Source: Cellulosimicrobium sp. CUA-896
GTDB taxonomy: Bacteria > Actinomycetota > Actinomycetes > Actinomycetales > Cellulomonadaceae
NCBI RefSeq assembly: GCF_001942335.1
Contig: NZ_MKKH01000009.1
Coordinates: 1 to 64,000 of the forward strand
Reading direction: 5' to 3'
DNA length: 64,000 nucleotides
Within the stretch, counting starts at the first letter, position 1. Each line of letters opens with the position of its first letter. A program made the translations under genes and the position numbers. The notes beneath the pieces are model-generated. The model saw only the letters and a list, made by a program, of their open reading frames with translations. It did no database searches and was not told the DNA's origin. Of the stretch, positions 1-64,000 are shown piece after piece.

Positions 1-148
1 CGATGCTCTCGGGGTCGGTGGTGTCGATGCGGACGGTGTCGATGCCGGGGTGCTCGGCGGCGATCTGCTCGAGCAGCTCGGTGCGGCGCCCGCCGACGAC
101 GACGGTGCTGCCCTGCTCGTGGAGCGCCGGACCGGTGCCGCCGCTCAT
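1..148 (-). CDS. SDR-like oxidoreductase, partial, with abnormal N-terminus
   Basis: The frame read leftward from the ATG at 148 encodes about 49 residues before the window ends. It resembles the second beta-alpha unit of short-chain dehydrogenases: ALHEQGSTVVVGGRRTELL followed by a segment with HPGIDTVRID. In that family these residues come after an N-terminal glycine-rich cofactor loop (TGxxxGIG). Here only MSGGTGP precedes them, so roughly 15-25 residues of the Rossmann start seem to be missing. The ATG overlaps the menC stop as ATGA, which suggests translational coupling, but a deletion or further base errors at the junction are equally possible. The rest of the gene lies outside the window. 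Confidence 0.4.
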   Translation of the reverse strand, partial: MSGGTGPALHEQGSTVVVGGRRTELLEQIAAEHPGIDTVRIDTTDPESI

Positions 149-1147
149 CGCGCGACCCGGTGGCGAGCGGTCGAGCACGGCGGCGACGCGCTCGAGGCGC
201 TCGTGCCAGCGCGCGCGGTCGCGTCGTCCGGGTGCGTCCGGGCGAGGCCCGCGTCGGACGGCTCGGGTCGGGTGACCGGGAGCGCGCCGTCCCGAGGCAG
301 GAGCGGGGGGTCGGCGACGTCGTCGGCGAGGAGCTGGACGGTCGCGAGGCCGCACGCGTACGGCAGCTCCGGCAGCGCGGCGGCGAGGGCGACACCCGCG
401 GCGATGCCGACGGACGACTCCAGCGCCGACGACACGACCACGGGGAGGCCCACCTGCGCGGCGAGCTCCAGGCACGCCCGCACGCCGCCGAGCGGCTGGA
501 CCTTGAGCACGACGACGTCCGCCGCCTGCGCCCGCACGACGGCCAGCGGGTCGCCGGCGCGCCGGATCGACTCGTCGGCGGCGACCGGCACCGCGGCGTC
601 GGCCCGCTGGCCGCGGCGGACCGCGGCCAGTCCCGCGACGTCGGCGCACGGCTGCTCGACGTACTCCAGCCCGCCCGCGGCGCGGTCCAGGTGCGGCAGA
701 CGGCGCAGCGCCTCGGCGGCGTCCCACGCGCCGTTGGCGTCGACCCGGACCCTCCCGCCCGGCCCGAGCGCGTCGCGCACGGCCTCGAGCCGCGCGACCT
801 CGGCGCGAGCGGCTCGACCGTGCCGTCGGGCCCGCGCTGCGCGACCTTGACCTTGGCCGTCCGGCAGCCGCCGGACGCGGCGACGATCGACCGGGCACGC
901 TCGGGACCGACCGCTGGGACCGTGGCGTTGACGGGCACGGCGTCGCGCACCGGTTCCGGCCAGCCGTCGAACGCCGCCTCGCGCGCGGCGCGCAGCCACG
1001 CGGCGGACTCCGTGTCGTCGTAGTCCCAGAACGGGGAGAACTCGCCCCAACCGGCGGGGCCGCGCACGAGGACGCCGTCGCGGGCGCGAGGCCGCGGAAC
1101 CGCGTGGTCAGCCGGGTGCGGTAGACGACGGGGCGCTGGTCGGGCAC
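145..1147 (-). CDS. menC: o-succinylbenzoate synthase (MenC)
   Basis: Enolase-superfamily enzyme that dehydrates SHCHC to o-succinylbenzoate in menaquinone synthesis. Visible motifs are the TAKVKVA strand (Lys acid/base), the RVDANGAW metal-binding Asp, LEYVEQPC, a second lysine in VLKVQPLGG, and VVSSALESSVG. The reading frame is broken near 1087 and 815; restoring one base at each gives a continuous protein of about 334 residues starting from the GTG at 1147. A third shift near 225 would give the more MenC-like tail WHERLERVAAVLD, so the C-terminus and exact stop are uncertain. The gene sits close to menB, menE and menA, which supports the assignment. Confidence 0.85.
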
Positions 1148-1157
1148 GCGTCCCAGG

Positions 1158-1793
1158 CTACCCACGCCCGGGCCGCGGGGCGGGTCGGCCCTCCAGCAGC
1201 TCCGCGACGAGGCGCAGGGCGAGCGCGCGCACGTCCCGTCCTTCGCTCAGCGCGCTGACCGCGGCGCCGTCGACGACGGCGACGAGCACGCCAGGGCTCA
1301 CCCGGTCGACGTCGAGCGCGTCGAGGACGTGCCCGAGGGCGGCGTCGAGGCGGTCCCGCCCCTGCGCGTACGCGCGCGCGAGCGTGGGGTAGCGGCCCGC
1401 GCCGACGAGGTGCTCGTAGAAGCCGCGCACCTCGGCCGCGTCGGCCGCGGGGAGCACGGCGTCCACGAGGACCGCCGGGGCGTCGTGCGGTGCGGCGGCG
1501 CGCCGTCCGGCGCGGTCCGCGGCGTCGCGCGCGTGCTGCACCCAGCCGTCGACGACGACCTGGCCGGCGGCGGCGATGAGGTCGTCCAGACCGGTGAAGT
1601 AGTACGTCGTGGCGGCGAGGGGCACGTCGGCGCGCGCGGCGACGGCGCGGTGCGTCACGGCCCCCGGGCCCTCGTGGAGGATGAGGTGGGCGGCGGCGTG
1701 GACGATCGCGTCCCGCCGCGCCGCGCCGCGCGCCTGACGGCGCGGGGTGCGCCGGTCGTCGGCCGCCGTTCCGCCGGTCGCCGCGTCAGCCAT
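1158..1793 (-). CDS. TetR-family transcriptional regulator
   Basis: Protein of 211 residues with an N-terminal TetR helix-turn-helix at about residues 28-75 (AAHLILHEGPGAVTHRAVAA, then the recognition-helix region LAATTYYFTGLDDL) and a helical ligand-binding C-terminus. It begins four bases after the stop of the SMR exporter gene, on the same strand, so the two form an operon in which exporter and regulator are co-expressed. The inverted repeat just upstream of the exporter (2175-2187) is the obvious candidate operator. The inducer cannot be read from the sequence; a cationic compound or guanidinium exported by the neighbour is plausible. Confidence 0.88.
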   Translation of the reverse strand: MADAATGGTAADDRRTPRRQARGAARRDAIVHAAAHLILHEGPGAVTHRAVAARADVPLAATTYYFTGLDDLIAAAGQVVVDGWVQHARDAADRAGRRAAAPHDAPAVLVDAVLPAADAAEVRGFYEHLVGAGRYPTLARAYAQGRDRLDAALGHVLDALDVDRVSPGVLVAVVDGAAVSALSEGRDVRALALRLVAELLEGRPAPRPGRG

Positions 1794-1796
1794 GCG

Positions 1797-2124
1797 TCAG
1801 TGCCCTCCGCCGGACAGGTTGAGCCCGACCACGCCCGCGATGATCAGGACCAGCGAGACGATCTTGAGCGCGCTCACCGTCTCGCCGAACAGCACGATAG
1901 CGAGGACGGCGGTCAGCGCGGCGCGATCCCCACCCACACGCCGTAGGCGACGCCCACGGGCAGGGTCCTGAGGCATAGCTCAGCCCGACCATGCTCAGCG
2001 CGAGCATGGCGACGAAGGACACGCTCGGCCAGAGCCGGGTGAAGCCCTCCGACGCCTTGAGGCTCAGGGCCCAGCCCGCCTCGAGCATGCCGGACAGGAC
2101 GAGGACGATCCATGCGAGTGCCAT
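1797..2124 (-). CDS. sugE: SMR-family exporter, SugE/Gdx-like
   Basis: Small multidrug resistance protein of about 109 residues with four membrane helices. It starts MALAWIVLVLSGMLEAGWAL, carrying the conserved membrane Glu of the SMR family in GMLEAGWA, and the following LKASEGFTRLWPS is typical of the SugE branch, many members of which export guanidinium. The frame breaks near 1971 and 1920; adding one base at each rejoins the helices (LSYA to LRTLPVGVAYGVWVGI, then AALTAVLAIVLFGE). The ATG at 2124 fits the family start. It is followed immediately by the TetR gene. Substrate specificity (guanidinium or quaternary amines) is inferred from the family only. Confidence 0.82.
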
Positions 2125-2174
2125 GCGGTTCTCCGTGGCTCGGCGCGCCGGGTGGCAGGTCCCGCCGTCGCGCG

Positions 2175-2187
2175 CTTGTAGTACAAG
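2175..2187. promoter_or_regulatory. Inverted repeat, probable TetR operator
   Basis: CTTGTAGTACAAG is a perfect 6-bp inverted repeat with a single central base. It lies 51 bases before the exporter start, in the short A/T-richer patch between the divergent exporter and menB genes. TetR proteins bind short palindromes of this type over their own promoter. The menB start lies only about 55 bases to the other side, so both promoters could be affected. Confidence 0.55.
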
Positions 2188-2241
2188 CGTACCACTTTGA
2201 TCCCGGCTCTCCGGCGGCGCGGAGCGGTTACCGTGGCGCAC

Positions 2242-3239
2242 GTGAGCACGAGCCCAGCACTCCCCCCCGACGCACCGCTCCCCCGGCGGGTCTCCGACAC
2301 GTTCGACCCGGCCTCGTGGCGCGACGTCCACGGCTTCGAGGACCTCACGGACGTGACCTACCACCGCGGCGTGGAGCGCGACGCGGCGGGGACGGTCCTG
2401 CGGGACCTCCCGGTCGTCCGCGTCGCGTTCGACCGGCCTGAGGTGCGCAACGCGTTCCGCCCGCACACGGTCGACGAGCTCCACCGCGTGCTCGACCACG
2501 CGCGCATGACGTCCGACGTCGGCACGGTCCTGCTCACCGGCAACGGCCCGTCCCCCAAGGACGGGGTCTGGGCGTTCTGCTCGGGCGGCGACCAACGCAT
2601 CCGCGGCCGCTCGGGCTACCAGTACACGACGGCGCCCGACGGCGGCGGCGACGTGCACACGCGCGACGCCGTCGACCCGGCGCGCGCGGGGCGGCTGCAC
2701 GTCCTCGAGGTGCAGCGGCTCATCCGGACGATGCCGAAGGTCGTCGTCGCCGTCGTCAACGGCTGGGCCGCGGGCGGCGGGCACTCGCTGCACGTCGTGG
2801 CCGACCTGTCGATCGCGAGCCGCGAGCACGCCCGGTTCAAGCAGACCGACGCGGACGTCGGCTCCTTCGACGGCGGGTACGGGTCGGCCTACCTCGCGAG
2901 GCAGGTGGGCCAGAAGCGGGCCCGCGAGATCTTCTTCCTCGCCCGTGAGTACTCGGCGCAGGACGCGTACGACTGGGGCGCGGTCAACGAGGTCGCCGAC
3001 CACGCCGACCTCGAGCCGCTCGCGCTCGAGTACGCGCGCGTGGTCGCGACGAAGTCGCCGCAGGCGGTCCGCATGCTCAAGTTCGCGTTCAACCTCGCGG
3101 ACGACGGCTCATGGGCCAGCAGGTGTTCGCGGGCGAGGCCACGCGTCTCGCGTACATGACGGACGAGGCCGTCGAGGGTCGGGACGCGTTCCTCGAGCGC
3201 CGCGACCCGGACTGGGGCCGGTTCGGCTACGCCTTCTGA
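2242..3239 (+). CDS. menB: 1,4-dihydroxy-2-naphthoyl-CoA synthase (MenB)
   Basis: Crotonase-fold enzyme that closes the naphthoate ring from o-succinylbenzoyl-CoA. Motifs: [11 protein letters not shown] (oxyanion hole), [20 protein letters not shown], and [20 protein letters not shown] with the MenB-specific active-site Asp. A missing base near 3108 breaks the frame after NLADDG; restored, it continues as [20 protein letters not shown] and ends GRFGYAF at 3239, the normal MenB tail, for about 332 residues. The GTG at 2242 (VSTSPALPP, before RVSDTFDP) is preferred; a GTG at 2233 is also in frame. The gene is divergent from the exporter operon. Confidence 0.93.
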
Positions 3240-3249
3240 GGGGCGGCGC

Positions 3250-3489
3250 TCACGCGCCGACGAGCCCGGTGAGCATGTCGATCAGGCCACGGCCGACGAA
3301 CGCGGCCGCGACGGCGAGGCCGAAGAGCAGCCCGACGGAGACGACCACGGGGACGGCCGAGCGGGCGGCGCCGGGCTCGCGGTCGTCGGAGCGCGGCGCG
3401 TACGACGGCGGCAGCGGGGACTGCGCGGGACCCTCACGGAGGGTGCGGGCCGGGGACGGGTGGACGGGGTCCGGGACGACGGTTGCCAT
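3250..3489 (-). CDS. Small single-pass membrane protein
   Basis: A 79-residue protein starting MATVVPDPVHPSPARTL. It has a hydrophilic proline-rich N-terminal half and one long hydrophobic segment near residues 45-68 (VPVVVSVGLLFGLAVAAAFV), followed by GRGLIDMLTGLVGA. It is convergent with menB and lies downstream of the DUF3048 lipoprotein gene on the same strand. I do not recognise a family; codon use is typical of its neighbours, which supports it being real. Confidence 0.6.
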   Translation of the reverse strand: MATVVPDPVHPSPARTLREGPAQSPLPPSYAPRSDDREPGAARSAVPVVVSVGLLFGLAVAAAFVGRGLIDMLTGLVGA

Positions 3490-3641
3490 GACTCCACGGT
3501 GCCCGGGCGGGGGCACCCGGCGCGTCGGCCTGCCGGACGGGACCTCGGGCCCGCCGGTCCCCCGCGGGTGGAGCCGGCGTACGCCCCGAGGTGGAGCGCG
3601 TCGTCGTCCGGGACGCCCGGGCCGCGCCCGCAGGCAGCGCG

Positions 3642-4730
3642 TCAGCCGACGGCCCACGACCCGCTGCCGGTCGGCACGAGCTCGATCCACGTGGCCCCGG
3701 GCTCGAGGTGCACCGGGAGCCCGTCCGCGCCGGTGAGCCGGAGCGGGGCGTCCACGGCGTCCTTGGACCACGTCACGGCGACGTGCTTGCCGCCCGACGC
3801 GACGACGGCGTCGCCCGACCCGACGAGCTGCGTCTCCGGGACGGGCACGCCCGCCGGGTCGCGGAACGAGGTGTTCACCATCGTCGCCGCGACGAGCACG
3901 ACGTTCGTCGCGGCGATCCGGTCGCCGTCGGCGGAGACGGCGGGCGCGTCGCCCTCGCTGCGCACGTACGCGCCGCGGTCGCCGGCCCAGTCCCAGACCG
4001 CGCGGCTCGAGTGCGTCAGGGTCACGTCGAGCCGGCCGGCCGGTGCGCCCTCGCGCGTCGCCGTCCCAGCACCGGGCTCGCGCGCGTGCTCGAGCTGCGC
4101 GGGCGGTGGGGACGTGCGGTCCGCGTCGGCCTGCGCCCAGAAGCTCGCGAGGTCGCCGTAGACGTTGTGCGGGGCGCGGCGCTCGCGCGTCGTGACGAAG
4201 CCGTCGTCCCCCTCGTCCATGACGACCGACTGCACGCCGGCCGCGCCCACGGCGTCGACGAACGGCGGCTGGCCGCCCGTGTACGCGAGGACGCCGTGCA
4301 GGGGGGCGACGATCGCCGGGTCCATCGGCCGCACCGAGCGCACCGGCCCGACGAGCTCCGGGGCGCGCGAGTGGTAGACGGCGACGAACCGCGTGATCCC
4401 GCCCTCGACGACCTCCTCCCACACCATGTCCGCGTCCTCGAGACCGGTCTGCGGGCGCGCCTGGCGCGCGTTCTCGATCTTCACCGCGAGCGCCGGCCGC
4501 GCGGCCACCTCCTCGGTGGGCACGCCCGTGAGGGGCCACACCACCGGCACCTCCGGCTCGGGCGGCCCGCCCTTGGCCGTGGCGGTGCTCGGTTCGACGG
4601 TCTCCGTCACCGGCGCCGCCGGCTCGCCGCCCCCGCAGGCGCCGAGCGCGAGCACCGCGAGGAGCGCGAGACCCCCCGTCGCCGACCGGGCCGGCGTGGC
4701 GGCCCGTCCTCGTCCCGCAGCCGTACGCAC
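3642..4730 (-). CDS. DUF3048 domain lipoprotein (YerB-like)
   Basis: Lipoprotein precursor of about 362 residues. The GTG at 4730 has a GGGAGG ribosome site seven bases upstream and gives a signal peptide with a lipobox (LLAVLALGACGGG), so the mature protein would be anchored outside the membrane. The body matches the two-part DUF3048 family: PLTGVPTEEVAARPALAVKI, then NARQARPQTGLEDADMVWEE and RFVAVYHSRAPELVGPVRSV, and a C-terminal part with WDWAGDRGAYVRSE. The family's function is unknown; YerB-type proteins are associated with the cell envelope. It sits between menB and menE without an obvious role in quinone synthesis. Confidence 0.85.
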   Translation of the reverse strand: MRTAAGRGRAATPARSATGGLALLAVLALGACGGGEPAAPVTETVEPSTATAKGGPPEPEVPVVWPLTGVPTEEVAARPALAVKIENARQARPQTGLEDADMVWEEVVEGGITRFVAVYHSRAPELVGPVRSVRPMDPAIVAPLHGVLAYTGGQPPFVDAVGAAGVQSVVMDEGDDGFVTTRERRAPHNVYGDLASFWAQADADRTSPPPAQLEHAREPGAGTATREGAPAGRLDVTLTHSSRAVWDWAGDRGAYVRSEGDAPAVSADGDRIAATNVVLVAATMVNTSFRDPAGVPVPETQLVGSGDAVVASGGKHVAVTWSKDAVDAPLRLTGADGLPVHLEPGATWIELVPTGSGSWAVG

Positions 4731-4828
4731 CGTCGAACCTCCCTCGACCGCCGGTCGCGCGCCGGCGGTGCACCCTCGGCCCCCTGGCCGGTTCCGGGTC
4801 ACCCTACGCGGCGACCTAGGCTGATCCG

Positions 4829-6001
4829 GTGACCCGCGCCGTCGTCCCCGCCGACCTGGACGCGCTCGCCCGGGCCGTCGGCGCGGCGCTCGACGACGCC
4901 GGGCCGCCCGTCGCGCCCGTTCCCGTCGTGTCGTCCGCGGAGCCGGGCGACGGCGTCGCGCTCGTGCTGCGCACGTCCGGGTCGACGGGCGCGGCGCGCG
5001 AGGTCGCGATCTCGGCCGCCGCCCTGCGCGCGTCGGGTGCGGCCACCCACACGCGCCTCGGCGGACCGGGGCACTGGCTGCTCACGCTCCCGGCGACGCA
5101 CGTCGCGGGCGTGCAGGTGGTCGCCCGCGCCCACGCGGGCCACGGGCTCACCGCAGCGCCCGCCGGGGAGCCGTTCACGGCCGCCGGGTTCGCGGCGCTC
5201 GTGCGACGGTCCCCGCGCGGCGTGCGGCGCTACGTCTCGCTCGTCCCCACCCAGCTGCACCGGCTCGTGGCCGCGGCCGACGCCGGGGAGCCCGGCGGGC
5301 TCGAGGCCCTGTGCGCGCTCGACGCCGTCCTGCTCGGCGGCGCGGCGACCCCCTCCCCGCTCCTGCGCCGCGCCCGGGAGGCCGGCGCGGCCGTCGTGAC
5401 GACGTACGGCATGACGGAGACGTGCGGCGGGTGCGTGTACGACGGCGTCCCGCTCCCGGGCGTGCGCGTGCGGCTGGCACCGGGCACCGGCGTCGTCGAG
5501 GTGGCCGGGCCGGTCCTCGCGGACGGCTACCTGGGCGACGCCGCCGCGACGGCGGCGGCGTTCGTCGTCGACCCGGACGGCACCCGCTGGTTCCGCACGA
5601 GCGACCTCGGGCGGCTCGACGGCCGCCGGCTCGCGGTCCTCGGTCGCGCGGACGACGTCCTCGTCACGGGCGGCCTCAACGTGGCGCCGGCGGCCGTGGA
5701 GGAGGTGATCGCCGCGGTGGAGGGCGTCGGCGAGGCGTGCGTCGTCGGGGTCCCCGACGACGAGTGGGGCACCGCGGTCGTCGCGGTCGTCACCCTGACG
5801 GCACCGGGCACGACGCCGGACGGCCTGGTCGCGGCGGTCCGGCGCCGCGTCGCGGATAGGCTGGGACGGGCGTCCGCACCACGCCGCGTGGTCGTCGTCG
5901 AGGACCTGCCGCGGCGCGGACCGGGGAAGGTCGACCGCGCCGCGGTCACCCGGCTGGCGTCCGGGGCCGGGCCCCTGCCCGGGACGACCGGGCGCGGCTG
6001 A
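4829..6001 (+). CDS. menE: o-succinylbenzoate--CoA ligase (MenE)
   Basis: Adenylate-forming ligase of 390 residues that activates o-succinylbenzoate to its CoA thioester for MenB. Visible motifs are the phosphate-binding loop LRTSGSTGAAREV (about residue 48), TTYGMTETCGGCVYDG, the acyl-activating RTSDLGRLDG, LGRADDVLVTGGLNVAPAAV, and the C-terminal catalytic lysine in RRGPGKVDRAAV. It starts at GTG 4829 and is followed 65 bases later by menA on the same strand, so the two are probably co-transcribed. It is shorter than many acyl-CoA ligases, as is usual for actinobacterial MenE. Confidence 0.94.
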   Translation: MTRAVVPADLDALARAVGAALDDAGPPVAPVPVVSSAEPGDGVALVLRTSGSTGAAREVAISAAALRASGAATHTRLGGPGHWLLTLPATHVAGVQVVARAHAGHGLTAAPAGEPFTAAGFAALVRRSPRGVRRYVSLVPTQLHRLVAAADAGEPGGLEALCALDAVLLGGAATPSPLLRRAREAGAAVVTTYGMTETCGGCVYDGVPLPGVRVRLAPGTGVVEVAGPVLADGYLGDAAATAAAFVVDPDGTRWFRTSDLGRLDGRRLAVLGRADDVLVTGGLNVAPAAVEEVIAAVEGVGEACVVGVPDDEWGTAVVAVVTLTAPGTTPDGLVAAVRRRVADRLGRASAPRRVVVVEDLPRRGPGKVDRAAVTRLASGAGPLPGTTGRG

Positions 6002-6066
6002 CGCCGGTCCCCGCGAGCGGCCGCGCACCGCGCGTCCTCGTCGACCTCCCGAACGAACGGAGCACC

Positions 6067-6936
6067 ATGGCCAGTCCTGCCGAGTGGATCGCCGGGGCAC
6101 GTCCCCGCACGCTGCCGGCCGCCGCGACGCCGGTGATCGTCGGGTCCGGTGCGGCCGCCCACGTGGACGCGTTCGCGATCCTGCCGGCGCTGCTGGCGCT
6201 GGGCGTCGCGCTCGCGCTCCAGGTCGGCGTCAACTACGCCAACGATTACTCCGACGGCATCCGCGGGACGGACCTCGACCGTGTCGGCCCCATGCGCCTG
6301 ACGGCCTCCGGCGCGGCGCGGGCGGGTCAGGTGCGCACCGCGGCGTTCGCGGCGTTCGGGGTCGCGGCCGTGCTCGGCCTCGCGCTGTGCGCGGTGTCCG
6401 GGCAGTGGTGGCTGATCGCCGTCGGGGCCGTCGCGATCCTCGCGGCCTGGTACTACACCGGAGGGCGCAACCCGTACGGGTACCGGGGCCTCGGCGAGGT
6501 CGGGGTGTTCGTGTTCTTCGGCCTGGTCGCGACCGTCGGCACGACGTACACGCAGGCGGGGGTCGTCACCTGGCCGTCGGTCGTCGGCGCCGTCGCCGTC
6601 GGGCTGCTCGCGTGCGCGATCCTCATGGTCAACAACCTGCGCGACATCCCGACCGACGTCGTCGCGGGCAAGCGGACCCTCGCCGTCCGGCTCGGCGACT
6701 GGCGCGCGCGCCGCCTGTACGTCGCGATGATCTGGCTGCCCCTCCTGCTCGCCGTGGTGTGCGCGTTCGCCTCCGCCTGGACGCTCCTCGTGCTCGTCCT
6801 GCTGCTGCCCGCGGTGCTGCTCGCGCTGCCGGTCCTCGCGGGTGCCCGCGGGCCCCTGCTCGTGCCGGTGCTCGCCGGGACGGGGATGTACGAGCTCGCG
6901 TACGGCGTGCTGCTGGGCGCCGGGCTCGCGCTGTAG
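6067..6936 (+). CDS. menA: 1,4-dihydroxy-2-naphthoate polyprenyltransferase (MenA)
   Basis: UbiA-superfamily membrane prenyltransferase of 289 residues that attaches the isoprenoid tail to DHNA. Both aspartate-rich Mg-diphosphate motifs are present: VNYANDYSDGIRGTD near residue 58 and NNLRDIPTDVVAGKRTLAV near residue 188. About eight hydrophobic helices surround them. It begins MASPAEWIAGARPRTLPAA, a typical MenA start, after menE. Confidence 0.95.
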   Translation: MASPAEWIAGARPRTLPAAATPVIVGSGAAAHVDAFAILPALLALGVALALQVGVNYANDYSDGIRGTDLDRVGPMRLTASGAARAGQVRTAAFAAFGVAAVLGLALCAVSGQWWLIAVGAVAILAAWYYTGGRNPYGYRGLGEVGVFVFFGLVATVGTTYTQAGVVTWPSVVGAVAVGLLACAILMVNNLRDIPTDVVAGKRTLAVRLGDWRARRLYVAMIWLPLLLAVVCAFASAWTLLVLVLLLPAVLLALPVLAGARGPLLVPVLAGTGMYELAYGVLLGAGLAL

Positions 6937-6996
6937 GCGCCTGGCTCGCCCTGGAGGCGCCGGCGTCGTGCTGTCGGCACGTCCCGGCGCCGCCCC

Positions 6997-7296
6997 CTAG
7001 CGTGCGGGCGGTGCGTCGCTGCCGTCCGCCGCGTCGACCGCGGCGTCCTCCGCCGCGGCGTCGTCCTCGATCGCCCGGGAGAAGCGCTCCTTCGTGCGCG
7101 CACGCCGCTCGGCACGCTCGGCGAGGTAGCGCGACGCGGCGTCGCGCGGACCGCGCAGCGTCAGGTACGAGAGCATGAGCGCGACGGCCGCGGCGACGAG
7201 GACGAGCAGCCAGCCGCGCAGGCCGACGAGCCACAGGGCGCCGACCGCGACGGCGAACAGGAGCAGCCGCAGGACGGAGTAGACGACGAGAGGCAC
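6997..7296 (-). CDS. DUF4229 small membrane protein
   Basis: A 99-residue protein with two hydrophobic helices at the N-terminus (SVLRLLLFAVAVGALWLVGL and WLLVLVAAAVALMLSYLTL) and a charged cytoplasmic tail (ASRYLAERAERRARTKERF). This arrangement matches the actinobacterial DUF4229 family, whose function is unknown. It is convergent with menA and divergent from the PLDc_N-like gene with about 30 bases between starts. Confidence 0.75.
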   Translation of the reverse strand: MPLVVYSVLRLLLFAVAVGALWLVGLRGWLLVLVAAAVALMLSYLTLRGPRDAASRYLAERAERRARTKERFSRAIEDDAAAEDAAVDAADGSDAPPAR

Positions 7297-7327
7297 CCCT
7301 CCAGGGTACGGCGCTTAGGCTTGAGGG

Positions 7328-7831
7328 ATGGCACGTGTGCTCCTCGTCCTGCTGGCCGTCGGTCTCGCGGTCTACGCCCTCGTCGACCTGGCCTCGAGCG
7401 ACGACGACGAGCGCGGCGGCATCCCGAAGTGGCTGTGGGTCGTGCTCATCGTCCTGCTGCCCTTCGTCGGCGCGATCGCGTGGGTCCTCGTCAAGCGCTC
7501 GCAGCGCTCGGCCTCGCGGTACGGCGCCGGCGGGAGGCCGGGCGCGGGACGTCCCGGGCCGGGTCGGCGGCGCCGCAGCGGACCCGTCGCCCCCGACGAC
7601 GACCCCGAGTTCCTCTGGCGGCTCGAGCAGGAGCAGCGTCGGCAGGGTCGCGGCACGCGACCCGGCAGCGGCAGCGGCAGCGGGACGCCCGGCGGACGCG
7701 CGGCGGAGGACGGCGCCCCCGGGACCGGCGGCACCGACGGGAGCGACCGCGCGGACGACGGCCCGGAGGCCGACCCCGACGGCGACCAGAGCGGGACGAA
7801 CCCCGGCCACGACGGGCCGGGGAGCCGCTGA
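7328..7831 (+). CDS. PLDc_N-domain membrane protein
   Basis: A 167-residue protein. The first 65 residues have two membrane helices with the phospholipase D N-terminal (PLDc_N) signature, including PKWLWVVLIVLLPFVGAIAW. The remainder is a disordered Gly/Ser/Arg/Asp-rich tail with a GSGSGSG run and no HKD catalytic motif, so it is not a phospholipase. Such proteins are common in actinobacteria and uncharacterised. Confidence 0.75.
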   Translation: MARVLLVLLAVGLAVYALVDLASSDDDERGGIPKWLWVVLIVLLPFVGAIAWVLVKRSQRSASRYGAGGRPGAGRPGPGRRRRSGPVAPDDDPEFLWRLEQEQRRQGRGTRPGSGSGSGTPGGRAAEDGAPGTGGTDGSDRADDGPEADPDGDQSGTNPGHDGPGSR

Positions 7832-7874
7832 GGTCGACACCGGCAGGACGCGCGCCCCGACGGGCGTGGCGGCG

Positions 7875-8924
7875 TCAGTCGCCCGGCTCGAGGCCCGAGT
7901 ACGAGTGCTTGCCGGTGAAGAGCAGGTTCACGCCGGTGAAGTTGAACAGCACGCACGCGTAGCCGACGAGCACGAAGTACGCGGCCCGACGGCCCGACCA
8001 GCCGCGCGTCGTCCGGGCGTGCAGGTACGCGGCGTAGACGATCCAGACGACGAAGCTCCAGACCTCCTTGGGGTCCCAGCCCCAGTACCGGCCCCACGCG
8101 TCCTCGGCCCAGATCGCGCCGCCGATGATGGTGAACGTCCACAGCACGAACGCGACCGCGTTGAGGCGGAAGCTCAGCGCCTCGAGCTGCACGGGCCGGG
8201 GCGTCGTGTCGAGCCAGCGCCAGCCGCGGGCGCCGAGGACGGCGCTGCCTCCGTCGCGCGAGTCACGCAGGAGCTGGAGCACCGACGTCACGAACGCGAC
8301 GGTGAAGACGCCGGTCGCGAGGATCGCGACGCCCACGTGGATGACGAGCCAGTAGTTCTGCAGCGCCGGCTGGACACCGGTGGCGGCGACGAAGAAGGCG
8401 TTCTGGGCCACGACGAGGAACAGCACCGCGAGGCCGGTGACGAACGAGCCGAGGAAGCGCACGTCGCGCCGCAGCGACACGACGAGGAACACGGCGAGCG
8501 CCACGAAGCTGCCCACGAGCGTGAACTCGTACATGTTGGCCCAGGGTGTCCGGCCGGCGGCGACGCCGCGCGTGACGATCGCGGCGAGCAGCAGCGCCGT
8601 GCCCAGCCACGTGAGCGAGATGCCGATGTTCGCGGCCTTCCGCGACACCGGCGCCGGGCCGTCCGCGGACCCCGCCGCGCCGGCGTCGACGCCGCCCGCC
8701 GCCGTCGACGTGGTGGCACCGCCGGACGCCGGCCCGGCGGCCACGAGCGCCTCGGTGCGCTCCGCCGCGGGCGCGGCTGAACGTCCGGCCGTGGGCGCGA
8801 TCGCGCGGTCCTCGTCACGACGGCCCGCGAGCCGCGCCAGGTCGATCGCGAACGCCACGAGCGCGACGGTCAGCGCGGTCGCCGCCGCCCACACCAGGTC
8901 CTGGCTCAGCTCGGCCACGGTCAT
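7875..8924 (-). CDS. ccsB: Cytochrome c biogenesis protein CcsB (ResC-like haem handling protein)
   Basis: A 349-residue multi-pass membrane protein that, with ResB, delivers haem to apocytochromes on the outer face of the membrane (System II). The tryptophan-rich WWD haem-binding motif is present as WAEDAWGRYWGWDPKEVW (about residues 275-292), with conserved histidines in the flanking helices. A hydrophilic, alanine-rich insert occupies about residues 45-95. Its ATG overlaps the resB stop as ATGA, so the two are translationally coupled. Confidence 0.93.
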   Translation of the reverse strand: MTVAELSQDLVWAAATALTVALVAFAIDLARLAGRRDEDRAIAPTAGRSAAPAAERTEALVAAGPASGGATTSTAAGGVDAGAAGSADGPAPVSRKAANIGISLTWLGTALLLAAIVTRGVAAGRTPWANMYEFTLVGSFVALAVFLVVSLRRDVRFLGSFVTGLAVLFLVVAQNAFFVAATGVQPALQNYWLVIHVGVAILATGVFTVAFVTSVLQLLRDSRDGGSAVLGARGWRWLDTTPRPVQLEALSFRLNAVAFVLWTFTIIGGAIWAEDAWGRYWGWDPKEVWSFVVWIVYAAYLHARTTRGWSGRRAAYFVLVGYACVLFNFTGVNLLFTGKHSYSGLEPGD

Positions 8925-10755
8925 CGGTCTGCCTTTCGTGCGGGAGCGGTGAGGTCACCCTCACCCGATGGTGTCACGCCCGGGAGCGCGGCGAGAAGCG
9001 AGTCCACCTCGCCCTGGAGGCCCGCGTCGTCGCCGCGGGCGAGCCCGGCGACGGCGACGACGGTCCGCTCGCGCGGCCCACCGCCGTCGGGCCCCTCACC
9101 GGACGCGTCGGCGGGACGTGCTCGCGCCACGCGCGCACCCAGACGCGGCGGCGGGGCGTGAAGAGCGAGACCGCGAGCCCGCCGAGCGCGCCCAGGGCGG
9201 ACACGAGCACCCACGTGAGCGACGGGTCGTGTCGCAGGTCGAGGGCGACGTACCGGGGGACGGACTCGAACGTGAGGGTGCCGAGCCCGTCGGGCAGGTC
9301 GACCGTCTCCCCCGGCGCGACGAGCAGCTTCACGCGCTCGCCGTCGGCGTCGACCGACGCCTCGAGGTCCTCGGTGTCGAGCCGGTAGACGTTCTGCGGC
9401 AGCCCTTCGTCGAGCCCGAGGTCGCCGCGGTAGACCTCGAGCACGAGCAGCGGGTTGATCGGCTGCGGGTAGACCGAGCTCGCCGTCGTCCCGTCCGCGC
9501 TCAGCTCGGCGGTCGGCAGGAACGAGCCGACGAGGCCGATCTGGTCGAGCCCCGGCGAGACGTCGGGCACCTTGATGACGCCCTGCGAGGTGTACATCGT
9601 GTCCTCGGGCAGGAACGGGACCCGGCCGGAGAAGGCGACCTCGCCCTCCGCGTCGCGCACCGTGACCTCGGGGGCGTACCCGTTGCCCTGGAGGTAGATC
9701 TTCGCGCCGCCCGCCAGGAGCGGGTGGTTGACCTTGATCGTCTCCTCGTGCGTCGCCCCGTCGGGGTCGCGCACCGTGACGAACGCCGTGAAGTCGCGCG
9801 ACTGGGCGAACGCGACGGCGTCCGTGGCGAACTCCGCCTCGAAGCGGTCGAGCGTCATGGAGAACGGCACGAGGGACGACGGCCGGAACCACGCGCCGTT
9901 CTCGAACGTGTCGTAGTCGACGACCGCGTTCGCGAACCCGCGGTCCTCCGTGACGATGGCCTGGCCGCGGTAGTGCAGGAGCTGGCCGAGCGCGACGGCG
10001 ACGAGCAGCCCGAGCAGCGACAGGTGGAACAGGAGGTTGCCGGACTCGCGGACGTACCCGCGCTCGGCCGCGACGGTGCGGGCCGCCGGTCGCGCGGCGC
10101 GCCTCCCGGCGGCGGGCGCCGCGGCCTCGGTGCCCGTCTCGACGCGGAACGTCGGCAGCCACCGCAGCCGACCCCGCAGGTGGGCCTGCGCCGCGGCGGC
10201 GACCTCGTCCGGCGTCGCGTCGGTCACCGCGTTCCCCTGCGCGGGGAAGCGGTCGAACCGGCGCGGCGTGCGCGGCGGGCGGCTGCGCAGCGCCTGGAGG
10301 TGGGCGCGCGTGCGCGGCAGGATGCACCCGACGAGCGAGACGAACAGCAGCAGGTAGATCGCGGAGAACCAGACCGACGCGTAGACGTCGAAGAACCCGA
10401 GGCGGTCGAGCCACTCCCCCGCCGTCGGGTTGTCCTGCAGGTAGCGCAGCACGGCGGCCGGGTCCTGCGGGCGCTGGGGCAGGACCGAGCCGGGCACGGC
10501 CGCCACCGCGAGGAGCATGAGCAGCATGAGCGCGACGCGCATGCTGGTGAGCTGGCGCCACGTCCAGCGCAGGGTGCCGACGAGCCCGAGGGCGGGCGCC
10601 GCAGGCCGCGAGGACGCGGACGACCCGGAGGCCGCCCGGGGCCCGCCGCCCTCGGCCCCCGCCCCGCCCTCGGCGAACGCGTCGTCGATGCCCTCCGGGC
10701 GGTAGCGGGGCGCGTCCGTGCCCGGGGCCTTCTCGTCGGTCGTCTCGTCCCGCAT
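8921..10755 (-). CDS. resB: Cytochrome c biogenesis protein ResB
   Basis: System II haem-export partner of CcsB, about 611 residues. It begins [14 protein letters not shown], has four membrane helices (for example LMLLMLLAVAAVPGSVLPQR and SAIYLLLFVSLVGCILPR) and a large external domain, as in the ResB family. One base is missing near 9112: the upstream frame ends within REHVPPTRP, and the corrected frame continues ADASGEGPDGGGPRERTVVA to a stop at 8921 that overlaps ccsB as ATGA. That overlap confirms the corrected frame. Its start overlaps the ccdA stop as TGATG. Confidence 0.93.
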
Positions 10756-11621
10756 CACACCACCGTCACGAATCCGCCGATCCAGCCCTGCAGCGCGCTC
10801 GTCCACGTGCCCCACAGGCCGGTCACGAGCGCGAGGCCGATGACCACGAGCAGCCCGCCGCCGACGCGCATGATCGCGAGGCGGTGGCGCCGCAGGAACC
10901 CGAGCATGCGCTGCGAGCTCTGCAGGCCGAGCGCGATGAGCAGGAACGGGACGCCGAGGCCGAGGCAGTACGCGACGCCCAGCAGCGCCCCGCGCCCGGC
11001 GGACGCCTCGCTGAGCGAGAGCGCCTGCACCGCGACCAGGGTCGGCCCGAGGCACGGCGTCCAGCCGAGGCCGAAGACCACGCCGAGCAGCGGAGCGCCC
11101 CACAGGCCCGCGCGCGGGCTCAGGTGCAGGCGCCGCTCGCGCTGGAGGAACGGGACGGCCCCCATGAAGGCCAGTCCCATGAGGACGACGACGACGCCGA
11201 GCACCCGGGTGAGCACGTCCTCCCAGCGCAGCACGTACGCCCCGAACGCCCCTGCGGCGGCGGACAGCCCGACGAACACCACCGTGAAGCCCGCGACGAA
11301 CAGCCCGACGCCGGCGAGCACGCGCCCCCGGCTCGGCGCGGCCGCCACGACCGCGGTCCCGCCGCCCCCGCCCGACGAGCGCCCGCCGCGCCCGGACCCG
11401 CCGCCCGCGTTCGCCGCGGCCATGCCGCTCACGTAGCCGACGTAGCCGGGCACGAGCGGCAGGACGCACGGCGACGCGAACGACACGAGGCCGGCCAGGA
11501 GCGCGACGGGCACGGCGAGCAGCAGCGACCCGCTCCAGGCGATCCGCGCGAACTGCTCGCCGACGTCGGCCGCGACGACCGGGGCGAGCGCCGCGGTGGC
11601 GGTCCCGAGCACGTCAGCCAC
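10755..11621 (-). CDS. ccdA: CcdA-type cytochrome c biogenesis / thiol-disulfide transmembrane protein
   Basis: A 288-residue DsbD/CcdA-family membrane protein that carries electrons across the membrane to extracellular thioredoxins. The [20 protein letters not shown] motif holds the first redox cysteine, and WTPCLGPTL in the second repeat holds the other. A glycine-rich loop (residues 74-95) follows the second helix. It overlaps the TlpA-like gene upstream (11614-11621) and resB downstream, forming a tightly packed four-gene operon with CcsB. Confidence 0.93.
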
Positions 11622-12243
11622 CTGCCGTGGCGTCGCCCGTGGCGTCCTCGGCGACGACGTCGTCGACGAGCGCGTCGAGCGTCGAGCCCTCGACGAGACC
11701 GATGACGCGCGCCGCGACGCGGCCCTCCCGGTCCAGCACGACCGTGGAGGGCACGGCCTGGAGCGGGACGGTCCCGGACAGCTGCGCCACCACCTCGCCG
11801 CTGCGGTCGTCGATCGACGGGTACGGCACGTCGAACGTGCGCTGGAACGCCAGGGCGGCGCCGGGCTCGTCGGTGGTGTTGATGCCGAGCACCTGCACGC
11901 CGTCGTCCGCGCGCTCCTCCGCGAGCGCCACGAGGTCGGGCGCCTCGGCCCGGCACGGCGCGCACGCGGCGTACCAGGTGTTGAGCACGACGACGTCGCC
12001 CTGCCAGTCGGCGGTGTCGACCGTCGCGCCCTCGTAGTCGGTGCCCGTCAGCGCGACGGCCTCGCCGCGGTCGCCGGCCTCCCACGTGCGCACCGACCCG
12101 TCGCCCGAGACGTACCCCTGCCCCACGACGTCGTCCCCGGAGGTCGTGGCGCCGGACTCGGCCGTGCAGGCCGAGAGCGCGAGACCGGCCGCGAGGGCGA
12201 GACCGCTCGCGGCGAGGGCACGACGACGGGCGACGGGGCTCAC
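11614..12243 (-). CDS. resA: TlpA/ResA-like thioredoxin lipoprotein
   Basis: Thiol-disulfide oxidoreductase lipoprotein of about 209 residues, expected to keep the haem-attachment cysteines of apocytochrome c reduced with electrons from CcdA. From GTG 12243 the protein begins [20 protein letters not shown] followed by the lipobox LSAC. The thioredoxin-fold active site is [11 protein letters not shown] (CxxC, about residue 107), and the cis-proline loop is VPSTVVLD. An upstream ATG at 12333 would add a non-signal-like extension and is rejected. Confidence 0.9.
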
Positions 12244-12361
12244 GGCAGCATCACGGGTCGCACCCTCGCGCGCGAACCTGGGCGCACCCTGAGAGGGAGC
12301 CCGGACGAACCGGGCACAACGGGCCAGGACCACTCCCGGTGGCCGGTCGACATGGCGAACG

Positions 12362-13039
12362 TCACGCTCCCGAGACCGCGGAGGCGCCCGGCAGGAGGTC
12401 GGCGACGGGCTCGGAGTAGTGGATCCCGACGAGGCGGTCGTCCTCGAACCGCAGCGACGTGAGGGAGGCGAGCGAGCACTCTCGTTTGCGCGGGTCGTGC
12501 CACAACCGACGGTCCTCGTAGCTGAGGCGCGTGAGCCAGACCGGCAGCTGGTGGCTCACGAGCAGCGCCTCGCGGCCGGCGGCCTTGTCGCGCGCGTCCG
12601 CGACCGCGGCGCGCATGCGGGCCACCTGCTCGACGTAGGGCTCGCCCCACGACGGTCGGAACGGGTTCCACAGGAACCGCCAGTGGCCGGGGTGGCGCAG
12701 CGACCCGTCGCCCACGCCGAAGCGCAGCCCCTCGAAGTGGTTCTCCGCCTCGAGCAGCCGCTCGTCCGTGCCGAGCTCGAGACCGAAGGCTTCGGCGGCG
12801 GGCGTCGCCGTCTCCTGCGCGCGCTGCAGCGGGGACGCGACGACGACGGCGAGGTCGGCGCGGGGCCGGGTCGCGCCGTCGGGCCCGGGCTCGCCGGCGA
12901 GGTGCGCCGCGACGCGGCGCGCCATCTCGCGCCCGCGCTCGGACAGGTGGTAGCCGTCGAGCCGGCCGTAGAGGATGCCGTCGGGGTTGTGGACCTCGCC
13001 GTGACGCAGGAGGTGGACGGTGGTGGAGACCATGGGCAC
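12362..13039 (-). CDS. Histidine phosphatase family protein
   Basis: A 225-residue phosphoglycerate-mutase-like phosphatase. The catalytic LLRHGEVHNPDG motif (RHG) is at residues 9-20, VVASPLQRAQETATP carries the second arginine, the acid Glu lies in RLLEAENHFEG, and LLVSHQLPVWL holds the second histidine. Genes of this type often stand at the head of actinobacterial cytochrome c maturation clusters; its substrate is unknown. It starts MPMVSTTVHLLRHG and lies about 120 bases upstream of the TlpA-like gene. Confidence 0.88.
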   Translation of the reverse strand: MPMVSTTVHLLRHGEVHNPDGILYGRLDGYHLSERGREMARRVAAHLAGEPGPDGATRPRADLAVVVASPLQRAQETATPAAEAFGLELGTDERLLEAENHFEGLRFGVGDGSLRHPGHWRFLWNPFRPSWGEPYVEQVARMRAAVADARDKAAGREALLVSHQLPVWLTRLSYEDRRLWHDPRKRECSLASLTSLRFEDDRLVGIHYSEPVADLLPGASAVSGA

Positions 13040-13061
13040 CAGTGTCCCGCACTCCGCGGGC

Positions 13062-13565
13062 TCAGATCTCGTGGTCCTCCCGGCAGGCGCGCGCGACGGA
13101 GGCCATCGCCTCCCCCAGGGCCTGGAACTGCTCGGGCGTCAGGACGTCGACCATGAAGCGGCGCACCGCCGCGACGTGCGCCGGGGCCGCCTCGACGAGC
13201 GTGCGGTGCCCCTCCTCCGTCATGACGCAGTCCACGCCGCGCCGGTCGCCGTCGGTCGCCGAGCGGCGCACGAGCCCGCGGGCCTCCATGCGGGCGACGG
13301 TGTGCGTCACGCGGCTGCGCGAGCGGGCCAGGCCCTCGGCGAGCGCGGACATGCGCAGCGTGCGGCCGGGGCTCTCCGAGAGCCGCACGAGCAGCTCGTA
13401 CTCGTTGAGCGACACGGCCGACCGCTCCTCGTGCTCGCGGCTGACCGCCTCGACGAAGCGGACGGTGCCCTCCAGGTACGCGCGCCAGAGCTGCTGCTGG
13501 TCGGCGTCGAGCCAGCGCGGTTTGTCCTCGTGGGGGGCCGTGCGGTCTGAGTGCTGCGTCGTCAT
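13062..13565 (-). CDS. MarR-family transcriptional regulator
   Basis: A 167-residue winged-helix regulator. The DNA-binding core runs from about residue 50: SLNEYELLVRLSESPGRTLR, MSALAEGLARSRSRVTHTVA, and the wing ARGLVRRSATDGDRRGVDCV. It is divergent from the yceI gene, and the intergenic region holds an 18-bp palindrome (13688-13705) that is its likely operator. The ATG at 13565 is chosen because the N-terminal extension from 13778 would run through the intergenic region. Confidence 0.9.
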   Translation of the reverse strand: MTTQHSDRTAPHEDKPRWLDADQQQLWRAYLEGTVRFVEAVSREHEERSAVSLNEYELLVRLSESPGRTLRMSALAEGLARSRSRVTHTVARMEARGLVRRSATDGDRRGVDCVMTEEGHRTLVEAAPAHVAAVRRFMVDVLTPEQFQALGEAMASVARACREDHEI

Positions 13566-13687
13566 GCGGTCCTCGGTCGATCCAGGGGCGGTCCCGGCGT
13601 GGGGGACGGCCCGGCGAGCATCCGGAAGATTCTTCCACCCTCCTCGGGAATAGACGGTGGTCGGGCCGGAGTTGATACGCCCGTGCG

Positions 13688-13705
13688 TGGTTGAATGTTC
13701 AACCA
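13688..13705. promoter_or_regulatory. MarR-type operator palindrome
   Basis: TGGTTGAATGTTCAACCA is an 18-bp inverted repeat with 8-bp arms and a 2-base centre, placed between the divergent marR and yceI genes. TTGAA/TTCAA palindromes of this size are characteristic MarR-family operators. It is 88 bases upstream of the yceI start and 123 upstream of the marR start. Confidence 0.7.
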
Positions 13706-13792
13706 GTTGTCCGGAGCTCGCATTCCGGCCGACGCGGACGACGTCCGACCCGCTGCACGACGCCCGTACGACCGACACGAAGGAGCACCCTC

Positions 13793-14344
13793 ATGGCCAC
13801 GCCGCTGCCCTCCGGCCTCACCTCCGGCACCTACGCCCTCGACGCCTCGCACTCCCAGGCCGCGTTCACCGTCCGCCACGCCGGCATCTCCAAGGTCCGC
13901 GGCACGCTCGCGATCACCGGCGGCTCCATCACGGTCGGCGACGACCTCGAGTCGACGGCGGTCACCGCCGAGCTCGACGCCGCGTCCGTGAGCACCGGGG
14001 ACGACAACCGCGACAACCACCTCCGCAGCGCGGACTTCTGGGACGCGGAGAACAAGCCGACGTGGGCCTTCACCTCGACGTCGGTCACCACCGACGGCGA
14101 CGACTACGTCGTCGCGGGCGACCTGACGATCAACGGCGTGACCAAGCCCGTCGAGCTCGCGACCGAGTTCGCCGGCACCGCGACCGACCCGTTCGGCAAC
14201 CCGCGCGCCGGCTTCGAGGCCAGCACCCAGATCTCCCGCAAGGAGTTCGGCCTCACCTGGAACGCCGCGCTCGAGACCGGCGGCGTGCTCGTCGGCGACA
14301 AGGTCACCATCACGCTCGACGTCTCGGCCATCAAGCAGGCCTGA
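13793..14344 (+). CDS. yceI: YceI family lipid-binding protein
   Basis: A 183-residue protein of the YceI family, a lipocalin-like barrel that binds polyprenyl chains. It begins MATPLPSGLTSGTYALDASH and carries the family landmarks HSQAAFTVRHAGISKVRGT, NRDNHLRSADFWDAENKP and ISRKEFGLTWNAALETGG. There is no signal peptide, so it should be cytoplasmic, as in many actinobacterial versions. An AAGGAG ribosome site precedes the ATG. The divergent MarR regulator suggests induction by a small aromatic or oxidant signal, but this is inference. A hairpin terminator follows. Confidence 0.93.
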   Translation: MATPLPSGLTSGTYALDASHSQAAFTVRHAGISKVRGTLAITGGSITVGDDLESTAVTAELDAASVSTGDDNRDNHLRSADFWDAENKPTWAFTSTSVTTDGDDYVVAGDLTINGVTKPVELATEFAGTATDPFGNPRAGFEASTQISRKEFGLTWNAALETGGVLVGDKVTITLDVSAIKQA

Positions 14345-15140
14345 GCGACCACGCACCCGCCGAGGGGCCGCGCGCACACCGGGCGCGCGGCCTCTCGCGT
14401 CCCCGGGCCTCCGCGCTCTCCGGATCGTCGCGCCCTCGGGCCGTCGCGCCGTCCGGGCCGCGTCGCGGCGTCAGCGGCCCGCCGCGACGGGCCCGCGCCT
14501 GCGAGTGGAACGCGAGGATCTGCAGCTCGCTGCCCACGTCGACCCCGCGCACGTCGACGTCCGGTGGGACCTGCAGGGCGCACGGCGCGAAGTTGAGGAT
14601 CTCCTTCACGCCCGCCGCGACGACGCGGTCCGTGACCGCCTGCGCGTGCGCCGCGGGCGTGGCGAGGACGACGATCGACACGCCCTCGCGCGCCACCACG
14701 TCCTCGAGCGCGTCCACGTGCTCGACGACGATCCCCGCCGCGCGCGTGCCCACCACGTCGGGCGACGCGTCGAGCAGCGCCGCGACGTGGAACCCGCGCT
14801 GCTCGTAGCCGGAGTAGTTCGCGAGCGCGTGCCCGAGGCTGCCGATCCCGACGATCGCGATCCGGTGCTCGTCCGCCAGGCCCAGGGCCTCGGTGATGTA
14901 CCCGGCGAGCGAGTCGACGTCGTACCCGACGCCGCGCGTGCCGAACGAGCCGAGGAACGACAGGTCCTTGCGCAGCTGGGCGGACCCCACGCCCGACAGC
15001 TCGGCCAGCTCCGCCGACGACGTCGTCGGCACGCCGCGCGCGACGAGGTCGCGCAGCGCGCGCAGGTAGAACGGGAGTCGCGCCACGGTCGCGCTCGGGA
15101 TACCCGGGAGGGCCACCTCACCGACGACCTGCTCAGCCAC
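14331..15140 (-). CDS. rex: Redox-sensing transcriptional repressor Rex
   Basis: NADH/NAD+-sensing repressor of respiratory and fermentation genes. An N-terminal winged helix (about residues 13-75: ATVARLPFYLRALRDLVARG, then SSAELAELSGVGSAQLRKDL) precedes a Rossmann domain with IAIVGIGSLGHALANY, the catalytic-like loop VVLATPAAHAQ, and GVKEILNFAPC. The domain is complete at ILAFHSQARARR; the remaining 46 or so residues are low-complexity Arg/Gly/Pro and overlap the yceI terminator and stop. An extra base near 14480 would give a stop around 14469, so the true protein may be about 225 residues. It lies near menaquinone and cytochrome genes, fitting its role. Confidence 0.92.
   Translation of the reverse strand: MAEQVVGEVALPGIPSATVARLPFYLRALRDLVARGVPTTSSAELAELSGVGSAQLRKDLSFLGSFGTRGVGYDVDSLAGYITEALGLADEHRIAIVGIGSLGHALANYSGYEQRGFHVAALLDASPDVVGTRAAGIVVEHVDALEDVVAREGVSIVVLATPAAHAQAVTDRVVAAGVKEILNFAPCALQVPPDVDVRGVDVGSELQILAFHSQARARRGGPLTPRRGPDGATARGRDDPESAEARGRERPRARCARGPSAGAWSLRPA
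14362..14396 (+). terminator. Hairpin terminator after yceI
   Basis: A 14-bp stem (14362-14375 paired with 14383-14396, one G-U pair) with a 7-base loop starts 17 bases after the yceI stop. There is no U tract, as is usual at this GC content. The open rex frame on the other strand runs through it, which is one reason to doubt the annotated rex C-terminus. Confidence 0.6.
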
Positions 15141-15212
15141 TCGCCACCACCGCCATCCCCGGACCGTCCCCGTCGACGATCGTCCGACCGTGCTCGCCGT
15201 ACCCGGTGCACA

Positions 15213-15509
15213 TCATCCCAGGTCCGGTCGCGCTCCTGAAATCCGCCCGACCGCCCGCGCGAGGCGCCGCGCGTCGACCCGCCAGAAGGCCTGCTGCACC
15301 CCGCCGACCGTGACGACGGGGACGTACTCGGAGTACCGCTCGCGCACGTCCGCCGGCGTCGACGCGTCGTCCAGGTCGACCTCGCCCCAGACCACGCCCG
15401 CCTCGTCGCACACGCGGGCGACGACGTCGCGCGCCTCGTCGCACAGGTGGCACCCGGCCCGACCGTACAGCAGGACGGGCGGGACCGGGGAGGGGTCGGC
15501 GGCGCTCAC
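15213..15509 (-). CDS. Glutaredoxin family protein
   Basis: A 98-residue thioredoxin-fold protein with the redox motif YGRAGCHLCDEA at residues 15-26 (CxxC). The fold continues with GVVWGEVDLDDASTPADVRE and the cis-Pro strand YVPVVTVGGVQQAFWRVD. It lies upstream of rex on the same strand, separated by about 70 bases, an arrangement common in actinobacteria. The physiological partner is not visible. Confidence 0.88.
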   Translation of the reverse strand: MSAADPSPVPPVLLYGRAGCHLCDEARDVVARVCDEAGVVWGEVDLDDASTPADVRERYSEYVPVVTVGGVQQAFWRVDARRLARAVGRISGARPDLG

Positions 15510-15563
15510 GGTCCCAGGCTAGATCCCCGCCCGGGGCGCGCGTCGCGCCGATAGAGTGACGGC

Positions 15564-16379
15564 ATGCCGACGCCCCCGGGGCAGCCTCCCGCCCTCCGCA
15601 CGGCGGCGTTCTTCGACGTCGACAACACGATCATCCGCGGCGCGTCGTCGTTCCACCTCGCACGGGCGCTGCACCAGCGCGAGTTCTTCTCCACGGGCGA
15701 CCTCGTGCGGTTCGCCGCGCACCAGGCCCGCTACCTCCTCCTCGGTGAGAGCCGGCGCCAGATCGACCGCATCCGCTCGCGCGCCCTCTCCCTCATCGCC
15801 GGGCGCTCCGTCGCGGAGATCACGTCCATCGGCGAGGAGGTCTACGACACCGTCCTGTCGCTGCGCATCTACCCCGGCACCCAGCGCCTGCTCGACGAGC
15901 ACATCGCCGCCGGCCACGACGTGTGGCTCGTCTCCGCGACCCCCGTCGAGATCGGCGACCTCATCGCGCGCCGGCTCGGCGCGACCGGCGCCCTCGGCAC
16001 CGTGGCCGAGCACGAGGACGGCTTCTACACCGGCCGGCTCGTCGGCGACCTCATGCACGGGCGTGCGAAGGCCGCCGCGGTGAGCGCGCTCGCGGAGCGC
16101 GACGGCATCGACCTCGAGGCGTCCTACGCCTACGGCGACTCGCTCAACGACGTCGCGATGATGGACGAGGTCGGGCACCCGTGCCCCATCAACCCCGACG
16201 CGCGGCTGCGCCGGCACGCCCAGGACGTCGGCTGGCCCATCCGCGAGTTCCGTGGACGCCGGCGGCGCGTGACGCGCAGCAGCGTGCGCACCGCGAGCTG
16301 GGCGGGGGCCGTCTGGGCGGGGGCGCTCGTCCTGCGGTCCGTGCGCCGGGCGGTCGACCGGCGGTTCGCGCGGCTCTGA
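15564..16379 (+). CDS. HAD-IB family phosphatase (SerB-like)
   Basis: A 271-residue haloacid-dehalogenase hydrolase. Motif I is FFDVDNTIIRGAS (residues 13-25), motif II is VWLVSATPVEIGDL, motif III includes GRAKAAAV, and motif IV is YAYGDSLNDVAMMDEVG. The subclass resembles phosphoserine phosphatase-like proteins found in many actinobacteria, whose substrate is not settled. A basic C-terminal tail (FRGRRRRVTRSS) precedes one hydrophobic segment (AGAVWAGALVLRSV) that could sit at the membrane. The structured repeat follows 12 bases after the stop. Confidence 0.88.
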   Translation: MPTPPGQPPALRTAAFFDVDNTIIRGASSFHLARALHQREFFSTGDLVRFAAHQARYLLLGESRRQIDRIRSRALSLIAGRSVAEITSIGEEVYDTVLSLRIYPGTQRLLDEHIAAGHDVWLVSATPVEIGDLIARRLGATGALGTVAEHEDGFYTGRLVGDLMHGRAKAAAVSALAERDGIDLEASYAYGDSLNDVAMMDEVGHPCPINPDARLRRHAQDVGWPIREFRGRRRRVTRSSVRTASWAGAVWAGALVLRSVRRAVDRRFARL

Positions 16380-16391
16380 GACTCACCGGAC

Positions 16392-16496
16392 GGGTGGGGT
16401 GCGGGATGTTCGCCCGACCTACCATCCGCGCCGCTCGTGCCTCGCGGCGCTCCCGCCAGACCCGCCACGGTCGGGCGAACGTCCCGCACCCCACCC
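16392..16496. repeat. Structured inverted repeat, copy 1
   Basis: Outer arms of 28 bases (16392-16419 and 16469-16496) are complementary throughout, with one G-U pair in RNA. The 49-nt loop contains 8 nt (16420-16427), an inner 7-bp hairpin (16428-16434 with 16444-16450, 9-nt loop), and 18 unpaired bases (16451-16468) reading TCCCGCCAGACCCGCCAC. A second copy at 57795-57895 has the same geometry, a different outer-stem sequence and the identical 18-base segment. It lies between the convergent HAD and basic mini-protein genes. It could also act as a bidirectional terminator, but its loop is far larger and more conserved than a terminator needs. Confidence 0.8.
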
Positions 16497-16602
16497 CTCG
16501 CGCACCGCGCCGCCACCTCGAGGCCGGGGACGCAGCGAGCCCGGTCACCCCTCGTCGGGGTGCCGGGCTCGGCGGTCGGCGCGCGCGTCGTGGCGCGCGA
16601 CG

Positions 16603-16701
16603 TCACTTCTTGTTGCGGCGCTGGTGACGCGTCTTGCGCAGCAGCTTGCGGTGCTTCTTCTTGGCCATGCGCTTGCGGCGCTTCTTGATGACGGAGCCCA
16701 T
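16603..16701 (-). CDS. AURKAIP1/COX24-domain basic mini-protein (bS22-like)
   Basis: A 32-residue, strongly basic protein: MGSVIKKRRKRMAKKKHRKL followed by LRKTRHQRRNKK. This matches the AURKAIP1/COX24 domain proteins found throughout actinobacteria, the mycobacterial member of which was identified as an extra ribosomal subunit protein (bS22). An A/T-richer leader of about 150 bases lies upstream, consistent with strong expression of a ribosome-associated protein. Confidence 0.92.
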   Translation of the reverse strand: MGSVIKKRRKRMAKKKHRKLLRKTRHQRRNKK

Positions 16702-16884
16702 AGGTGGTCCTCGCAATGCTTGTCGGAGCTGGTCGGCGGGGTCGGTCCGGTACGGGCGACCGCCGGGTGGTCCACGGTTGATCAGGGTTCGTACACCACG
16801 AGCCGACCAACACGAGAGAAATCCGCCCCTTAGCGTACCCGCTCGCGCCGGTTCGCCCGAACCGGAGCGGGCCGGGGGCGGGGT

Positions 16885-18153
16885 TCAGTCGAAGTGCGCG
16901 TCGAGGCCGAGGTGCCCGAACACCGCGCGCCGCGTGGCGAGGATCGCGCGGTCCACGGCGTCGTCCGGGTCGAAGCCCGCGGACCACGGCTGCCGCTCGA
17001 CGCCCGGGCCGAACGTCGAGGGCCCGTCCACGCCCGTGACCTCCGCGACGAGGGCACGCCAGGGCGCGGGCACCGGCTGCCCGTCCGCCACCGGGGCGTG
17101 CACCACCTCCCCCACGACGGCCGACCAGGCGAGCGGCACGACCCGCGCGATCGCGTACCCGCCGCCGCCGAGCGCGAGCCAGCGCCCGCCCGTGAGCTCG
17201 TGCGCGAGCGCGTGCAGCGCCGCCGTCGCGGTCCGCTGCGCCCCGACGGAGACGTCGAGGTCGGACAGCGGGTCGTCCCCGTGGGCGTCGCACCCGTGCT
17301 GCGTGACCAGCACGTCGGGACGGAACGCCCGCAGGACCGGGGGCACCACGGCGTCGACGGCGCGCCACCACCGCCCGCCGTCCGTGCGCGGCGGCAGGGC
17401 GACGTTGACCGCGGTCCCCTCGGCGCCGGGGCCCCCGACGTCGGTGGGGTGCCCGGTCCCCGGGAACAGCGTCGCGCCGCTCTGGTGGACGGACACGGTG
17501 AGGACGCGCGGGTCGCCCCAGAACACCTCCTCGACGCCGTCGCCGTGGTGGGCGTCCAGGTCGACGTACGCCACGCGGTCCGCCCCCTCGTCGAGCAGGC
17601 GTCGCACGGCGACGGCCGCGTCGTTGTACACGCAGAACCCGGAGGCCGCTCCCGCCTTGGCGTGGTGCATGCCGCCCGCGACGTTCACGGCGTGCAGCGA
17701 GCGCCCCGACGCGATCGCCCCGGCGGCCTCCCAGGACCCGGCGACGACGCGCGCGGCCGCCTCGTGCATGCCCGGGAACACCGGGTCGTCCTCCGTGCCG
17801 AGCCCGCGCCGCGGGTCCGGCGTCCCGTGCTCGGACGCCGCGCGGACGGCCGCCAGGTAGTCGGCGTCGTGCACGGTGGCGAGCACCGCGTCGTCGGCGG
17901 GCGGCGGCGCGACCAGGTCCACGCCCGGGCCGGCCAGCAGCCCGAGCTCGCGCACGAGGCGCATCGTCAGGTCGAGCCGGGCGGGCGCCATGGGATGACC
18001 CGGCCCGAAGTCGTAGCCGAGGAGGTCCTGCCCCCACACCACGCACGCGCGGGCGGGCCCGGCGGACGACCCGGCGGCGGACGACGCGGTGGACCCTGTG
18101 GACGGTGCGACGGCCGGCGACCCCTCGGCGGGCGTCGGGGCGGAGATGGGCAT
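16885..18153 (-). CDS. acuC: Acetoin utilisation protein AcuC (class I HDAC-like deacetylase)
   Basis: A 422-residue zinc-dependent deacetylase expected to remove acetyl groups from lysines of acetyl-CoA synthetase-type enzymes. Conserved features are DFGPGHPMAPARL, GGMHHAKAGAASGFCVYND (active-site His pair), YVDLDAHHGDGVEEVF (zinc-binding Asp and His), the second zinc Asp in TQHGCDAHGDDPLSDLDV, and GGGGYAIARVVPLAW. The first 34 residues are low-complexity and may not belong to the folded protein. It is divergent from trkH. Confidence 0.92.
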   Translation of the reverse strand: MPISAPTPAEGSPAVAPSTGSTASSAAGSSAGPARACVVWGQDLLGYDFGPGHPMAPARLDLTMRLVRELGLLAGPGVDLVAPPPADDAVLATVHDADYLAAVRAASEHGTPDPRRGLGTEDDPVFPGMHEAAARVVAGSWEAAGAIASGRSLHAVNVAGGMHHAKAGAASGFCVYNDAAVAVRRLLDEGADRVAYVDLDAHHGDGVEEVFWGDPRVLTVSVHQSGATLFPGTGHPTDVGGPGAEGTAVNVALPPRTDGGRWWRAVDAVVPPVLRAFRPDVLVTQHGCDAHGDDPLSDLDVSVGAQRTATAALHALAHELTGGRWLALGGGGYAIARVVPLAWSAVVGEVVHAPVADGQPVPAPWRALVAEVTGVDGPSTFGPGVERQPWSAGFDPDDAVDRAILATRRAVFGHLGLDAHFD

Positions 18154-18312
18154 GGCTCACCGTAACGCCGACGACGCGGCGCGGGCGGGGCGGCCCCGCA
18201 CCCGCCCGGGCCCCACGTCACCGGTGGGGCGACGTGACGGGTCCCCGGGCCCGTGGCAGAGTGGCGACCGTGGCACGACGCGCGTCGACGCTGACGCCGT
18301 GAGGGAGGTCCG

Positions 18313-19689
18313 ATGGCCTCGGGCCTGACCGGCCGGCTCTTCCAGGGCCGCGAGCTCGTCGACCGCCTCGCCCGGCAGTCCCCCGCCCGGCTGGCCGTCA
18401 CCGTCTTCGCGGCGGTCATCGCGCTCTTCACCGCGCTGCTGCTCGCCCCGTGGGCCACGGCGTCGGGCAGGTCGGCCCCGTTCGTCGACGCGCTGTTCAC
18501 CGCGACGTCGGCGGTGTGCGTCACCGGACTCGTCGTCGTGCCGACGGGCACGTACTGGTCGACCTACGGCCAGGTCGTCATCCTCGTCGGCATCAAGGTC
18601 GGCGGCCTCGGCATCATGACCCTGGCCTCCATCCTCGGCATGGCGGTCTCGCGCCGGATCGGGCTCACGCAGAAGCTGCTCACGGCGTCGGAGACGAAGA
18701 CCACCCGGCTCGGCGAGGTCGGCTCGCTGGTGCGCGTCGTCATCATCACCTCGACCGCGCTCGAGCTGCTCATCGCCCTCATGCTCTTCCCCCGCTTCCT
18801 CGTCCTCGAGGAGTCCGTCGGCGAGGCCGCGTGGCACGGGGTCTTCTACGGCATCTCGGCGTTCAACAACGCGGGGTTCGTGCCGACGCCCGAGGGCCTC
18901 GCGCCGTACGTCGGCGACTGGCTGCTGTGCCTGCCGATCATCCTCGGCGTCTTCATCGGCTCGCTCGGCTTCCCCGTCATCCTCAACGTCCTGCGCAGCC
19001 GCCGCCGGGCCGCGAAGTGGAGCCTGCACACCAAGATCACGCTGACGATGAGCGCCGCCCTCGTCGGCATCGGCACCGTGCTCTACGGCGCGGTCGAGTG
19101 GGCGAACGAGCGCACGCTCGGCCCGTTGTCGTTCGGCGACAAGATCCTCGCGTCGCTGTTCGCGGGCGTCATGCCCCGCTCGGGCGGGTTCTCGACCGTC
19201 GACACGGGCGGCATGCGCGAGGCGAGCTGGCTCATCACCGACGCGCTGATGTTCGTGGGCGGCGGCTCCGCCTCGACCGCCGGCGGAATCAAGGTCACGA
19301 CGCTCGCGGTCATGCTCGTGGCGATCGTCTCCGAGGCGCGGGGCGACCGGGACATGGAGGTGTACGGGCGGCGGATCCCGCGCGACACCCTGCGCCTCGC
19401 CGTCGCCGTCTCGTTCATCGGGGCGACGGCGGTCCTGCTGTCGAGCCTGCTGCTCCTCGAGATCACGGGCGAGACGCTCGACGTCATCCTGTTCGAGACG
19501 ATCTCCGCGTTCGCGACCGTCGGCCTGAGCACCGGGATCACGCCCGACCTGCCCGACGCGGGCAAGTACGTGCTCGTCGCGCTCATGTTCATCGGACGCA
19601 CCGGGACCATGACGTTCGCCGCGGCGCTCGCGCTGCGCGACCGGCGTCGTATCGTGCGGTACCCGGAGGAGCGGCCGATCATCGGCTGA
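18313..19689 (+). CDS. trkH: TrkH/KtrB-family potassium uptake channel subunit
   Basis: A 458-residue membrane subunit of a Trk/Ktr K+ uptake system. The four half-membrane pore loops are visible: TSAVCVTGLVVVPTGTYWS, GISAFNNAGFVPTPEG, VMPRSGGFSTVDTGG and ISAFATVGLSTGITPD, each with the selectivity-filter glycine. It is followed 36 bases later by the regulatory trkA gene, so the two form an operon. Confidence 0.94.
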   Translation: MASGLTGRLFQGRELVDRLARQSPARLAVTVFAAVIALFTALLLAPWATASGRSAPFVDALFTATSAVCVTGLVVVPTGTYWSTYGQVVILVGIKVGGLGIMTLASILGMAVSRRIGLTQKLLTASETKTTRLGEVGSLVRVVIITSTALELLIALMLFPRFLVLEESVGEAAWHGVFYGISAFNNAGFVPTPEGLAPYVGDWLLCLPIILGVFIGSLGFPVILNVLRSRRRAAKWSLHTKITLTMSAALVGIGTVLYGAVEWANERTLGPLSFGDKILASLFAGVMPRSGGFSTVDTGGMREASWLITDALMFVGGGSASTAGGIKVTTLAVMLVAIVSEARGDRDMEVYGRRIPRDTLRLAVAVSFIGATAVLLSSLLLLEITGETLDVILFETISAFATVGLSTGITPDLPDAGKYVLVALMFIGRTGTMTFAAALALRDRRRIVRYPEERPIIG

Positions 19690-19725
19690 GCGGAACCACC
19701 GGACGACATCCCAGGAAGGCACACC

Positions 19726-20481
19726 GTGATCGAGAACCTGCCCGACCGGGCGGAGACGCCCGAACCCGTGGCGGCCCGCATCGCCGAGCGCGGACGCGCC
19801 GAGCGCGCGCGCCGCGGCGAGGCGCGCAACCAGCCGAAGGACGGCGGCGTGCTCGTCATCGGCCTCGGGCGGTTCGGCTCCGCGATCGCCGCCACGCTGG
19901 ACCGTCTCGGCCAGGACGTGCTGGCCGTCGAGCGCGACGCGACCTCGTCGCCCAGTGGAGCGGCCAGCTCCCCCTCGTCGAGGCCGACGCCTCCAACCCC
20001 GTCGCGCTCGAGCAGCTCGCGCGCGCGACTTCCCCGTCGCCGTCGTCGGCGTCGGCACGTCGCTCGAGGCGAGCGTGCTCATCACGGGCAACCTCGTCGA
20101 CATGGGGACGCCCCAGATCTGGGCCAAGGCGATCTCCGCCGAGCACGGGCGCATCCTCCAGCGCATCGGCGCGCACCACGTGGTGTTCCCCGAGTCCGAC
20201 GCCGGGGCGCGCGTCGCGCACCTCGTCTCCGGCAAGCTGCTCGACTACATCGAGGTCGAGAACGGCTTCACCATCGTCAAGATGCGCCCCCCACGCGAGT
20301 CCAGGGCTTCACGCTCGCCCAGTCGAAGGTGCGCGAGCGCTACGGCGTCACGGTCATCGGCGTGAAGTCGCCCGGCGAGGACTTCGTCTACGCGACGCCG
20401 GAGACGCGCATCAGCGCGAACGACCTGCTCATCTGCTCCGGCCACGCGGAGCTGCTCGAGCGGTTCGCCTCGCGCCCCTGA
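19726..20481 (+). CDS. trkA: TrkA/KtrA-family potassium uptake regulatory subunit
   Basis: Cytoplasmic gating ring subunit, about 252 residues when three missing bases (near 19945, 20018 and 20292) are restored. The pieces in order are the RCK_N Rossmann fold (GVLVIGLGRFGSAIAATLDR), QWSGQLPLVEADASNPVALE, DFPVAVVGVGTSLEASVLIT, MGTPQIWAKAISAEHGRIL, and the RCK_C domain (GFTLAQSKVRERYGVTVIGV, then NDLLICSGHAELLERF). An N-terminal charged extension of about 38 residues precedes the fold. In some relatives the RCK_C domain binds c-di-AMP, and the window also encodes the c-di-AMP synthase DisA. Confidence 0.9.
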   Translation: MIENLPDRAETPEPVAARIAERGRAERARRGEARNQPKDGGVLVIGLGRFGSAIAATLDRLGQDVLAVERDATSSPSGAASSPSSRPTPPTPSRSSSSRARLPRRRRRRRHVARGERAHHGQPRRHGDAPDLGQGDLRRARAHPPAHRRAPRGVPRVRRRGARRAPRLRQAARLHRGRERLHHRQDAPPTRVQGFTLAQSKVRERYGVTVIGVKSPGEDFVYATPETRISANDLLICSGHAELLERFASRP

Positions 20482-20490
20482 CGAAACCGT

Positions 20491-21033
20491 CTAGCGACCC
20501 GGCCCCTGCCTGAGCTGCGCCACCGCGTCGAGCAGGTCCGCCGGGCGGTCGGTACCCACGACGTACTCACGTCCGTCGAAGAGCGCGACACCCACCGCCG
20601 GGCCGGACCGTACGAACAGAGCCCACCGCCGCGGCCCCAGGAAACGCAGTCCCCACCCCCCTGCACTCAGCGCAGAGAGACCGGTCGCGTCCGCGCGCGC
20701 GACGTCCCCCGCGTGCACCACGCGCCGCCAGACCGTCACGCCTCCGAGAGAGAACTCCAGTCGCAGAGTCTCCGGCGCCACGACCACACGAGACCTCATG
20801 CCGCCGATCGCCACGGTGACCAGCACCGTCGCCCCGGCGATCGTGACGAAGAGGATGCGGTCCGCCGGCGTCTCGGCGTCGGGCAGCGCACTGATCAGGA
20901 ACCACACCGCCAGCACGACGCCGAGTCCGGCGACGGCGACCCGCAGCGTGGGAACGGCGCCACGGCTCTCGCGGAACAGCACCGGGGTCGTCCTCGCCGG
21001 ACGCTCGCGGCCGTCGTGCGCACGGGGAGGCAC
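20491..21033 (-). CDS. PH-like domain membrane protein, uncharacterised
   Basis: A 180-residue protein with two hydrophobic helices (LRVAVAGLGVVLAVWFLISA and ILFVTIAGATVLVTVAIGG) followed by a beta-rich region: SRVVVAPETLRLEFSLGGVT, WRRVVHAGDVARADATG, and VGVALFDGREYVVGTDRP. This layout resembles bacterial PH-domain membrane proteins. It is convergent with trkA, ten bases from its stop. The function is unknown and the family call tentative. Confidence 0.65.
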   Translation of the reverse strand: MPPRAHDGRERPARTTPVLFRESRGAVPTLRVAVAGLGVVLAVWFLISALPDAETPADRILFVTIAGATVLVTVAIGGMRSRVVVAPETLRLEFSLGGVTVWRRVVHAGDVARADATGLSALSAGGWGLRFLGPRRWALFVRSGPAVGVALFDGREYVVGTDRPADLLDAVAQLRQGPGR

Positions 21034-21121
21034 CCCGGCTCCCTCCTGGTCGTTCCCTCGGTCGTCGTGGTCGATCCTCGCAGATCCTGCGTGGCGACCG
21101 TCGCCGGGGCCGTCGGCGTCC

Positions 21122-21829
21122 TCAGCGGCCCCTGCCCGCGCGGCGTCGCAGCGCGACGCCCGCCGTCACGGCGACGCCTGCGAGAGCGGCGACGGCGGCG
21201 AGCCCGACGCCGGTCGTCGCGAGCCGGCCCGGCGGGGCGGCGGACGCGCCGCTGCCCGTGCCGTCGCCCGCCCCGGCACCCGCCCCGGAGCCACCCGCGC
21301 CGCCGGCGCCGCCACCGGCCTGCCCGCCGTCGCCGGCAGGTTCCTGGCCGCCGCCGGCCGGCGGCGTCTGACCGTCGTCGCCCGGTGGAGTGCCGCCCGC
21401 GGCGACGACCGTGAACGGTGCGGACAGCACCTCGGTACCGGTCGCGAGCGCGCGCACGCGCAGGCGGTGCACACCGGGGACGGTGTCCTCCGGCAGCCGG
21501 GTCGTGAGCTCGAACGCGCCGTCCGTGCCCGCCGTGGCCGTGCCCAGCGGAACGGGACCGGCCAGCAGGGCGACGGCGTGCGAGGAGCCCGCGGCGTGGC
21601 CGCGCCCGCGCACGACGAGCGGGCCGCCGGGCACGAGCGGACGCTGCCCGGTGACGACGGCGACCTCGGGCGCGGACGGCGCGTCCCGCTCGTCGATCTC
21701 GACGGTGACGCGAACGCCCTCGCCGGGCGGGAGCGGCGCGTCGGGCCCGGCCGCACCGGCGGAGGCGGCGGGCGTCAGGAGGGCGGCGGTGAGCAGCGCG
21801 GCGGCGAGGAGCCGTCGGGTGGTCGTCAC
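21122..21829 (-). CDS. Secreted protein with LATTG sortase signal
   Basis: A protein of about 235 residues from the GTG at 21829. A signal peptide (VTTTRRLLAAALLTAALLTP, cleaved after the ASAGA region) is followed by an Ig-like beta domain (about residues 35-150: RVTVEIDERDAPSAPEVAVV, then GVHRLRVRALATGTEVLSAP), a Gly/Pro/Ala-rich spacer of about 55 residues, and RLATTGVGLAAVAALAGVAV ending in RRRAGRGR. LAxTG signals of this form are used by class E sortases in high-GC actinobacteria, so the protein is probably attached to peptidoglycan. No sortase gene is in the window. Confidence 0.82.
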   Translation of the reverse strand: MTTTRRLLAAALLTAALLTPAASAGAAGPDAPLPPGEGVRVTVEIDERDAPSAPEVAVVTGQRPLVPGGPLVVRGRGHAAGSSHAVALLAGPVPLGTATAGTDGAFELTTRLPEDTVPGVHRLRVRALATGTEVLSAPFTVVAAGGTPPGDDGQTPPAGGGQEPAGDGGQAGGGAGGAGGSGAGAGAGDGTGSGASAAPPGRLATTGVGLAAVAALAGVAVTAGVALRRRAGRGR

Positions 21830-22079
21830 GCGGTGAACCTTGTCGTCGAGCCCGGAGGCAGCCGGATGGGCCCCCCGAACCCGACTGGACGGCCGTCCAG
21901 TCCCGAGCATCCTGCCACGCCAGCGGTCCGCCCGGCCACCCCGGGCGTGCGCCGATCACCCCTGACGAGCCGAGGGCGAGCCCTCGACGACGAACGCCCG
22001 ACCCGCGCCCCGAACGGGGCGCGGGCCAGGCGTCGTCCAGACGTCGGCCAGGTGTCCGGCGTCGGCCGGGTGCGCGGCG

Positions 22080-24675
22080 TCAGCCGCAGGCGAGCGCGTC
22101 GAACGCGCTCTCGTACGTGCTCGACACCTCCTCGCCGTCGACCGTCGCAGCCGCCGCGACGGTGACGGTCCCGGCCGGAGCCGCCGTCGACCGGACGGGG
22201 AACGCCTGGTACGCCGAGCGGCCCGGGGCCACGTCGTCGAACGTCCGGGTCCCGTACGGGGTCTCCACCGTGACGTCGACCGGCACGTCCTCGCCGTGCG
22301 TGGCGCGGACGGCGACGTAGGCCTTGCCCGCGAGGCAGCGCGGCGACACCTCGACGTCGACCGCGAGCTCCGGCGCGGGCGGCTCGTCCCCGTACGCGGC
22401 GTGGAGCGCGGCCTCCTCCGCGGCGGTGATGGGCAGCACCGTGCCGTGGCGCGGGCTGCTCGGCAGGTGGGCGTCGACCGACGTCCACTCGCCCGACTCG
22501 AGGTCCGTCGACTCGAGGGGCAGGTAGCCCTGGCCGCCGTGGTAGCTCGGCTGGTCGACGAAGAGGTACCACTTCTCCTCGGTGTTGGACTTGAACACCG
22601 TCGGGCCCTCGCCCGCCGTGAGCGTGCCGCCCCACGGGTTCGGCTGGCCGTAGCCGACCTTCTCCTCGATGAGCTCCCAGTCGGTCGAGCGCAGGTCCGT
22701 CGACTTCTCGAGGCGCGGGATCATGTACGCCTCGTCCTTGGTGAAGCGGTAGTACGTGCCCTCGTGCTCGACGATCGACGAGTCGATCATGCCGAGGCCG
22801 TTGCCGCGCTTCTCGTCGATCCACACCTGCGGCTCGCTGAACGTCACGAAGTCGCGCGTCGTGGCGTACATCGTGCGCTGGTAGGAGTCGGCGATGCGGC
22901 GGTTCGTCGTGTCCGTCGTCGGGTACAGGGCGGAGGCCCAGTAGACGATGTACTCGCCGCGCTCGGCGTCCCAGAACGCCTCGGGCGCCCACGTGTTGCC
23001 GGCGTACGCGCTCGAGACGGTGACCATGCGCTGCTCGGACCAGTTCACGAGGTCCGTCGACTCCCAGATCATCAGGCGCGCGAGCCCCGCTCCTGGGCGT
23101 TGCCGAAGTTGTTGCCACCGTAGATCCGCAGGTCCGTGGCGAGCAGGAAGAACCGGTCGCCCTCGGGCGAGCGGATGATGAACGGGTCGCGCAGCCCCTT
23201 CTCCCCCAGCCCGGACGTGAGGACGGGCTCGCCGTCGTTGAGCTCGACCCAGTCGAGCGGGTCGTTGCCGTCGCTCACGCTGAAGTAGACCGACTCGCCG
23301 TCGGGCGTGCTCTCCCCCTCGAAGTAGGGGAAGAAGTAGGCCTCGTAGTCGGCGTCGGCCGGCAGCGGCCGGACGGTCGCGTCGTACGTGTGCGTGGCGG
23401 TCGCGCCGTCCTTCGTGGCCGTCACCGTGAGCTGCACGACGACGGGCTGCTCGCCGTGGGCGGGTCGCGTCACCTCGCCCGTCGCGGAGATCGTCGCGGC
23501 ATCTGACGTCGCCCAGGCGAGCGACGCGCCGTTCTGCCCGGTGGCCGGGAGCGTGAGGTTGCCGCGCACGTCGTCCAGGTGCGGGATCGCCACGTGCTCG
23601 GCGTCCCACTGCGCCGCCTCGGCGGGCTCGAGCTGGGCGAGGACCGTGACCTCGAAGGCCGCGGTCCGTGTCACGCGCCGCGGGTGACCGTGGCGGTGAG
23701 CGTCACCGTGGCGTCGTCCGCCCCGGCCGCGGGCCGGGTGACCTTCCCGGCCGCGGACACGACCGCGGCGTCGGACGACGCCCACGTGATCGTCGAGCCC
23801 TGCGCGCCCGCCGTCGGCAGCGCGAGGTCGGCCGTCACCGCGCTCGTGTCGCCGAGGTCGAGCGCCGCGACGTCGGCGTCGGCCGCCGCCGTCGACGTCT
23901 CGGCCGCGAGCTGCCCCGCCTCGGACACGGTGAGCGCGCGGTCGTAGAGCCGGAAGTCGCGGACCTGGCCCTTGAGGTACCGGTCGGACGAGTACAGCGA
24001 GCGCCCGACGTAGTTGGCCGTGGTCTGCCCGCCCCCGATCTGGCCGGGGTCGGTCGTCACGTTCGTCGCCTGCTTGACCTGCACCCCGTCCTCGTACAGC
24101 GTCGCCGTGGTGCCCGACAGCGTCCACGTGAGCGTCTTCCACACGCCGCGCGCGAGGTTCGAGCCCTTCGTGACCGTCTGCTCGGTGGACCAGTTCCCCG
24201 TCGCGATCGACGTCCGGTACGCGTTGCCCGTCGTGAACAGGTAGCCGTTTCCGGCCGTGCCGCTCGTGTTGCCCAGCCCGTAGACGAAGTACGGCGTGCC
24301 GTGCGTCGGGTCGACGAGCACGTCGAGGCTCACCGTGGCGTCGGTGAGCCCGGCGAGCAGGTGGTCGGGCAGGTCGACGTAGTCGTCCGTGCCGTCGAGC
24401 GCGAGCCCGTCGGGGGTCGCCGTCGCGCCGTGCACCGTGGCCGGGCCGAACGTCGAGCCCTCGGCGAGGTTCGCCGTCGTCCCGCCCGTGGTGTGGGCCG
24501 CGTCGAGCGGGTACCACGCGACGAGCCCCTCGTCCGTCGGCCCGCCGACGTCGGCGACGGCCGGTGCCGTGGCGGCCCCGAGCATCGTCGCGGTGAGCGC
24601 CCCCACCAGCCCGACGGCGATCCCCGCCGTGCGGCGCCGTCGTCGGTCTGGTCGGCGCGTCGTCGTCTCTGTCAT
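22080..24675 (-). CDS. Secreted multimodular GH43 glycosidase (arabinanase/arabinosidase-like)
   Basis: Secreted enzyme of about 865 residues once one base is restored near 23677 and 23087. Order: signal peptide (GIAVGLVGALTATMLGAATA), LamG/concanavalin-like domain (about 45-250, ending RDFRLYDRAL), two Ig-like repeats with TWASSDAAVVSAAGKVTRP and AWATSDAATISATGEVTRP, a five-bladed GH43 propeller (GEKGLRDPFIIRSPEGDRFF with the base Asp; NTWAPEAFWD; SNTEEKWYLFVDQ), then a C-terminal module RCLAGKAYVAVRATHGEDVP ending in Cys-Gly. It should release arabinose from arabinan-like side chains; the exact linkage is not readable. The arabinose context supports the role. Confidence 0.87.
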
Positions 24676-24706
24676 GTCGTCCTTCTCCTCGTCGAGATGA
24701 AACGTT

Positions 24707-24764
24707 GTCGCGAGGTAGAACCCGCGGTCGCGAGGTAGGACCCGGCGGGTTCTACCTCGCGACC
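24707..24764 (-). repeat. Leader with two competing hairpin arms
   Basis: The segment 24747-24764 can pair either with 24726-24743 (18 bp, one G-U, 3-nt loop) or with 24707-24723 (17 bp, perfect). The two left arms are near-identical direct repeats built on TCGCGAGGTAGRACCC. It lies between the upstream GH43 gene stop and the start of the next GH43 gene, so in the transcript the alternative hairpins stand about 30 bases before the start codon. Either a terminator or an attenuator-like element would fit. Confidence 0.55.
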
Positions 24765-24788
24765 TGCGCCTCTACCTCGGGGGTGGCG

Positions 24789-27700
24789 TCAGCCGCAGGT
24801 GGCCGCGTCGTACGCGACCTCGTGCTCCGTGGTGACGGGCTCGCCGTCGAGCACCGCGGAGCCCGTGACCGTCGCCGTGCCGGCCGGGACCGACGTCGCG
24901 CGGACGGCGAACGCCTGGTAGGCCGACTTCCCCGGTGCCACGTCCGCGACCGTCTTCTCACCGAACGGCGTCGCGAGCGTGACGTCCGCGGGCACGTCGC
25001 CCGCGTTGGTCGCGCGGACCGCGAGGTAGACCTTGCCGGCGAGGCACCGCGGGGTGGCCTCGACGGTGAGCTCGACCTCGGGCTGCGGGGCGACGTCGAC
25101 TGGGTCGACGCTCTCGAGCGTCGGGGTGACCTTCTGGATGAGGCCGTCCTCGCCGAACGTCAGGCGGTCGATCGTCGTCTCGCGGTTGGTGCCGTTGCCG
25201 CCCGGGATCGCGAAGCGGTGGTACGCGATGTACCAGTCGTCCGTGCCGGCGACGTTGAGGATCGAGCTGTGCCCGGTCCCGAGGATGCCCTGCGACGCGT
25301 CCTTCTCGAGGATGACGCCGCGGGCGGTCCACGGGCCCTCCATGCTCGTCGCGGTGGCGTACCCCACGCGGTAGTTCGGCGACCCGGTGTCGTCGATCGA
25401 GTACGTGAGGTGGTAGATCCCGTCGCGGAAGTTGACGAACAGGCCCTCGCGGAAGTCCGTCAGCCCCGGGATGCGGCGCAGCGTCTCCTGCTTGATCGCG
25501 GTCATGTCGTCGGTGAGCTCGGCCATGACCGGGCCGTTCGACGGGCCGCCGTTGCCCCACAGGAGCCAGTACTTGCCGGTCTGCGGGTCGTGGAACGCGG
25601 CCGGGTCGATGGCCTGGCCCGACGCGATCGACTCGCCGTTGGTGATCATCGCCGTCGCTCCGCGGTGAACGGGCCCTCGGGGCTGTCGGCCACCGCGACG
25701 CCGATCGTCTTGCGGTTGTACGTCGGGTTGTGGCCGGAGAAGTAGAAGTAGTAATTCCCGTCCCGCTCGATGATCGTCGGCGCCCACGCGTTGCCGGTCG
25801 CCCACGGGACGTTCCCGTTCGCGCCGTCGAGCGTGAGGAACGGCTCGGCCGAGCGCTCCCAGTCGACGAGGTTCGTGGACGTCCAGACGTAGAAGTCCTT
25901 GCCGCCCCAGCCGGGCGTGCCGTCCGTGGTCGCGTAGAGGTAGAACGTGTCGCCGAACTGCGCGATGTTCGGGTCGGCGTACCTCCCGGCAGGACCGGGC
26001 TGTTCATCTCCGTCGCCCGGACCGTCCACGTGCGCGACGACCCGTCCGGCCCGGTCACCGTGTACTCGACCGGCTCGGTGAAGTCGTGGGCAGACCCGTT
26101 CTCCGGCGACACCGTCGCCCGCGGCGAGACCGCGAGCACCGGCGCGAGCACGGTGAGGTCCGTGCCCGGCTCCACCGGGAGCGTGACCGTGGAGCTCGCC
26201 CCGTCGACGATCGCGGGGGCCTTGAGCGCGTCGAGCTCGGCCCCTGTGACCGCCGTGTGGTCGGCGCCGAGCTGGAACACCTCGTCCGCCGTGAGCGCGC
26301 GGTCGTAGATGCGGAAATCGCGCACCGAGCCCTTGAGGTAGCGGTCGCCCGAGTACAGCGAGCGGCCGATGTAGTTCGCGAGCGTCGACCCTCCCCCGAT
26401 GTCCTGCGGGTCGATCGTCACGTTCTGCTGGCGACCCACCTCGACGCCGTCCTCGTAGAGCACGGCGGTCGTGCCCTCGAGCGTGTACGTGAGGTGCTTC
26501 CAGACCCCGCGCTGCAGGTCGGCGTTCTTGGTGACCGTCTGCTCGGTGGTCCAGTTCCCGGTCGCGATCGACGTCCGGTAGGCGTTGCCCGTCGTGAAGA
26601 GATAGCCGTTGCCGGCCGACCCGCTCGAGTTGCCGAGGCCGTAGACGAAGTACGGCGTCGCCTGGTCCGTCGCGATCTTCACGTCGAGGCTCACGGTGAT
26701 GTCGGTCAGGCCGGCGAGCGCGTCGTCGGGCAGGTCGACGTAGTCGTTGGTCCCGTCCAGGGTGACGCCCTCGCCGGTGCCGGTGAAGGCCGCGCCGTTC
26801 GTGAGGGTCGCCGCGCCGACGGTGGCGTCGGGCGCCGAGTTGGCCGCCGTCGTGCCGCTCGTCTCGTCGAGCGCGTACCGCACGACGAGCCCGGGGACCT
26901 CGTCCGTCACCTCGATCGCGACGTACACCGTGCGCGCGCCGTCCGCCGTGGTCGCGGTGACCATCGCGTGGCCCGCGGCGACGCCGCTGACGACGCCGTC
27001 CGCCGAGACGGTGGCGACCGACTCGTCGTCGGACGCCCACGTGATCGCACGGGCGCTCGCGTTGGCCGGCGTGACGGTCGCCGTGAGCTGCCGCGTCCCG
27101 CCGACTCCCACCTGCACCGACTCGGGCGAGACGGTCAGGCCCTCGACCGGCACGGCGTCGTCGGTCACGGTGACGACCGCGCGGGCGCGGACGCTCACGC
27201 CGCCGTCGAGCGTGCCGCCGACCTCGAACGTCCCCGCCTGCGCGTACGCCGCCGGGTCGACCGGGTCCCACGTGACGTCCGCGGCTCCCGTGGAGCCGTC
27301 CGCGAAGCGCGCGGTCACCGTGTCGGGAAGCACCGGCTCCGACCCGGTCTGGACCGTGACCGCGACGTCCTCGACGGACTCGACGAACGCGTCCGGCTGG
27401 TACGTGCGCAGCAGGCGGTCGTACTCGGCCTGCGTCACGGGGAGCACCGTGCCGTGGCGCGGGCGCGACGGCATCTCGTAGTCGGTGGACATGGTCCACT
27501 CGGCGGCGTCGAGCGAGTCCGACTCGAACGGCACGTAGCCACGGCCGCCGAACTCGTCGATGAACAGGTACCACTTCTCCTCGGTGTTGGACCTGAAGAT
27601 CGTCGGCCCCTCGCCCTGGTTGATGCCCGGGCCGGTGGCGTTCGCCTTGCCGATGCAGTCGGTGACGTACTCCCAGTCGGTCGAGAGCAGCTCCTCGGAC

Positions 27701-29730
27701 TCCTCCGCGAGGATGAACTTCGAGCACGGCGTGGACGACGTGTTGTTCCGCTCGTCCTTGGTGAACCGGTAGTACGTGCCGTCGTCGTCCTGCGCGACCG
27801 TCGAGTCGATGACCGAGTAACCGGGGTCGACCCATACCTTCGCCTCGGAGAACGTCACGAAGTCGCGCGTCGTCGCGTACATCATGCGGTTGTAGCTGGC
27901 GCCGGTGTGGCCGGGGTCGTCCTCCGCGTAGAGCTTCGAGGCCCAGAACACGACGTACGCGCCGATGGACTCGTCGTAGTACGCCTCCGGCGCCCACGTG
28001 TTGCCCGCCGTCTCCGGGGAGACCTCGACGAGGCGCTGGTCGGTCCAGGTCACGAGGTCCGTGGACTCCCACACCATGATCGACCGCGAGCCCTGACGCT
28101 GCGCCGCGTCCCAGCCGTTGCCGTCGTAGATCCGCAGGTCGGTGGCGATCTGGTAGAACTTGTCACCCTCGGGCGAGCGGATGATGAACGGGTCCCGCAG
28201 GCCCTTCTCGCCGAGCTCCGACGTGAGCACCGGCTCGTTGTCGTTGAGGTTCTGGTAGTGCAGCGCGTCGTTGCCCTGGCTGAGCCCGAAGTAGACCTGC
28301 TCGCCGTCCGCGTAGCCCTCGCCGATGAAGTACGAGAAGAGGTAGCCCTCGAGCTCTTCGTCCTGCGGCAGCGGGGGCACGTGAGCGGTGAGCTCGCGCG
28401 TCGCGGTGGCGCCGCCGACGGTGGCCGTGGCCGTGAGCGTGACGGTCTCGGCGTCCTCGCCGTGCGCGGGACGCGTGACCTCGCCCGTCGGCGTGATCGC
28501 GCCCGACGACGTCGCCCAGGTGAGCGACGCGCCGTGCAGCCCGGTCGTCGGCAGGGTGAGGTTGCCGCGCACGTCGTCGAGGTTCGGCACCTCGATCGCC
28601 GCGACGGCGGCCTCGGCCTTCGCCTGGTCGCCGTCGCCCGGGAGCACCGTGACGTCGACAGTGCGCGTCTCGCTCGCGCCGCGCAGCGCGACCGTGGCGG
28701 TGAGCGTCGCGGTGGCGGGCTCCTCGCCCGCGGCCGGGCGGGTCACAGTGCCGTCCGCCGCGACGACGCCGTCGTCCGACGTCGTCCACGTGACGGCCGA
28801 GCCGCCGACGCCCTTCGCCGGGAGCGTCAGGTCGGTGACGACGGCGCTCGTGTCGCCGAGGTCGAGCGCGGCGGCGTCGGCCCGCACCGCGTCGTCCGCG
28901 GCGTCGCTCGCCAGGTCCGCGACCTCCTGCGCGGTGAGCGCGCGGTCGTACAGGCGGAAGTCCTTCATGCGGCCCTTGAACAGGCCGTCCGCGGCGTAGG
29001 CCGACTTCCCGAGGGCGTTCGCCGTCGTGGTGCCGCCGCCGATCGCACCCGGCGTGATCGTCACGGCGGTGTTCTGGCCGACCTGCGAGCCGTCCTCGTA
29101 GAGCCGCGCGGTGCCGTCCGCGAGCGTGTAGGTGATGGTCTTCCACACCCCGCGCTGGAGTGCTCCGGCCGGGGCCTTCGCGGTGTTCTGCTCCCGCCCC
29201 CAGGCGAGGTCGGAGATCGTGGCGCGGTAGTTCGCGTTGCCGGTCGAGAAGAGGTACCCGTTCCCGGACTGCGGGCTGCCCACGGCGGGGTTGCCGAGGT
29301 TATAGAAGAAGTAGTTGCCGGAGAGCGCCGGGTCGACCCACACGTCGGCGCTCACCGTCACCGCGTCCGTGCCGGCGAGCAGGTCGTCGGGCAGGTCCAC
29401 GTGGTTCGAGCCGCCGAACGTCAGGCCCTGACCCTCGCGCCACCCTCCCCCGGTGCCCGCGAGGGTGGCGTCGAGCCCGTGGCCCGACGCGTCGTGCGCG
29501 ACCGTGCCCGCGGTCTCGTCGAGGGGCAGCCAGAGCTGGAGCCCGTCGGTCGTGGGTGCCGCGGCGGCGAGCGTGGTGGCCGGCAGGGTCCCGGGCGCGG
29601 GCGACGCCGTGGCGGTCGCGGCGCTCGCGAACGGAGCGACCAGGGCGAGGCCGAGCATGCCGGCCAGCGCGCGCCGACGAGGGCGCGCGGTGCGTGGCCG
29701 GACGGGTGGGGGTGCGTGGCGTGAGGTCAT
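24789..29730 (-). CDS. Giant secreted arabinan-degrading enzyme with two GH43 domains
   Basis: About 1647 residues after restoring a base near 25990 and 25660. Order: signal peptide (ALAGMLGLALVAPFASAATA), LamG 1 (about 60-260), two Ig-like repeats, GH43 catalytic domain 1 (GEKGLRDPFIIRSPEGDKFY; NTWAPEAYYDE; SNTEEKWYLFID), Ig-like and BIG2 domains (LTVSPESVQVGVGGTRQLTA), LamG 2, a beta linker, GH43 domain 2 (RYADPNIAQFGDTFYLYATT with the base Asp; NAWAPTIIERDG; TGHSSILNVAGTDDWYIAYH), and the Cys-ended C-terminal module (RCLAGKVYLAVRATNAGDVP). Two different GH43 domains suggest two linkage specificities on one chain. A LacI-type operator lies 68 bases upstream. Confidence 0.88.
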
Positions 29731-29797
29731 CGATGACTCCTCGTCGTCGTGCCCCGGCGTCGTCGCCGGGCCGCCCGTCCGCCGTCGGACGAGCGCA

Positions 29798-29811
29798 TGT
29801 GAACGCTAACA
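29798..29811. promoter_or_regulatory. LacI-type operator upstream of the double-GH43 gene
   Basis: TGTGAACGCTAACA, read on the other strand as TGTTAGCGTTCACA, differs by one or two bases from the TGTTAGCGCTCACA sites before the transporter and araB genes. It is 68 bases upstream of the enzyme start. It is the most degenerate of the six sites. Confidence 0.7.
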
Positions 29812-30000
29812 GGATCGCTCAGGAGGGAACAGGGCACGGCCCCGACCGATCAGGAACGAACGGCTGCTCGGTCACGGTGAAAACTCGCGAACGCGCTGAC
29901 GCCGCCTCGTGGCCCGTCGGACCAGCCGCGAGGAAAGACCCAGGTGGATCCGGGAGGGGGCCGGGAAGGACCGCGACGTGCGGTACGACCAGGCCTGCCC

Positions 30001-30041
30001 GCGAGGTGGAGCCCCGGCCCCGGGCCGGGGCTCCACCTCGC
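30001..30041 (-). terminator. Long perfect palindrome after the GH51 gene
   Basis: The 20-base arms 30001-30020 and 30022-30041 are perfectly complementary around one central base. It lies 18 bases downstream of the GH51 stop and should act as its terminator. The outer part (GCGAGGTGGAGCCCC) resembles the GCGAGGTAGAACCC arms at 24707-24764. Confidence 0.7.
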
Positions 30042-30058
30042 CGCCCCCTGGCGAACCG

Positions 30059-33000
30059 TCAGCCGCAGCCGAGCGCGTCGTAGGCGACGTCGACGTTCGC
30101 CGAGACCTCCTCGCCGTCGACCGCCGCGCTGCCGGTCACCGTGGCCGAGCCTGCGGGTACGGTCGCCGCGCGCGCGGGAACGCCTGGTACGCGTTCCGGC
30201 CCGGTGCGACGTCGGCGAACGCCTTCTCGCCGAACGGCGTGGAGAGCGTCACGTCGACGGGCACGTCCTCGCCGTTGGTCGCCCGGACCGCGACGTAGAC
30301 CTTGCCCGCGAGGCACCGCGGCTGGGCTGTCACCTCGAGGTCGAGAGCGGGCGACGCCTCTTCGACGTCCAGCCGGACGAACGTGATCGAGTGGGCGGGG
30401 AACTCGTACGAGAACTCCTCCCCCACGCCGCTCAGCGTGCGCTCGACCGGCACGACGTGCTCCGGGTCGGCCTTCGTGTTCGTGTCCGACGGCGCGCCCA
30501 CCATCTCGGTGACCGTCGCCTGCTCGCCGACGCTCTCGCCCGCGGCGAGACCCTCGACGTGCACGTCGGTGCGGGCCGCCGTGGAGGTCGGGTTGACGAC
30601 CTTGACGACGACGTCGCCCGTGTCCTCGTCCCGCGTGACGACCTGGTAGAGCGACTTGGTGGTCGCCTGCTCGTAGGTCATCTGCAGCTCGTCGTCCAGG
30701 TAGAGCCCGATCGTGGACCCCTCGACGACGACCTTGACGCGGTACGGCTGCCCGGCCTCGATGCTGTGGTTCTCGACCGCCTTCACCTCGCCCGCGCTGC
30801 CGCCCGACGCCCGCTGGAGCGCCTGACGGGTGTTGTTCCACCCGCCGAGGTTCCACCAGTAGTAGTCGTTCGGCCCGCCGGCGGCGAAGCCGACGAGGAA
30901 GCCCTCCGACCCGGAGGTCTTGCGGGCGTCGAGCTCGAGCGTGTAGCTCGCCCAGCCTTGGCGTACGCGCCGGAGACGATCGAGCGCGCGTCCGTGACGT
31001 TCGTCGCGGACTGCACGTACGCGCCGTCCTGCGCGGCCCACGTGCCGGCCTGCGGCTCCCACTGCTGCGCACCTGCGGAGAAGTCGTCGGAGAAGAGCAC
31101 CTCGCCCGTGGCGTTGTCGGTGACCCGGACGTTGTCGTACTGCGCGGCGGTGTTCCACGTCGACAGGAAGACGCCGCCGTCCAGGACGGCGTCCGCGGGC
31201 GCCGGGCCGGTGTGCGTGCTCGGGACCACCTGGTCCCCGACGTTCGCGGAGAACATCTGCTGCACGTAGTAGTTCACCGAGCCCCACGACTCGTCGTTGT
31301 CGAACCAGATCGCGTCCGGCGACCACTGCACGTAGTCCTCGTTGGCGAGCAGCGGCGCGTACGACGCGAGCTCGACCACGTCGGAGTTGCGCTCCAGGCC
31401 CGTCATGAACGCCGCCTCCGCGAGCGCGTTGGCGAACGTGTTGCCGCGCGACGCGTACTCGCCGAGGAAGACGTGCGGCCCTTCGCGGTCGTACGAGTCG
31501 TACCGCTCGTCGTTCTCGAGGAACCACTGGGGGTCGTTGTAGTAGTGCTCGTCCACCATGTCGACGCCCTGCGCGCGGTTGAACTCCCACAGCTCGTCGA
31601 ACCGGGTGCCGGTGTCGTCCGGGCCGGAGTTCGAGATGATCTCGATCTCCGGGAACCGGTCCTCGATCGCGTCGCGGAAGGCCGGGAAGTTGGCCTCGAA
31701 CGTCGTCGTGTTCTCCTCGTTGCCGAGCCCGATGTACTTGAGACCGAAGGGCTCCGGGTGGCCGAGCCCGGCGCGCACGGCGCCCCACTCGGTCGTCACG
31801 TCGCCGTTGGCGAACTCGACGAGGTCGACCGTGTCCTGCACCCAGCGCTGGATCTGCACCGGGTCGGTCATCTCGGGGATCGTGCTGCCGCAGCCGTTGG
31901 CACCGACCGAGACGACGGGCAGCGGCGTCGCGCCGAGGTCCTCCGCGAAGAGGAAGTACTCGAGGTAGCCGATGCCGTACGACTGGTTGTACCCCCAGAA
32001 GTTCCAGTTGGTCGCGCGCTCCTCGACCGGACCGATGGTCTCCTTCCACTGGTACGTGCGACGGCGGTCGGTGTAGCCCGACTCCTCGTACGTGCGGAAC
32101 GTGCCGACGTTCGTGACGCAGCCGCCGGGGAACCGGAGGAACTGCGGGTCGAGCGCCTCGATCTTCTCGGCGAGGTCCTTGCGGAGCACGGACGTACCGT
32201 TGACCGGTCCGACCCACGTGTCCTGCGGGAAGAGGGACACCATGTCGAGGTTGAGCGTGCCCGCGGCGCCCGCGAGCACCGCGAGGCGCCCGGCGTTCGT
32301 GGTCGCCGACGCGTCGAGCGTCACCTCGTACTGCTTCCAGGTGTCGGAGCCGTCGACGGCGACCTCGCCGGTCGCGTACGCGGTGGTCCCCGCGGCGTCC
32401 TCGACGCGGACCGTGAGCGTCTGCGCGGTCGTGGACCGTGCCCACACGGAGAAGTCGTACGACTCCCCCTCCTCGACGAACAGGCCCGTGTTGTACCCGG
32501 CGTTGCGCACGCCGGCGCCCGCGCCCGTGGTGGTGACGCGCAGGTAGCTGCGGTTCGTCGCGTTGAGACGGCCGGCGTCGTTCACCACCTGGGTGGTGGC
32601 CGTCGCCCCGCCGCGGTTCGCCGCGCTCCACGCCGTCATGCCGGTGAAGGACGCGTTGTCCTGGGTCGTGAACTCGAAGGACCGGTTGCGCACGAGCTCG
32701 GCGTACAGGCCGCCGTCGGCGGCGTAGTTGATGTCCTCGTAGAAGATGCCGTAGAGCTCGTCGCTCATCTCGGTGCGCTCGCCGGCGAGGTCGACCGTGA
32801 TCTCGTGGTCGGCGACGGCGGCGGGCGCGACGGTGAGCTTCGTGGCCGCGTCGCGCGGGCCGAGGACGAGCGCTCCGTCCGCCTCGCGCACGCCGACGTG
32901 GAGCTCGGGGTCGGTCGCGGAGCGCAGCCAGACCTTCCCGCCCCCGGCGTCCGTGAGGCGCAGCGGCGCCGCCTCGCGCCCGCGTCGCCCAGCGCCAGGC

Positions 33001-33957
33001 GCGAGCCGGTCACGACGACGGGCCGGTCGCCGACGGCGAGCGTCACCGGGGCGACGCCGTCGGCGGGCGTACCCGCCGGTGCGGCCTGCAGGACGACGGT
33101 CGTCGCGGGGCGCTCGTCGTCGAGGGCGAGGCCGTCCTCGGTCGCGACGAGGTGGCGCGCGTCGCCGGGGCCCGCGAGCGTGAAGCCGCCCTCGGGCACC
33201 TGGTCGGCGCCCTCCGCCGCCTCGAGAGCGACGTAGTCGAACGTCGCCGTGTGGGCGGTGCCGTCCTGCGCGGCGAGCGCGTACACGCCGACCTGCGTCA
33301 CCGGGAAGTCGACGTCCACCGAGCCGGCCGGCTGCCACGCCGCCCCGTCCCAGTACGACGTCGCGATCGTGTCGCCGGTGCGCTGCATGCGCAGCGTCTC
33401 GCCGGTGGAGCCGGGGCGGTCGGTGAAGGCGTTCGCGGCGAACGTGCCGCCGCTCTCGACGTCGTTCTCGATCGCGCGCCCGGAGGGCGACAGGTCACCG
33501 ACGAAGGTCAGCCCGGAGCGGACGTAGTTGTCCATGTCCTGCCATGCGATGAGCCCGGCGCCCTGGTAGACGCGGTCCACGGGCGCGTCGACGTGCGTGA
33601 CGACCGTGAAGTCGCCCGCGGGGACGTCGAGCATCACGACGTTCTTCGCGCTGTTCCCGGTCTGCCAGGTGTCGCGGCCTGCGACGTGAGCGTCAGCGCC
33701 CCGTCGGCGACGGAGAGCGCCGTCGGGACGGGGTTGACGACCGTCCAGTCGGGGCCGAGCGACGTGCCGTCGAACGGGTCGACCCAGGCGCCGTCGGGCA
33801 GGTCGGGCTCCGCCGCGGTGGCCGGACCGGCGGACGGGACGGTCGCGGCGAGCGCACCGACGGCGCCGAGGGTCAGGGTGAGCAGCGCCGCGGGTACCAC
33901 GTGCCGTCGGCGGCGCCTGCCGACCCGGGACGGGGACGTGCTGGGGGGACGTTCCAT
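30059..33957 (-). CDS. Secreted multimodular GH51 alpha-L-arabinofuranosidase
   Basis: About 1300 residues after restoring four bases (near 33677, 32983, 30957 and 30178). ATG 33957 follows GGAGAGG and gives a signal peptide (PAALLTLTLGAVGALAATVP). An N-terminal concanavalin-like domain (WVDPFDGTSLGPDWTVVNP; YQGAGLIAWQDMDNYVRSG) and a beta-trefoil-like stretch precede the GH51 barrel: YGIFYEDINYAADGGLYAEL, LRFPGGCVTNVGTFR, the acid/base Glu in LKYIGLGNEENTTTF, and the probable nucleophile Glu in HVFLGEYASRGNT. A CBM4/9-like insert (YDFSVWARSTTAQTLTVRVE) interrupts the barrel, and the shared Cys-ended module closes the protein. It should release terminal arabinofuranose from arabinan or arabinoxylan. 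Confidence 0.9.
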
Positions 33958-34000
33958 GGGCTTACCTCTCCTCGTCGAGAGACCTGGGCGCGCACGGCCA

Positions 34001-34014
34001 TGTGAGCGCTCACA
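34001..34014. promoter_or_regulatory. LacI-type operator 1 upstream of GH51 gene
   Basis: TGTGAGCGCTCACA is a perfect 14-bp palindrome, 44 bases before the GH51 start and 29 bp (start to start) from an identical second copy. It matches the class of sites bound by LacI-family regulators. Confidence 0.85.
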
Positions 34015-34029
34015 ACGACACAACCGTAG

Positions 34030-34043
34030 TGTGAGCGCTCACA
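34030..34043. promoter_or_regulatory. LacI-type operator 2 upstream of GH51 gene
   Basis: A second perfect TGTGAGCGCTCACA. The 29-bp distance to the first is close to three helical turns, so two dimers or one tetramer could bind the same face of the DNA across the promoter. Confidence 0.85.
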
Positions 34044-34094
34044 TCGCGCAATGGTCCGGCGCCCTCGGATCGGCGCGGATCCGGCGGGCACGAC

Positions 34095-34136
34095 GACGCC
34101 CCGTCGATCCGCCGCACGGCGGGTCGACGGGGCGTC
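34095..34136 (-). terminator. Terminator hairpin after the transporter operon
   Basis: A 19-bp stem (34095-34113 with 34118-34136, one mismatch that becomes a G-U pair) with a 4-base loop lies about 40 bases downstream of the last permease gene on the minus strand, before the GH51 promoter region. Confidence 0.7.
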
Positions 34137-34176
34137 ATCGGGAGCAGGACCGACCGGATCCGTCGCCGGTGCGGGC

Positions 34177-35238
34177 CTAGCGTCGTCGGACGACGAGCAC
34201 GCGCTGCAGGATGACGAAGAGGAGCAGGAGCGCGCCGATCACGATCTTCGTCCACCAGGACGACAGCGTGCCCTCGAAGGTGATGATCGTCTGGATCAGG
34301 CCGAGGACCAGCACGCCGAGCACCGACCCGAGCACGAAGCCGGTACCGCCGGTGAGCAGCGTCCCGCCGATGACGACCGCGGCGATCGCGTCGAGCTCCA
34401 TGCCGACGCCCGTCAGCGAGTAGCCGGAGCGCGAGAACATCGCGAACAGCAGTCCGCCGATGCCGGCGCACGTGCCGCTGACCACGTAGACGAGCACCTT
34501 CGTCCGCGCCACGGGCAGGCCCATGAGCATCGCCGACTGCTCGCCGCCGCCGATCGCGTAGACCGTGCGGCCGAACTGCGTGTAGTGCAGCAGGTAGAAC
34601 GCGACCGCCACGACGACGAGCGCCACGACGACGGCGGTCGTGACCCGCCACTCGGGCCCGAGCTGCTGGCTCCAGCTCGCGATCGACACGAACGTCTCGT
34701 CGGTGATCGGGATCGACTCGAGGCTGATGACGTAGCACAGGCCGCGCGCGAGGAACATCGCGGCCAGCGTCGCGATGAACGGTTGGATGTCGAAGACGTG
34801 CACCATGATGCCGACGACGAGGCCGAGGACCGTGCCGATGAGCACGACGAGCGGGATGACGACGGCGGCCGGCCAGCCGCTCTGCAGCAGCGACGCCGCG
34901 GTGATGCCCGACAGCGCGACGACGGCGCCGACGGACAGGTCGATGCCGCCCGTGAGGATCACGAACGTCATGCCCACGGCGAGCACGATGAGGAACGAGT
35001 TGTTGATGAACAGGTTGGAGATGACCCGTCCGGACAGGAAGTTCTCGTACCGGCTGCCACCGACCGCGAGCATGAGCGCGAGGACGACGAACGTGCCGAC
35101 GACGGGCAGGTAGCGGCGGTCGAGCCGGACCCGGGTGGCGAACCGCCGGGCCATGCCCGCCGAGGTCCCGGCAGCCGTGCTCGGCTCGTTGCCGGGCTCG
35201 CGCGGGGAGGTCGGCGTGGGGGTCTTGACGGTGGACAT
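34177..35238 (-). CDS. yjfF: Sugar ABC transporter permease, YjfF-like
   Basis: A 353-residue permease of the ribose/galactofuranose (BPD_transp_2) family. It starts MSTVKTPTPTSPREPGNEPS at an ATG overlapping the previous stop (TGATG). Family landmarks are GMTFVILTGGIDLSVGAVVA, VFDIQPFIATLAAMFLARGL, YAIGGGEQSAMLMGLPVART and AIAAVVIGGTLLTGGTGFV. It pairs with the YtfT-like permease to form the membrane channel. Together with YtfQ- and YtfR-like proteins it should import a furanose sugar; the araBDA and arabinanase neighbours point to L-arabinose. Confidence 0.88.
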   Translation of the reverse strand: MSTVKTPTPTSPREPGNEPSTAAGTSAGMARRFATRVRLDRRYLPVVGTFVVLALMLAVGGSRYENFLSGRVISNLFINNSFLIVLAVGMTFVILTGGIDLSVGAVVALSGITAASLLQSGWPAAVVIPLVVLIGTVLGLVVGIMVHVFDIQPFIATLAAMFLARGLCYVISLESIPITDETFVSIASWSQQLGPEWRVTTAVVVALVVVAVAFYLLHYTQFGRTVYAIGGGEQSAMLMGLPVARTKVLVYVVSGTCAGIGGLLFAMFSRSGYSLTGVGMELDAIAAVVIGGTLLTGGTGFVLGSVLGVLVLGLIQTIITFEGTLSSWWTKIVIGALLLLFVILQRVLVVRRR

Positions 35239-36296
35239 CAGGCGGTCACCTCCGCGGTCTGCGCGGGCGTGCGCGCCGCGCGACGTCGACGCGCGGCGAC
35301 GACGTCGCGCATCTTCGGGGACTGGGCGAGGCAGACCGCGATGACGACGATCGCCTTGAACAGCGGCGTCACGGACGGCGAGATGCCGAGCATCGTGACC
35401 GTGAGCGTGAGCGTCTGGATGACGAGGACGCCGACGAGCGTGCCGGAAAGCGAGAACTTGCCGCCCGCCAGGGACGTCCCGCCGATGACGACGGCGAGGA
35501 TCGCGTCGAGCTCGATGAACAGGCCCGCGTTGTTGGCGTCCGCCGCCATGACGTTCGAGCTGATCATGAGACCGGCGAGCCCGGCGAACAGCGCGCTCAC
35601 CGCGTACACGGTCCAGGTGATGTTCCGCGCCTTGACGCCCGCGAGGCGGCTCGCCTCGGGGTTGATGCCGACCGACTCGATGAGCATGCCGAGCGCGGTG
35701 CGCCGTGTGAGCAGCGCGACCGCCGTGAACACGACGGCCGCGAGGATGACCGCCACGGGCAGCCCGAACCAGAAGCCGGAGCCGATGGCCTTGAACGGGG
35801 CGCTGTTGACGGTGGTGATCTGGCCGCCGGTGATGAGCATCGCGACACCGCGGCCGGCCGTCATGAGGACGAGGGTCGCGATGATCGGCTGGATGCCGAG
35901 CACCGAGACGAGGAAGCCGTTCCACACGCCGAGGACGAACGACAGCGCGAGCGCGATGCCGACGGCGACCAGCACGGTCGTGATGCTGCCGGGGTCGGGG
36001 GCGGAGGCGATGAAGCTCAGCGCGACCGCTCCGGAGATCGCGACGACCGCGCCGACCGACAGGTCGATGCCGCGGGTCGCGATGACGAGGGTCATGCCGA
36101 GCGCGACGAGCAGCAGCGGCGCGCCGTTCTTCAGCAGGTTGATCAGCGCCCCGAAGAGGTGCCCGTCCTGCACCCGGATCGACAGGAAGCTCGGGCGGTT
36201 GACCGTGTTGGCGGCCAGGAGGACCACGAGCGCGACGACCGGCCAGAAGAGCCGGTGGTGCAGCACGCGCTGCCAGGGAGAGGTCGTGGCGGTCAT
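35238..36296 (-). CDS. ytfT: Sugar ABC transporter permease, YtfT-like
   Basis: A 352-residue permease of the same family as its neighbour: GMTLVIATRGIDLSVGAVVA, VLGIQPIIATLVLMTAGRGV, MLIESVGINPEASRLAGVKA, and DAILAVVIGGTSLAGGKFSL. About nine hydrophobic helices are visible. Its ATG at 36296 overlaps the stop of the ATPase gene (ATGA) and its stop overlaps the next permease, so the operon is translationally coupled throughout. Confidence 0.9.
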   Translation of the reverse strand: MTATTSPWQRVLHHRLFWPVVALVVLLAANTVNRPSFLSIRVQDGHLFGALINLLKNGAPLLLVALGMTLVIATRGIDLSVGAVVAISGAVALSFIASAPDPGSITTVLVAVGIALALSFVLGVWNGFLVSVLGIQPIIATLVLMTAGRGVAMLITGGQITTVNSAPFKAIGSGFWFGLPVAVILAAVVFTAVALLTRRTALGMLIESVGINPEASRLAGVKARNITWTVYAVSALFAGLAGLMISSNVMAADANNAGLFIELDAILAVVIGGTSLAGGKFSLSGTLVGVLVIQTLTLTVTMLGISPSVTPLFKAIVVIAVCLAQSPKMRDVVAARRRRAARTPAQTAEVTA

Positions 36297-37832
36297 GACG
36301 GGGAGCCTCCGCTCGCGATGAGCCCGACGACGTCCTCGACCGTGACGTCGTCGTCGTTGGGGATCTCGGCGACCTTGACGCGGTCGCGCAGGACGGCGAT
36401 GCGGTGGCTGAGGCGCAGGACCTCCTCCAGCTCGGCCGAGATGAACACGACGGACATGCCGTCGTTCGCGAGCTCGGCGACGAGCTTCTGGATCTCGGCC
36501 TTGGCCCCGACGTCGATGCCGCGCGTCGGCTCGTCGAGGATGAGGAGCTTCGGTGCCGTGGCGAGCCACCGCGCGAGGAGCACCTTCTGCTGGTTGCCGC
36601 CCGAGAGGTTCTTGATGAGCGCGTCGGGGTTGGCGGGACGGATGGCGAGCGCCGCGATGTACTTCTCGACGAGCTCGTCCACCTGGCGGCGGGGCAGGCG
36701 ACGCGCCCATCCGCGGTCCGCCTGGAGCCCGAGGATGATGTTCTCCCGGATCGTCAGGTCGCCGACGATCCCCTCGGCCTTGCGGTGCTCGGACGAGAAG
36801 GCGATCCGCTGGCGCATCGCCGCGCGCGGGGAGCGCAGCCGCGCGACCGCCCCGGCGATCCGGGTCTGCCCGGTGTCCGCGTGGTCCGCGCCGGCGAGGA
36901 GCCGCGCGAGCTCCGTGCGCCCGGAGCCGAGGAGCCCCGCGAGCCCGACGACCTCGCCGGGGAAGACGTCGAGGTCGAACGGCTGGATGGAGCCCTTGCG
37001 CCCGAGCCCCACGGCCTGCACGAACGGCGTGGTGCCGTCGCGGTCGGCGGCGGCGCGCTTGGGCGACTCGTCGAGCTCGGACAGCGCCTCGAGGGACGTC
37101 CCGATCATCTTCGACACGAGCTCGAGACGCCCGAGCTCCGCGGTGCGGTACTCCCCCACGAGCCTGCCGTTGCGCAGCACCGTCATGCGGTCGGAGATCG
37201 CGTAGACCTGCTCGAGGAAGTGCGACACGAACAGGATCGCCACGCCCTCGTCGCGCAGGCGCCGCACGACGCGAAGAGCTGGGCGACCTCGTCGCGTCGA
37301 GGCTCGACGTCGGCTCGTCGAGGATGAGGACCTTGACGTCGACGACGAGCGCGCGGCAGATCGCGACGAGCTGCTGGACGGCGAGCGAGTGCGACGCCAG
37401 CGACGACGTGGGGTCGATGCGCAGGTTCAGCCGCTCGAGCATCTCCCCGGCACGCCGCCGGGTGGCGCGCCAGTCGATGGCGCCGGCGCGGCGCGGCTCG
37501 TGGCCGAGCATGATGTTCTCCGCGACGGAGAGGTTCTCGCAGAGGTTGACCTCCTGGTACACCGTGGAGATCCCGGCCTCCTGGGCCTCGCCCGGCCCGG
37601 AGAACGTGTGCTCGGTGCCGTCGACGACGATGCGCCCCGAGTCGATCGAGTAGACACCGGTGAGCGCCTTGATGAGGGTGGACTTGCCGGCGCCGTTCTC
37701 GCCCATGAGGGCGTGGACCTCGCCGGGGCGCAGCGTGAGGTCGACGCCGTCGAGCGCCTTGACGCCCGGGAACTCGATCGAGATCCCGGTCATCTGGACG
37801 ACGGGCGGACCGTCCGTGCTGGGGGTTGTCAT
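36293..37832 (-). CDS. ytfR: Sugar ABC transporter ATP-binding protein, YtfR-like
   Basis: Duplicated ATPase of about 513 residues after restoring one base near 37302 and one near 37271. The first domain has Walker A MGENGAGKSTLIKALTG, an atypical signature region ASHSLAVQQLVAICRAL, and Walker B VLILDEPTSSLDA. The second has the degenerate P-loop GLLGSGRTELARLLAG, signature IKNLSGGNQQKVLLARWLA and Walker B LLILDEPTRGIDVGAKAEIQ. This two-domain pattern is typical of the carbohydrate-uptake CUT2 class. It would energise the YtfT/YjfF channel. Confidence 0.92.
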
Positions 37833-37958
37833 CGCTGACCTTCCGTACGGCGATCGACGAGCGCGATCGACGGCTCACGGCCGGCGCACGGCCGGCCGCT
37901 CCTGATGGCGGTCGCGCGCCGGGGCCTCGAGGACACCCGGCGCGCGACCGGTCCGCGG

Positions 37959-37989
37959 GGGCGCAGGAGCGCCGTGCGCTCCTGCGCCC
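37959..37989 (-). terminator. Terminator-like hairpin after the binding-protein gene
   Basis: A perfect 14-bp stem (37959-37972 with 37976-37989) and 3-base loop lies 36 bases downstream of the ytfQ stop and about 125 bases before ytfR. Partial termination here would give more binding protein than ATPase and permease, as is common for ABC uptake systems. Confidence 0.7.
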
Positions 37990-38024
37990 GTGCGCGTCGC
38001 CCCGGAGGGCGCCGCGACGCCGGA

Positions 38025-39041
38025 TCAGTACTCGCGGGTCGGCAGGGCCTCGACGGCCTGCTCCTGCGTGAAGGACTGGTCCTCGACGACGATGCGCTTC
38101 TCGACCTCCTCGCCGGCGATGACCTTCTCGATCACCTCGGCGAGGTCCGGGCCGAGCAGCGGGTTGCACTCGACGATGAAGTTGATCTTGCCGTCGGCCA
38201 GGGCCTGCATGCCGTCCTTGACCGCGTCGACCGTGACGATCTTGATGTCCTCGCCCGGGACCATGCCGGCGGCCTCGATCGCCTCGATCGCGCCCAGGCC
38301 CATGTCGTCGTTGTGCGCGTAGACGAGGTCGATGTCGTCGTGCGCCTGGAGGAAGCCCTCCATGACGGTCTTGCCCTCGGTCCGCGTGAAGTTGCCGGTC
38401 TGCGAGTCGATGATCGTGACGTTCGGGTTGTCCGCCGTCGCGCTCTCGAAGCCGGTCTTGCGGTCGATCGCCGGGGCGGCGCCCGTGGTGCCCTGGAGCT
38501 CCACGACGTTGATGGGCTCGGTCGCGAGGTTCTCGCTGACCCACTCGCCGGCCATCTCGCCCTCGAGGACGAAGTCGGATCCGATGAACGACTCGTACAG
38601 CGACTCGTCCTCGGAGTCGACGGCGCGGTCGGTGAGGATCACGGGGATGCCGGCCTGCTTGGCCTCCTCGAGGACCGAGTCCCAGCCGGACTCGACCACC
38701 GGGGAGAACGCGATGACGTCGACGCCCTGGGCGATGTAGGACCGGATCGCCTGGATCTGGTTCTCCTGCTTCTGCTGCGCGTCGGAGAACTTCAGGTCGA
38801 AGCCGTTCTCCTCGGTGAGGGTGTCCTGGATGGACTTCGTGTTCGCCGCGCGCCAGCCGGACTCCGCGCCTACCTGGGAGAAGCCGACGGTGATGAGGTC
38901 GCCGCTGCCGCCCCCTTCGCTGCCGCCACCGGCGGAGTCGCCGCCGTCGCTGCCGCCGCTGCTGCACGCCGCGAGTGCGAGCACCGCCGCGCCGGCGAGG
39001 ACACCAGTCAGACGCGTGCGCGCCTTGGTCGTGCTGAACAT
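38025..39041 (-). CDS. ytfQ: Sugar-binding lipoprotein of ABC transporter, YtfQ-like
   Basis: A 338-residue lipoprotein: MFSTTKARTRLTGVLAGAAV then the lipobox VLALAACSSG, a Gly/Ser linker, and a periplasmic-binding-protein fold of type I (VGFSQVGAESGWRAANTKSI, GVDVIAFSPVVESGWDSVLE, IPVILTDRAVDSEDESLY, YAHNDDMGLGAIEAIEAAG). The RAANTKSI and VESGW segments are characteristic of the galactofuranose/arabinofuranose-binding YtfQ group. Two LacI-type operators lie about 230-275 bases upstream, and a terminator-like hairpin follows. Confidence 0.9.
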   Translation of the reverse strand: MFSTTKARTRLTGVLAGAAVLALAACSSGGSDGGDSAGGGSEGGGSGDLITVGFSQVGAESGWRAANTKSIQDTLTEENGFDLKFSDAQQKQENQIQAIRSYIAQGVDVIAFSPVVESGWDSVLEEAKQAGIPVILTDRAVDSEDESLYESFIGSDFVLEGEMAGEWVSENLATEPINVVELQGTTGAAPAIDRKTGFESATADNPNVTIIDSQTGNFTRTEGKTVMEGFLQAHDDIDLVYAHNDDMGLGAIEAIEAAGMVPGEDIKIVTVDAVKDGMQALADGKINFIVECNPLLGPDLAEVIEKVIAGEEVEKRIVVEDQSFTQEQAVEALPTREY

Positions 39042-39153
39042 GCTCTCCTCCTTGAGATGCGGTGCCCGGCGCCGTGCCGGGTTCCGGTCGTGACCCGACC
39101 CAACCGGCTGCGGTGCCTGTTGAGTCTTGTTGGTACGTGTTCAGATGTGTCAT

Positions 39154-39183
39154 TGTCTAGCGTTGTCGGAGTCCGTAAAGCAA
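39154..39183 (-). promoter_or_regulatory. Possible promoter of the transporter operon
   Basis: On the minus strand TTGCTT (39178-39183) and TAGACA (39154-39159) are separated by 18 bases in an unusually A/T-rich stretch about 115 bases before ytfQ. This resembles a primary sigma-factor promoter. The operators lie about 90-130 bases further upstream, so an additional promoter nearer to them is possible. Confidence 0.35.
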
Positions 39184-39271
39184 GCCCCGCAGCCCTGCGG
39201 CGCATAACTCTTCGGTAACTCCCGCCGTCGCCCGCCACGACCCGGCCGGAGGACGTTCGCCGGCCGAGATG

Positions 39272-39285
39272 TGTGAGCGATCACA
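39272..39285. promoter_or_regulatory. LacI-type operator 1 upstream of ytfQ
   Basis: TGTGAGCGATCACA is one base away from the perfect palindrome before the GH51 gene. It pairs with a second site 30 bp away. Confidence 0.78.
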
Positions 39286-39301
39286 CCGACGTCCGTGTCG
39301 A

Positions 39302-39315
39302 TGTTAGCGCTCACA
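39302..39315. promoter_or_regulatory. LacI-type operator 2 upstream of ytfQ
   Basis: TGTTAGCGCTCACA is identical to the site upstream of araB. The 30-bp start-to-start distance to the neighbouring site repeats the arrangement at the GH51 gene. Confidence 0.82.
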
Positions 39316-39370
39316 CACCCCGCGTGAAGAGGGGCGCCGATCACGGTCCGGTCACGGCGCCGAGCGACGG

Positions 39371-39400
39371 GACCGCCCGGGCGTCACCGCCCGGGCGGTC
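39371..39400 (-). terminator. Terminator hairpin after araA
   Basis: A perfect 13-bp stem (39371-39383 with 39388-39400) with a TCAC loop begins 5 bases beyond the araA stop on the minus strand. It separates the araBDA operon from the transporter control region. Confidence 0.8.
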
Positions 39401-39404
39401 GCCC

Positions 39405-40911
39405 TCACAGCCCCTGGGCGAGGCGGTAGTAGACCTGGTTCCAGCGCACCTGGTCGCGGAACCCGCGCCGCGTGGTGCTCTCGTCGATGACGAGCAGCTC
39501 GGTGCCCGCGATGTCGGCGAACACCTCGAACGCCTCGACGCCCGCCGCGGTCGACAGCACCGTGTGGTGCGCGCCGCCGGCCGTGAGCCAGGCCTCGGCG
39601 GACGTCGCGAAGTCGGGTCGCGGCTCCCAGACCGCGCGCGCGACCGGCAGGTGCGGCAGCGGCGCGCTCGGCGGGACGACGTCCACGACGTTCGCCGTGA
39701 GCCGGAACCGGTCGCGCATGTCCGCGAGCGACACGACGACGCCCACGCCGGGGTCGGCGTCGAACACCATGCGGACCGGGTCCTCCTTGCCCCCGATCCC
39801 CAGCGGGTGGATCTCGACGCGCGGCGTCGACGTCGTCAGCGACGGGCAGATCTCGAGCATGTGCGCGCCGAGGATCTTCTCGCTGCCGGGCGTGAGGTCG
39901 TAGGTGTAGTCCTCCATGAGCGAGGCCCCACCGGGCAGCCCCTCGCCCATGACCTTCGCCGCGCGCACGAGCACCGCGGTCTTCCAGTCGCCCTCGGCGC
40001 CGAAGCCGTAGCCCTTGGACATGAGCCGCTGGACCGCGATGCCGGGCAGCTGGCGCAGGTCGCCCAGGTCCTCGAAGTTCGTCGTGAACGCTTGGCGCCG
40101 ACGGACTCGAGGAACGTCTCGAGGGCGATCTCCTGGCGCGCCGCGTAGCGCAGGGACTCGTGGCGGTCGCCGTCCTTGCGCAGCTCGGGGACGACGTCGT
40201 ACAGGTCCTCGTACTCCGCGACGAGCGCGTCGACGTCGGACTCCGAGACCGCCTCGACGGCCGCGACGAGATCGTTCACGCCCCACGTGTTCACCGAGAC
40301 GCCGAAGCGCAGCTCGGCCTCCGTCTTGTCGCCCTCGGTCACCGCGACGTTGCGCATGTTGTCGCCGAACCGGGCGAGCCGGAGCTCGTGCGTGGCCGCC
40401 CAGCCCGCGGCGCGCGCACCCACGCACCGACGCGCGCCGTGACGGCGGGGTTGGACACGTGCCCCACGACCGTCGTGCGGGCGACGCCGAGGCGCGTCGC
40501 GACGTACGCGTACTCGCGGTCGCCGTGCGCGGCCTGGTTGAGGTTCATGAAGTCGAAGTCGATCGTGTCCCACGGGAGCTCGACGTTCGCCTGCGTGTGC
40601 AGGTGCAGCAGCGGCTTGCGCAGCTGGTCCAGGCCGGTGATCCACATCTTGGCAGGGCTGAACGTGTGCATCCACGTCACGACGCCGAGCACGCGGTCGT
40701 CCGCGTTGGCGTCCAGCATCGCGCGGCGGATGGACGCCGCGTCCTTGAGGACCGGCTTCCACACCACGGTGGCCGGCACGTCGGGCGACGCGTCGAGGGT
40801 CCGCGCGACCTCCTGTGACTGCTCGGCGACCTGGCGGAGCGTCTCCTCGCCGTACAGGTCCTGGCTGCCGGTGAGGAACCAGATCTCGCGGTCCGCGTAG
40901 GGCTTGCTCAT
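39405..40911 (-). CDS. araA: L-arabinose isomerase
   Basis: Converts L-arabinose to L-ribulose. About 502 residues once single bases near 40415 and 40091 are restored, the usual AraA length. It starts [20 protein letters not shown] (ATG 40911; a second in-frame ATG at 40923 would add four residues). Landmarks: [60 protein letters not shown], the metal/active-site Glu in [28 protein letters not shown] with its Glu, and [11 protein letters not shown]. It is the last gene of the araB-araD-araA operon. Confidence 0.95.
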
Positions 40912-41028
40912 CTTCGTCCACATCTCTCGTGTCGGTGGGTGCGGCGGCCGCGTCGGTGCGGGGCGCGGAGGGTCGTGCCGGGTGCCGGGTGGTGCCGGAC
41001 GCGTGGTGCAGGGGCGTGGCGACCGGCG

Positions 41029-41775
41029 TCAGCGCGGGGTGGGCTGCTGGCCGTAGACGTTCTGGTAGCGGGCGTACAGGGAGTCGACGTCGGACTGCGC
41101 GATGCGCGTCGGCTCGCCGAGCTGCCGGCTCACGTGCACGGTGCGCGCGACCTCCTCGCACATGACCGCGGCCTTGACGGCGGCGCGCGCGTCCTTGCCG
41201 ATCGTGAACGGCCCGTGGTTGCGCATGAGCACCGCGGGACTGCGCGACTCGCGGAGCGTCTCGACGATGCCGCGGCCGATCGAGTCGTCGCCGATGAGCG
41301 CGAACGGGCCGACGGGGATGTCGCCGCCGAACTCGTCGGCCATCATCGTCAGCACGCACGGCACGGCCTCGCCGCGCGCGGCCCAGGCCGTCGCGTACGT
41401 GGAGTGCGTGTGCACGACGCCGCCCACCTCGGGCATGTGCCGGTACACGTACGCGTGCGCCGCCGTGTCGGACGACGGCGCGCGGTCGCCCTCGACGAGC
41501 TCGCCGTCGAGGTCGCACACGACCATGGCCTCGGGCGTGATGTCGTCGTAGGACACGCCCGAGGGCTTGATGACGAGCAGGTCCTGGCTCCCGTCCTGCG
41601 CGGCGCCCCGGACGCGCTCGGAGACGTTGCCCGCCGTCCAGACGACGAGCTCCCAGCGGGGCAGCTCGGCGTGCAGCGCGGCGACGCGCTCCTTGGCCGC
41701 GTCGACGGCGGGACGGAGCTCGTCCGGCACGCCGGCGAGCGGGGCGGCGGGCCCGGTGGGGGTCGAGGTGGTCAT
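41029..41775 (-). CDS. araD: L-ribulose-5-phosphate 4-epimerase
   Basis: Class II aldolase-fold enzyme of 248 residues giving D-xylulose 5-phosphate for the pentose phosphate pathway. Motifs: [12 protein letters not shown] (phosphate binding), [37 protein letters not shown], the zinc-binding [12 protein letters not shown], and a further zinc His in [12 protein letters not shown]. It lies between araB and araA, all on the minus strand. Confidence 0.94.
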
Positions 41776-41808
41776 GCTGCGGGTCTCCTTCGTCGGGGGC
41801 GCGTCGGG

Positions 41809-43442
41809 TCAGAGCGCGGCGGTCGCGGCACGCTCGACGGCGAGGCCGGCGTCGTAGCGCTCGAGGTAGGCGGCGAAGCCCGCGACGTCGGACGCGTCGG
41901 GCTCCACCGTGTCCAGCTCGGCCGTGGCGAAGACGTGCTCGCGCAGGTACGCGCCGAGGTCGGCGGCACCGCGCGCACCCGCGCCGGCGCTCGCGGCGGT
42001 GCGGTCGCGCAGGTACGCGGCGAGGACGGCGATGCCCCAGGCCCCGCCCTCGCCGGCCGTGCGGCCGACCGTGACGGGCGCGTCGATCGCGGCGGCGAGC
42101 AGGCGCTGGGCCACTCCTGCCGTCCGGAACATCCCGCCGTGCGCGAACATCGCGTCGACCGCGACGCCCTCGCGCGCCAGGACGCGCATCCCGAGGGCCA
42201 GCGTCCCGAACGCGCCGTAGACCTGCGTGCGGGCGAAGTTGGCGAGCGTCAGGCGGCTGTCCGGGGTGCGCACGACGAGCGGGCGCCCCTCCTCCAGCCC
42301 GGTGATGGGCTCGCCGGACAGGTAGTTGTAGGCGAGGAGTCCGCCGCCGTCGGCGTCGCCCTCGAGCGCCGCGCGGAGGAACGCGCCGAACACGTCGTCG
42401 GGCGTCGCCGCGGCGCCGAGCGCCGTCGCGAGCTCGCCGAGCAGCGAGGCCCACGCGCTCAGCTCGCTCGCGCCGTTGTTGCAGTGGACCATCGCGACGA
42501 GATCGCCCGCGGGCGTCGTCACGACGTCGATCTCGTGGTGCACGCTCGTGAGCGGACGCTCGAGCACGACCATGGCGAAGATGCTCGTGCCCGCGCTGAC
42601 GTTCCCGGTGCGCGGGGTGACGGACGCGGTGGCGACCATGCCGGTCCCGGCGTCGCCCTCCGGCGGGCACAGCGGCACGCCGGGCTGCAGCGTCCCGGTC
42701 GGGTCGAGCCACGCGGCACCCTCGGGCGTGAGCGTGCCGGCCTCCTCGCCCGCGACGAGCACCTCGGGCAGCAGCTCCGCGAGCTTCGGCAGCGCCCGGC
42801 GCTCGGCGACGCGCTCGTCGACCAGGTCGAGCATGCGCCGGTCGTACCCGCGCGTCGTCGGGTCGACGGGGAACATGCCCGACGCGTCGCCGACGCCGAG
42901 GACGTGGCGGCCGGTGAGGCGGCGGTGGACGTACCCCGCGAGCGTCGTCAGCGACGCGACGTCGCCCACGTGCGGCTCCTCGTCGAGGACGGCCTGGTAC
43001 CAGTGCGCCACGGACCAGCGCAGCGGCACGTTGTACCCGAGCAGCTCGGTGAGCTCGGCGGCGGCAGGACCGGTCGACGTGTTGCGCCAGGTGCGGAACG
43101 GGGCGAGCAGCCCGCCGCTCGCGTCGAGGCGAGGTAGCCGTGCATCATCGCCGACACGCCGAGCGCGCCGAACGTCGTCGGGCGCACGCCGTAGCGCCGC
43201 TCGACGTTCGCCACGAGCTCCGCGTAGCACTCGCGCAGCCCCGTCTCGACGGCGTCGAGCGAGTAGGTCCACGTGCGGTCCGCGTACTCGTTCTCCCACG
43301 CGTGGCTGCCGCTCGCGACCGGCGTCCCGTCCGGCCCGACGAGGCAGGCCTTGATCCGGGTCGACCCGAGCTCGATGCCCAGCGCCGTCGTCCCGGCGGT
43401 GACCGCCTCCCGGATCGCGGCCACGTCGTCCTGCTGCACCAT
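41809..43442 (-). CDS. araB: L-ribulokinase (FGGY family)
   Basis: FGGY carbohydrate kinase of about 544 residues once a base near 43132 is restored. The N-terminal ATPase fold begins [20 protein letters not shown], and [14 protein letters not shown] precedes the break. Later landmarks are [59 protein letters not shown] and [20 protein letters not shown]. The sequence resembles the xylulokinase-like branch rather than E. coli AraB, but linkage to araD and araA makes L-ribulose the likely substrate. A LacI-type operator lies 50 bases upstream; it is the first gene of the operon. Confidence 0.9.
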
Positions 43443-43491
43443 CGCTGTCTCCCTCGCCGCGTCGTTGCGTCCTGCCTGTCCGTCCCCGTGA

Positions 43492-43505
43492 TGTTAGCGC
43501 TCACA
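43492..43505. promoter_or_regulatory. LacI-type operator upstream of araB
   Basis: TGTTAGCGCTCACA lies 50 bases before the araB start, in the interval between lacI and araB, and is identical to the second ytfQ site. Only one copy is seen here. Confidence 0.83.
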
Positions 43506-43585
43506 CGTCGTGGGGCCAAGCAGGCGGGTGGAGCAGGCCCCGACGTGGTCGGGCCCGACCCGGTCGGGCGCGCCGAGATCCCCGC

Positions 43586-44679
43586 TCACCGCCGCGGGCC
43601 GGTCGTGCTCTCGCGCACCACCAGCTCGGGCGGGATGGACACCGGGCGCACGTCCGCGCCGGCGAACGCGTCGAGCATGAGGCGATCGCCCGGCGGCCGA
43701 GCGCGCCGAACGGCTGGCGCACCGTCGTCAGCGGCGGGATGAAGTGGCCGGCGCCCGCGATGTCGTCGAAGCCGACCACCGACACGTCGTCGGGCACGCG
43801 CACGCCGGACTCCCAGAACGCCCGCAGCAGACCGAGGGCGAGCTGGTCGTTGCCGGCGAACACGGCCGTGGGACCGGCGCCCGAGCGGACCGCCTCCGCG
43901 AGCTCGCGGCCGACGGCGTAGCCGCGGTCCGACGACCAGTCGCCGCGGACGGGCTCCGGCACCGGGGCGTCGGCGTCCTCCAGCGCGGCGCGCCAGCCCG
44001 TCTCGCGCTCTCGCGCGTCGAACCAGTCCAGCGGGCCGGACACGTGCAGGACGGTGGCGTGCCCCAGCCCGAGGAGGTGCTCGGCCGCCAGCCGTGCCCC
44101 GAGGCGCTGGTCGACGGCGATGGGGAGGATGCTGCCGAGGGGCGTGCCCGGTGCGACCGGCCCGGCACCGGCGGCGTCGTCCTCGTCGCCGCCCGGGTGG
44201 TCGCGCGCGGCGATCATGATGACCGGCACCGGCGCGCGGAAGGAGTCCACCGCCGCGGCGACGTCCGTCTGCGGCGCGATGACGACGATGCCCTCGACGC
44301 CCTGGTCCATGAAGTGCTCGAGCACGCGGTGCATGGTCGCGGCGTCGTACCGGCGGATCGTCGCGACGCTCACGAAGTAGCCCTGCTCGCGCGCCGCCTC
44401 CTCGACGGCGATGAGCGTGGAGGTCGGGCCGTAGAGCGCCGACCCGGTGGTCACGACGCCGACCGTCGCCGAGCGCATCGTCACCAGCGCGCGGGCGGCG
44501 CTGTTGCGCCGGTAGCCGAGCGTCGTGATCGCGTCGAGGACACGGTCGCGCGTCTCGGGCCGCACGCTCGGGTGGTCGTTGAGCACGCGCGAGACCGTCT
44601 GGTGCGACACGCCGGCGAGCCGCGCGACGTCGGACATCGCGGGCGGGCGCGTGCGCGGGGACGGCCCCGTCGCGGTCAT
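43586..44679 (-). CDS. LacI-family regulator of the arabinose/arabinan genes
   Basis: About 364 residues after restoring a base near 43682 (ALGRRAI then LMLDAFAGADVRPVSIPPEL). The DNA-binding region is PAMSDVARLAGVSHQTVSRV followed by LNDHPSVRPETRDRVL, and the core is a periplasmic-binding-like sugar sensor (TVGVVTTGSALYGPTSTLIA, VFAGNDQLALGLLRAFWESG, VGFDDIAGAGHFIPPLTTV). The VSHQTVSRV recognition helix is of the class that binds TGTGAGCGCTCACA-like sites, six of which occur in this island. It is therefore the likely repressor, released by arabinose or a derivative. Its ATG overlaps the proC stop. Confidence 0.9.
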
Positions 44680-45575
44680 CTCGCGGTCCCCGCTCCCGAG
44701 CCGGAGCCGGAGCCGGAGCCGGAGGACAGCGTCGCCGCGAGCTCGGCCGAGCGGTCGCGCGCCGCCTCGAGCGCGTCGAGGAACGCAGCCCGCACACCGC
44801 CGGCGTCGAGCCGGCGCAGCGCCGCCACGGTGGTCCCGCCGGGAGACGACACGCGCTCGCGCAGGAGCGCCGGGTGCTCCCCCGTCTCGGCCAGCATCGT
44901 CGCCGCGCCGCGCACGGTCGCGGTCGCGAGCTCGAGCGCCGTCGCCCGGGTCAGGCCGAGCAGCACCCCCGCCTCCGCGAGCGCGTCGACGACGTAGAAC
45001 ACGTACGCCGGGCCGGACCCCGACAGCGCGCCCACCGCGTCCTGGTCCTTCTCCGCGACGCGGACCACGAGCCCGGTGGCGGCGAGCAGGCGCTCGACGA
45101 GGGCGAGGTGCTCCTGCGTCGCCGACGCACCGCCGCTCACCGCGCTCACGCCGGCGCCGACGACCGACGGCGTGTTCGGCATGACGCGCACCACGGGCGT
45201 CCCCGCGGGCAGACGCTGCTCGTAGAACGCCGTGGGCAGCCCGACGACGACGCTCACCACGACCGTCCCGGGGGCGACCGCGTCGCGCACCTGCGCGAGG
45301 AGCGCGTCGACGTCCTTCGGCTTGACCGCGACGACGACGACGCCCGCACCCCGCGCGGCGGTGACGTTGTCCGCGGTGACCTCGACCCCGTACCGCTCGG
45401 CGAGCTCGTCGCCGCGCGCGGGGCGGCGCACCGTGGCGACCACCTCCCCGGGCTCCCAGCCCCCCGCGAGCGCACCGGACAGGACGGTCTCTCCCATGAC
45501 GCCGGCGCCGAGGACGGCGAGGCGTGGGCGGTGCGGGCTGTCGGTCGGTTCGGTCGGGTCGGTGGTGCCGGTCAT
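44676..45575 (-). CDS. proC: Pyrroline-5-carboxylate reductase
   Basis: Last enzyme of proline synthesis, 299 residues. The Rossmann start is LAVLGAGVMGETVLSGALAG, followed by VVVAVKPKDVDALLAQV, VVRVMPNTPSVVGAGVSAVS, GALSGSGPAYVFYVVDALAE and the signature ERVSSPGGTTVAALRRLDAG. The C-terminus ends in a GSGSGSGSG run encoded by a repeated GGAGCC-type hexanucleotide. It overlaps the LacI gene by four bases, an unexpected pairing of a housekeeping gene with the sugar regulator. Confidence 0.94.
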   Translation of the reverse strand: MTGTTDPTEPTDSPHRPRLAVLGAGVMGETVLSGALAGGWEPGEVVATVRRPARGDELAERYGVEVTADNVTAARGAGVVVVAVKPKDVDALLAQVRDAVAPGTVVVSVVVGLPTAFYEQRLPAGTPVVRVMPNTPSVVGAGVSAVSGGASATQEHLALVERLLAATGLVVRVAEKDQDAVGALSGSGPAYVFYVVDALAEAGVLLGLTRATALELATATVRGAATMLAETGEHPALLRERVSSPGGTTVAALRRLDAGGVRAAFLDALEAARDRSAELAATLSSGSGSGSGSGAGTAR

Positions 45576-45671
45576 GCGTCGTCAGCTCCCGTCGGCGGCG
45601 TGATCAGGGCATTCTTGCGCAAATGCGTCCGCCGGGGAACGCGCCGCTGCGCCTCCGGGACGGGCCGCGCC

Positions 45672-46355
45672 TCACATCGGGTAGGCGTCGTAGACGTCCT
45701 CGACGACGTCGGCGGGCCCGGTGGCCTGCAGGACGGCGGTGCCGTTGCGCCACGTGACCGTGGCGGACCCGCCGTCGCCGGGCACGACGACCACGGTCCC
45801 GACGGTCTCGCCCTCCACGGTGACGTCGTCCCGCGACGTCGGCTCGGCACCGTCGAGGAGCGCGGTCGCGGCGGTCTCCGCCTCCTCGGGCGTGGGCCAC
45901 TGCCCCGCGACCACGGTCACCGTCGTGGCGCCGTCGCCCTCCGCGTCGGCGTACACGAGCTCGTACGCCTCGAGGGCGCCGGCGGCGGTCCACGCGTCGG
46001 TCCCGGCGTCGCTGCGCAGGGCGAGGTCGAGGACGGTCGCGGGCAGGGCCTGGGCGAACGGGGTGCTCGCCGTGCGCTCGACCGGCTCGATCGCGGGGGT
46101 CGGCGCGTCGGCCGTGACGGTGACGGTCGGCGCCGGCTCGCCCTGCGCGTCCGACCGCGCGAACCCCGGCCACACGAGCGCGAGGAGGGTCACGACGAGC
46201 CCGACGACGAGCACGAGGCCGAGGAGCACGACGAGGCGCCGGCGCCGGTAGACGGCGGGCGGGACGGGCCGCGTGTGGCGGCGGTCGCTCGCGCCCACGG
46301 CGTCGCGCGGCCGGACCGGGCCGTGGGGGGTTCGGCTGCTGGTCGGCTGGCCCAT
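45672..46355 (-). CDS. Membrane-anchored extracytoplasmic protein, uncharacterised
   Basis: A 227-residue protein: an Arg/Pro-rich cytoplasmic N-terminus, one membrane helix at about residues 41-63 (LVVLLGLVLVVGLVVTLLAL), then an extracytoplasmic domain with TPFAQALPATVLDLALRSDA, YELVYADAEGDGATTVTVVA and a C-terminal strand pair (TWRNGTAVLQATGPADVVED). I do not recognise the family. It lies downstream of the K+ channel gene on the same strand. Confidence 0.75.
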   Translation of the reverse strand: MGQPTSSRTPHGPVRPRDAVGASDRRHTRPVPPAVYRRRRLVVLLGLVLVVGLVVTLLALVWPGFARSDAQGEPAPTVTVTADAPTPAIEPVERTASTPFAQALPATVLDLALRSDAGTDAWTAAGALEAYELVYADAEGDGATTVTVVAGQWPTPEEAETAATALLDGAEPTSRDDVTVEGETVGTVVVVPGDGGSATVTWRNGTAVLQATGPADVVEDVYDAYPM

Positions 46356-46383
46356 CGGTGCTCCTCCTTCGACGGCGCCCAGC

Positions 46384-46932
46384 CTAGGGCTCGGGGTGCC
46401 TCGGAGCGGGGACCTCGGCGCCCGCCCCGCCGTTCGCCCGCCGCTCCGCCCGGGCGCGCACCCGCCCGGTGGCCACCGACACGAGCACGCCGACGACGAG
46501 CAGGTCGAGGACGATCTGGACCATCGTGACGATCTTCGCCGCGTCCCCCGTCGGGTGGACGTCCCCGTACCCCACCGTCCCCAGGGTCACGACCGCGAAG
46601 TAGAGCGCGTCCGTGCGGGTGGCGATGCCGACGAACTGGTCGGCCATGACGTAGTACACCGCGGCGAAGAAGGTGATGAGCGGGAGCAGCAGCCCGACCA
46701 CGGACTGCACGCGCACGCTCGGTTCGTGCCACGCGCGCACCTGCCGGCGCACCTGCACGGTGAGCACCGCGCACAGCAGGACGAGGCCGACCGCGAAGAC
46801 CGCGACCTGCGCGCCGGGCGGGCTCCCGTCGTGCGGGAGCGGGACGCCGTAGTACACGGTGAGGCACGCGACCGTGGAGGCCAGCGTGAGGACCGGGGTC
46901 CACCACGCGCTGTCGTGCGGGAACGGTCGCAT
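46384..46932 (-). CDS. Two-helix potassium channel (Ion_trans_2)
   Basis: A 182-residue membrane protein with two N-terminal helices (TPVLTLASTVACLTVYYGVP; AQVAVFAVGLVLLCAVLTVQ) followed by a pore unit: LLLPLITFFAAVYYVMADQF, the K+ selectivity filter TLGTVGYGDVHPTG, and a second pore helix IVLDLLVVGVLVSVATG. No RCK or cyclic-nucleotide domain is attached. The ATG at 46932 gives MRPFPHDSAWWTPVLT. It is divergent from radA with about 100 bases between starts. Confidence 0.9.
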   Translation of the reverse strand: MRPFPHDSAWWTPVLTLASTVACLTVYYGVPLPHDGSPPGAQVAVFAVGLVLLCAVLTVQVRRQVRAWHEPSVRVQSVVGLLLPLITFFAAVYYVMADQFVGIATRTDALYFAVVTLGTVGYGDVHPTGDAAKIVTMVQIVLDLLVVGVLVSVATGRVRARAERRANGGAGAEVPAPRHPEP

Positions 46933-47035
46933 GCGCCCAGGATGGCGCGTCCCGGGGCGGACCGCTCGGGAGCCGCTCCCGCGGGTCGCGCCGGAGCCCG
47001 CGACCGTGTCGGGGGCCGTCGCTACCGTGGCCCGC

Positions 47036-48515
47036 GTGACGTCGACGACGAGCGCGCCCTCCCGGTCCGGTGGTGGCGCCAAGCGGACCCGCCCGCCTAC
47101 CGCTGCACGGAGTGCGGCTGGACCACCGCGAAGTGGGCGGGCCGGTGCGGCGAGTGCCAGGAGTGGGGCACGGTCACGGAGGACGCGCCCGCGGCGGCGG
47201 GCCCGCGCACGGCGGCGGTCGTCCCCACGCGTTCGCCGGCGCGGCCCATCGCGGAGATCGACGTCGAGGCGGCGCGGGCCGCGCCGACCGGGGTGGCCGA
47301 GCTCGACCGCGTCCTCGGGGGCGGCATCGTGCCCGGGGCGGTCGTCCTGCTCGCGGGCGAGCCCGGCGTCGGCAAGTCCACGCTCCTGCTCGCGGTGGCG
47401 AGCAACGTCGCCGCCGGCGCGTCCGACCTGCCCACGGCGGCCCGCGGAGCGGCGCCCGGTGCGACGTCGCCCCCGAGGCGCGTCCTGTACGTCACCGGCG
47501 AGGAGTCGGCCGGCCAGGTGCGCCTGCGGGCGGAGCGGGTCGGCGCGCTCGCCCCGGGGCTGCTCCTCGCGGCCGAGACCGACCTCGCGACGGTCCTCGG
47601 GCACGTCGAGGCGACCGACCCGGACCTCCTGGTCGTCGACTCGGTCCAGACGATCGCCTCCGCACAGGTCGAGGGCGCGCCCGGCGGGGTCGGCCAGGTG
47701 CGCGAGGTCGCCGCGGCGCTCATCGGCGCCGCGAAGGCGCGCGACCTGCCCGTGATCCTCGTCGGCCACGTCACGAAGGACGGGTCGGTCGCCGGCCCCC
47801 GCACGCTCGAGCACCTCGTCGACGTCGTGTGCCAGTTCGAGGGCGACCGCCACTCGCGCCTGCGCCTGGTGCGCGCCGTGAAGAACCGCTACGGGCCGAC
47901 GGACGAGGTCGGCTGCTTCGACCTCACCGAGGACGGGATCGTCGGCCTCGCCGACCCGAGCGGCCTGTTCCTGTCGCACACGGGCGCGGGCGTGCCCGGC
48001 ACGTGCATCTCCGTGACCGTCGAGGGGCGGCGGCCGCTCGCGCTCGAGCTCCAGGCGCTCGTCGTGCCGAGCTCGCTCGCCAACCCGCGCCGCACGACGA
48101 ACGGCGTCGACGCGAGCCGCCTCGCGATGATCCTCGCCGTCATGCACCGGCACGCGGGCGTGCGGCTCGTCGACCAGGACGTCTACGTCTCGACGGTGGG
48201 CGGGGCGAAGGTCGCCGAGCCGGCCGCCGACCTCTCCATCGCGCTGTCGGTGCTGTCGCGCGCGAGGACACGGCGCTGCCGGCCGGGACGGTGGCCTTCG
48301 GGGAGGTCGGCCTGGCGGGCGACATCCGGCAGGTCACCGGGCTCGACCGACGGCTCGCCGAGGCGGCCCGGCTGGGCTTCACGCGCGCCGTCGTGCCGCG
48401 GGGGTCGTTCCCCCGGCCGGTGGACGGCATGACGGTCCTGCCCGCTCGCCACCTCGGCGAGGCGTTCGAGCTCGCGCGGTCGGGGGCCGCGAGCGAGGGC
48501 CGCTCCCCGGCGTGA
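47036..48515 (+). CDS. radA: DNA repair protein RadA
   Basis: Branch-migration ATPase for recombination intermediates, about 493 residues after restoring bases near 47095 and 48262. GTG 47036 opens VTSTTSAPSRSGGGAKRTRP. Then come the C4 zinc finger YRCTECGWTTAKWAGRCGEC, Walker A LLAGEPGVGKSTLLLAVASN, Walker B DLLVVDSVQTI, the RadA-specific VKNRYGPTDEVGCFDL, and a Lon-like C-terminal domain (VYVSTVGGAKVAEPAADLS; FGEVGLAGDIRQVTGLDRRL). It is followed by disA, the usual radA-disA order in actinobacteria and firmicutes. Confidence 0.94.
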
Positions 48516-48591
48516 CCGGATCGTGACCGACGCCGGGCGAGGAGCCGCGTCGTCCCGGGCCGCGCGCGGGGCCGCAGCGTAGGATCGCGTC

Positions 48592-49676
48592 GTGGTCACC
48601 TCCCCCGCGCACCCCGACGAGCTGCTCCGGGAGACGCTCGCCGCCGTCGCGCCCGGTACCGAGCTGCGCGACGGTCTCGAGCGGATCCTGCGCGGCCGGA
48701 CCGGCGCCCTCATCGTGCTCGGCCTGGACGCCGTCGTCGACGAGATGTGCTCGGGCGGGTTCGAGCTCGACGTCGGCTTCTCCGCGACGCGCCTGCGCGA
48801 GCTGTCGAAGATGGACGGGGCGGTCGTGCTCGACCACGAGGCGAACCGCATCCTGCGCGCCGCGGTCCAGCTCCTGCCCGACCCGACCATCGAGACGACG
48901 GAGTCCGGCACGCGGCACCGCACCGCGGAGCGCGTCGCGAAGCAGAGCGGCTTCCCGGTCATCTCCGTGAGCCAGTCGATGCGGATCGTCGCGCTCTACG
49001 TCGGCGGCCAGCGGCACGTGCTCGAGGACTCCGACACGATCCTCTCGCGCGCCAACCAGGCCCTCGCGACGCTCGAGCGGTACCGCTCGCGCCTGGACGA
49101 GGTCTCCGGCACCCTCTCGGCCCTCGAGATCGAGGACCTGGTCACGGTGCGCGACGTGTGCGCGGTGGTCCAGCGTCTCGAGATGGTGGGGCGGATCTCC
49201 GAGGAGATCGCGGGCTACGTCATCGAGCTCGGCACCGACGGCCGGCTGCTCGCGCTCCAGCTCGACGAGCTCATCGGCGGGATCGGTTCGGACCGCGAGT
49301 TCGTCATCCGCGACTACGTGGACCTCGCACGCCGGGACCGCTCCCTCGCCGACGTGCAGAAGGCCCTCGGCGGCCTGGACTCGACGCAGCTGCTCGACCT
49401 CGGGCAGATCGGCCGCGTGCTCGACCTCCCGGGCGGCGGCGACGCGCTCGCGCGGCCGTCGCTCCCCACGGGTACCGCCTGCTGTCGAAGGTCCCGCGCC
49501 TCCCGGCGACGATCATCGACCGGCTCGTCGCGCACTTCGGCGGGCTGCAGAAGCTGCTGGCCGCGAGCATCGACGACCTCATGACGGTGGACGGCGTGGG
49601 CGAGCAGCGCGCGCGGGCCGTGCGCGAGGGGCTGTCGCGGCTCGCCGAGTCCAGCATCCTCGAGCGGTACGTCTGA
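48592..49676 (+). CDS. disA: DNA integrity scanning diadenylate cyclase DisA
   Basis: Makes c-di-AMP from two ATP while scanning DNA; about 361 residues after restoring a base near 49467. The DAC domain has the catalytic [20 protein letters not shown] (DGA motif) and [20 protein letters not shown] (RHR motif). A helical linker follows ([20 protein letters not shown]), and the C-terminal helix-hairpin-helix DNA-binding part includes [23 protein letters not shown] 48592 is the start. RadA is known in other species to inhibit DisA, and the gene pairing fits. Confidence 0.94.
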
Positions 49677-49719
49677 CGGGCGTCCCGCCGACCGCAGCGC
49701 GGCCCGGCGGACGCTCCGC

Positions 49720-50517
49720 CTACCCCTCCGCCGGCGGAGCGGACGGCTCGGCGGGCGTCTCCGCCGGGGCCGCGGGCTCGCCGGTCTGCTCCGGCTGCGC
49801 GGGCGGCTGGTCGCCGCTCCCGTCCGCGCCCTGCGCCGGCTCCTCGGTGGTCTCCGCGGGCCCGCCCTCGGTCCCGCCCGGCTCGGCCGGCTCGGCCGGC
49901 TCGGCCGGCGGCGCGGGCGGGTTCGGGTCGAGCACCGTGAACGTCGCCGGGGCGCTCGTCGCCCCGTCGACGCCGGCGAGGCCCACGACCGCCGTGAACG
50001 TCCCGTACCCCGCCTCGGGCTGGTCGGGTGCGCAGCCCTCGACGGAGCGCCGGCGGTCCCACCGGACGGTGGCCGACACCTCGTCGCCCCGGCTCATGAG
50101 CAGGGGCCGCTCCTGGGTCGCGCAGTGCGCGGAGGACCAGACCACCTCGTCGCCCGCGCGCACGAGCACCGGGCGGCCGGCGTCGGAGCCGTCGACCAGG
50201 CACGGGCGCGCGCCGACGTGGCGCATCGTCACGTGGAGCTCGACCGCCTCGTCGACCGTGAACTCCGGGTCCGACGGCGCCAGGGTCAGCTCGAGGGCGC
50301 CCGCGCCGCAGTCGCGCGGTGGTCCCAACGGCTCCGGCGTCGGCGGCGCCGCGCGTCCCGTCGAGACGTCGTCGGCACCGACCATGGGCTGCACCGCACG
50401 CACGACCACCCGGCCGAGCAGCACGAGGCCCGTCACCAGCGCGGCGAGCAGGACCAGGGCGAGGACGCGACGACGCACGAAGACGGCTCGCGACGGTCGC
50501 GTGCCCTGCGTGCTCAC
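49720..50517 (-). CDS. Membrane-anchored extracytoplasmic protein, Pro/Glu-rich tail
   Basis: About 265 residues from GTG 50517. A basic start and one membrane helix (VLALVLLAALVTGLVLLGRV) precede an Ig-like beta domain (about residues 65-190) with LELTLAPSDPEFTVDEAVEL, HVTMRHVGARPCLVDGSDAG and three further cysteines, and a tail of about 75 residues built from Pro, Ala, Glu and Gly (PPAEPAEPAEPGGTEGGPAE). The tail could span the wall. It is convergent with disA; no function is assigned. Confidence 0.72.
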   Translation of the reverse strand: MSTQGTRPSRAVFVRRRVLALVLLAALVTGLVLLGRVVVRAVQPMVGADDVSTGRAAPPTPEPLGPPRDCGAGALELTLAPSDPEFTVDEAVELHVTMRHVGARPCLVDGSDAGRPVLVRAGDEVVWSSAHCATQERPLLMSRGDEVSATVRWDRRRSVEGCAPDQPEAGYGTFTAVVGLAGVDGATSAPATFTVLDPNPPAPPAEPAEPAEPGGTEGGPAETTEEPAQGADGSGDQPPAQPEQTGEPAAPAETPAEPSAPPAEG

Positions 50518-50688
50518 CCGTGCTCCCGGAGTCTCGTGTCGGACGTGGGCTCCTACGCTAGTGGCCCGTGCCGCCATCCCGGCCGAGCCGCGCCGCGCGG
50601 CGCCACGCCGCCCGCACAGCCGTACGCCGCACCACCGCACCACCGCACGACCGCACCAGCCGCCCACGGGCGCAGGACCACCGGAGGA

Positions 50689-50736
50689 ACCGGCAGTGAC
50701 ACCGGCAGTGACACCGGCAATGGCACCGGCAGCGAG
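50689..50736 (+). repeat. Four 12-bp tandem repeats at the mutY start
   Basis: Units of ACCGGCAGTGAC (two perfect, then two degenerate: ACCGGCAATGGC, ACCGGCAGCGAG) run across the start codon of mutY. They encode the opening VTPAVTPAMAPAA. Copy-number change would preserve the frame, as the unit is a multiple of three. Confidence 0.75.
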
Positions 50737-51682
50737 CGCAGCACCCACGCCGCCGACGCCGGGCGCGTCGCGCGCCGGGGCGTCGTCCCCCGCCGTCGCG
50801 CGCGACGCGCCGCGGTCGCCGCGGTGCGCGACGCGGTCGGGGCGTGGTTCGCGCGCACGGCCCGCGACCTGCCCTGGCGCGCGGACGACCGCACGGCCTG
50901 GGGCGTGCTCGTGAGCGAGGTGATGCTGCAGCAGACGCCCGTGGTGCGCGTGGAGCCCGTCTGGCGCGAGTGGCTCGAACGGTGGCCCGCGCCGGCCGAC
51001 CTCGCGGCCGCCCCGACCGCCGACGTGCTGCGGGCCTGGGGACGGCTCGGCTACCCGCGCCGGGCGCTGCGCCTCCAGGAGTGCGCCCGCGCATCGTGGA
51101 CCACCACGACGGCGAGGTGCCCCGCGGCGAGGAGGCGCTGCGCGCCCTGCCCGGCATCGGCGAGTACACGGCCGCCGCCGTCACGGCGTTCGCGCACGGT
51201 CGCCGCGCGGTCGTCGTCGACACCAACGTGCGCCGCGTGCTCGCCCGGGTCTCGCGGGCCGGGCGCTGCCGGCGCCGTCGTACACCGCTGCCGAGCGAGC
51301 GCTGGCCGCCGCCGTCGCGCCACCGGACGACTCCGCGGCGACGCGGTGGGCCGCGGCGTCGATGGAGCTCGGCGCGCTCGTCTGCACCGCGCGCGCCCCG
51401 CGGTGCGGGGCGTGCCCGGTCCGGGACCGGTGCGCGTGGCGGGCCGCGGGCCGCCCCGCGGACGAGCACGCGGACCGCCGCCGTACCCAGGCCTGGGCCG
51501 GGACCGACCGGCAGGTGCGCGGACGCGTCATGGCCGCGCTGCGCGAGGCGGAGGGCCCGGTCCCCCGCGACCTCGTCGGCGCCGTGTGGCACGACGCGGT
51601 GCAGCTCGACCGCTGCGTGGCCGGACTCGTGGAGGACGGCCTCGTCGAGCAGGACGGCGAGGCCCTGCGCCTACCTGCCTGA
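50696..51682 (+). CDS. mutY: A/G-specific adenine glycosylase (MutY)
   Basis: Removes adenine opposite 8-oxoguanine. GTG 50696 has GGAGGA seven bases upstream. A low-complexity N-terminus leads, after a missing base near 50810, into RDAVGAWFARTARDLPWR. Motifs: SEVMLQQTPVVRVEPVW (catalytic Glu), LPGIGEYTAAAVTAFAHGRR (helix-hairpin-helix), VVDTNVRRVLARV (catalytic Asp), and the iron-sulfur cluster loop CTARAPRCGACPVRDRC. Further missing bases are inferred near 51092 and 51262. There is no NUDIX-like C-terminal 8-oxoG domain; only a short winged-helix-like tail, as in many actinobacteria. The GTG at 50824 is an alternative start. Confidence 0.88.
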
Positions 51683-51703
51683 GCGACGCCGCGCCCGGAC
51701 GGG

Positions 51704-52246
51704 TCAGGTGAGGTCGAGGAGCATGCGCGTGTTGCCGAGGGTGTTCGGCTTGACCCGCGCCAGGTCGAGGAACTCCGCGACCCCGTCGTCGTGCGAGCGC
51801 AGGAGCTCGGCGTAGACCTCGGCGGACACGGGGGCGCCGTCGATCGGGCGAAACCCGTGCCGGGCGAAGAAGCCCACCTCGAACGTGAGGCAGAAGACCC
51901 GCCGCAGACCGAGGGCGCGGGCGCGGGCGAGCAGCTCGCCGACGAGCGCGTCCCCCACGCGCCGCCCGCGCCACGCCGGGTCGACCGCGAGCGTGCGGAT
52001 CTCCGCCAGGTCGTCCCACATGACGTGCAGCGCCCCGCAGCCCACGACCTCGGCGTCGGCGTCGGGGTCCGCCGGAGCGGCCACGACGAACTCCTGCACC
52101 GACTCGTAGTAGCCGACCATCTCCTTGGCGAGGAGGATGCGCTCCTCCGCGTACGGCTGCACGAGCGCGCGGATGGCGCGGACGTCCGCCGGCACGGCGG
52201 ACCGGACACTCACCGGCGAGAGCGCGGCGGGAGGGTGGGACGACAC
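51704..52246 (-). CDS. GNAT acetyltransferase, N-acetylglutamate synthase-like
   Basis: A 180-residue GNAT protein from GTG 52246 (VSSHPPAALSPVSVRSAVPA). The acetyl-CoA-binding segment LAEIRTLAVDPAWRGRRVGD is followed by ALVGELLARARALGLRRVFC and LTFEVGFFARHGFRPIDGAP. These, with QPYAEERILLAKE near the N-terminus, match the short stand-alone amino-acid N-acetyltransferases (ArgA-like) that actinobacteria use for the first step of arginine synthesis. Other arg genes are not nearby, so the substrate is inferred from sequence alone. Confidence 0.82.
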   Translation of the reverse strand: MSSHPPAALSPVSVRSAVPADVRAIRALVQPYAEERILLAKEMVGYYESVQEFVVAAPADPDADAEVVGCGALHVMWDDLAEIRTLAVDPAWRGRRVGDALVGELLARARALGLRRVFCLTFEVGFFARHGFRPIDGAPVSAEVYAELLRSHDDGVAEFLDLARVKPNTLGNTRMLLDLT

Positions 52247-52305
52247 GCCGTCACTGTACGCGCGCACACGCTCTGATGCATACCTATCCACCAATACGCA
52301 TAGAT

Positions 52306-53256
52306 TCAGCCGCCGGCGACGAGCCGCGACGCCGTGATCTCGTCGACGACGAGGTCGGTCACGACACCCGCCCGCAGCGCGGCGCGCAGCGGGGCCACCT
52401 TGTTGTCGCCGGCCACCGCGCACACGCGGCGCGGCACCCGGCGCAGCTCGTCCGGCGACGGCCCGGTCGCCCGCTCGTTCAGCGCGACGTCGCGGTAGGT
52501 GCCGTCGGGGCGCAGGAAGACGGTGCACACGTCGCCGACGACGCCCTCCTCCTCGAGCACCGCGATGTCCTCCGGCTCGAGGTAGCCGGCCGCGTAGACG
52601 TGCGACGGCACGCCGCCCGAGACGGCCCCGACCGAGAAGAGGGCGATGTCCGCGCGGTGCTGGACGTCGAGGACGCGCCGCACCGACCGCTCACGCCACA
52701 TGGCGCGCTTCGTCTCGGCGTAGTCGAAGAACGCCGGGACTGGGAAATGGTGCACGTGCGCGTCGAACGCCGTGCCGAACCCCGCGATGAGGTCGCCCGC
52801 GTAGTGGACGCCGGACGTGCGCGTGTTCGCCGCGCCGTTGAGCTGCACGACGGCGCTGCCCCGCGTCGCCTTCCGCGGCAGGTGCCTCGAGACCGCCGAG
52901 AGCGTGGTCCCCCACGCGATGCCGAGGATCATGTCCGAGTCGAACCACGACGAGAGCAGGCGTGCGGTCGTCATCGCGACCTGCTCGAGACGGTCCACCT
53001 GTGCCGCCTGGTCCGGCACCGGGACGACGTAGGCGTCGATGCCCCACGTGCTCGCGATCTGCTGCCCGACGCCCGGGGCGCGGCTGCTCGTGGGCCGCAG
53101 CGAGATCTCCACGAGCCCCGTCTCGCGAGCCCGCTTGACGAGCCGGGAGACGGTCGACCGCGACGTGCGCAGGTGCTTGGCGATCGCCTCCATCTTCATG
53201 TCCTGCAGGTAGTACATCGACGCCGCACGCAGCACGTCCTGCTCCCGGTCCACCAT
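52306..53256 (-). CDS. SorC/DeoR-type sugar-binding regulator, probably of glycerol genes
   Basis: A 316-residue regulator. The N-terminal helix-turn-helix region is YYLQDMKMEAIAKHLRTSRS followed by TVSRLVKRARETGLVEISL. The rest is the SorC phospho-sugar-binding domain (MILGIAWGTTLSAVSRHLP, SAVVQLNGAANTRTSGVHYA, AVAGDNKVAPLRAALRAGVV). It is divergent from glpD with 241 bases between the starts, so it likely controls the glycerol genes in response to glycerol 3-phosphate or a related metabolite. Confidence 0.9.
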   Translation of the reverse strand: MVDREQDVLRAASMYYLQDMKMEAIAKHLRTSRSTVSRLVKRARETGLVEISLRPTSSRAPGVGQQIASTWGIDAYVVPVPDQAAQVDRLEQVAMTTARLLSSWFDSDMILGIAWGTTLSAVSRHLPRKATRGSAVVQLNGAANTRTSGVHYAGDLIAGFGTAFDAHVHHFPVPAFFDYAETKRAMWRERSVRRVLDVQHRADIALFSVGAVSGGVPSHVYAAGYLEPEDIAVLEEEGVVGDVCTVFLRPDGTYRDVALNERATGPSPDELRRVPRRVCAVAGDNKVAPLRAALRAGVVTDLVVDEITASRLVAGG

Positions 53257-53289
53257 GACGCCTCCTCGTCTCCGGTCGTCCCCTCATTC

Positions 53290-53303
53290 TGCACGTTCGT
53301 GCA
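53290..53303. promoter_or_regulatory. Probable SorC-type operator
   Basis: TGCACGTTCGTGCA is a perfect inverted repeat (6-bp arms, 2-base centre) 34 bases upstream of the regulator start and about 195 bases before glpD, in the divergent control region. Its position suggests autoregulation and control of glpD. Confidence 0.55.
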
Positions 53304-53497
53304 CAGCGCTTGCGCGTCCGTTCGCCGCGTGGTGGTGTGAAGGACGTGCGGAGACGTCGCAGCACAGGGCGGCGGGCTCCGAGCAGACGGTTCCTCTCGC
53401 GCTCCTGGTGCGGACGTGGGACCGTCGCTCTGAGCGCACCAGGTGCGTCGGCATCTCGGAGCGCACGCACGGCGGGCGACGAAGAGAGGTTGGACGG

Positions 53498-55246
53498 ATG
53501 GCATCCACGAGACTCACCGCGGAGTCACGCCGGCAGGCACTGGCCGCGCTCGAGGCGAGCACGAGCGCGGACGCCGAGCTCGACGTCCTGGTGATCGGCG
53601 GCGGCGTCACCGGCGCCGGCATCGCGCTCGACGCCGTCACGCGCGGCCTCTCGACCGCGATCGTCGAGGCCCAGGACTGGTCGGCGGGCACGTCGAGCCG
53701 GTCCAGCAAGCTCGTGCACGGCGGGCTGCGGTACCTGCAGATGCTCGACTTCCACCTCGTGCACGAGGCGCTCACCGAGCGCGACCTGCTGCTCAAGGAC
53801 ATCGCCCCGCACCTGGTGCGGCCGGTCCCGTTCCTGTACCCGCTCGAGCACCGCGTGTGGGAGCGCGCCTACGTCGGCACCGGCATCGCCCTCTACGACA
53901 CCCTCGCGAGCGTCGCCCCCGGCAAGCGCGCCATGCCCCTCCACCGGCACCTGAGCCGACGCCGCATGGAGAAGAAGTTCCCCGACCTCGCGCACGACGC
54001 CGCCGTGGGCGCCGTCCAGTACTGGGACGCGTCCGTCGACGACTCCCGCCTCGTGAGCACGCTCGTGCGCACCGCCGCGTCGTACGGCGCGCACGCCGCG
54101 TCGCGCACGCAGGTGGTCTCGCTGACCAAGGGCGCCACGGGCGCGGTGAACGGCGCCGTCCTGGTCGACCTGGAGACCGGGCACGAGCTCACCGTGCGCG
54201 CACGGTCCGTCATCAACGCGACCGGCGTGTGGACCGAGGACACCGAGGCGCTCGCAGGCAGCGAGGGCGGCCTGCGCGTGCTCGCCTCGAAGGGCATCCA
54301 CATCGTCGTGCCGCGCGAGCGGATCAAGGGCCACGTGGGCCTGATCCTGCAGACCGAGAAGTCCGTGCTCTTCGTCATCCCGTGGTCGCGGTACTGGGTC
54401 ATCGGCACCACGGACACGCCGTGGGAGCAGGAGCTCCAGCACCCCGTCGCGACGTCCGCGGACATCGACTACGTACTCGAGCACGCGAACGCCGTGCTCG
54501 CGCACCCGCTCACGCGCGACGACGTCATCGGCACGTGGGCGGGCCTGCGGCCGCTGCTGCAGCCGGGCACGAAGGAGGGCACGAGCTCGGCCAAGGTGTC
54601 GCGCGAGCACACCGTCGCCTCCCCCACGCCCGGCCTCACCGTGATCGCGGGCGGCAAGCTCACCACGTACCGCGTCATGGCGAAGGACGCGGTCGACTTC
54701 GCGATCGGCCAGCGGGCGAGCGCACTGCCGTCGATCACCCACACGATCCCGCTCCTCGGAGCCGTCGGGCTCGAGGCCGTGCGCCGCCAGGCGCGCCCCT
54801 GGGCGTCGCGCTACCGCTGGACCCCGGCGATGGTGGACCACCTGCTCCACCGCTACGGCTCCAACCTGCGGGAGATCGTCGAGCTGTGCGAGGCGCAGCC
54901 CGACCTCGCCCGCCCCCTCGAGCACGCGCCCGCGTACCTGCGCGCCGAGATCGCCTACGGCGTCTCGCACGAGGGCGCGCTGCACCTCGAGGACCTCCTG
55001 CTGCACCGCACGCGCCTCAACTACGAGGTGTCCGACCGCGGCCTCGCCGCCCTCCCGGAGATCGCCGACATCGCCGCCGGCCTCCTCGGTTGGGACGACG
55101 CGACGCGCGACGAGGAGGTCCGCCAGTACACCGAGCGCGCCGACGCCGAGGCCGCCGCGGAGCAGCAGCCGGACGACCCGAGCGCCGAGCGCACGCGCCT
55201 CGACGCCGCCGACGTCGCGCCGCTGCAGCCGCTGCGCGTCGGCTGA
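53498..55246 (+). CDS. glpD: Glycerol-3-phosphate dehydrogenase (quinone-linked, GlpD)
   Basis: FAD-dependent membrane-associated dehydrogenase of 582 residues passing electrons from glycerol 3-phosphate to menaquinone. The FAD fold is LDVLVIGGGVTGAGIALDAV, followed by SSKLVHGGLRYLQMLDFHLV, KGIHIVVPRERIKGHVGL, and VIAGGKLTTYRVMAKDAVDF. The C-terminal DAO_C domain includes YRWTPAMVDHLLHRYGSNLR. The ATG at 53498 follows a GAGAGG ribosome site. A hairpin follows the stop. Confidence 0.95.
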   Translation: MASTRLTAESRRQALAALEASTSADAELDVLVIGGGVTGAGIALDAVTRGLSTAIVEAQDWSAGTSSRSSKLVHGGLRYLQMLDFHLVHEALTERDLLLKDIAPHLVRPVPFLYPLEHRVWERAYVGTGIALYDTLASVAPGKRAMPLHRHLSRRRMEKKFPDLAHDAAVGAVQYWDASVDDSRLVSTLVRTAASYGAHAASRTQVVSLTKGATGAVNGAVLVDLETGHELTVRARSVINATGVWTEDTEALAGSEGGLRVLASKGIHIVVPRERIKGHVGLILQTEKSVLFVIPWSRYWVIGTTDTPWEQELQHPVATSADIDYVLEHANAVLAHPLTRDDVIGTWAGLRPLLQPGTKEGTSSAKVSREHTVASPTPGLTVIAGGKLTTYRVMAKDAVDFAIGQRASALPSITHTIPLLGAVGLEAVRRQARPWASRYRWTPAMVDHLLHRYGSNLREIVELCEAQPDLARPLEHAPAYLRAEIAYGVSHEGALHLEDLLLHRTRLNYEVSDRGLAALPEIADIAAGLLGWDDATRDEEVRQYTERADAEAAAEQQPDDPSAERTRLDAADVAPLQPLRVG

Positions 55247-55271
55247 GCGCACGGACCCACAACTGCATCAC

Positions 55272-55305
55272 GGGTGCGGCCGGGACGACCCCCTCGGCCG
55301 CACCC
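55272..55305 (+). terminator. Terminator-like hairpin between glpD and glpF
   Basis: An 11-bp stem (55272-55282 with 55295-55305) and 12-nt loop start 25 bases after the glpD stop. It could terminate or trim the transcript; glpF may have its own promoter in the remaining 100 bases. Confidence 0.6.
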
Positions 55306-55407
55306 CGCACGGACCGGGGGACACCGTCCCCGGGTGCACGAGGACCGCGACGCACCGAGCGTCGTCGGGGTTGCGACAGCGAAGTCCGATCAGAAAGCGA
55401 GCACACG

Positions 55408-56142
55408 ATGGACGTGTCAACAGGCGAGCTCCTCTTCTCCGAGTTCCTCGGCACCATGTTCCTGCTCCTCGGAGGCGCAGGCGTCGTCGCGAACGTGATC
55501 CTCCCCCGCAACAAGGGGTTCGACGGCGGGTGGCTCCTCATCAACTTCGGATGGGGCCTCGCGGTGTTCGCGGGTGTCTTCGTCGCGTACAAGTCCGGGG
55601 CGCACATCAACCCCGCCGTGACGTTCGGCATCTGGGCGAGCGGTGCCGAGGAGTTCGCTCCCGGGATCCCCGTGACCGCGGCGAACGGCTTCTTCTACAT
55701 CACCGCGCAGATGGCGGGTGCCGCCATCGGTGCGCTCCTGGCCTTCCTCGCGTACAAGAAGCACTTCGACGAGGAGGCGCCCGCCGCCACCAAGCTCGGC
55801 GTCTTCTCCACCGGGCCGGAGATCCGCTCCTACGGCTGGAACCTCGTCACCGAGATCCTCGGCACCTTCGTGCTCGTGTTCGTCGTCCTCATGTTCGGCA
55901 ACACGCCGCACCAGCTCGGCCCCCTCGCGGTGGCCCTGCTCGTCGTGGGGATCGGCGCGAGCCTCGGTGGCCCGACCGGGTACGCCATCAACCCGGCCCG
56001 TGACCTCGGGCCCCGCATCGCCCACGCCCTCCTGCCCATCCGCGGCAAGGGTGGCAGCGACTGGTCGTACTCGTGGGTCCCCGTGCTCGGCCCGATCATC
56101 GGCGGCGTCCTCGCGGGCCTCCTCGCGCCCGTCTACTCCTGA
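55408..56142 (+). CDS. glpF: Glycerol facilitator (aquaglyceroporin GlpF)
   Basis: A 244-residue MIP-family channel with six helices. The two NPA boxes are [13 protein letters not shown] and [18 protein letters not shown]; the Asp after the second NPA box (NPARD) is a mark of glycerol-conducting members. It starts [20 protein letters not shown] at ATG 55408. It lies between glpD and glpK on the same strand, giving entry of glycerol for the kinase. Confidence 0.95.
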
Positions 56143-56155
56143 CCCCCGTCCCTCT

Positions 56156-56187
56156 GCGTCGTGCGGGCCGCCCGGCCCGCACGACGC
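56156..56187 (+). terminator. Strong hairpin between glpF and glpK
   Basis: A perfect 14-bp stem (56156-56169 with 56174-56187) with a GCCC loop lies 14 bases after the glpF stop and 45 bases before glpK. Too little room remains for a separate glpK promoter, so it more likely stabilises or partly terminates the message. Confidence 0.7.
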
Positions 56188-56231
56188 CGGCCCACCATCC
56201 CGTACACACCGACGTGAAGGACTGAACCACC

Positions 56232-57748
56232 ATGGCCGACTACGTCCTCGCCATCGACCAGGGCACGACCAGCTCCCGTGCCATCGTCTTCAACCACTCC
56301 GGGGAGATCGTCTCCACCGGCCAGCTCGAGCACGACCAGATCTTCCCGCGGGCGGGCTGGGTCGAGCACAACCCCGAGCAGATCTGGAACAACGTGCGCG
56401 AGGTCGTCGGGCTCGCCCTGACGCGGGGGAACCTCACGCACGAGGACATCGCCGCCGTCGGCATCACCAACCAGCGCGAGACCGCGGTCGTGTGGGACCG
56501 GACCACGGGCAAGCCGGTCTACAACGCGATCGTCTGGCAGGACACGCGCACCCAGAAGATCGTCGAGGAGCTCGGCGGCTCCGAGGGCGCGGAGAAGTAC
56601 AAGTCGATCGTGGGCCTGCCGCTCGCCACCTACTTCTCCGGGCCGAAGATCAAGTGGATCCTCGACAACGTCGAGGGCGCACGGGAGAAGGCGGAGAAGG
56701 GCGACCTGCTCTTCGGCAACACCGACACCTGGGTGCTGTGGAACATGACCGGCGGCACCGAGGGCGGCGTCCACGTCACCGACGTCACCAACGCCTCGCG
56801 CACCATGCTCATGGACCTCGACACGCTGTCGTGGCGCGAGGACATCGCCTCCGACATGGGCATCCCCATGTCGATGCTGCCCGAGATCCGCTCCTCGTCC
56901 GAGGTGTACGGCAAGGGCCGCCAGCGCGGCATGGTTCCCGGCGTGCCGATCGCCGGCATCCTCGGCGACCAGCAGGCCGCCACCTTCGGGCAGGCGTGCT
57001 TCGAGGTCGCCAGGCCAAGAACACGTACGGCACCGGCAACTTCCTCCTGCTCAACACCGGCACGGAGAAGGTCATGAGCAAGAACGGCCTGCTCACGACG
57101 GTCGCCTACAAGATCGGCGACGCGCCGCAGGTCTACGCGCTCGAGGGCTCGATCGCGGTCACCGGCTCGCTCGTGCAGTGGCTGCGCGACAACCTGGGCA
57201 TGTTCGAGGACGCCCCCGACGTCGAGTGGCTCGCCCGCAAGGTCGAGGACAACGGCGGAGCGTACTTCGTCCCCGCGTTCTCCGGCCTCTTCGCGCCGTA
57301 CTGGCGGCCCGACGCGCGCGGCGCGCTCGTCGGCCTCACGCGGTACGTGACCCGCAACCACATCGCGCGCGCCGCGCTCGAGGCGACGGCGTACCAGAGC
57401 CGCGAGGTCGTCGACGCCATGAACGCCGACTCGGGCGTCGACCTCACCGAGCTGCGCGTCGACGGCGGCATGGTCGCCAACGAGCTGCTCATGCAGTTCC
57501 AGGCCGACCAGCTCGGCGTCGACGTCGTGCGGCCCAAGGTCGCCGAGACGACGGCGCTCGGTGCCGCCTACGCGGCCGGCATCGCCGTCGGGTTCTGGAA
57601 GGGCGAGGAGGACGTCGTCGCGAACTGGGCCGAGGACAAGCGGTGGACGCCGTCGATGGACTCCGGCGAGCGCGACCGGCTCTACCGGAACTGGAAGAAG
57701 GCCGTGACGAAGACGATGGACTGGGTGGACGAGGACGTCGAGGTGTAG
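56232..57748 (+). CDS. glpK: Glycerol kinase
   Basis: FGGY kinase converting glycerol to glycerol 3-phosphate. Exactly 505 residues once a base near 57010 is restored (QACFEV then [20 protein letters not shown]). Landmarks: [82 protein letters not shown], and [21 protein letters not shown] hairpin terminator and then copy 2 of the structured repeat follow. Confidence 0.95.
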
Positions 57749-57770
57749 TCCTCGCGTTCCCGCTCTCTCC

Positions 57771-57791
57771 CGCGGAGGTTCCACCTTCGCG
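57771..57791 (+). terminator. Short terminator hairpin after glpK
   Basis: CGCGGAGGT (57771-57779) pairs with ACCTTCGCG (57783-57791), nine pairs including one G-U, with a 3-base loop, 22 bases after the glpK stop. It offers glpK its own terminator independent of the large repeat that begins 4 bases later. Confidence 0.55.
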
Positions 57792-57794
57792 TCC

Positions 57795-57895
57795 GGAGGG
57801 GGTGGGGTGGTGCCGCCGGTCTTCCCTCCGCGCGCTCGTCCCTCGCGCGCTCCCGCCAGACCCGCCACGACCGGCGGCACCACCCCACCCCCTCC
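57795..57895. repeat. Structured inverted repeat, copy 2
   Basis: Outer arms of 27 bases (57795-57821 and 57869-57895) are perfectly complementary and differ in sequence from copy 1. Inside are 8 nt (57822-57829), an inner 6-bp hairpin (57830-57835 with 57845-57850, 9-nt loop TCGTCCCTC), and the 18-base segment TCCCGCCAGACCCGCCAC (57851-57868), identical to copy 1. It lies between glpK and the PPOX-like gene, both rightward. Copy 1 is at 16392-16496. Confidence 0.8.
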
Positions 57896-58096
57896 TTGCG
57901 TGTCACCTTCTCGCGGCACGACGGCGGGTGGTGGCGCGACCTCCTCGTCGCGCCGGAGGAGGGCGACGGCGGTCCGCGGCCCGGTCCGCCTCGTCGCCGT
58001 CCTGGGCGAGGACCGCGGTCGGCGGGCGGGGCGGCCCGGACCTGCCTAGCGTCGGAGGTGGTCGCGGTCCCGCGGCCCACGAAGACGGGAGACGCC

Positions 58097-58606
58097 ATGA
58101 CCGACACGCACCACGAGCAGCCGCACGCCGGCGCGGACGAGGTCGCCAAGGTCCGGGAGCTCGTGAAGGACGAGCGGATCGCGATGCTCACGACCGTCGC
58201 CGAGGACGGGAGCCTCGTCAGCCGGCCCATGGGCGTGCAGGCCGTCGACTTCGACGGCGACCTGTGGTTCTTCGCCGCGGAGGACTCGCACAAGGTGGCA
58301 GAGATCGCGCACGACTCCGCGGCGAACGCCGCGTTCTCCGGGTCGAGCTCGTGGGTGTCGCTGTCCGGGAGCGCGAGCGTGGTCCGCGACCGCGCGAAGA
58401 TCCGCGAGCTCTGGAACGCCGTCGCCGACGCGTGGTTCCCCGACGGCCCCGACACCCCAGGCGTCGTCCTCATCCGCCTGCACGCCGACACGGCGGAGTA
58501 CTGGGACTCCCCCGGCGGACGCGTCGCCACCCTCTTCCGGCTCGTGACGACGAAGGTCACGGGCAAGCCGTACGAGGGCGGGGAGAACGAGACCGTCCGG
58601 CTCTGA
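58097..58606 (+). CDS. Pyridoxamine 5'-phosphate oxidase-like stress protein
   Basis: A 169-residue split-barrel flavin/F420-fold protein of the general stress protein 26 type. The barrel shows VRELVKDERIAMLTTVAEDG, SLVSRPMGVQAVDFDGDLWF, AAEDSHKVAEIAHDSAANAA, and ELWNAVADAWFPDGPDTPGV. The ATG at 58097 follows a GGGAGA ribosome site. Such proteins bind FMN, FAD or F420, and the substrate is generally unknown. Confidence 0.88.
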   Translation: MTDTHHEQPHAGADEVAKVRELVKDERIAMLTTVAEDGSLVSRPMGVQAVDFDGDLWFFAAEDSHKVAEIAHDSAANAAFSGSSSWVSLSGSASVVRDRAKIRELWNAVADAWFPDGPDTPGVVLIRLHADTAEYWDSPGGRVATLFRLVTTKVTGKPYEGGENETVRL

Positions 58607-58612
58607 GGGCAC

Positions 58613-58645
58613 GGGGCGGTCACCGCGTCGCCCGGTGACCGCCCC
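58613..58645. terminator. Bidirectional terminator between convergent genes
   Basis: A perfect 13-bp stem (58613-58625 with 58633-58645) and 7-nt loop begins 7 bases after the PPOX-like stop and ends 20 bases before the stop of the convergent surface-protein gene. Confidence 0.75.
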
Positions 58646-58664
58646 AGCGTCCCCTGTCGCGAGG

Positions 58665-59858
58665 TCAGGCGATCTGGTCGCGGCGGCCGCGCAGGAGCAG
58701 CAGCCCGCCGAGGACCAGCCCGCCGACGAGCAGCGTCAGCGGGTCCAGCGGGGCGTTGCGCGCCGGCTCCTGCGGCCCTGCGGCCGCGACGGGCGGGGCG
58801 TCGTCGCCGGCGCCCGACGACCGGTCGCCGGCCGGCCCGCCCCGCGACCCCGCGCCGGCCGCGACGGCCCCGGGCCGCCGCTCCACCGTCTCGTCCGGTG
58901 TCGCGGCGACCGCGACGAAGGTGTGCGACCACGTGGCGTCGCCCACGACGACGTACCCGTCGAAGGCGCCCGCCGTCACCGTGACGGCGCCCGCCGCGGC
59001 GTGCTCGCCCGGGCCGACGGGGACGTCGTCGACGCGGTACTCGACGCCCTCGACGTCCGGCACCCCGACCGTCCCCGCGGCGCCCTCGCCGGGCGTGAAC
59101 GTGGGCGCGACCGGCTCGACCGCGACGGTGCCGGAGAACCGCAGCTCGACGAGCCACGGCGCGCCCTCGCCCGGGACCGCCTCGACCGGCACCCCGTCGA
59201 CCTCCAGGCGGTGACCGGCGCCGCGGTGAGCGTCAGGACGACGACGGCCTCGTGGTCGACGTGGCCCGTCACCGCGTGCCGGCTACCGGGCTCGAGCACG
59301 ACGCCCTGGGCGTCGGCGACGACCAGGCCCGCCACGTCCGGCACGACGTACGCGTCGCGGGTGCGTCGCCGTCGACCACCTCGGGGCGGACCGCCTCGAC
59401 CGCGACCCGCCGGTCCAGGGCGGCGACCGCGACGGCCGTGGTGCCGTCCTCGCGCAGCAGCCGGTGCCCCGCCTCGGCGACGGCGACGACGACGTCCGGC
59501 GCCTCGTCCGGGGACGCGTCCAGGCGCCAGTGCCCGTCGACGGAGGTCGCGACGTCGGCCACGGGCAGGCCGTCCACCACCCACCGCACGCCCGGGGTCC
59601 GGGGCACCAGGTACGCCGTCACCGCCCCGTCCGGCGCGCGGCGCACCACCACCTCGGGCACGGCGACCTCCACCAGGGCCGAGCCGCTCGGCCGCGGCCC
59701 GGAGTCCCCGGGCGCGGCGGGGTCGGCGGTGACCATCACGCGCCCGGGGGCGTCCGCGGGCGCGCGGCGGCGGGCGTCGCGAGCGCGGCGGACGGCACCG
59801 CGACCGCGCACGCGGCCGCCGTCGCGACCAGCACGCGACGCAGGGCGGTTCGCTTCAT
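58665..59858 (-). CDS. Secreted surface protein with C-terminal membrane anchor
   Basis: About 398 residues after restoring three bases (near 59768, 59365 and 59215). ATG 59858 gives a signal peptide (MKRTALRRVLVATAAACAVA). Four or more beta-rich repeats of about 80 residues follow, with similar phrases: VEVAVPEVVVRRAPDGAVTA, TPGVRWVVDGLPVADVATSV, DAYVVPDVAGLVVADAQGVV, and GVPDVEGVEYRVDDVPVGPG. A Gly/Ala-rich spacer leads to LTLLVGGLVLGGLLLLRGRR. The end resembles a sortase substrate, but no LPxTG-like motif precedes the helix, so a plain membrane anchor is assumed. Function unknown. Confidence 0.72.
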
Positions 59859-60158
59859 CACCGTGCGGGCTCGGCGCCCACCCTCCTCCCCGGGCTCGGG
59901 TCGCGGCCGGTACGGCCCCGCAGACCCTATGCGTGCGCGCCCGGGCGCAGCCTGTCCGACACGCGGACCGTGTCGCGCACCGCGGCGGTGCCAGCGCCCG
60001 CCGGGGCGCACCGGGCGAAATCGGGCGCTGCCCGCGAGCGCGCGCGGCACCTCGCCTATGGTGAAGGTCGGATCGGCACGGTGCCGCTCCTGAGACGCGT
60101 CGACGACGCCGCCGACGTCACGTCCCTGGGCCGCACCGAGGGAGAGCGGGGAGGCGGC
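59859..60158. other. Divergent control region without a gene
   Basis: 300 bases between the divergent surface-protein and LuxR-type genes. I see no open frame with believable codon use, no clear palindrome and no repeat. Both genes' promoters must lie here; CCTATGGT near 60055 is a weak -10-like match on the plus strand. Confidence 0.4.
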
Positions 60159-62786
60159 ATGCCGGAGGTGGGATCGAGGGCGTCGCGGCTCTACGGCGCA
60201 CCCCGCCCTCCGCACCTCGAGCTCGTCCGCGAACGGCTCCTCGACCGGCTCGACGCCGACGCCGCCCTGCGCGTCGTGCGCGGCCCGGCCGGCAGCGGCA
60301 AGACGTCGCTGCTCGCCGAGTGGGCACGCCGCCGCGGCGCGACCGGGGTGTGGTTCACCGCCACGCCCGCCACGTCGCGCCTCGACCTGTGGCGCGCCGT
60401 GGCCCGGCGGGCATCGCGCGCCGGGCTCGAGGGGTTCGACGCCGCGTTCGGACCGGGCGAGCTGGAGCCCGGGGAGATCCCGCAGCGTCTCGCCGAGGCC
60501 TTCCTCGCGGTGGCCGGCGACGTGGTGGTCGTCGTCGACGAGTACCAGGAGGTCGAGGGCGACGAGGTCCACGCCGACGTGCTCGCGCTGCTCCGGCTCT
60601 GCCCCACCCTGTGCGTCGCGGTGGCGACGCGCGCGGTGTCCCCGCTGGAGGCGCCCGCGGTCGGGCTCGAGCTCGACCGCACGGTGATCACCGCCGACCA
60701 GCTCCCGTTCACCCCCGACGAGACGGCGCGGGTGCTGCGCCACTCGCGGGTCCCGCTGGACCCGGCCGAGGCGCACGTGCGCACGGGTGGCCAGCCCCTG
60801 TACCTGCGCGTCGCGATGCTCGCCGCGGAGATGGCGGGGTCCCACGGGACGCCGGCGCACGTCCAGGTCGCGGACGAGCTCCTGCGCGCCGCCGTCGACA
60901 AGCAGCTGCAGGGACCGGCACGGCACCGCCTGGAGACGCTCCTCGTCCGGTGCGCGGTGCCGGAGATCCTCACCGCGGACCTCGCGGTGGCCCTCACCCG
61001 CGACCCGGAGGCACCCGACCTCCTGACCGTGCTGGAGGAGCGCGGTCTCGGCACCTGGGAGCGCCGCCCCTCGGGGCGGGTGTTCGTGCTGTTCCCCGTC
61101 GTGCGCACGCTCGTGCTGGAGACGGCGCGGCGCGAGCAGCCGGAGGAGTCCCACCGGCTCGAGCTCGCCGCCGCGCGCTGGTACCTCGCGAACGGCTACC
61201 CCGTGGAGGCGCTGGTGCACGCGGTCACGGCCGGCGACCTCGACGTGGCGTCAGCGGCCGTCTCGCGCTACTGGGCCGAGCTGCTCGAGCCGCAGACGCT
61301 CGCGCGGCTCGGCCATCTGCGACGCGTCCCCGTCCACGACCTGCGCCGCCATCCCCTCCTCGCCGGCGCGCTCGCGATCCACCACGACAGCGTGCCGGGC
61401 CAGCGCGGCGAGGCGATCGAGCTGTACCGCCTCGTGCTCGCGTCGATCAAGCCCCGCGCGCGGGCGGCCTCACCGACCGAGCGCGTGGTGCTCGAGGTGC
61501 TCGAGTCCGTCGCGATGCGCTCCACCGGGTCGGCCCAGCGGGCGATCGACCCCGCGCGCCGTGCCCGGCGGTCGCTCGGCGAGCTGCGGCTGGACGAGCG
61601 CCGCCAGCTCACGCGCGAGCTCCCCCGCCTGCGCGCCGAGATCGCCCTGTCCCTCGCCCGCGCGGGCGCGTCGGGCGAGGCGCTGTCGGTGCTCGAGGAC
61701 CTGGGGGACTCGCCCACGGAGAACCCGCGCACGCTGTACGGCCTGTCCCTGCGGGCTCTCGTCCACGCCCTGCGCGGCGACATGCCGGAGGCCGAGCGCG
61801 ACCTCGACGTCGTCGACGCGTCGCCGCACGAGCCGGTGCACGCCGGGCGCGACGACGACCTCTACCGCCTCGCCCGCGCGCTCGTGCACCTCGAGCGGTT
61901 CGACGCGCGCGGCGCGCAGGCGCACCTCGACGTGATGCGCCCGCACCTGCCCACGCTCGAGTCCCGCCCGCTGTTCGCCACGGTCCAGGCGTACGTCGAC
62001 CTGACGGCGTTCGAGACGGCGCTCGGCAGCGAGCGCCTGCGGCGGTACGTGGAGTCCGAGCGCGGTGCGCGGCGCATCTCGACGCGCAACATCGAGCAGC
62101 TGGGCTACGCCGGGGGCCTGCTCAACCTCGCGCGCGGGCGGATCGGGGCCGTCCACGCCCTGCTCAAGGTCGCTCCGGCGCAGTCCCCGCGCACGCCCCT
62201 GCTCCGCGCGCACGTCGCCCTGCTCACGGACGGGTGGCAGTCCGCGCGCGACGTGCTCGTGGAGCACACGCCCGGGCCGGACGCCTCGCCGCGGCTGCGC
62301 GTGGCGCACTGGACCCTGCTCGCCGCCACGCTCACGCACGCCGACGACGAGACCGCGGCCTGCGACGCGCTCGGCAAGCTCGCGGCCGTGGCGGAGGACC
62401 GCGGGCTGCGGTTCGCGCTCGCCCTGCCCCCGCACGCCGACCTGCTCGCGCTCGCGGAGCTCGCGGCACGCAGCAGGGACCAGACGGCGCAGCGCGTCCT
62501 CGCCGACGCGGACCGCGTCCCCGAGCTGTTCGTGCCCGTCACGGACCTCCCGCAGCCCCTCACCGACCGGGAGGTCGTGGTGCTCGACGCGCTGATGCGG
62601 CACGCGACGGCGGCCGACATCTCGCGCAGCCTCATGGTCTCGGTGAACACCGTGAAGAGCCAGCTGCGGTCGGTGTACCGCAAGCTCGGCGTGCGCCGGC
62701 GCGAGGACGCGCTGGCGAAGGGCATCGACCTGGGTCTCATCGCCGCGGACCACGTCGACCCGGCGAGCGTGCTCGGCGATCTGTGA
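60159..62786 (+). CDS. Large ATP-binding LuxR-family regulator (MalT/LAL-like)
   Basis: An 875-residue regulator. From ATG 60159 (GGGGAGG upstream) it begins MPEVGSRASRLYGAPRPPHL; Walker A is VVRGPAGSGKTSLLAEWARR (about residues 38-57), Walker B-like VVVVVDEYQEVEGDEV, then a winged-helix part and a long helical TPR-like region (about 330-790). The C-terminal LuxR helix-turn-helix is LTDREVVVLDALMRHATAAD followed by ISRSLMVSVNTVKSQLRSVY and RKLGVRRREDAL. MalT-like proteins sense a small molecule through the TPR region. No sugar operon adjoins, so its targets are unknown. Confidence 0.9.
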   Translation: MPEVGSRASRLYGAPRPPHLELVRERLLDRLDADAALRVVRGPAGSGKTSLLAEWARRRGATGVWFTATPATSRLDLWRAVARRASRAGLEGFDAAFGPGELEPGEIPQRLAEAFLAVAGDVVVVVDEYQEVEGDEVHADVLALLRLCPTLCVAVATRAVSPLEAPAVGLELDRTVITADQLPFTPDETARVLRHSRVPLDPAEAHVRTGGQPLYLRVAMLAAEMAGSHGTPAHVQVADELLRAAVDKQLQGPARHRLETLLVRCAVPEILTADLAVALTRDPEAPDLLTVLEERGLGTWERRPSGRVFVLFPVVRTLVLETARREQPEESHRLELAAARWYLANGYPVEALVHAVTAGDLDVASAAVSRYWAELLEPQTLARLGHLRRVPVHDLRRHPLLAGALAIHHDSVPGQRGEAIELYRLVLASIKPRARAASPTERVVLEVLESVAMRSTGSAQRAIDPARRARRSLGELRLDERRQLTRELPRLRAEIALSLARAGASGEALSVLEDLGDSPTENPRTLYGLSLRALVHALRGDMPEAERDLDVVDASPHEPVHAGRDDDLYRLARALVHLERFDARGAQAHLDVMRPHLPTLESRPLFATVQAYVDLTAFETALGSERLRRYVESERGARRISTRNIEQLGYAGGLLNLARGRIGAVHALLKVAPAQSPRTPLLRAHVALLTDGWQSARDVLVEHTPGPDASPRLRVAHWTLLAATLTHADDETAACDALGKLAAVAEDRGLRFALALPPHADLLALAELAARSRDQTAQRVLADADRVPELFVPVTDLPQPLTDREVVVLDALMRHATAADISRSLMVSVNTVKSQLRSVYRKLGVRRREDALAKGIDLGLIAADHVDPASVLGDL

Positions 62787-62803
62787 GACCGGGCGGCGAG
62801 ACC

Positions 62804-62827
62804 CGGCGCGGCGTGCGGGCCGCGCCG
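62804..62827. terminator. Terminator between convergent genes
   Basis: A perfect 9-bp GC stem (62804-62812 with 62819-62827) with a 6-base loop, placed between the LuxR-type gene stop and the stop of the convergent unknown gene. Confidence 0.65.
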
Positions 62828-62835
62828 CAGGACCG

Positions 62836-63447
62836 TCAGACGAGGTCGTCGACGATCTTCGCGGACGCGCGCATCTCCTGCCGCGCCCGGTCGTCGTCGA
62901 TCTCGGCGCCGGCGGCGACGAGCGCGGCCCGGCGCAGCCAGGAGAACAGCACGAGGACCGGGTAGCTGTCGTCGCCGAGGTACACCCGACGCCGCCACGA
63001 CGCCCACGCGACAGCGCGCGAGAGGGCGGTGACCGGGTCGTCGAGCGCGCTCGCGGCGTGGGCCGTGTTCTCCCACCCGTGCTCGGCCTCGCTCATGAGG
63101 CGGGCGCCGTCGCGACCGAGCGGCCGGGCGAGGGCGGCGAGCCCGATGTCCTCGCGGATCTCCGTCGCCTCGGTCGGGACGAGGTCGAGGCCGTCGCGGT
63201 ACGTGCCGAACGTGGCGGGGTCCACGTGCCGCCACGGGTCGTGCTCGGGGAGCGAGTCGACGATGTCCGTGAGCGTCCCCGCGAGGAGCGTGACCGCACG
63301 GAGGCGGTGGCTGCGGGCCTGGTCCCGCATCGCCTCGAGCGTCGCGACGCGCTCGTCCGGGTCGAGCAGCGGCTCGACGAGGCCGACGGCCCAGGCCGCC
63401 CAGGTGGTGTCGTCCCACGCGGCCGGCCTGCCCTCGTCGGGGCTCAT
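62836..63447 (-). CDS. Uncharacterised helical protein
   Basis: A 203-residue soluble, mostly helical, acidic protein starting MSPDEGRPAAWDDTTWAAWA. Distinct stretches are DPDERVATLEAMRDQARSHR, SLPEHDPWRHVDPATFGTYR, DGARLMSEAEHGWENTAHAA, and SWRRRVYLGDDSYPVLVLFS. There is no signal peptide, membrane helix or recognisable catalytic motif. Codon use matches genuine genes here. I do not recognise the family. Confidence 0.7.
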   Translation of the reverse strand: MSPDEGRPAAWDDTTWAAWAVGLVEPLLDPDERVATLEAMRDQARSHRLRAVTLLAGTLTDIVDSLPEHDPWRHVDPATFGTYRDGLDLVPTEATEIREDIGLAALARPLGRDGARLMSEAEHGWENTAHAASALDDPVTALSRAVAWASWRRRVYLGDDSYPVLVLFSWLRRAALVAAGAEIDDDRARQEMRASAKIVDDLV

Positions 63448-63849
63448 CGCTGCTCCACCCGTCGGAGCCGCCGGGCACCCCTGCCCCGTGCGCGACGCGA
63501 CGCAGGCGGCGTGGCGGACGTCGGGACCGCGACGCGCGGCGGGCGGGTCGGCGTGCAGGCCGCTGCGACCATGCCCCCACCTCCTGCTCTCGTCCCCGTG
63601 TCCGTGCCCCCGCCCGGCGAGACGTTCGCCCAGGCCGCAGTGTACCGACGCCGCGCCGCGTCCACGAGGCGGCGCGGCGGAGCACCGCACGCTCCGCCGC
63701 GGACGCGTCGGGGGAAGTCGCCGGTCCCGCCGTGCGCCGCCGCGGCACCCCCGTGGCGCGCGCCCGCGGGGATGAAAAAAGGGTGAACCAGAGTGTGAAA
63801 GAAGCGTGTACGAGTGCAGGAGGACCTGCTGCCACCCCATCCTTGAACC
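63448..63849. promoter_or_regulatory. Intergenic region, probable promoter for the last gene
   Basis: About 400 bases with no believable gene. The left 300 bases are very GC-rich and featureless. From about 63770 the sequence becomes A/T-richer (GATGAAAAAAGGGTGAACC), the kind of patch that carries promoters at this GC content. A small hairpin GCAGG-AGGA-CCTGC at 63817-63830 encloses an AGGA that might otherwise serve as a ribosome site. Confidence 0.4.
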
Positions 63850-64000
63850 GTGAACTACCAGATTGCTCCGAGCACGCACCCCGAGCGGGTGCGCGAGGCG
63901 TCGGTGCACGCCGTCGAGGAGGGTCTGACGGCGGAGGTCGTCGACGGCGACACCGTGCGCGCGGAGGTCGAGCGCATCGTCGCGCTCGAGGACGACGCGC
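63850..64000 (+). CDS. Unknown protein, 5' part only
   Basis: The first 50 codons of a rightward gene from GTG 63850: VNYQIAPSTHPERVREASVH, then AVEEGLTAEVVDGDTVRAEV and ERIVALEDDA. An in-frame TGA at 63844-63846 rules out an earlier start, and no ribosome site lies at the usual distance, so translation may be leaderless. The acidic, helical sequence is not enough to name a family. Confidence 0.5.
   Translation, partial: MNYQIAPSTHPERVREASVHAVEEGLTAEVVDGDTVRAEVERIVALEDDA

Follow-up and report, generated by a model that had tools for sequence, protein, structure and literature searches.

A previously undescribed family of extragenic hairpin elements with a conserved apical module in Cellulosimicrobium and other actinobacteria

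Introduction

According to the main text of PMC3733652, REPs are small extragenic palindromes of 20-40 bp that often occur in tens of copies, are unevenly distributed between species and carry a family-specific stem of 5-13 bp with a GTAG or CGTC tag at its foot. They are hypothesised to be miniature transposons, and a role in termination or mRNA stability is hypothesised as well; the word actinobacteria is absent from that main text. Mobile DNA can also be aimed at extragenic palindromes, as insertion sequences that carry a transposase gene target REP palindromes (PMC1525189).

Here we describe a family of extragenic hairpin elements whose apical module is discrete and conserved, starting from two copies in a 64,000-nt stretch of Cellulosimicrobium sp. 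CUA-896 (contig NZ_MKKH01000009.1, positions 1 to 64,000; the window). The family resembles the REPs of the GTAG and CGTC superfamilies and the REPtrons in being small, extragenic, palindromic, present in many copies and uneven between species, whereas its unit is ~100 nt long with a free stem and a conserved tip and REP stems define their families; the module also leaves no room for a transposase gene of the kind carried by the REP-targeting insertion sequences. The layout is the opposite of that of REPs and MITEs, since the tip is conserved and the stem drifts.

MITEs are non-autonomous, repeated and short and can fold, and their arms are conserved terminal repeats. The element is likewise repeated, short and foldable, but its arms differ between copies with compensation and conserved terminal inverted repeats were not found. 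Intrinsic terminators of high-GC bacteria are long GC hairpins at gene ends in both orientations, which matches the element in position and in the GC hairpin, whereas here the tip is conserved and structured. Integron attC sites have conserved core sites at the stem feet and are used by the integron integrase; in our case conservation lies at the tip.

Results

Two copies in the window

The original prediction had described at 16392-16496 a 28-bp outer stem enclosing 8 nt, a 7-bp inner hairpin with a 9-nt loop and an 18-nt strand, and this fold was recovered in full, with an additional 2-bp pairing placed by the folding program in the 18-nt strand. A 125-nt stretch around copy 1 folds at -83.8 kcal/mol, whereas shuffled sequences average -52.65 (z = -8.70), and none of 200 shuffles reaches so low an energy. 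The parts of copy 1 and its neighbours are:

15564..16379, plus strand: HAD-family hydrolase gene upstream of copy 1 (PF12710, E 2.9e-31)
16392..16419, plus strand: outer stem 5' arm, 28 bp, locus-specific sequence (fold, alignment)
16420..16427, plus strand: conserved 8-nt strand TACCATCC (conserved alignment columns)
16428..16434, plus strand: inner stem 5' arm, 7 bp, variable, compensated (fold, alignment, covariation)
16435..16443, plus strand: conserved 9-nt loop TCGTGCCTC, fifth base free (alignment)
16444..16450, plus strand: inner stem 3' arm (fold, alignment, covariation)
16451..16468, plus strand: conserved 18-nt strand TCCCGCCAGACCCGCCAC (exact recurrence, alignment)
16469..16496, plus strand: outer stem 3' arm (fold)
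16537..16570: plain terminator-like hairpin, separate, between copy 1 and the 32-aa gene (sequence, orthologous spans)
16603..16701, minus strand: 32-aa COX24_C-domain gene converging on copy 1 (PF08213, E 4.1e-8), presumably ribosomal protein bS22

The stop codon of the hydrolase gene ends 12 nt before the stem of copy 1, and the plain hairpin at 16537..16570 is also found in relatives that lack copy 1. Exact matches of TCCCGCCAGACCCGCCAC in the window are two, at 16451-16468 and 57851-57868, where 0.44 matches would be expected even with up to three mismatches. The layout had been said to recur in the same order and spacing with a different outer stem; copy 2 does have a different outer stem, but its inner stem measures 6 bp and not 7:

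56996..57748, plus strand: FGGY carbohydrate kinase gene upstream of copy 2, C-terminal part as called (PF02782, E 3e-50)
57797-57892: whole span of copy 2 (alignment, covariance-model search)
57798..57821, plus strand: outer stem 5' arm, 24 model positions (alignment, covariance-model search)
57822..57868, plus strand: apical module (TCCCGCCAGACCCGCCAC match, alignment, covariance-model search), with the 8-nt strand at 57822-57829, the inner hairpin at 57830-57850 and the 18-nt strand at 57851-57868
57869..57892, plus strand: outer stem 3' arm (alignment, covariance-model search)
58058..58606, plus strand: pyridoxamine 5'-phosphate oxidase-like gene downstream of copy 2 (PF16242, E 2.6e-57)

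Architecture and covariation

The conserved part of the family is a ~50-nt apical module made of an 8-nt strand, a short hairpin with the loop TCGTNCCTC and an 18-nt strand, which reads on the plus strand from 5' to 3' as C-TACCATCC-(inner stem)-TCGTNCCTC-(inner stem)-TCCCGCCAGRCCCGCCAC-G. The inner stem has 4-7 bp in one copy set and differs in sequence between copies, and the outer stem, whose sequence is free between copies, has a median of ~29 positions, 24 of which are taken up in the covariance model.

In an alignment of 40 of the ~45 copies of the own genome (the remainder falls outside the stricter pattern), 82.7% of the outer-stem cells are paired, 28 of 31 stem pairs are changed on both sides, and the covariation score reaches 0.523 compared with 0.146 after shuffling and 0.08-0.15 with partners slid. 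Scored on 54 matches that lie outside the genus, covariation amounts to 0.780 (0.170 shuffled), in an alignment that leans towards the model because it was fitted to it; two of the five measures in this test lie barely above shuffling (29 vs 27.4 pairs changed on both sides, 98 vs 92.6 pair types). The claim that conservation resides in the loop segments and in pairing rather than in stem sequence is supported within and outside the genus. In the genus g76 the inner hairpin is replaced by another one while CCATCCG and CTCCCGCCAGRCCC are kept.

By eye, an extra internal loop TC/TTC can be seen in the outer stem (as in GCTCGGGC / GCCCTTCGC) at five loci (L007, L009, L029, L189, L123), and this subfamily is common to Cellulosimicrobium and Actinomyces.

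Copy number and distribution

Searching relatives with a covariance model, as had been proposed, placed the core far beyond two sites, with flanking arms that still pair. The own genome holds ~45 copies: a DNA search gave 43 rows, and the covariance model gave 47 rows at E<=1, of which 44 remain at E<=1.4e-8, 43 of them spanning the full model, and the other three are two weak rows and the reverse strand of a listed copy. All 16 other genomes of the genus are positive, with at least 12-71 copies each. In the order, the own genome included, copies occur in 34 of 396 genomes, 16 of 110 genera and six families, with doubtful weak rows at L403 and L413, which are without most of the conserved strands, and at L401 and L402, which are without part of them. 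At class level 9 of 394 genomes are positive, six of them outside the order, and two of these six are doubtful by their letters (G530, locus L423; G635, locus L425).

Copy numbers at E<=0.1 are 89 in C. marinum, 41 in Luteimicrobium album, 27 in C. terreum, 15 in L. xylanilyticum, 14 in L. subarcticum, 14 in the record named Sphaerisporangium cinnabarinum ATCC 31213, 6 in Arsenicicoccus bolidensis and 1-4 in four Actinomyces records; Luteimicrobium, Actinomyces and Arsenicicoccus are the other named hosts among the matches listed. The module is patchy across actinobacteria, and where species have it in common its loops and its pairing are intact. Near-identical "master" copies lie at 20 loci in several genomes of the genus, and within the C. 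cellulans group a single stem type has numerous near-identical copies, which often lie amid inverted 22-mer arrays. In G620, which belongs to another order, the strands beside the inner stem are changed so that GCCC now faces GGGC, with GCCAGRCCC kept.

Several arrangements accompany these copies. The altered-core copies of G620 (L420, L427) come in same-strand pairs ~140-210 nt apart from start to start, and inverted copy pairs ~100-580 nt apart, like REP dimers, are seen in G000 (C4, C10, C35) and in C. marinum (G069; C7, C8, C9, C13). The genus has a second repeat family of 22-mers of the type GAGGTAGARCCGTGGTYGCGC, direct on one side and inverted on the other of many gaps (arrays at L071-L090 and L327-L344), and this family also takes the form of plain palindromes in the window, at 24726-24764 and 29999-30043. 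In Marseille-Q4280 (L185, L308) the 3' half of the element lies in tandem repeats (CCAGACCCGCCACGACCCGCGACGACTC and on). Two C. marinum loci (L272, L305) have a ~55-60-nt insert with the consensus CCTCCTRCGTTCGCAAGCTCACTCCGGASGCTCCCTCG at the same point of the 18-nt strand, perhaps a nested element, which is found in no further fetched locus except L242, which covers the same place as L272.

Position relative to genes

The hairpins that carry the module at their tips are long, rich in GC and unrelated in sequence, and most of them stand at gene ends. Among 125 copies of the own genome and the fetched records, 43 lie in tandem gaps along the genes, 45 in convergent gaps, 29 in tandem gaps in the opposite orientation and 8 in divergent gaps, and the 37 copies of distant genomes are distributed as 9, 20, 6 and 2 (20 convergent), respectively; these counts come from a simple and crude codon-usage gene finder and are not independent, as copies are partly orthologous or recent duplicates and L189 enters both tandem counts. 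Left out were 26 of 160 and 9 of 47 copies inside called genes as well as 9 and 1 copies with one neighbour missing. By the same gene finder 14 of the 45 gaps in the window are divergent. Behind a plus-strand gene, 24 of 29 distant-genome copies begin 4-60 nt after its stop codon. From the gap types it follows that the element occupies terminator positions in both orientations.

A GC hairpin at the end of a gene, the hallmark of an intrinsic terminator, is therefore present, and the earlier statement that the structure does not fit a terminator has to be corrected: the outer stem is terminator-like, stands at gene ends and often follows stop codons closely, and at orthologous sites there can be a plain hairpin that shares the stem, or its lower part, but is without the module. 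Plain hairpins with arms of 12-20 bp are also common in the window (17; 7 in gaps behind a gene, 3 in divergent gaps and 7 inside genes).

Presence, absence and retention at orthologous sites

Polymorphism, suggested as a check between strains, was found between genomes: copies are present or absent at orthologous sites. Copy 1 is absent in 13 of the 14 relatives with a readable gap, including the nearest one (G003), with two further genomes unreadable; G005 has a different copy in this gap. Copy 2 occurs in four of the 16 relatives (G003, G015, G013, G008), with compensated stem changes. At the same site G012 and G016 read GGAGGGGGTGGGGTG(A or G)TGTCGCC-AC-GGCGACAC and on, which is the outer stem with two or three changes, in which AC replaces the module and four closing pairs; the module thus forms a discrete unit at the tip of a hairpin that resembles a terminator. 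In G009 the site is shortened at the tip, and G002 and G011 show plain hairpins that share the lower stem. At locus L020 the stem GAGGGTGGGC, which carries the module in G000, forms a plain hairpin in G003. On the tree the copy-2 site needs three changes, of which the starred branches force two; half of the inner branches are weak, and gain and loss are not polarised.

Of 55 orthologous regions at 13 further loci, 27 have a copy by pattern, and the covariance model finds the same 27 and a weak row (E 3e-4) in L271. At least three of the 27 differ in orientation or in placement (L002 and L021 in C. marinum, L021 in G003), and at L014 all five relatives have a copy.

Over 24 comparisons at 10 loci (20 of the 27 regions with a copy and four at copy 2), the flanks of orthologues are 66% and 62% identical, both outer arms 88% and the inner arms 87% and 86%, and identity rises to 91% in the 8-nt strand, 94% in the loop and 97% in the 18-nt strand; the module values are upper bounds because the part-finding pattern itself demands many module letters. 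Seven regions (L268, L272, L283, L300, L305, L308, L321) were left out as inverted or otherwise placed, as having an insert or another 5' arm, or as not put in the set. Inner stems are swapped whole between orthologues, one locus having for instance GCGACC/GGTCGC, GCGCCGC/GCGGCGC and GCGGTGC/GCACCGC. In the compared copies, all of which still fit the pattern, the module is more similar than its flanks, more than passive insertion would keep, which counts against a mobile element, and it is kept either by selection or by repeated conversion.

Strand asymmetry and element ends

Isolated outer-stem mismatches, read on the plus strand, comprise 30 A.C, 9 G.T and 39 of other types (distinct contexts, n=78), and the excess of A.C over G.T has a two-sided binomial p of 0.001. 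The alignment from outside the genus gives 23 A.C, 9 G.T and 24 others, with a few copies common to both sets. Since an A.C mismatch reads as G.T (G.U) on the opposite strand, it seems to be the minus strand on which pairing matters. In every gap type with four or more such cells the excess points the same way, and it therefore does not simply follow the mRNA strand. Strand-specific mutation may underlie it, but the plus-strand flanks are richer in T than in A, the opposite of what this predicts. The inner stem is free of asymmetry (A.C 6, G.T 5) and half of the isolated outer mismatches (39/78) are of other types, both of which count against mobility. The selected fold may be that of the minus strand, as single-stranded DNA or RNA, and the 18-nt segment may be the complement of the acting form. 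For a double-stranded cruciform symmetric mismatches would be expected.

Outside the stem, in representative copies whose stem starts near the core (87 and 86 of 93 in the two flank analyses), the motif TCRCC is enriched on both sides in one orientation relative to mononucleotide shuffles: TCGCC occurs 36 times on the right (9.3 shuffled) and 16 times on the left (6.8), and TCACC 21 times on the right (1.8) and 10 times on the left (1.3). The reverse complements are less enriched, though GGCGA occurs 8 times on the right against 2.6. On the right TCRCC clusters 9-13 nt from the stem, and within 32 nt it is found on the right in 52 of 86 copies, on the left in 27 and on both sides in 16. It may be the true end or a cleavage site of the element. 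A target-site duplication is not proven, which also counts against a mobile element: the two flanks share a 7-mer in 20 of 86 copies, against 14.7 after permutation, and in a single case, copy 1, CACCG flanks the element on either side and is found once at the corresponding empty site of G003.

Searches for known families and enzymes

The statement that no named family has this layout holds for Rfam, with no match above the gathering threshold in the window or at E<=1 in 16300-16600. The Y1 transposase (PF01797) is found in 0 of 17 genomes of the genus, with 5 of 14 control genomes positive, and a reverse transcriptase (PF00078) in only 3 of 17, the own genome (83% complete) not among them; both results count against a mobile element, and the reverse transcriptase is too rare to be its enzyme. 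The 69-nt stretch 16412-16480 has no match in plasmids or phages at E<=0.01, and a gapped pattern has none in viral contigs; one viral contig retrieved by a looser pattern was rejected as chance, as neither its inner segment nor its flanks can be read as stems.

Across the 1.74 Mb that were fetched (counted with duplicates), a left half lies upstream of 222 right halves and is missing from six (five full copies with a changed left half and one partial, L113), and 148 left halves have a partner and two do not (one copy with an insert, one cut by a contig end). There is no split or longer form of the element in the fetched loci, a weak test because these were mostly fetched for holding a whole copy. 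A minus-strand G-run pattern occurs in 154 of 154 copies, where it is largely built into the search pattern, and in 45 of 54 alignment rows from outside the genus; a minus-strand G-quadruplex was rejected, as it appears in the minimum-energy fold of only 1 of 154 copies. By titles and the beginnings of abstracts, open-licence PMC papers yielded no description of the element, which makes this a weak absence, and papers of the same collection that matched words of the module sequence seem unrelated by title.

Discussion

Taken together, our data are best explained by a REP-like, non-autonomous mobile hairpin module that lies in terminator-like hairpins and is also retained at old sites, a reading to which we assign a probability of about one half. 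In its mechanistic form, a putative recombinase or transposase would recognise the folded single strand (the minus strand with its G-rich loops) and place the module in the hairpins of transcription terminators. There it would do little harm, and the host would keep the hairpin as a putative terminator or 3'-end protector; the module might be lost again by deletion of the hairpin tip. The element works like a REP, yet it is not a REP by definition: the flank motif is TCRCC in place of the GTAG or CGTC tag, the long stem is of free sequence, and the RAYT/Y1 transposase of GTAG-type REPs is missing from all 17 genomes of the genus. Of the original prediction, a selected RNA or single-stranded DNA structure or a mobile palindrome with differing arms, the compensated stems and the polymorphic copies stand, while the outer stem has turned out to be terminator-like.

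The main rival is a structured RNA, a minority view to which we concede real but limited plausibility. In this case a minus-strand transcript with the G-rich loops GUGGCGGGYCUGGCGGGA, GAGGNACGA and GGAUGGUA would act at mRNA 3' ends or as a small RNA by binding a protein or ligand, and the copies would form a post-transcriptional regulon spread by conversion and transfer. Covariation in both stems, loops kept at orthologous sites, the G.U-type tolerance on one strand of the outer stem and the copy in all five relatives at L014 fit well into such a concept. Against it, the orientation to transcription is inconsistent (43 vs 29 in tandem gaps, 9 vs 6 in distant genomes), which leaves the minus strand of many copies antisense to the genes on both sides, and the asymmetry is also seen where the neighbours read only the plus strand (+E+; A.C 10, G.T 4). 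Rfam contains no match, and neither a promoter nor a U-run for a separate RNA has been established.

A more specific proposal, which we consider possible but less likely than not, is an element that homes to the apex: a folded module of ~50-60 nt would on its own enter and leave the tips of terminator hairpins. It would be recognised as a single-stranded structure of the minus strand by an enzyme other than a Y1 transposase or a reverse transcriptase, and the arms would come from the host site, leaving only the tip as the element.

Improbable by comparison are ordinary long terminators, in which termination selection and template-switch correction between the arms would keep the pairing and the module would be a passive old insertion. 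The gene-end position and the abundance of plain hairpins in the window agree with this, but a passive insert would not keep 97% identity in the 18 nt beside flanks of 62-66% (in pattern-selected copies), nor would it keep its loops across families while the inner stem is replaced with compensation. Chance likeness of two GC-rich hairpins, conceivable in DNA of high G+C with many inverted repeats, can practically be dismissed in view of the fold energy (z = -8.70), the recurrence of TCCCGCCAGACCCGCCAC, the ~45 copies and the model matches in other genera.

For the mobile module in terminator-like hairpins, the comparison with REPs remains instructive: REPs are defined by their stems, and the present family keeps the tip and lets the stem drift. 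The family offers many natural compensated variants per genome together with a strand asymmetry to test, as well as sites where otherwise similar hairpins either have the module or cleanly lack it. This makes two questions directly testable, namely what in actinobacteria recognises the tip of a hairpin and whether terminators can serve mobile DNA as landing sites.
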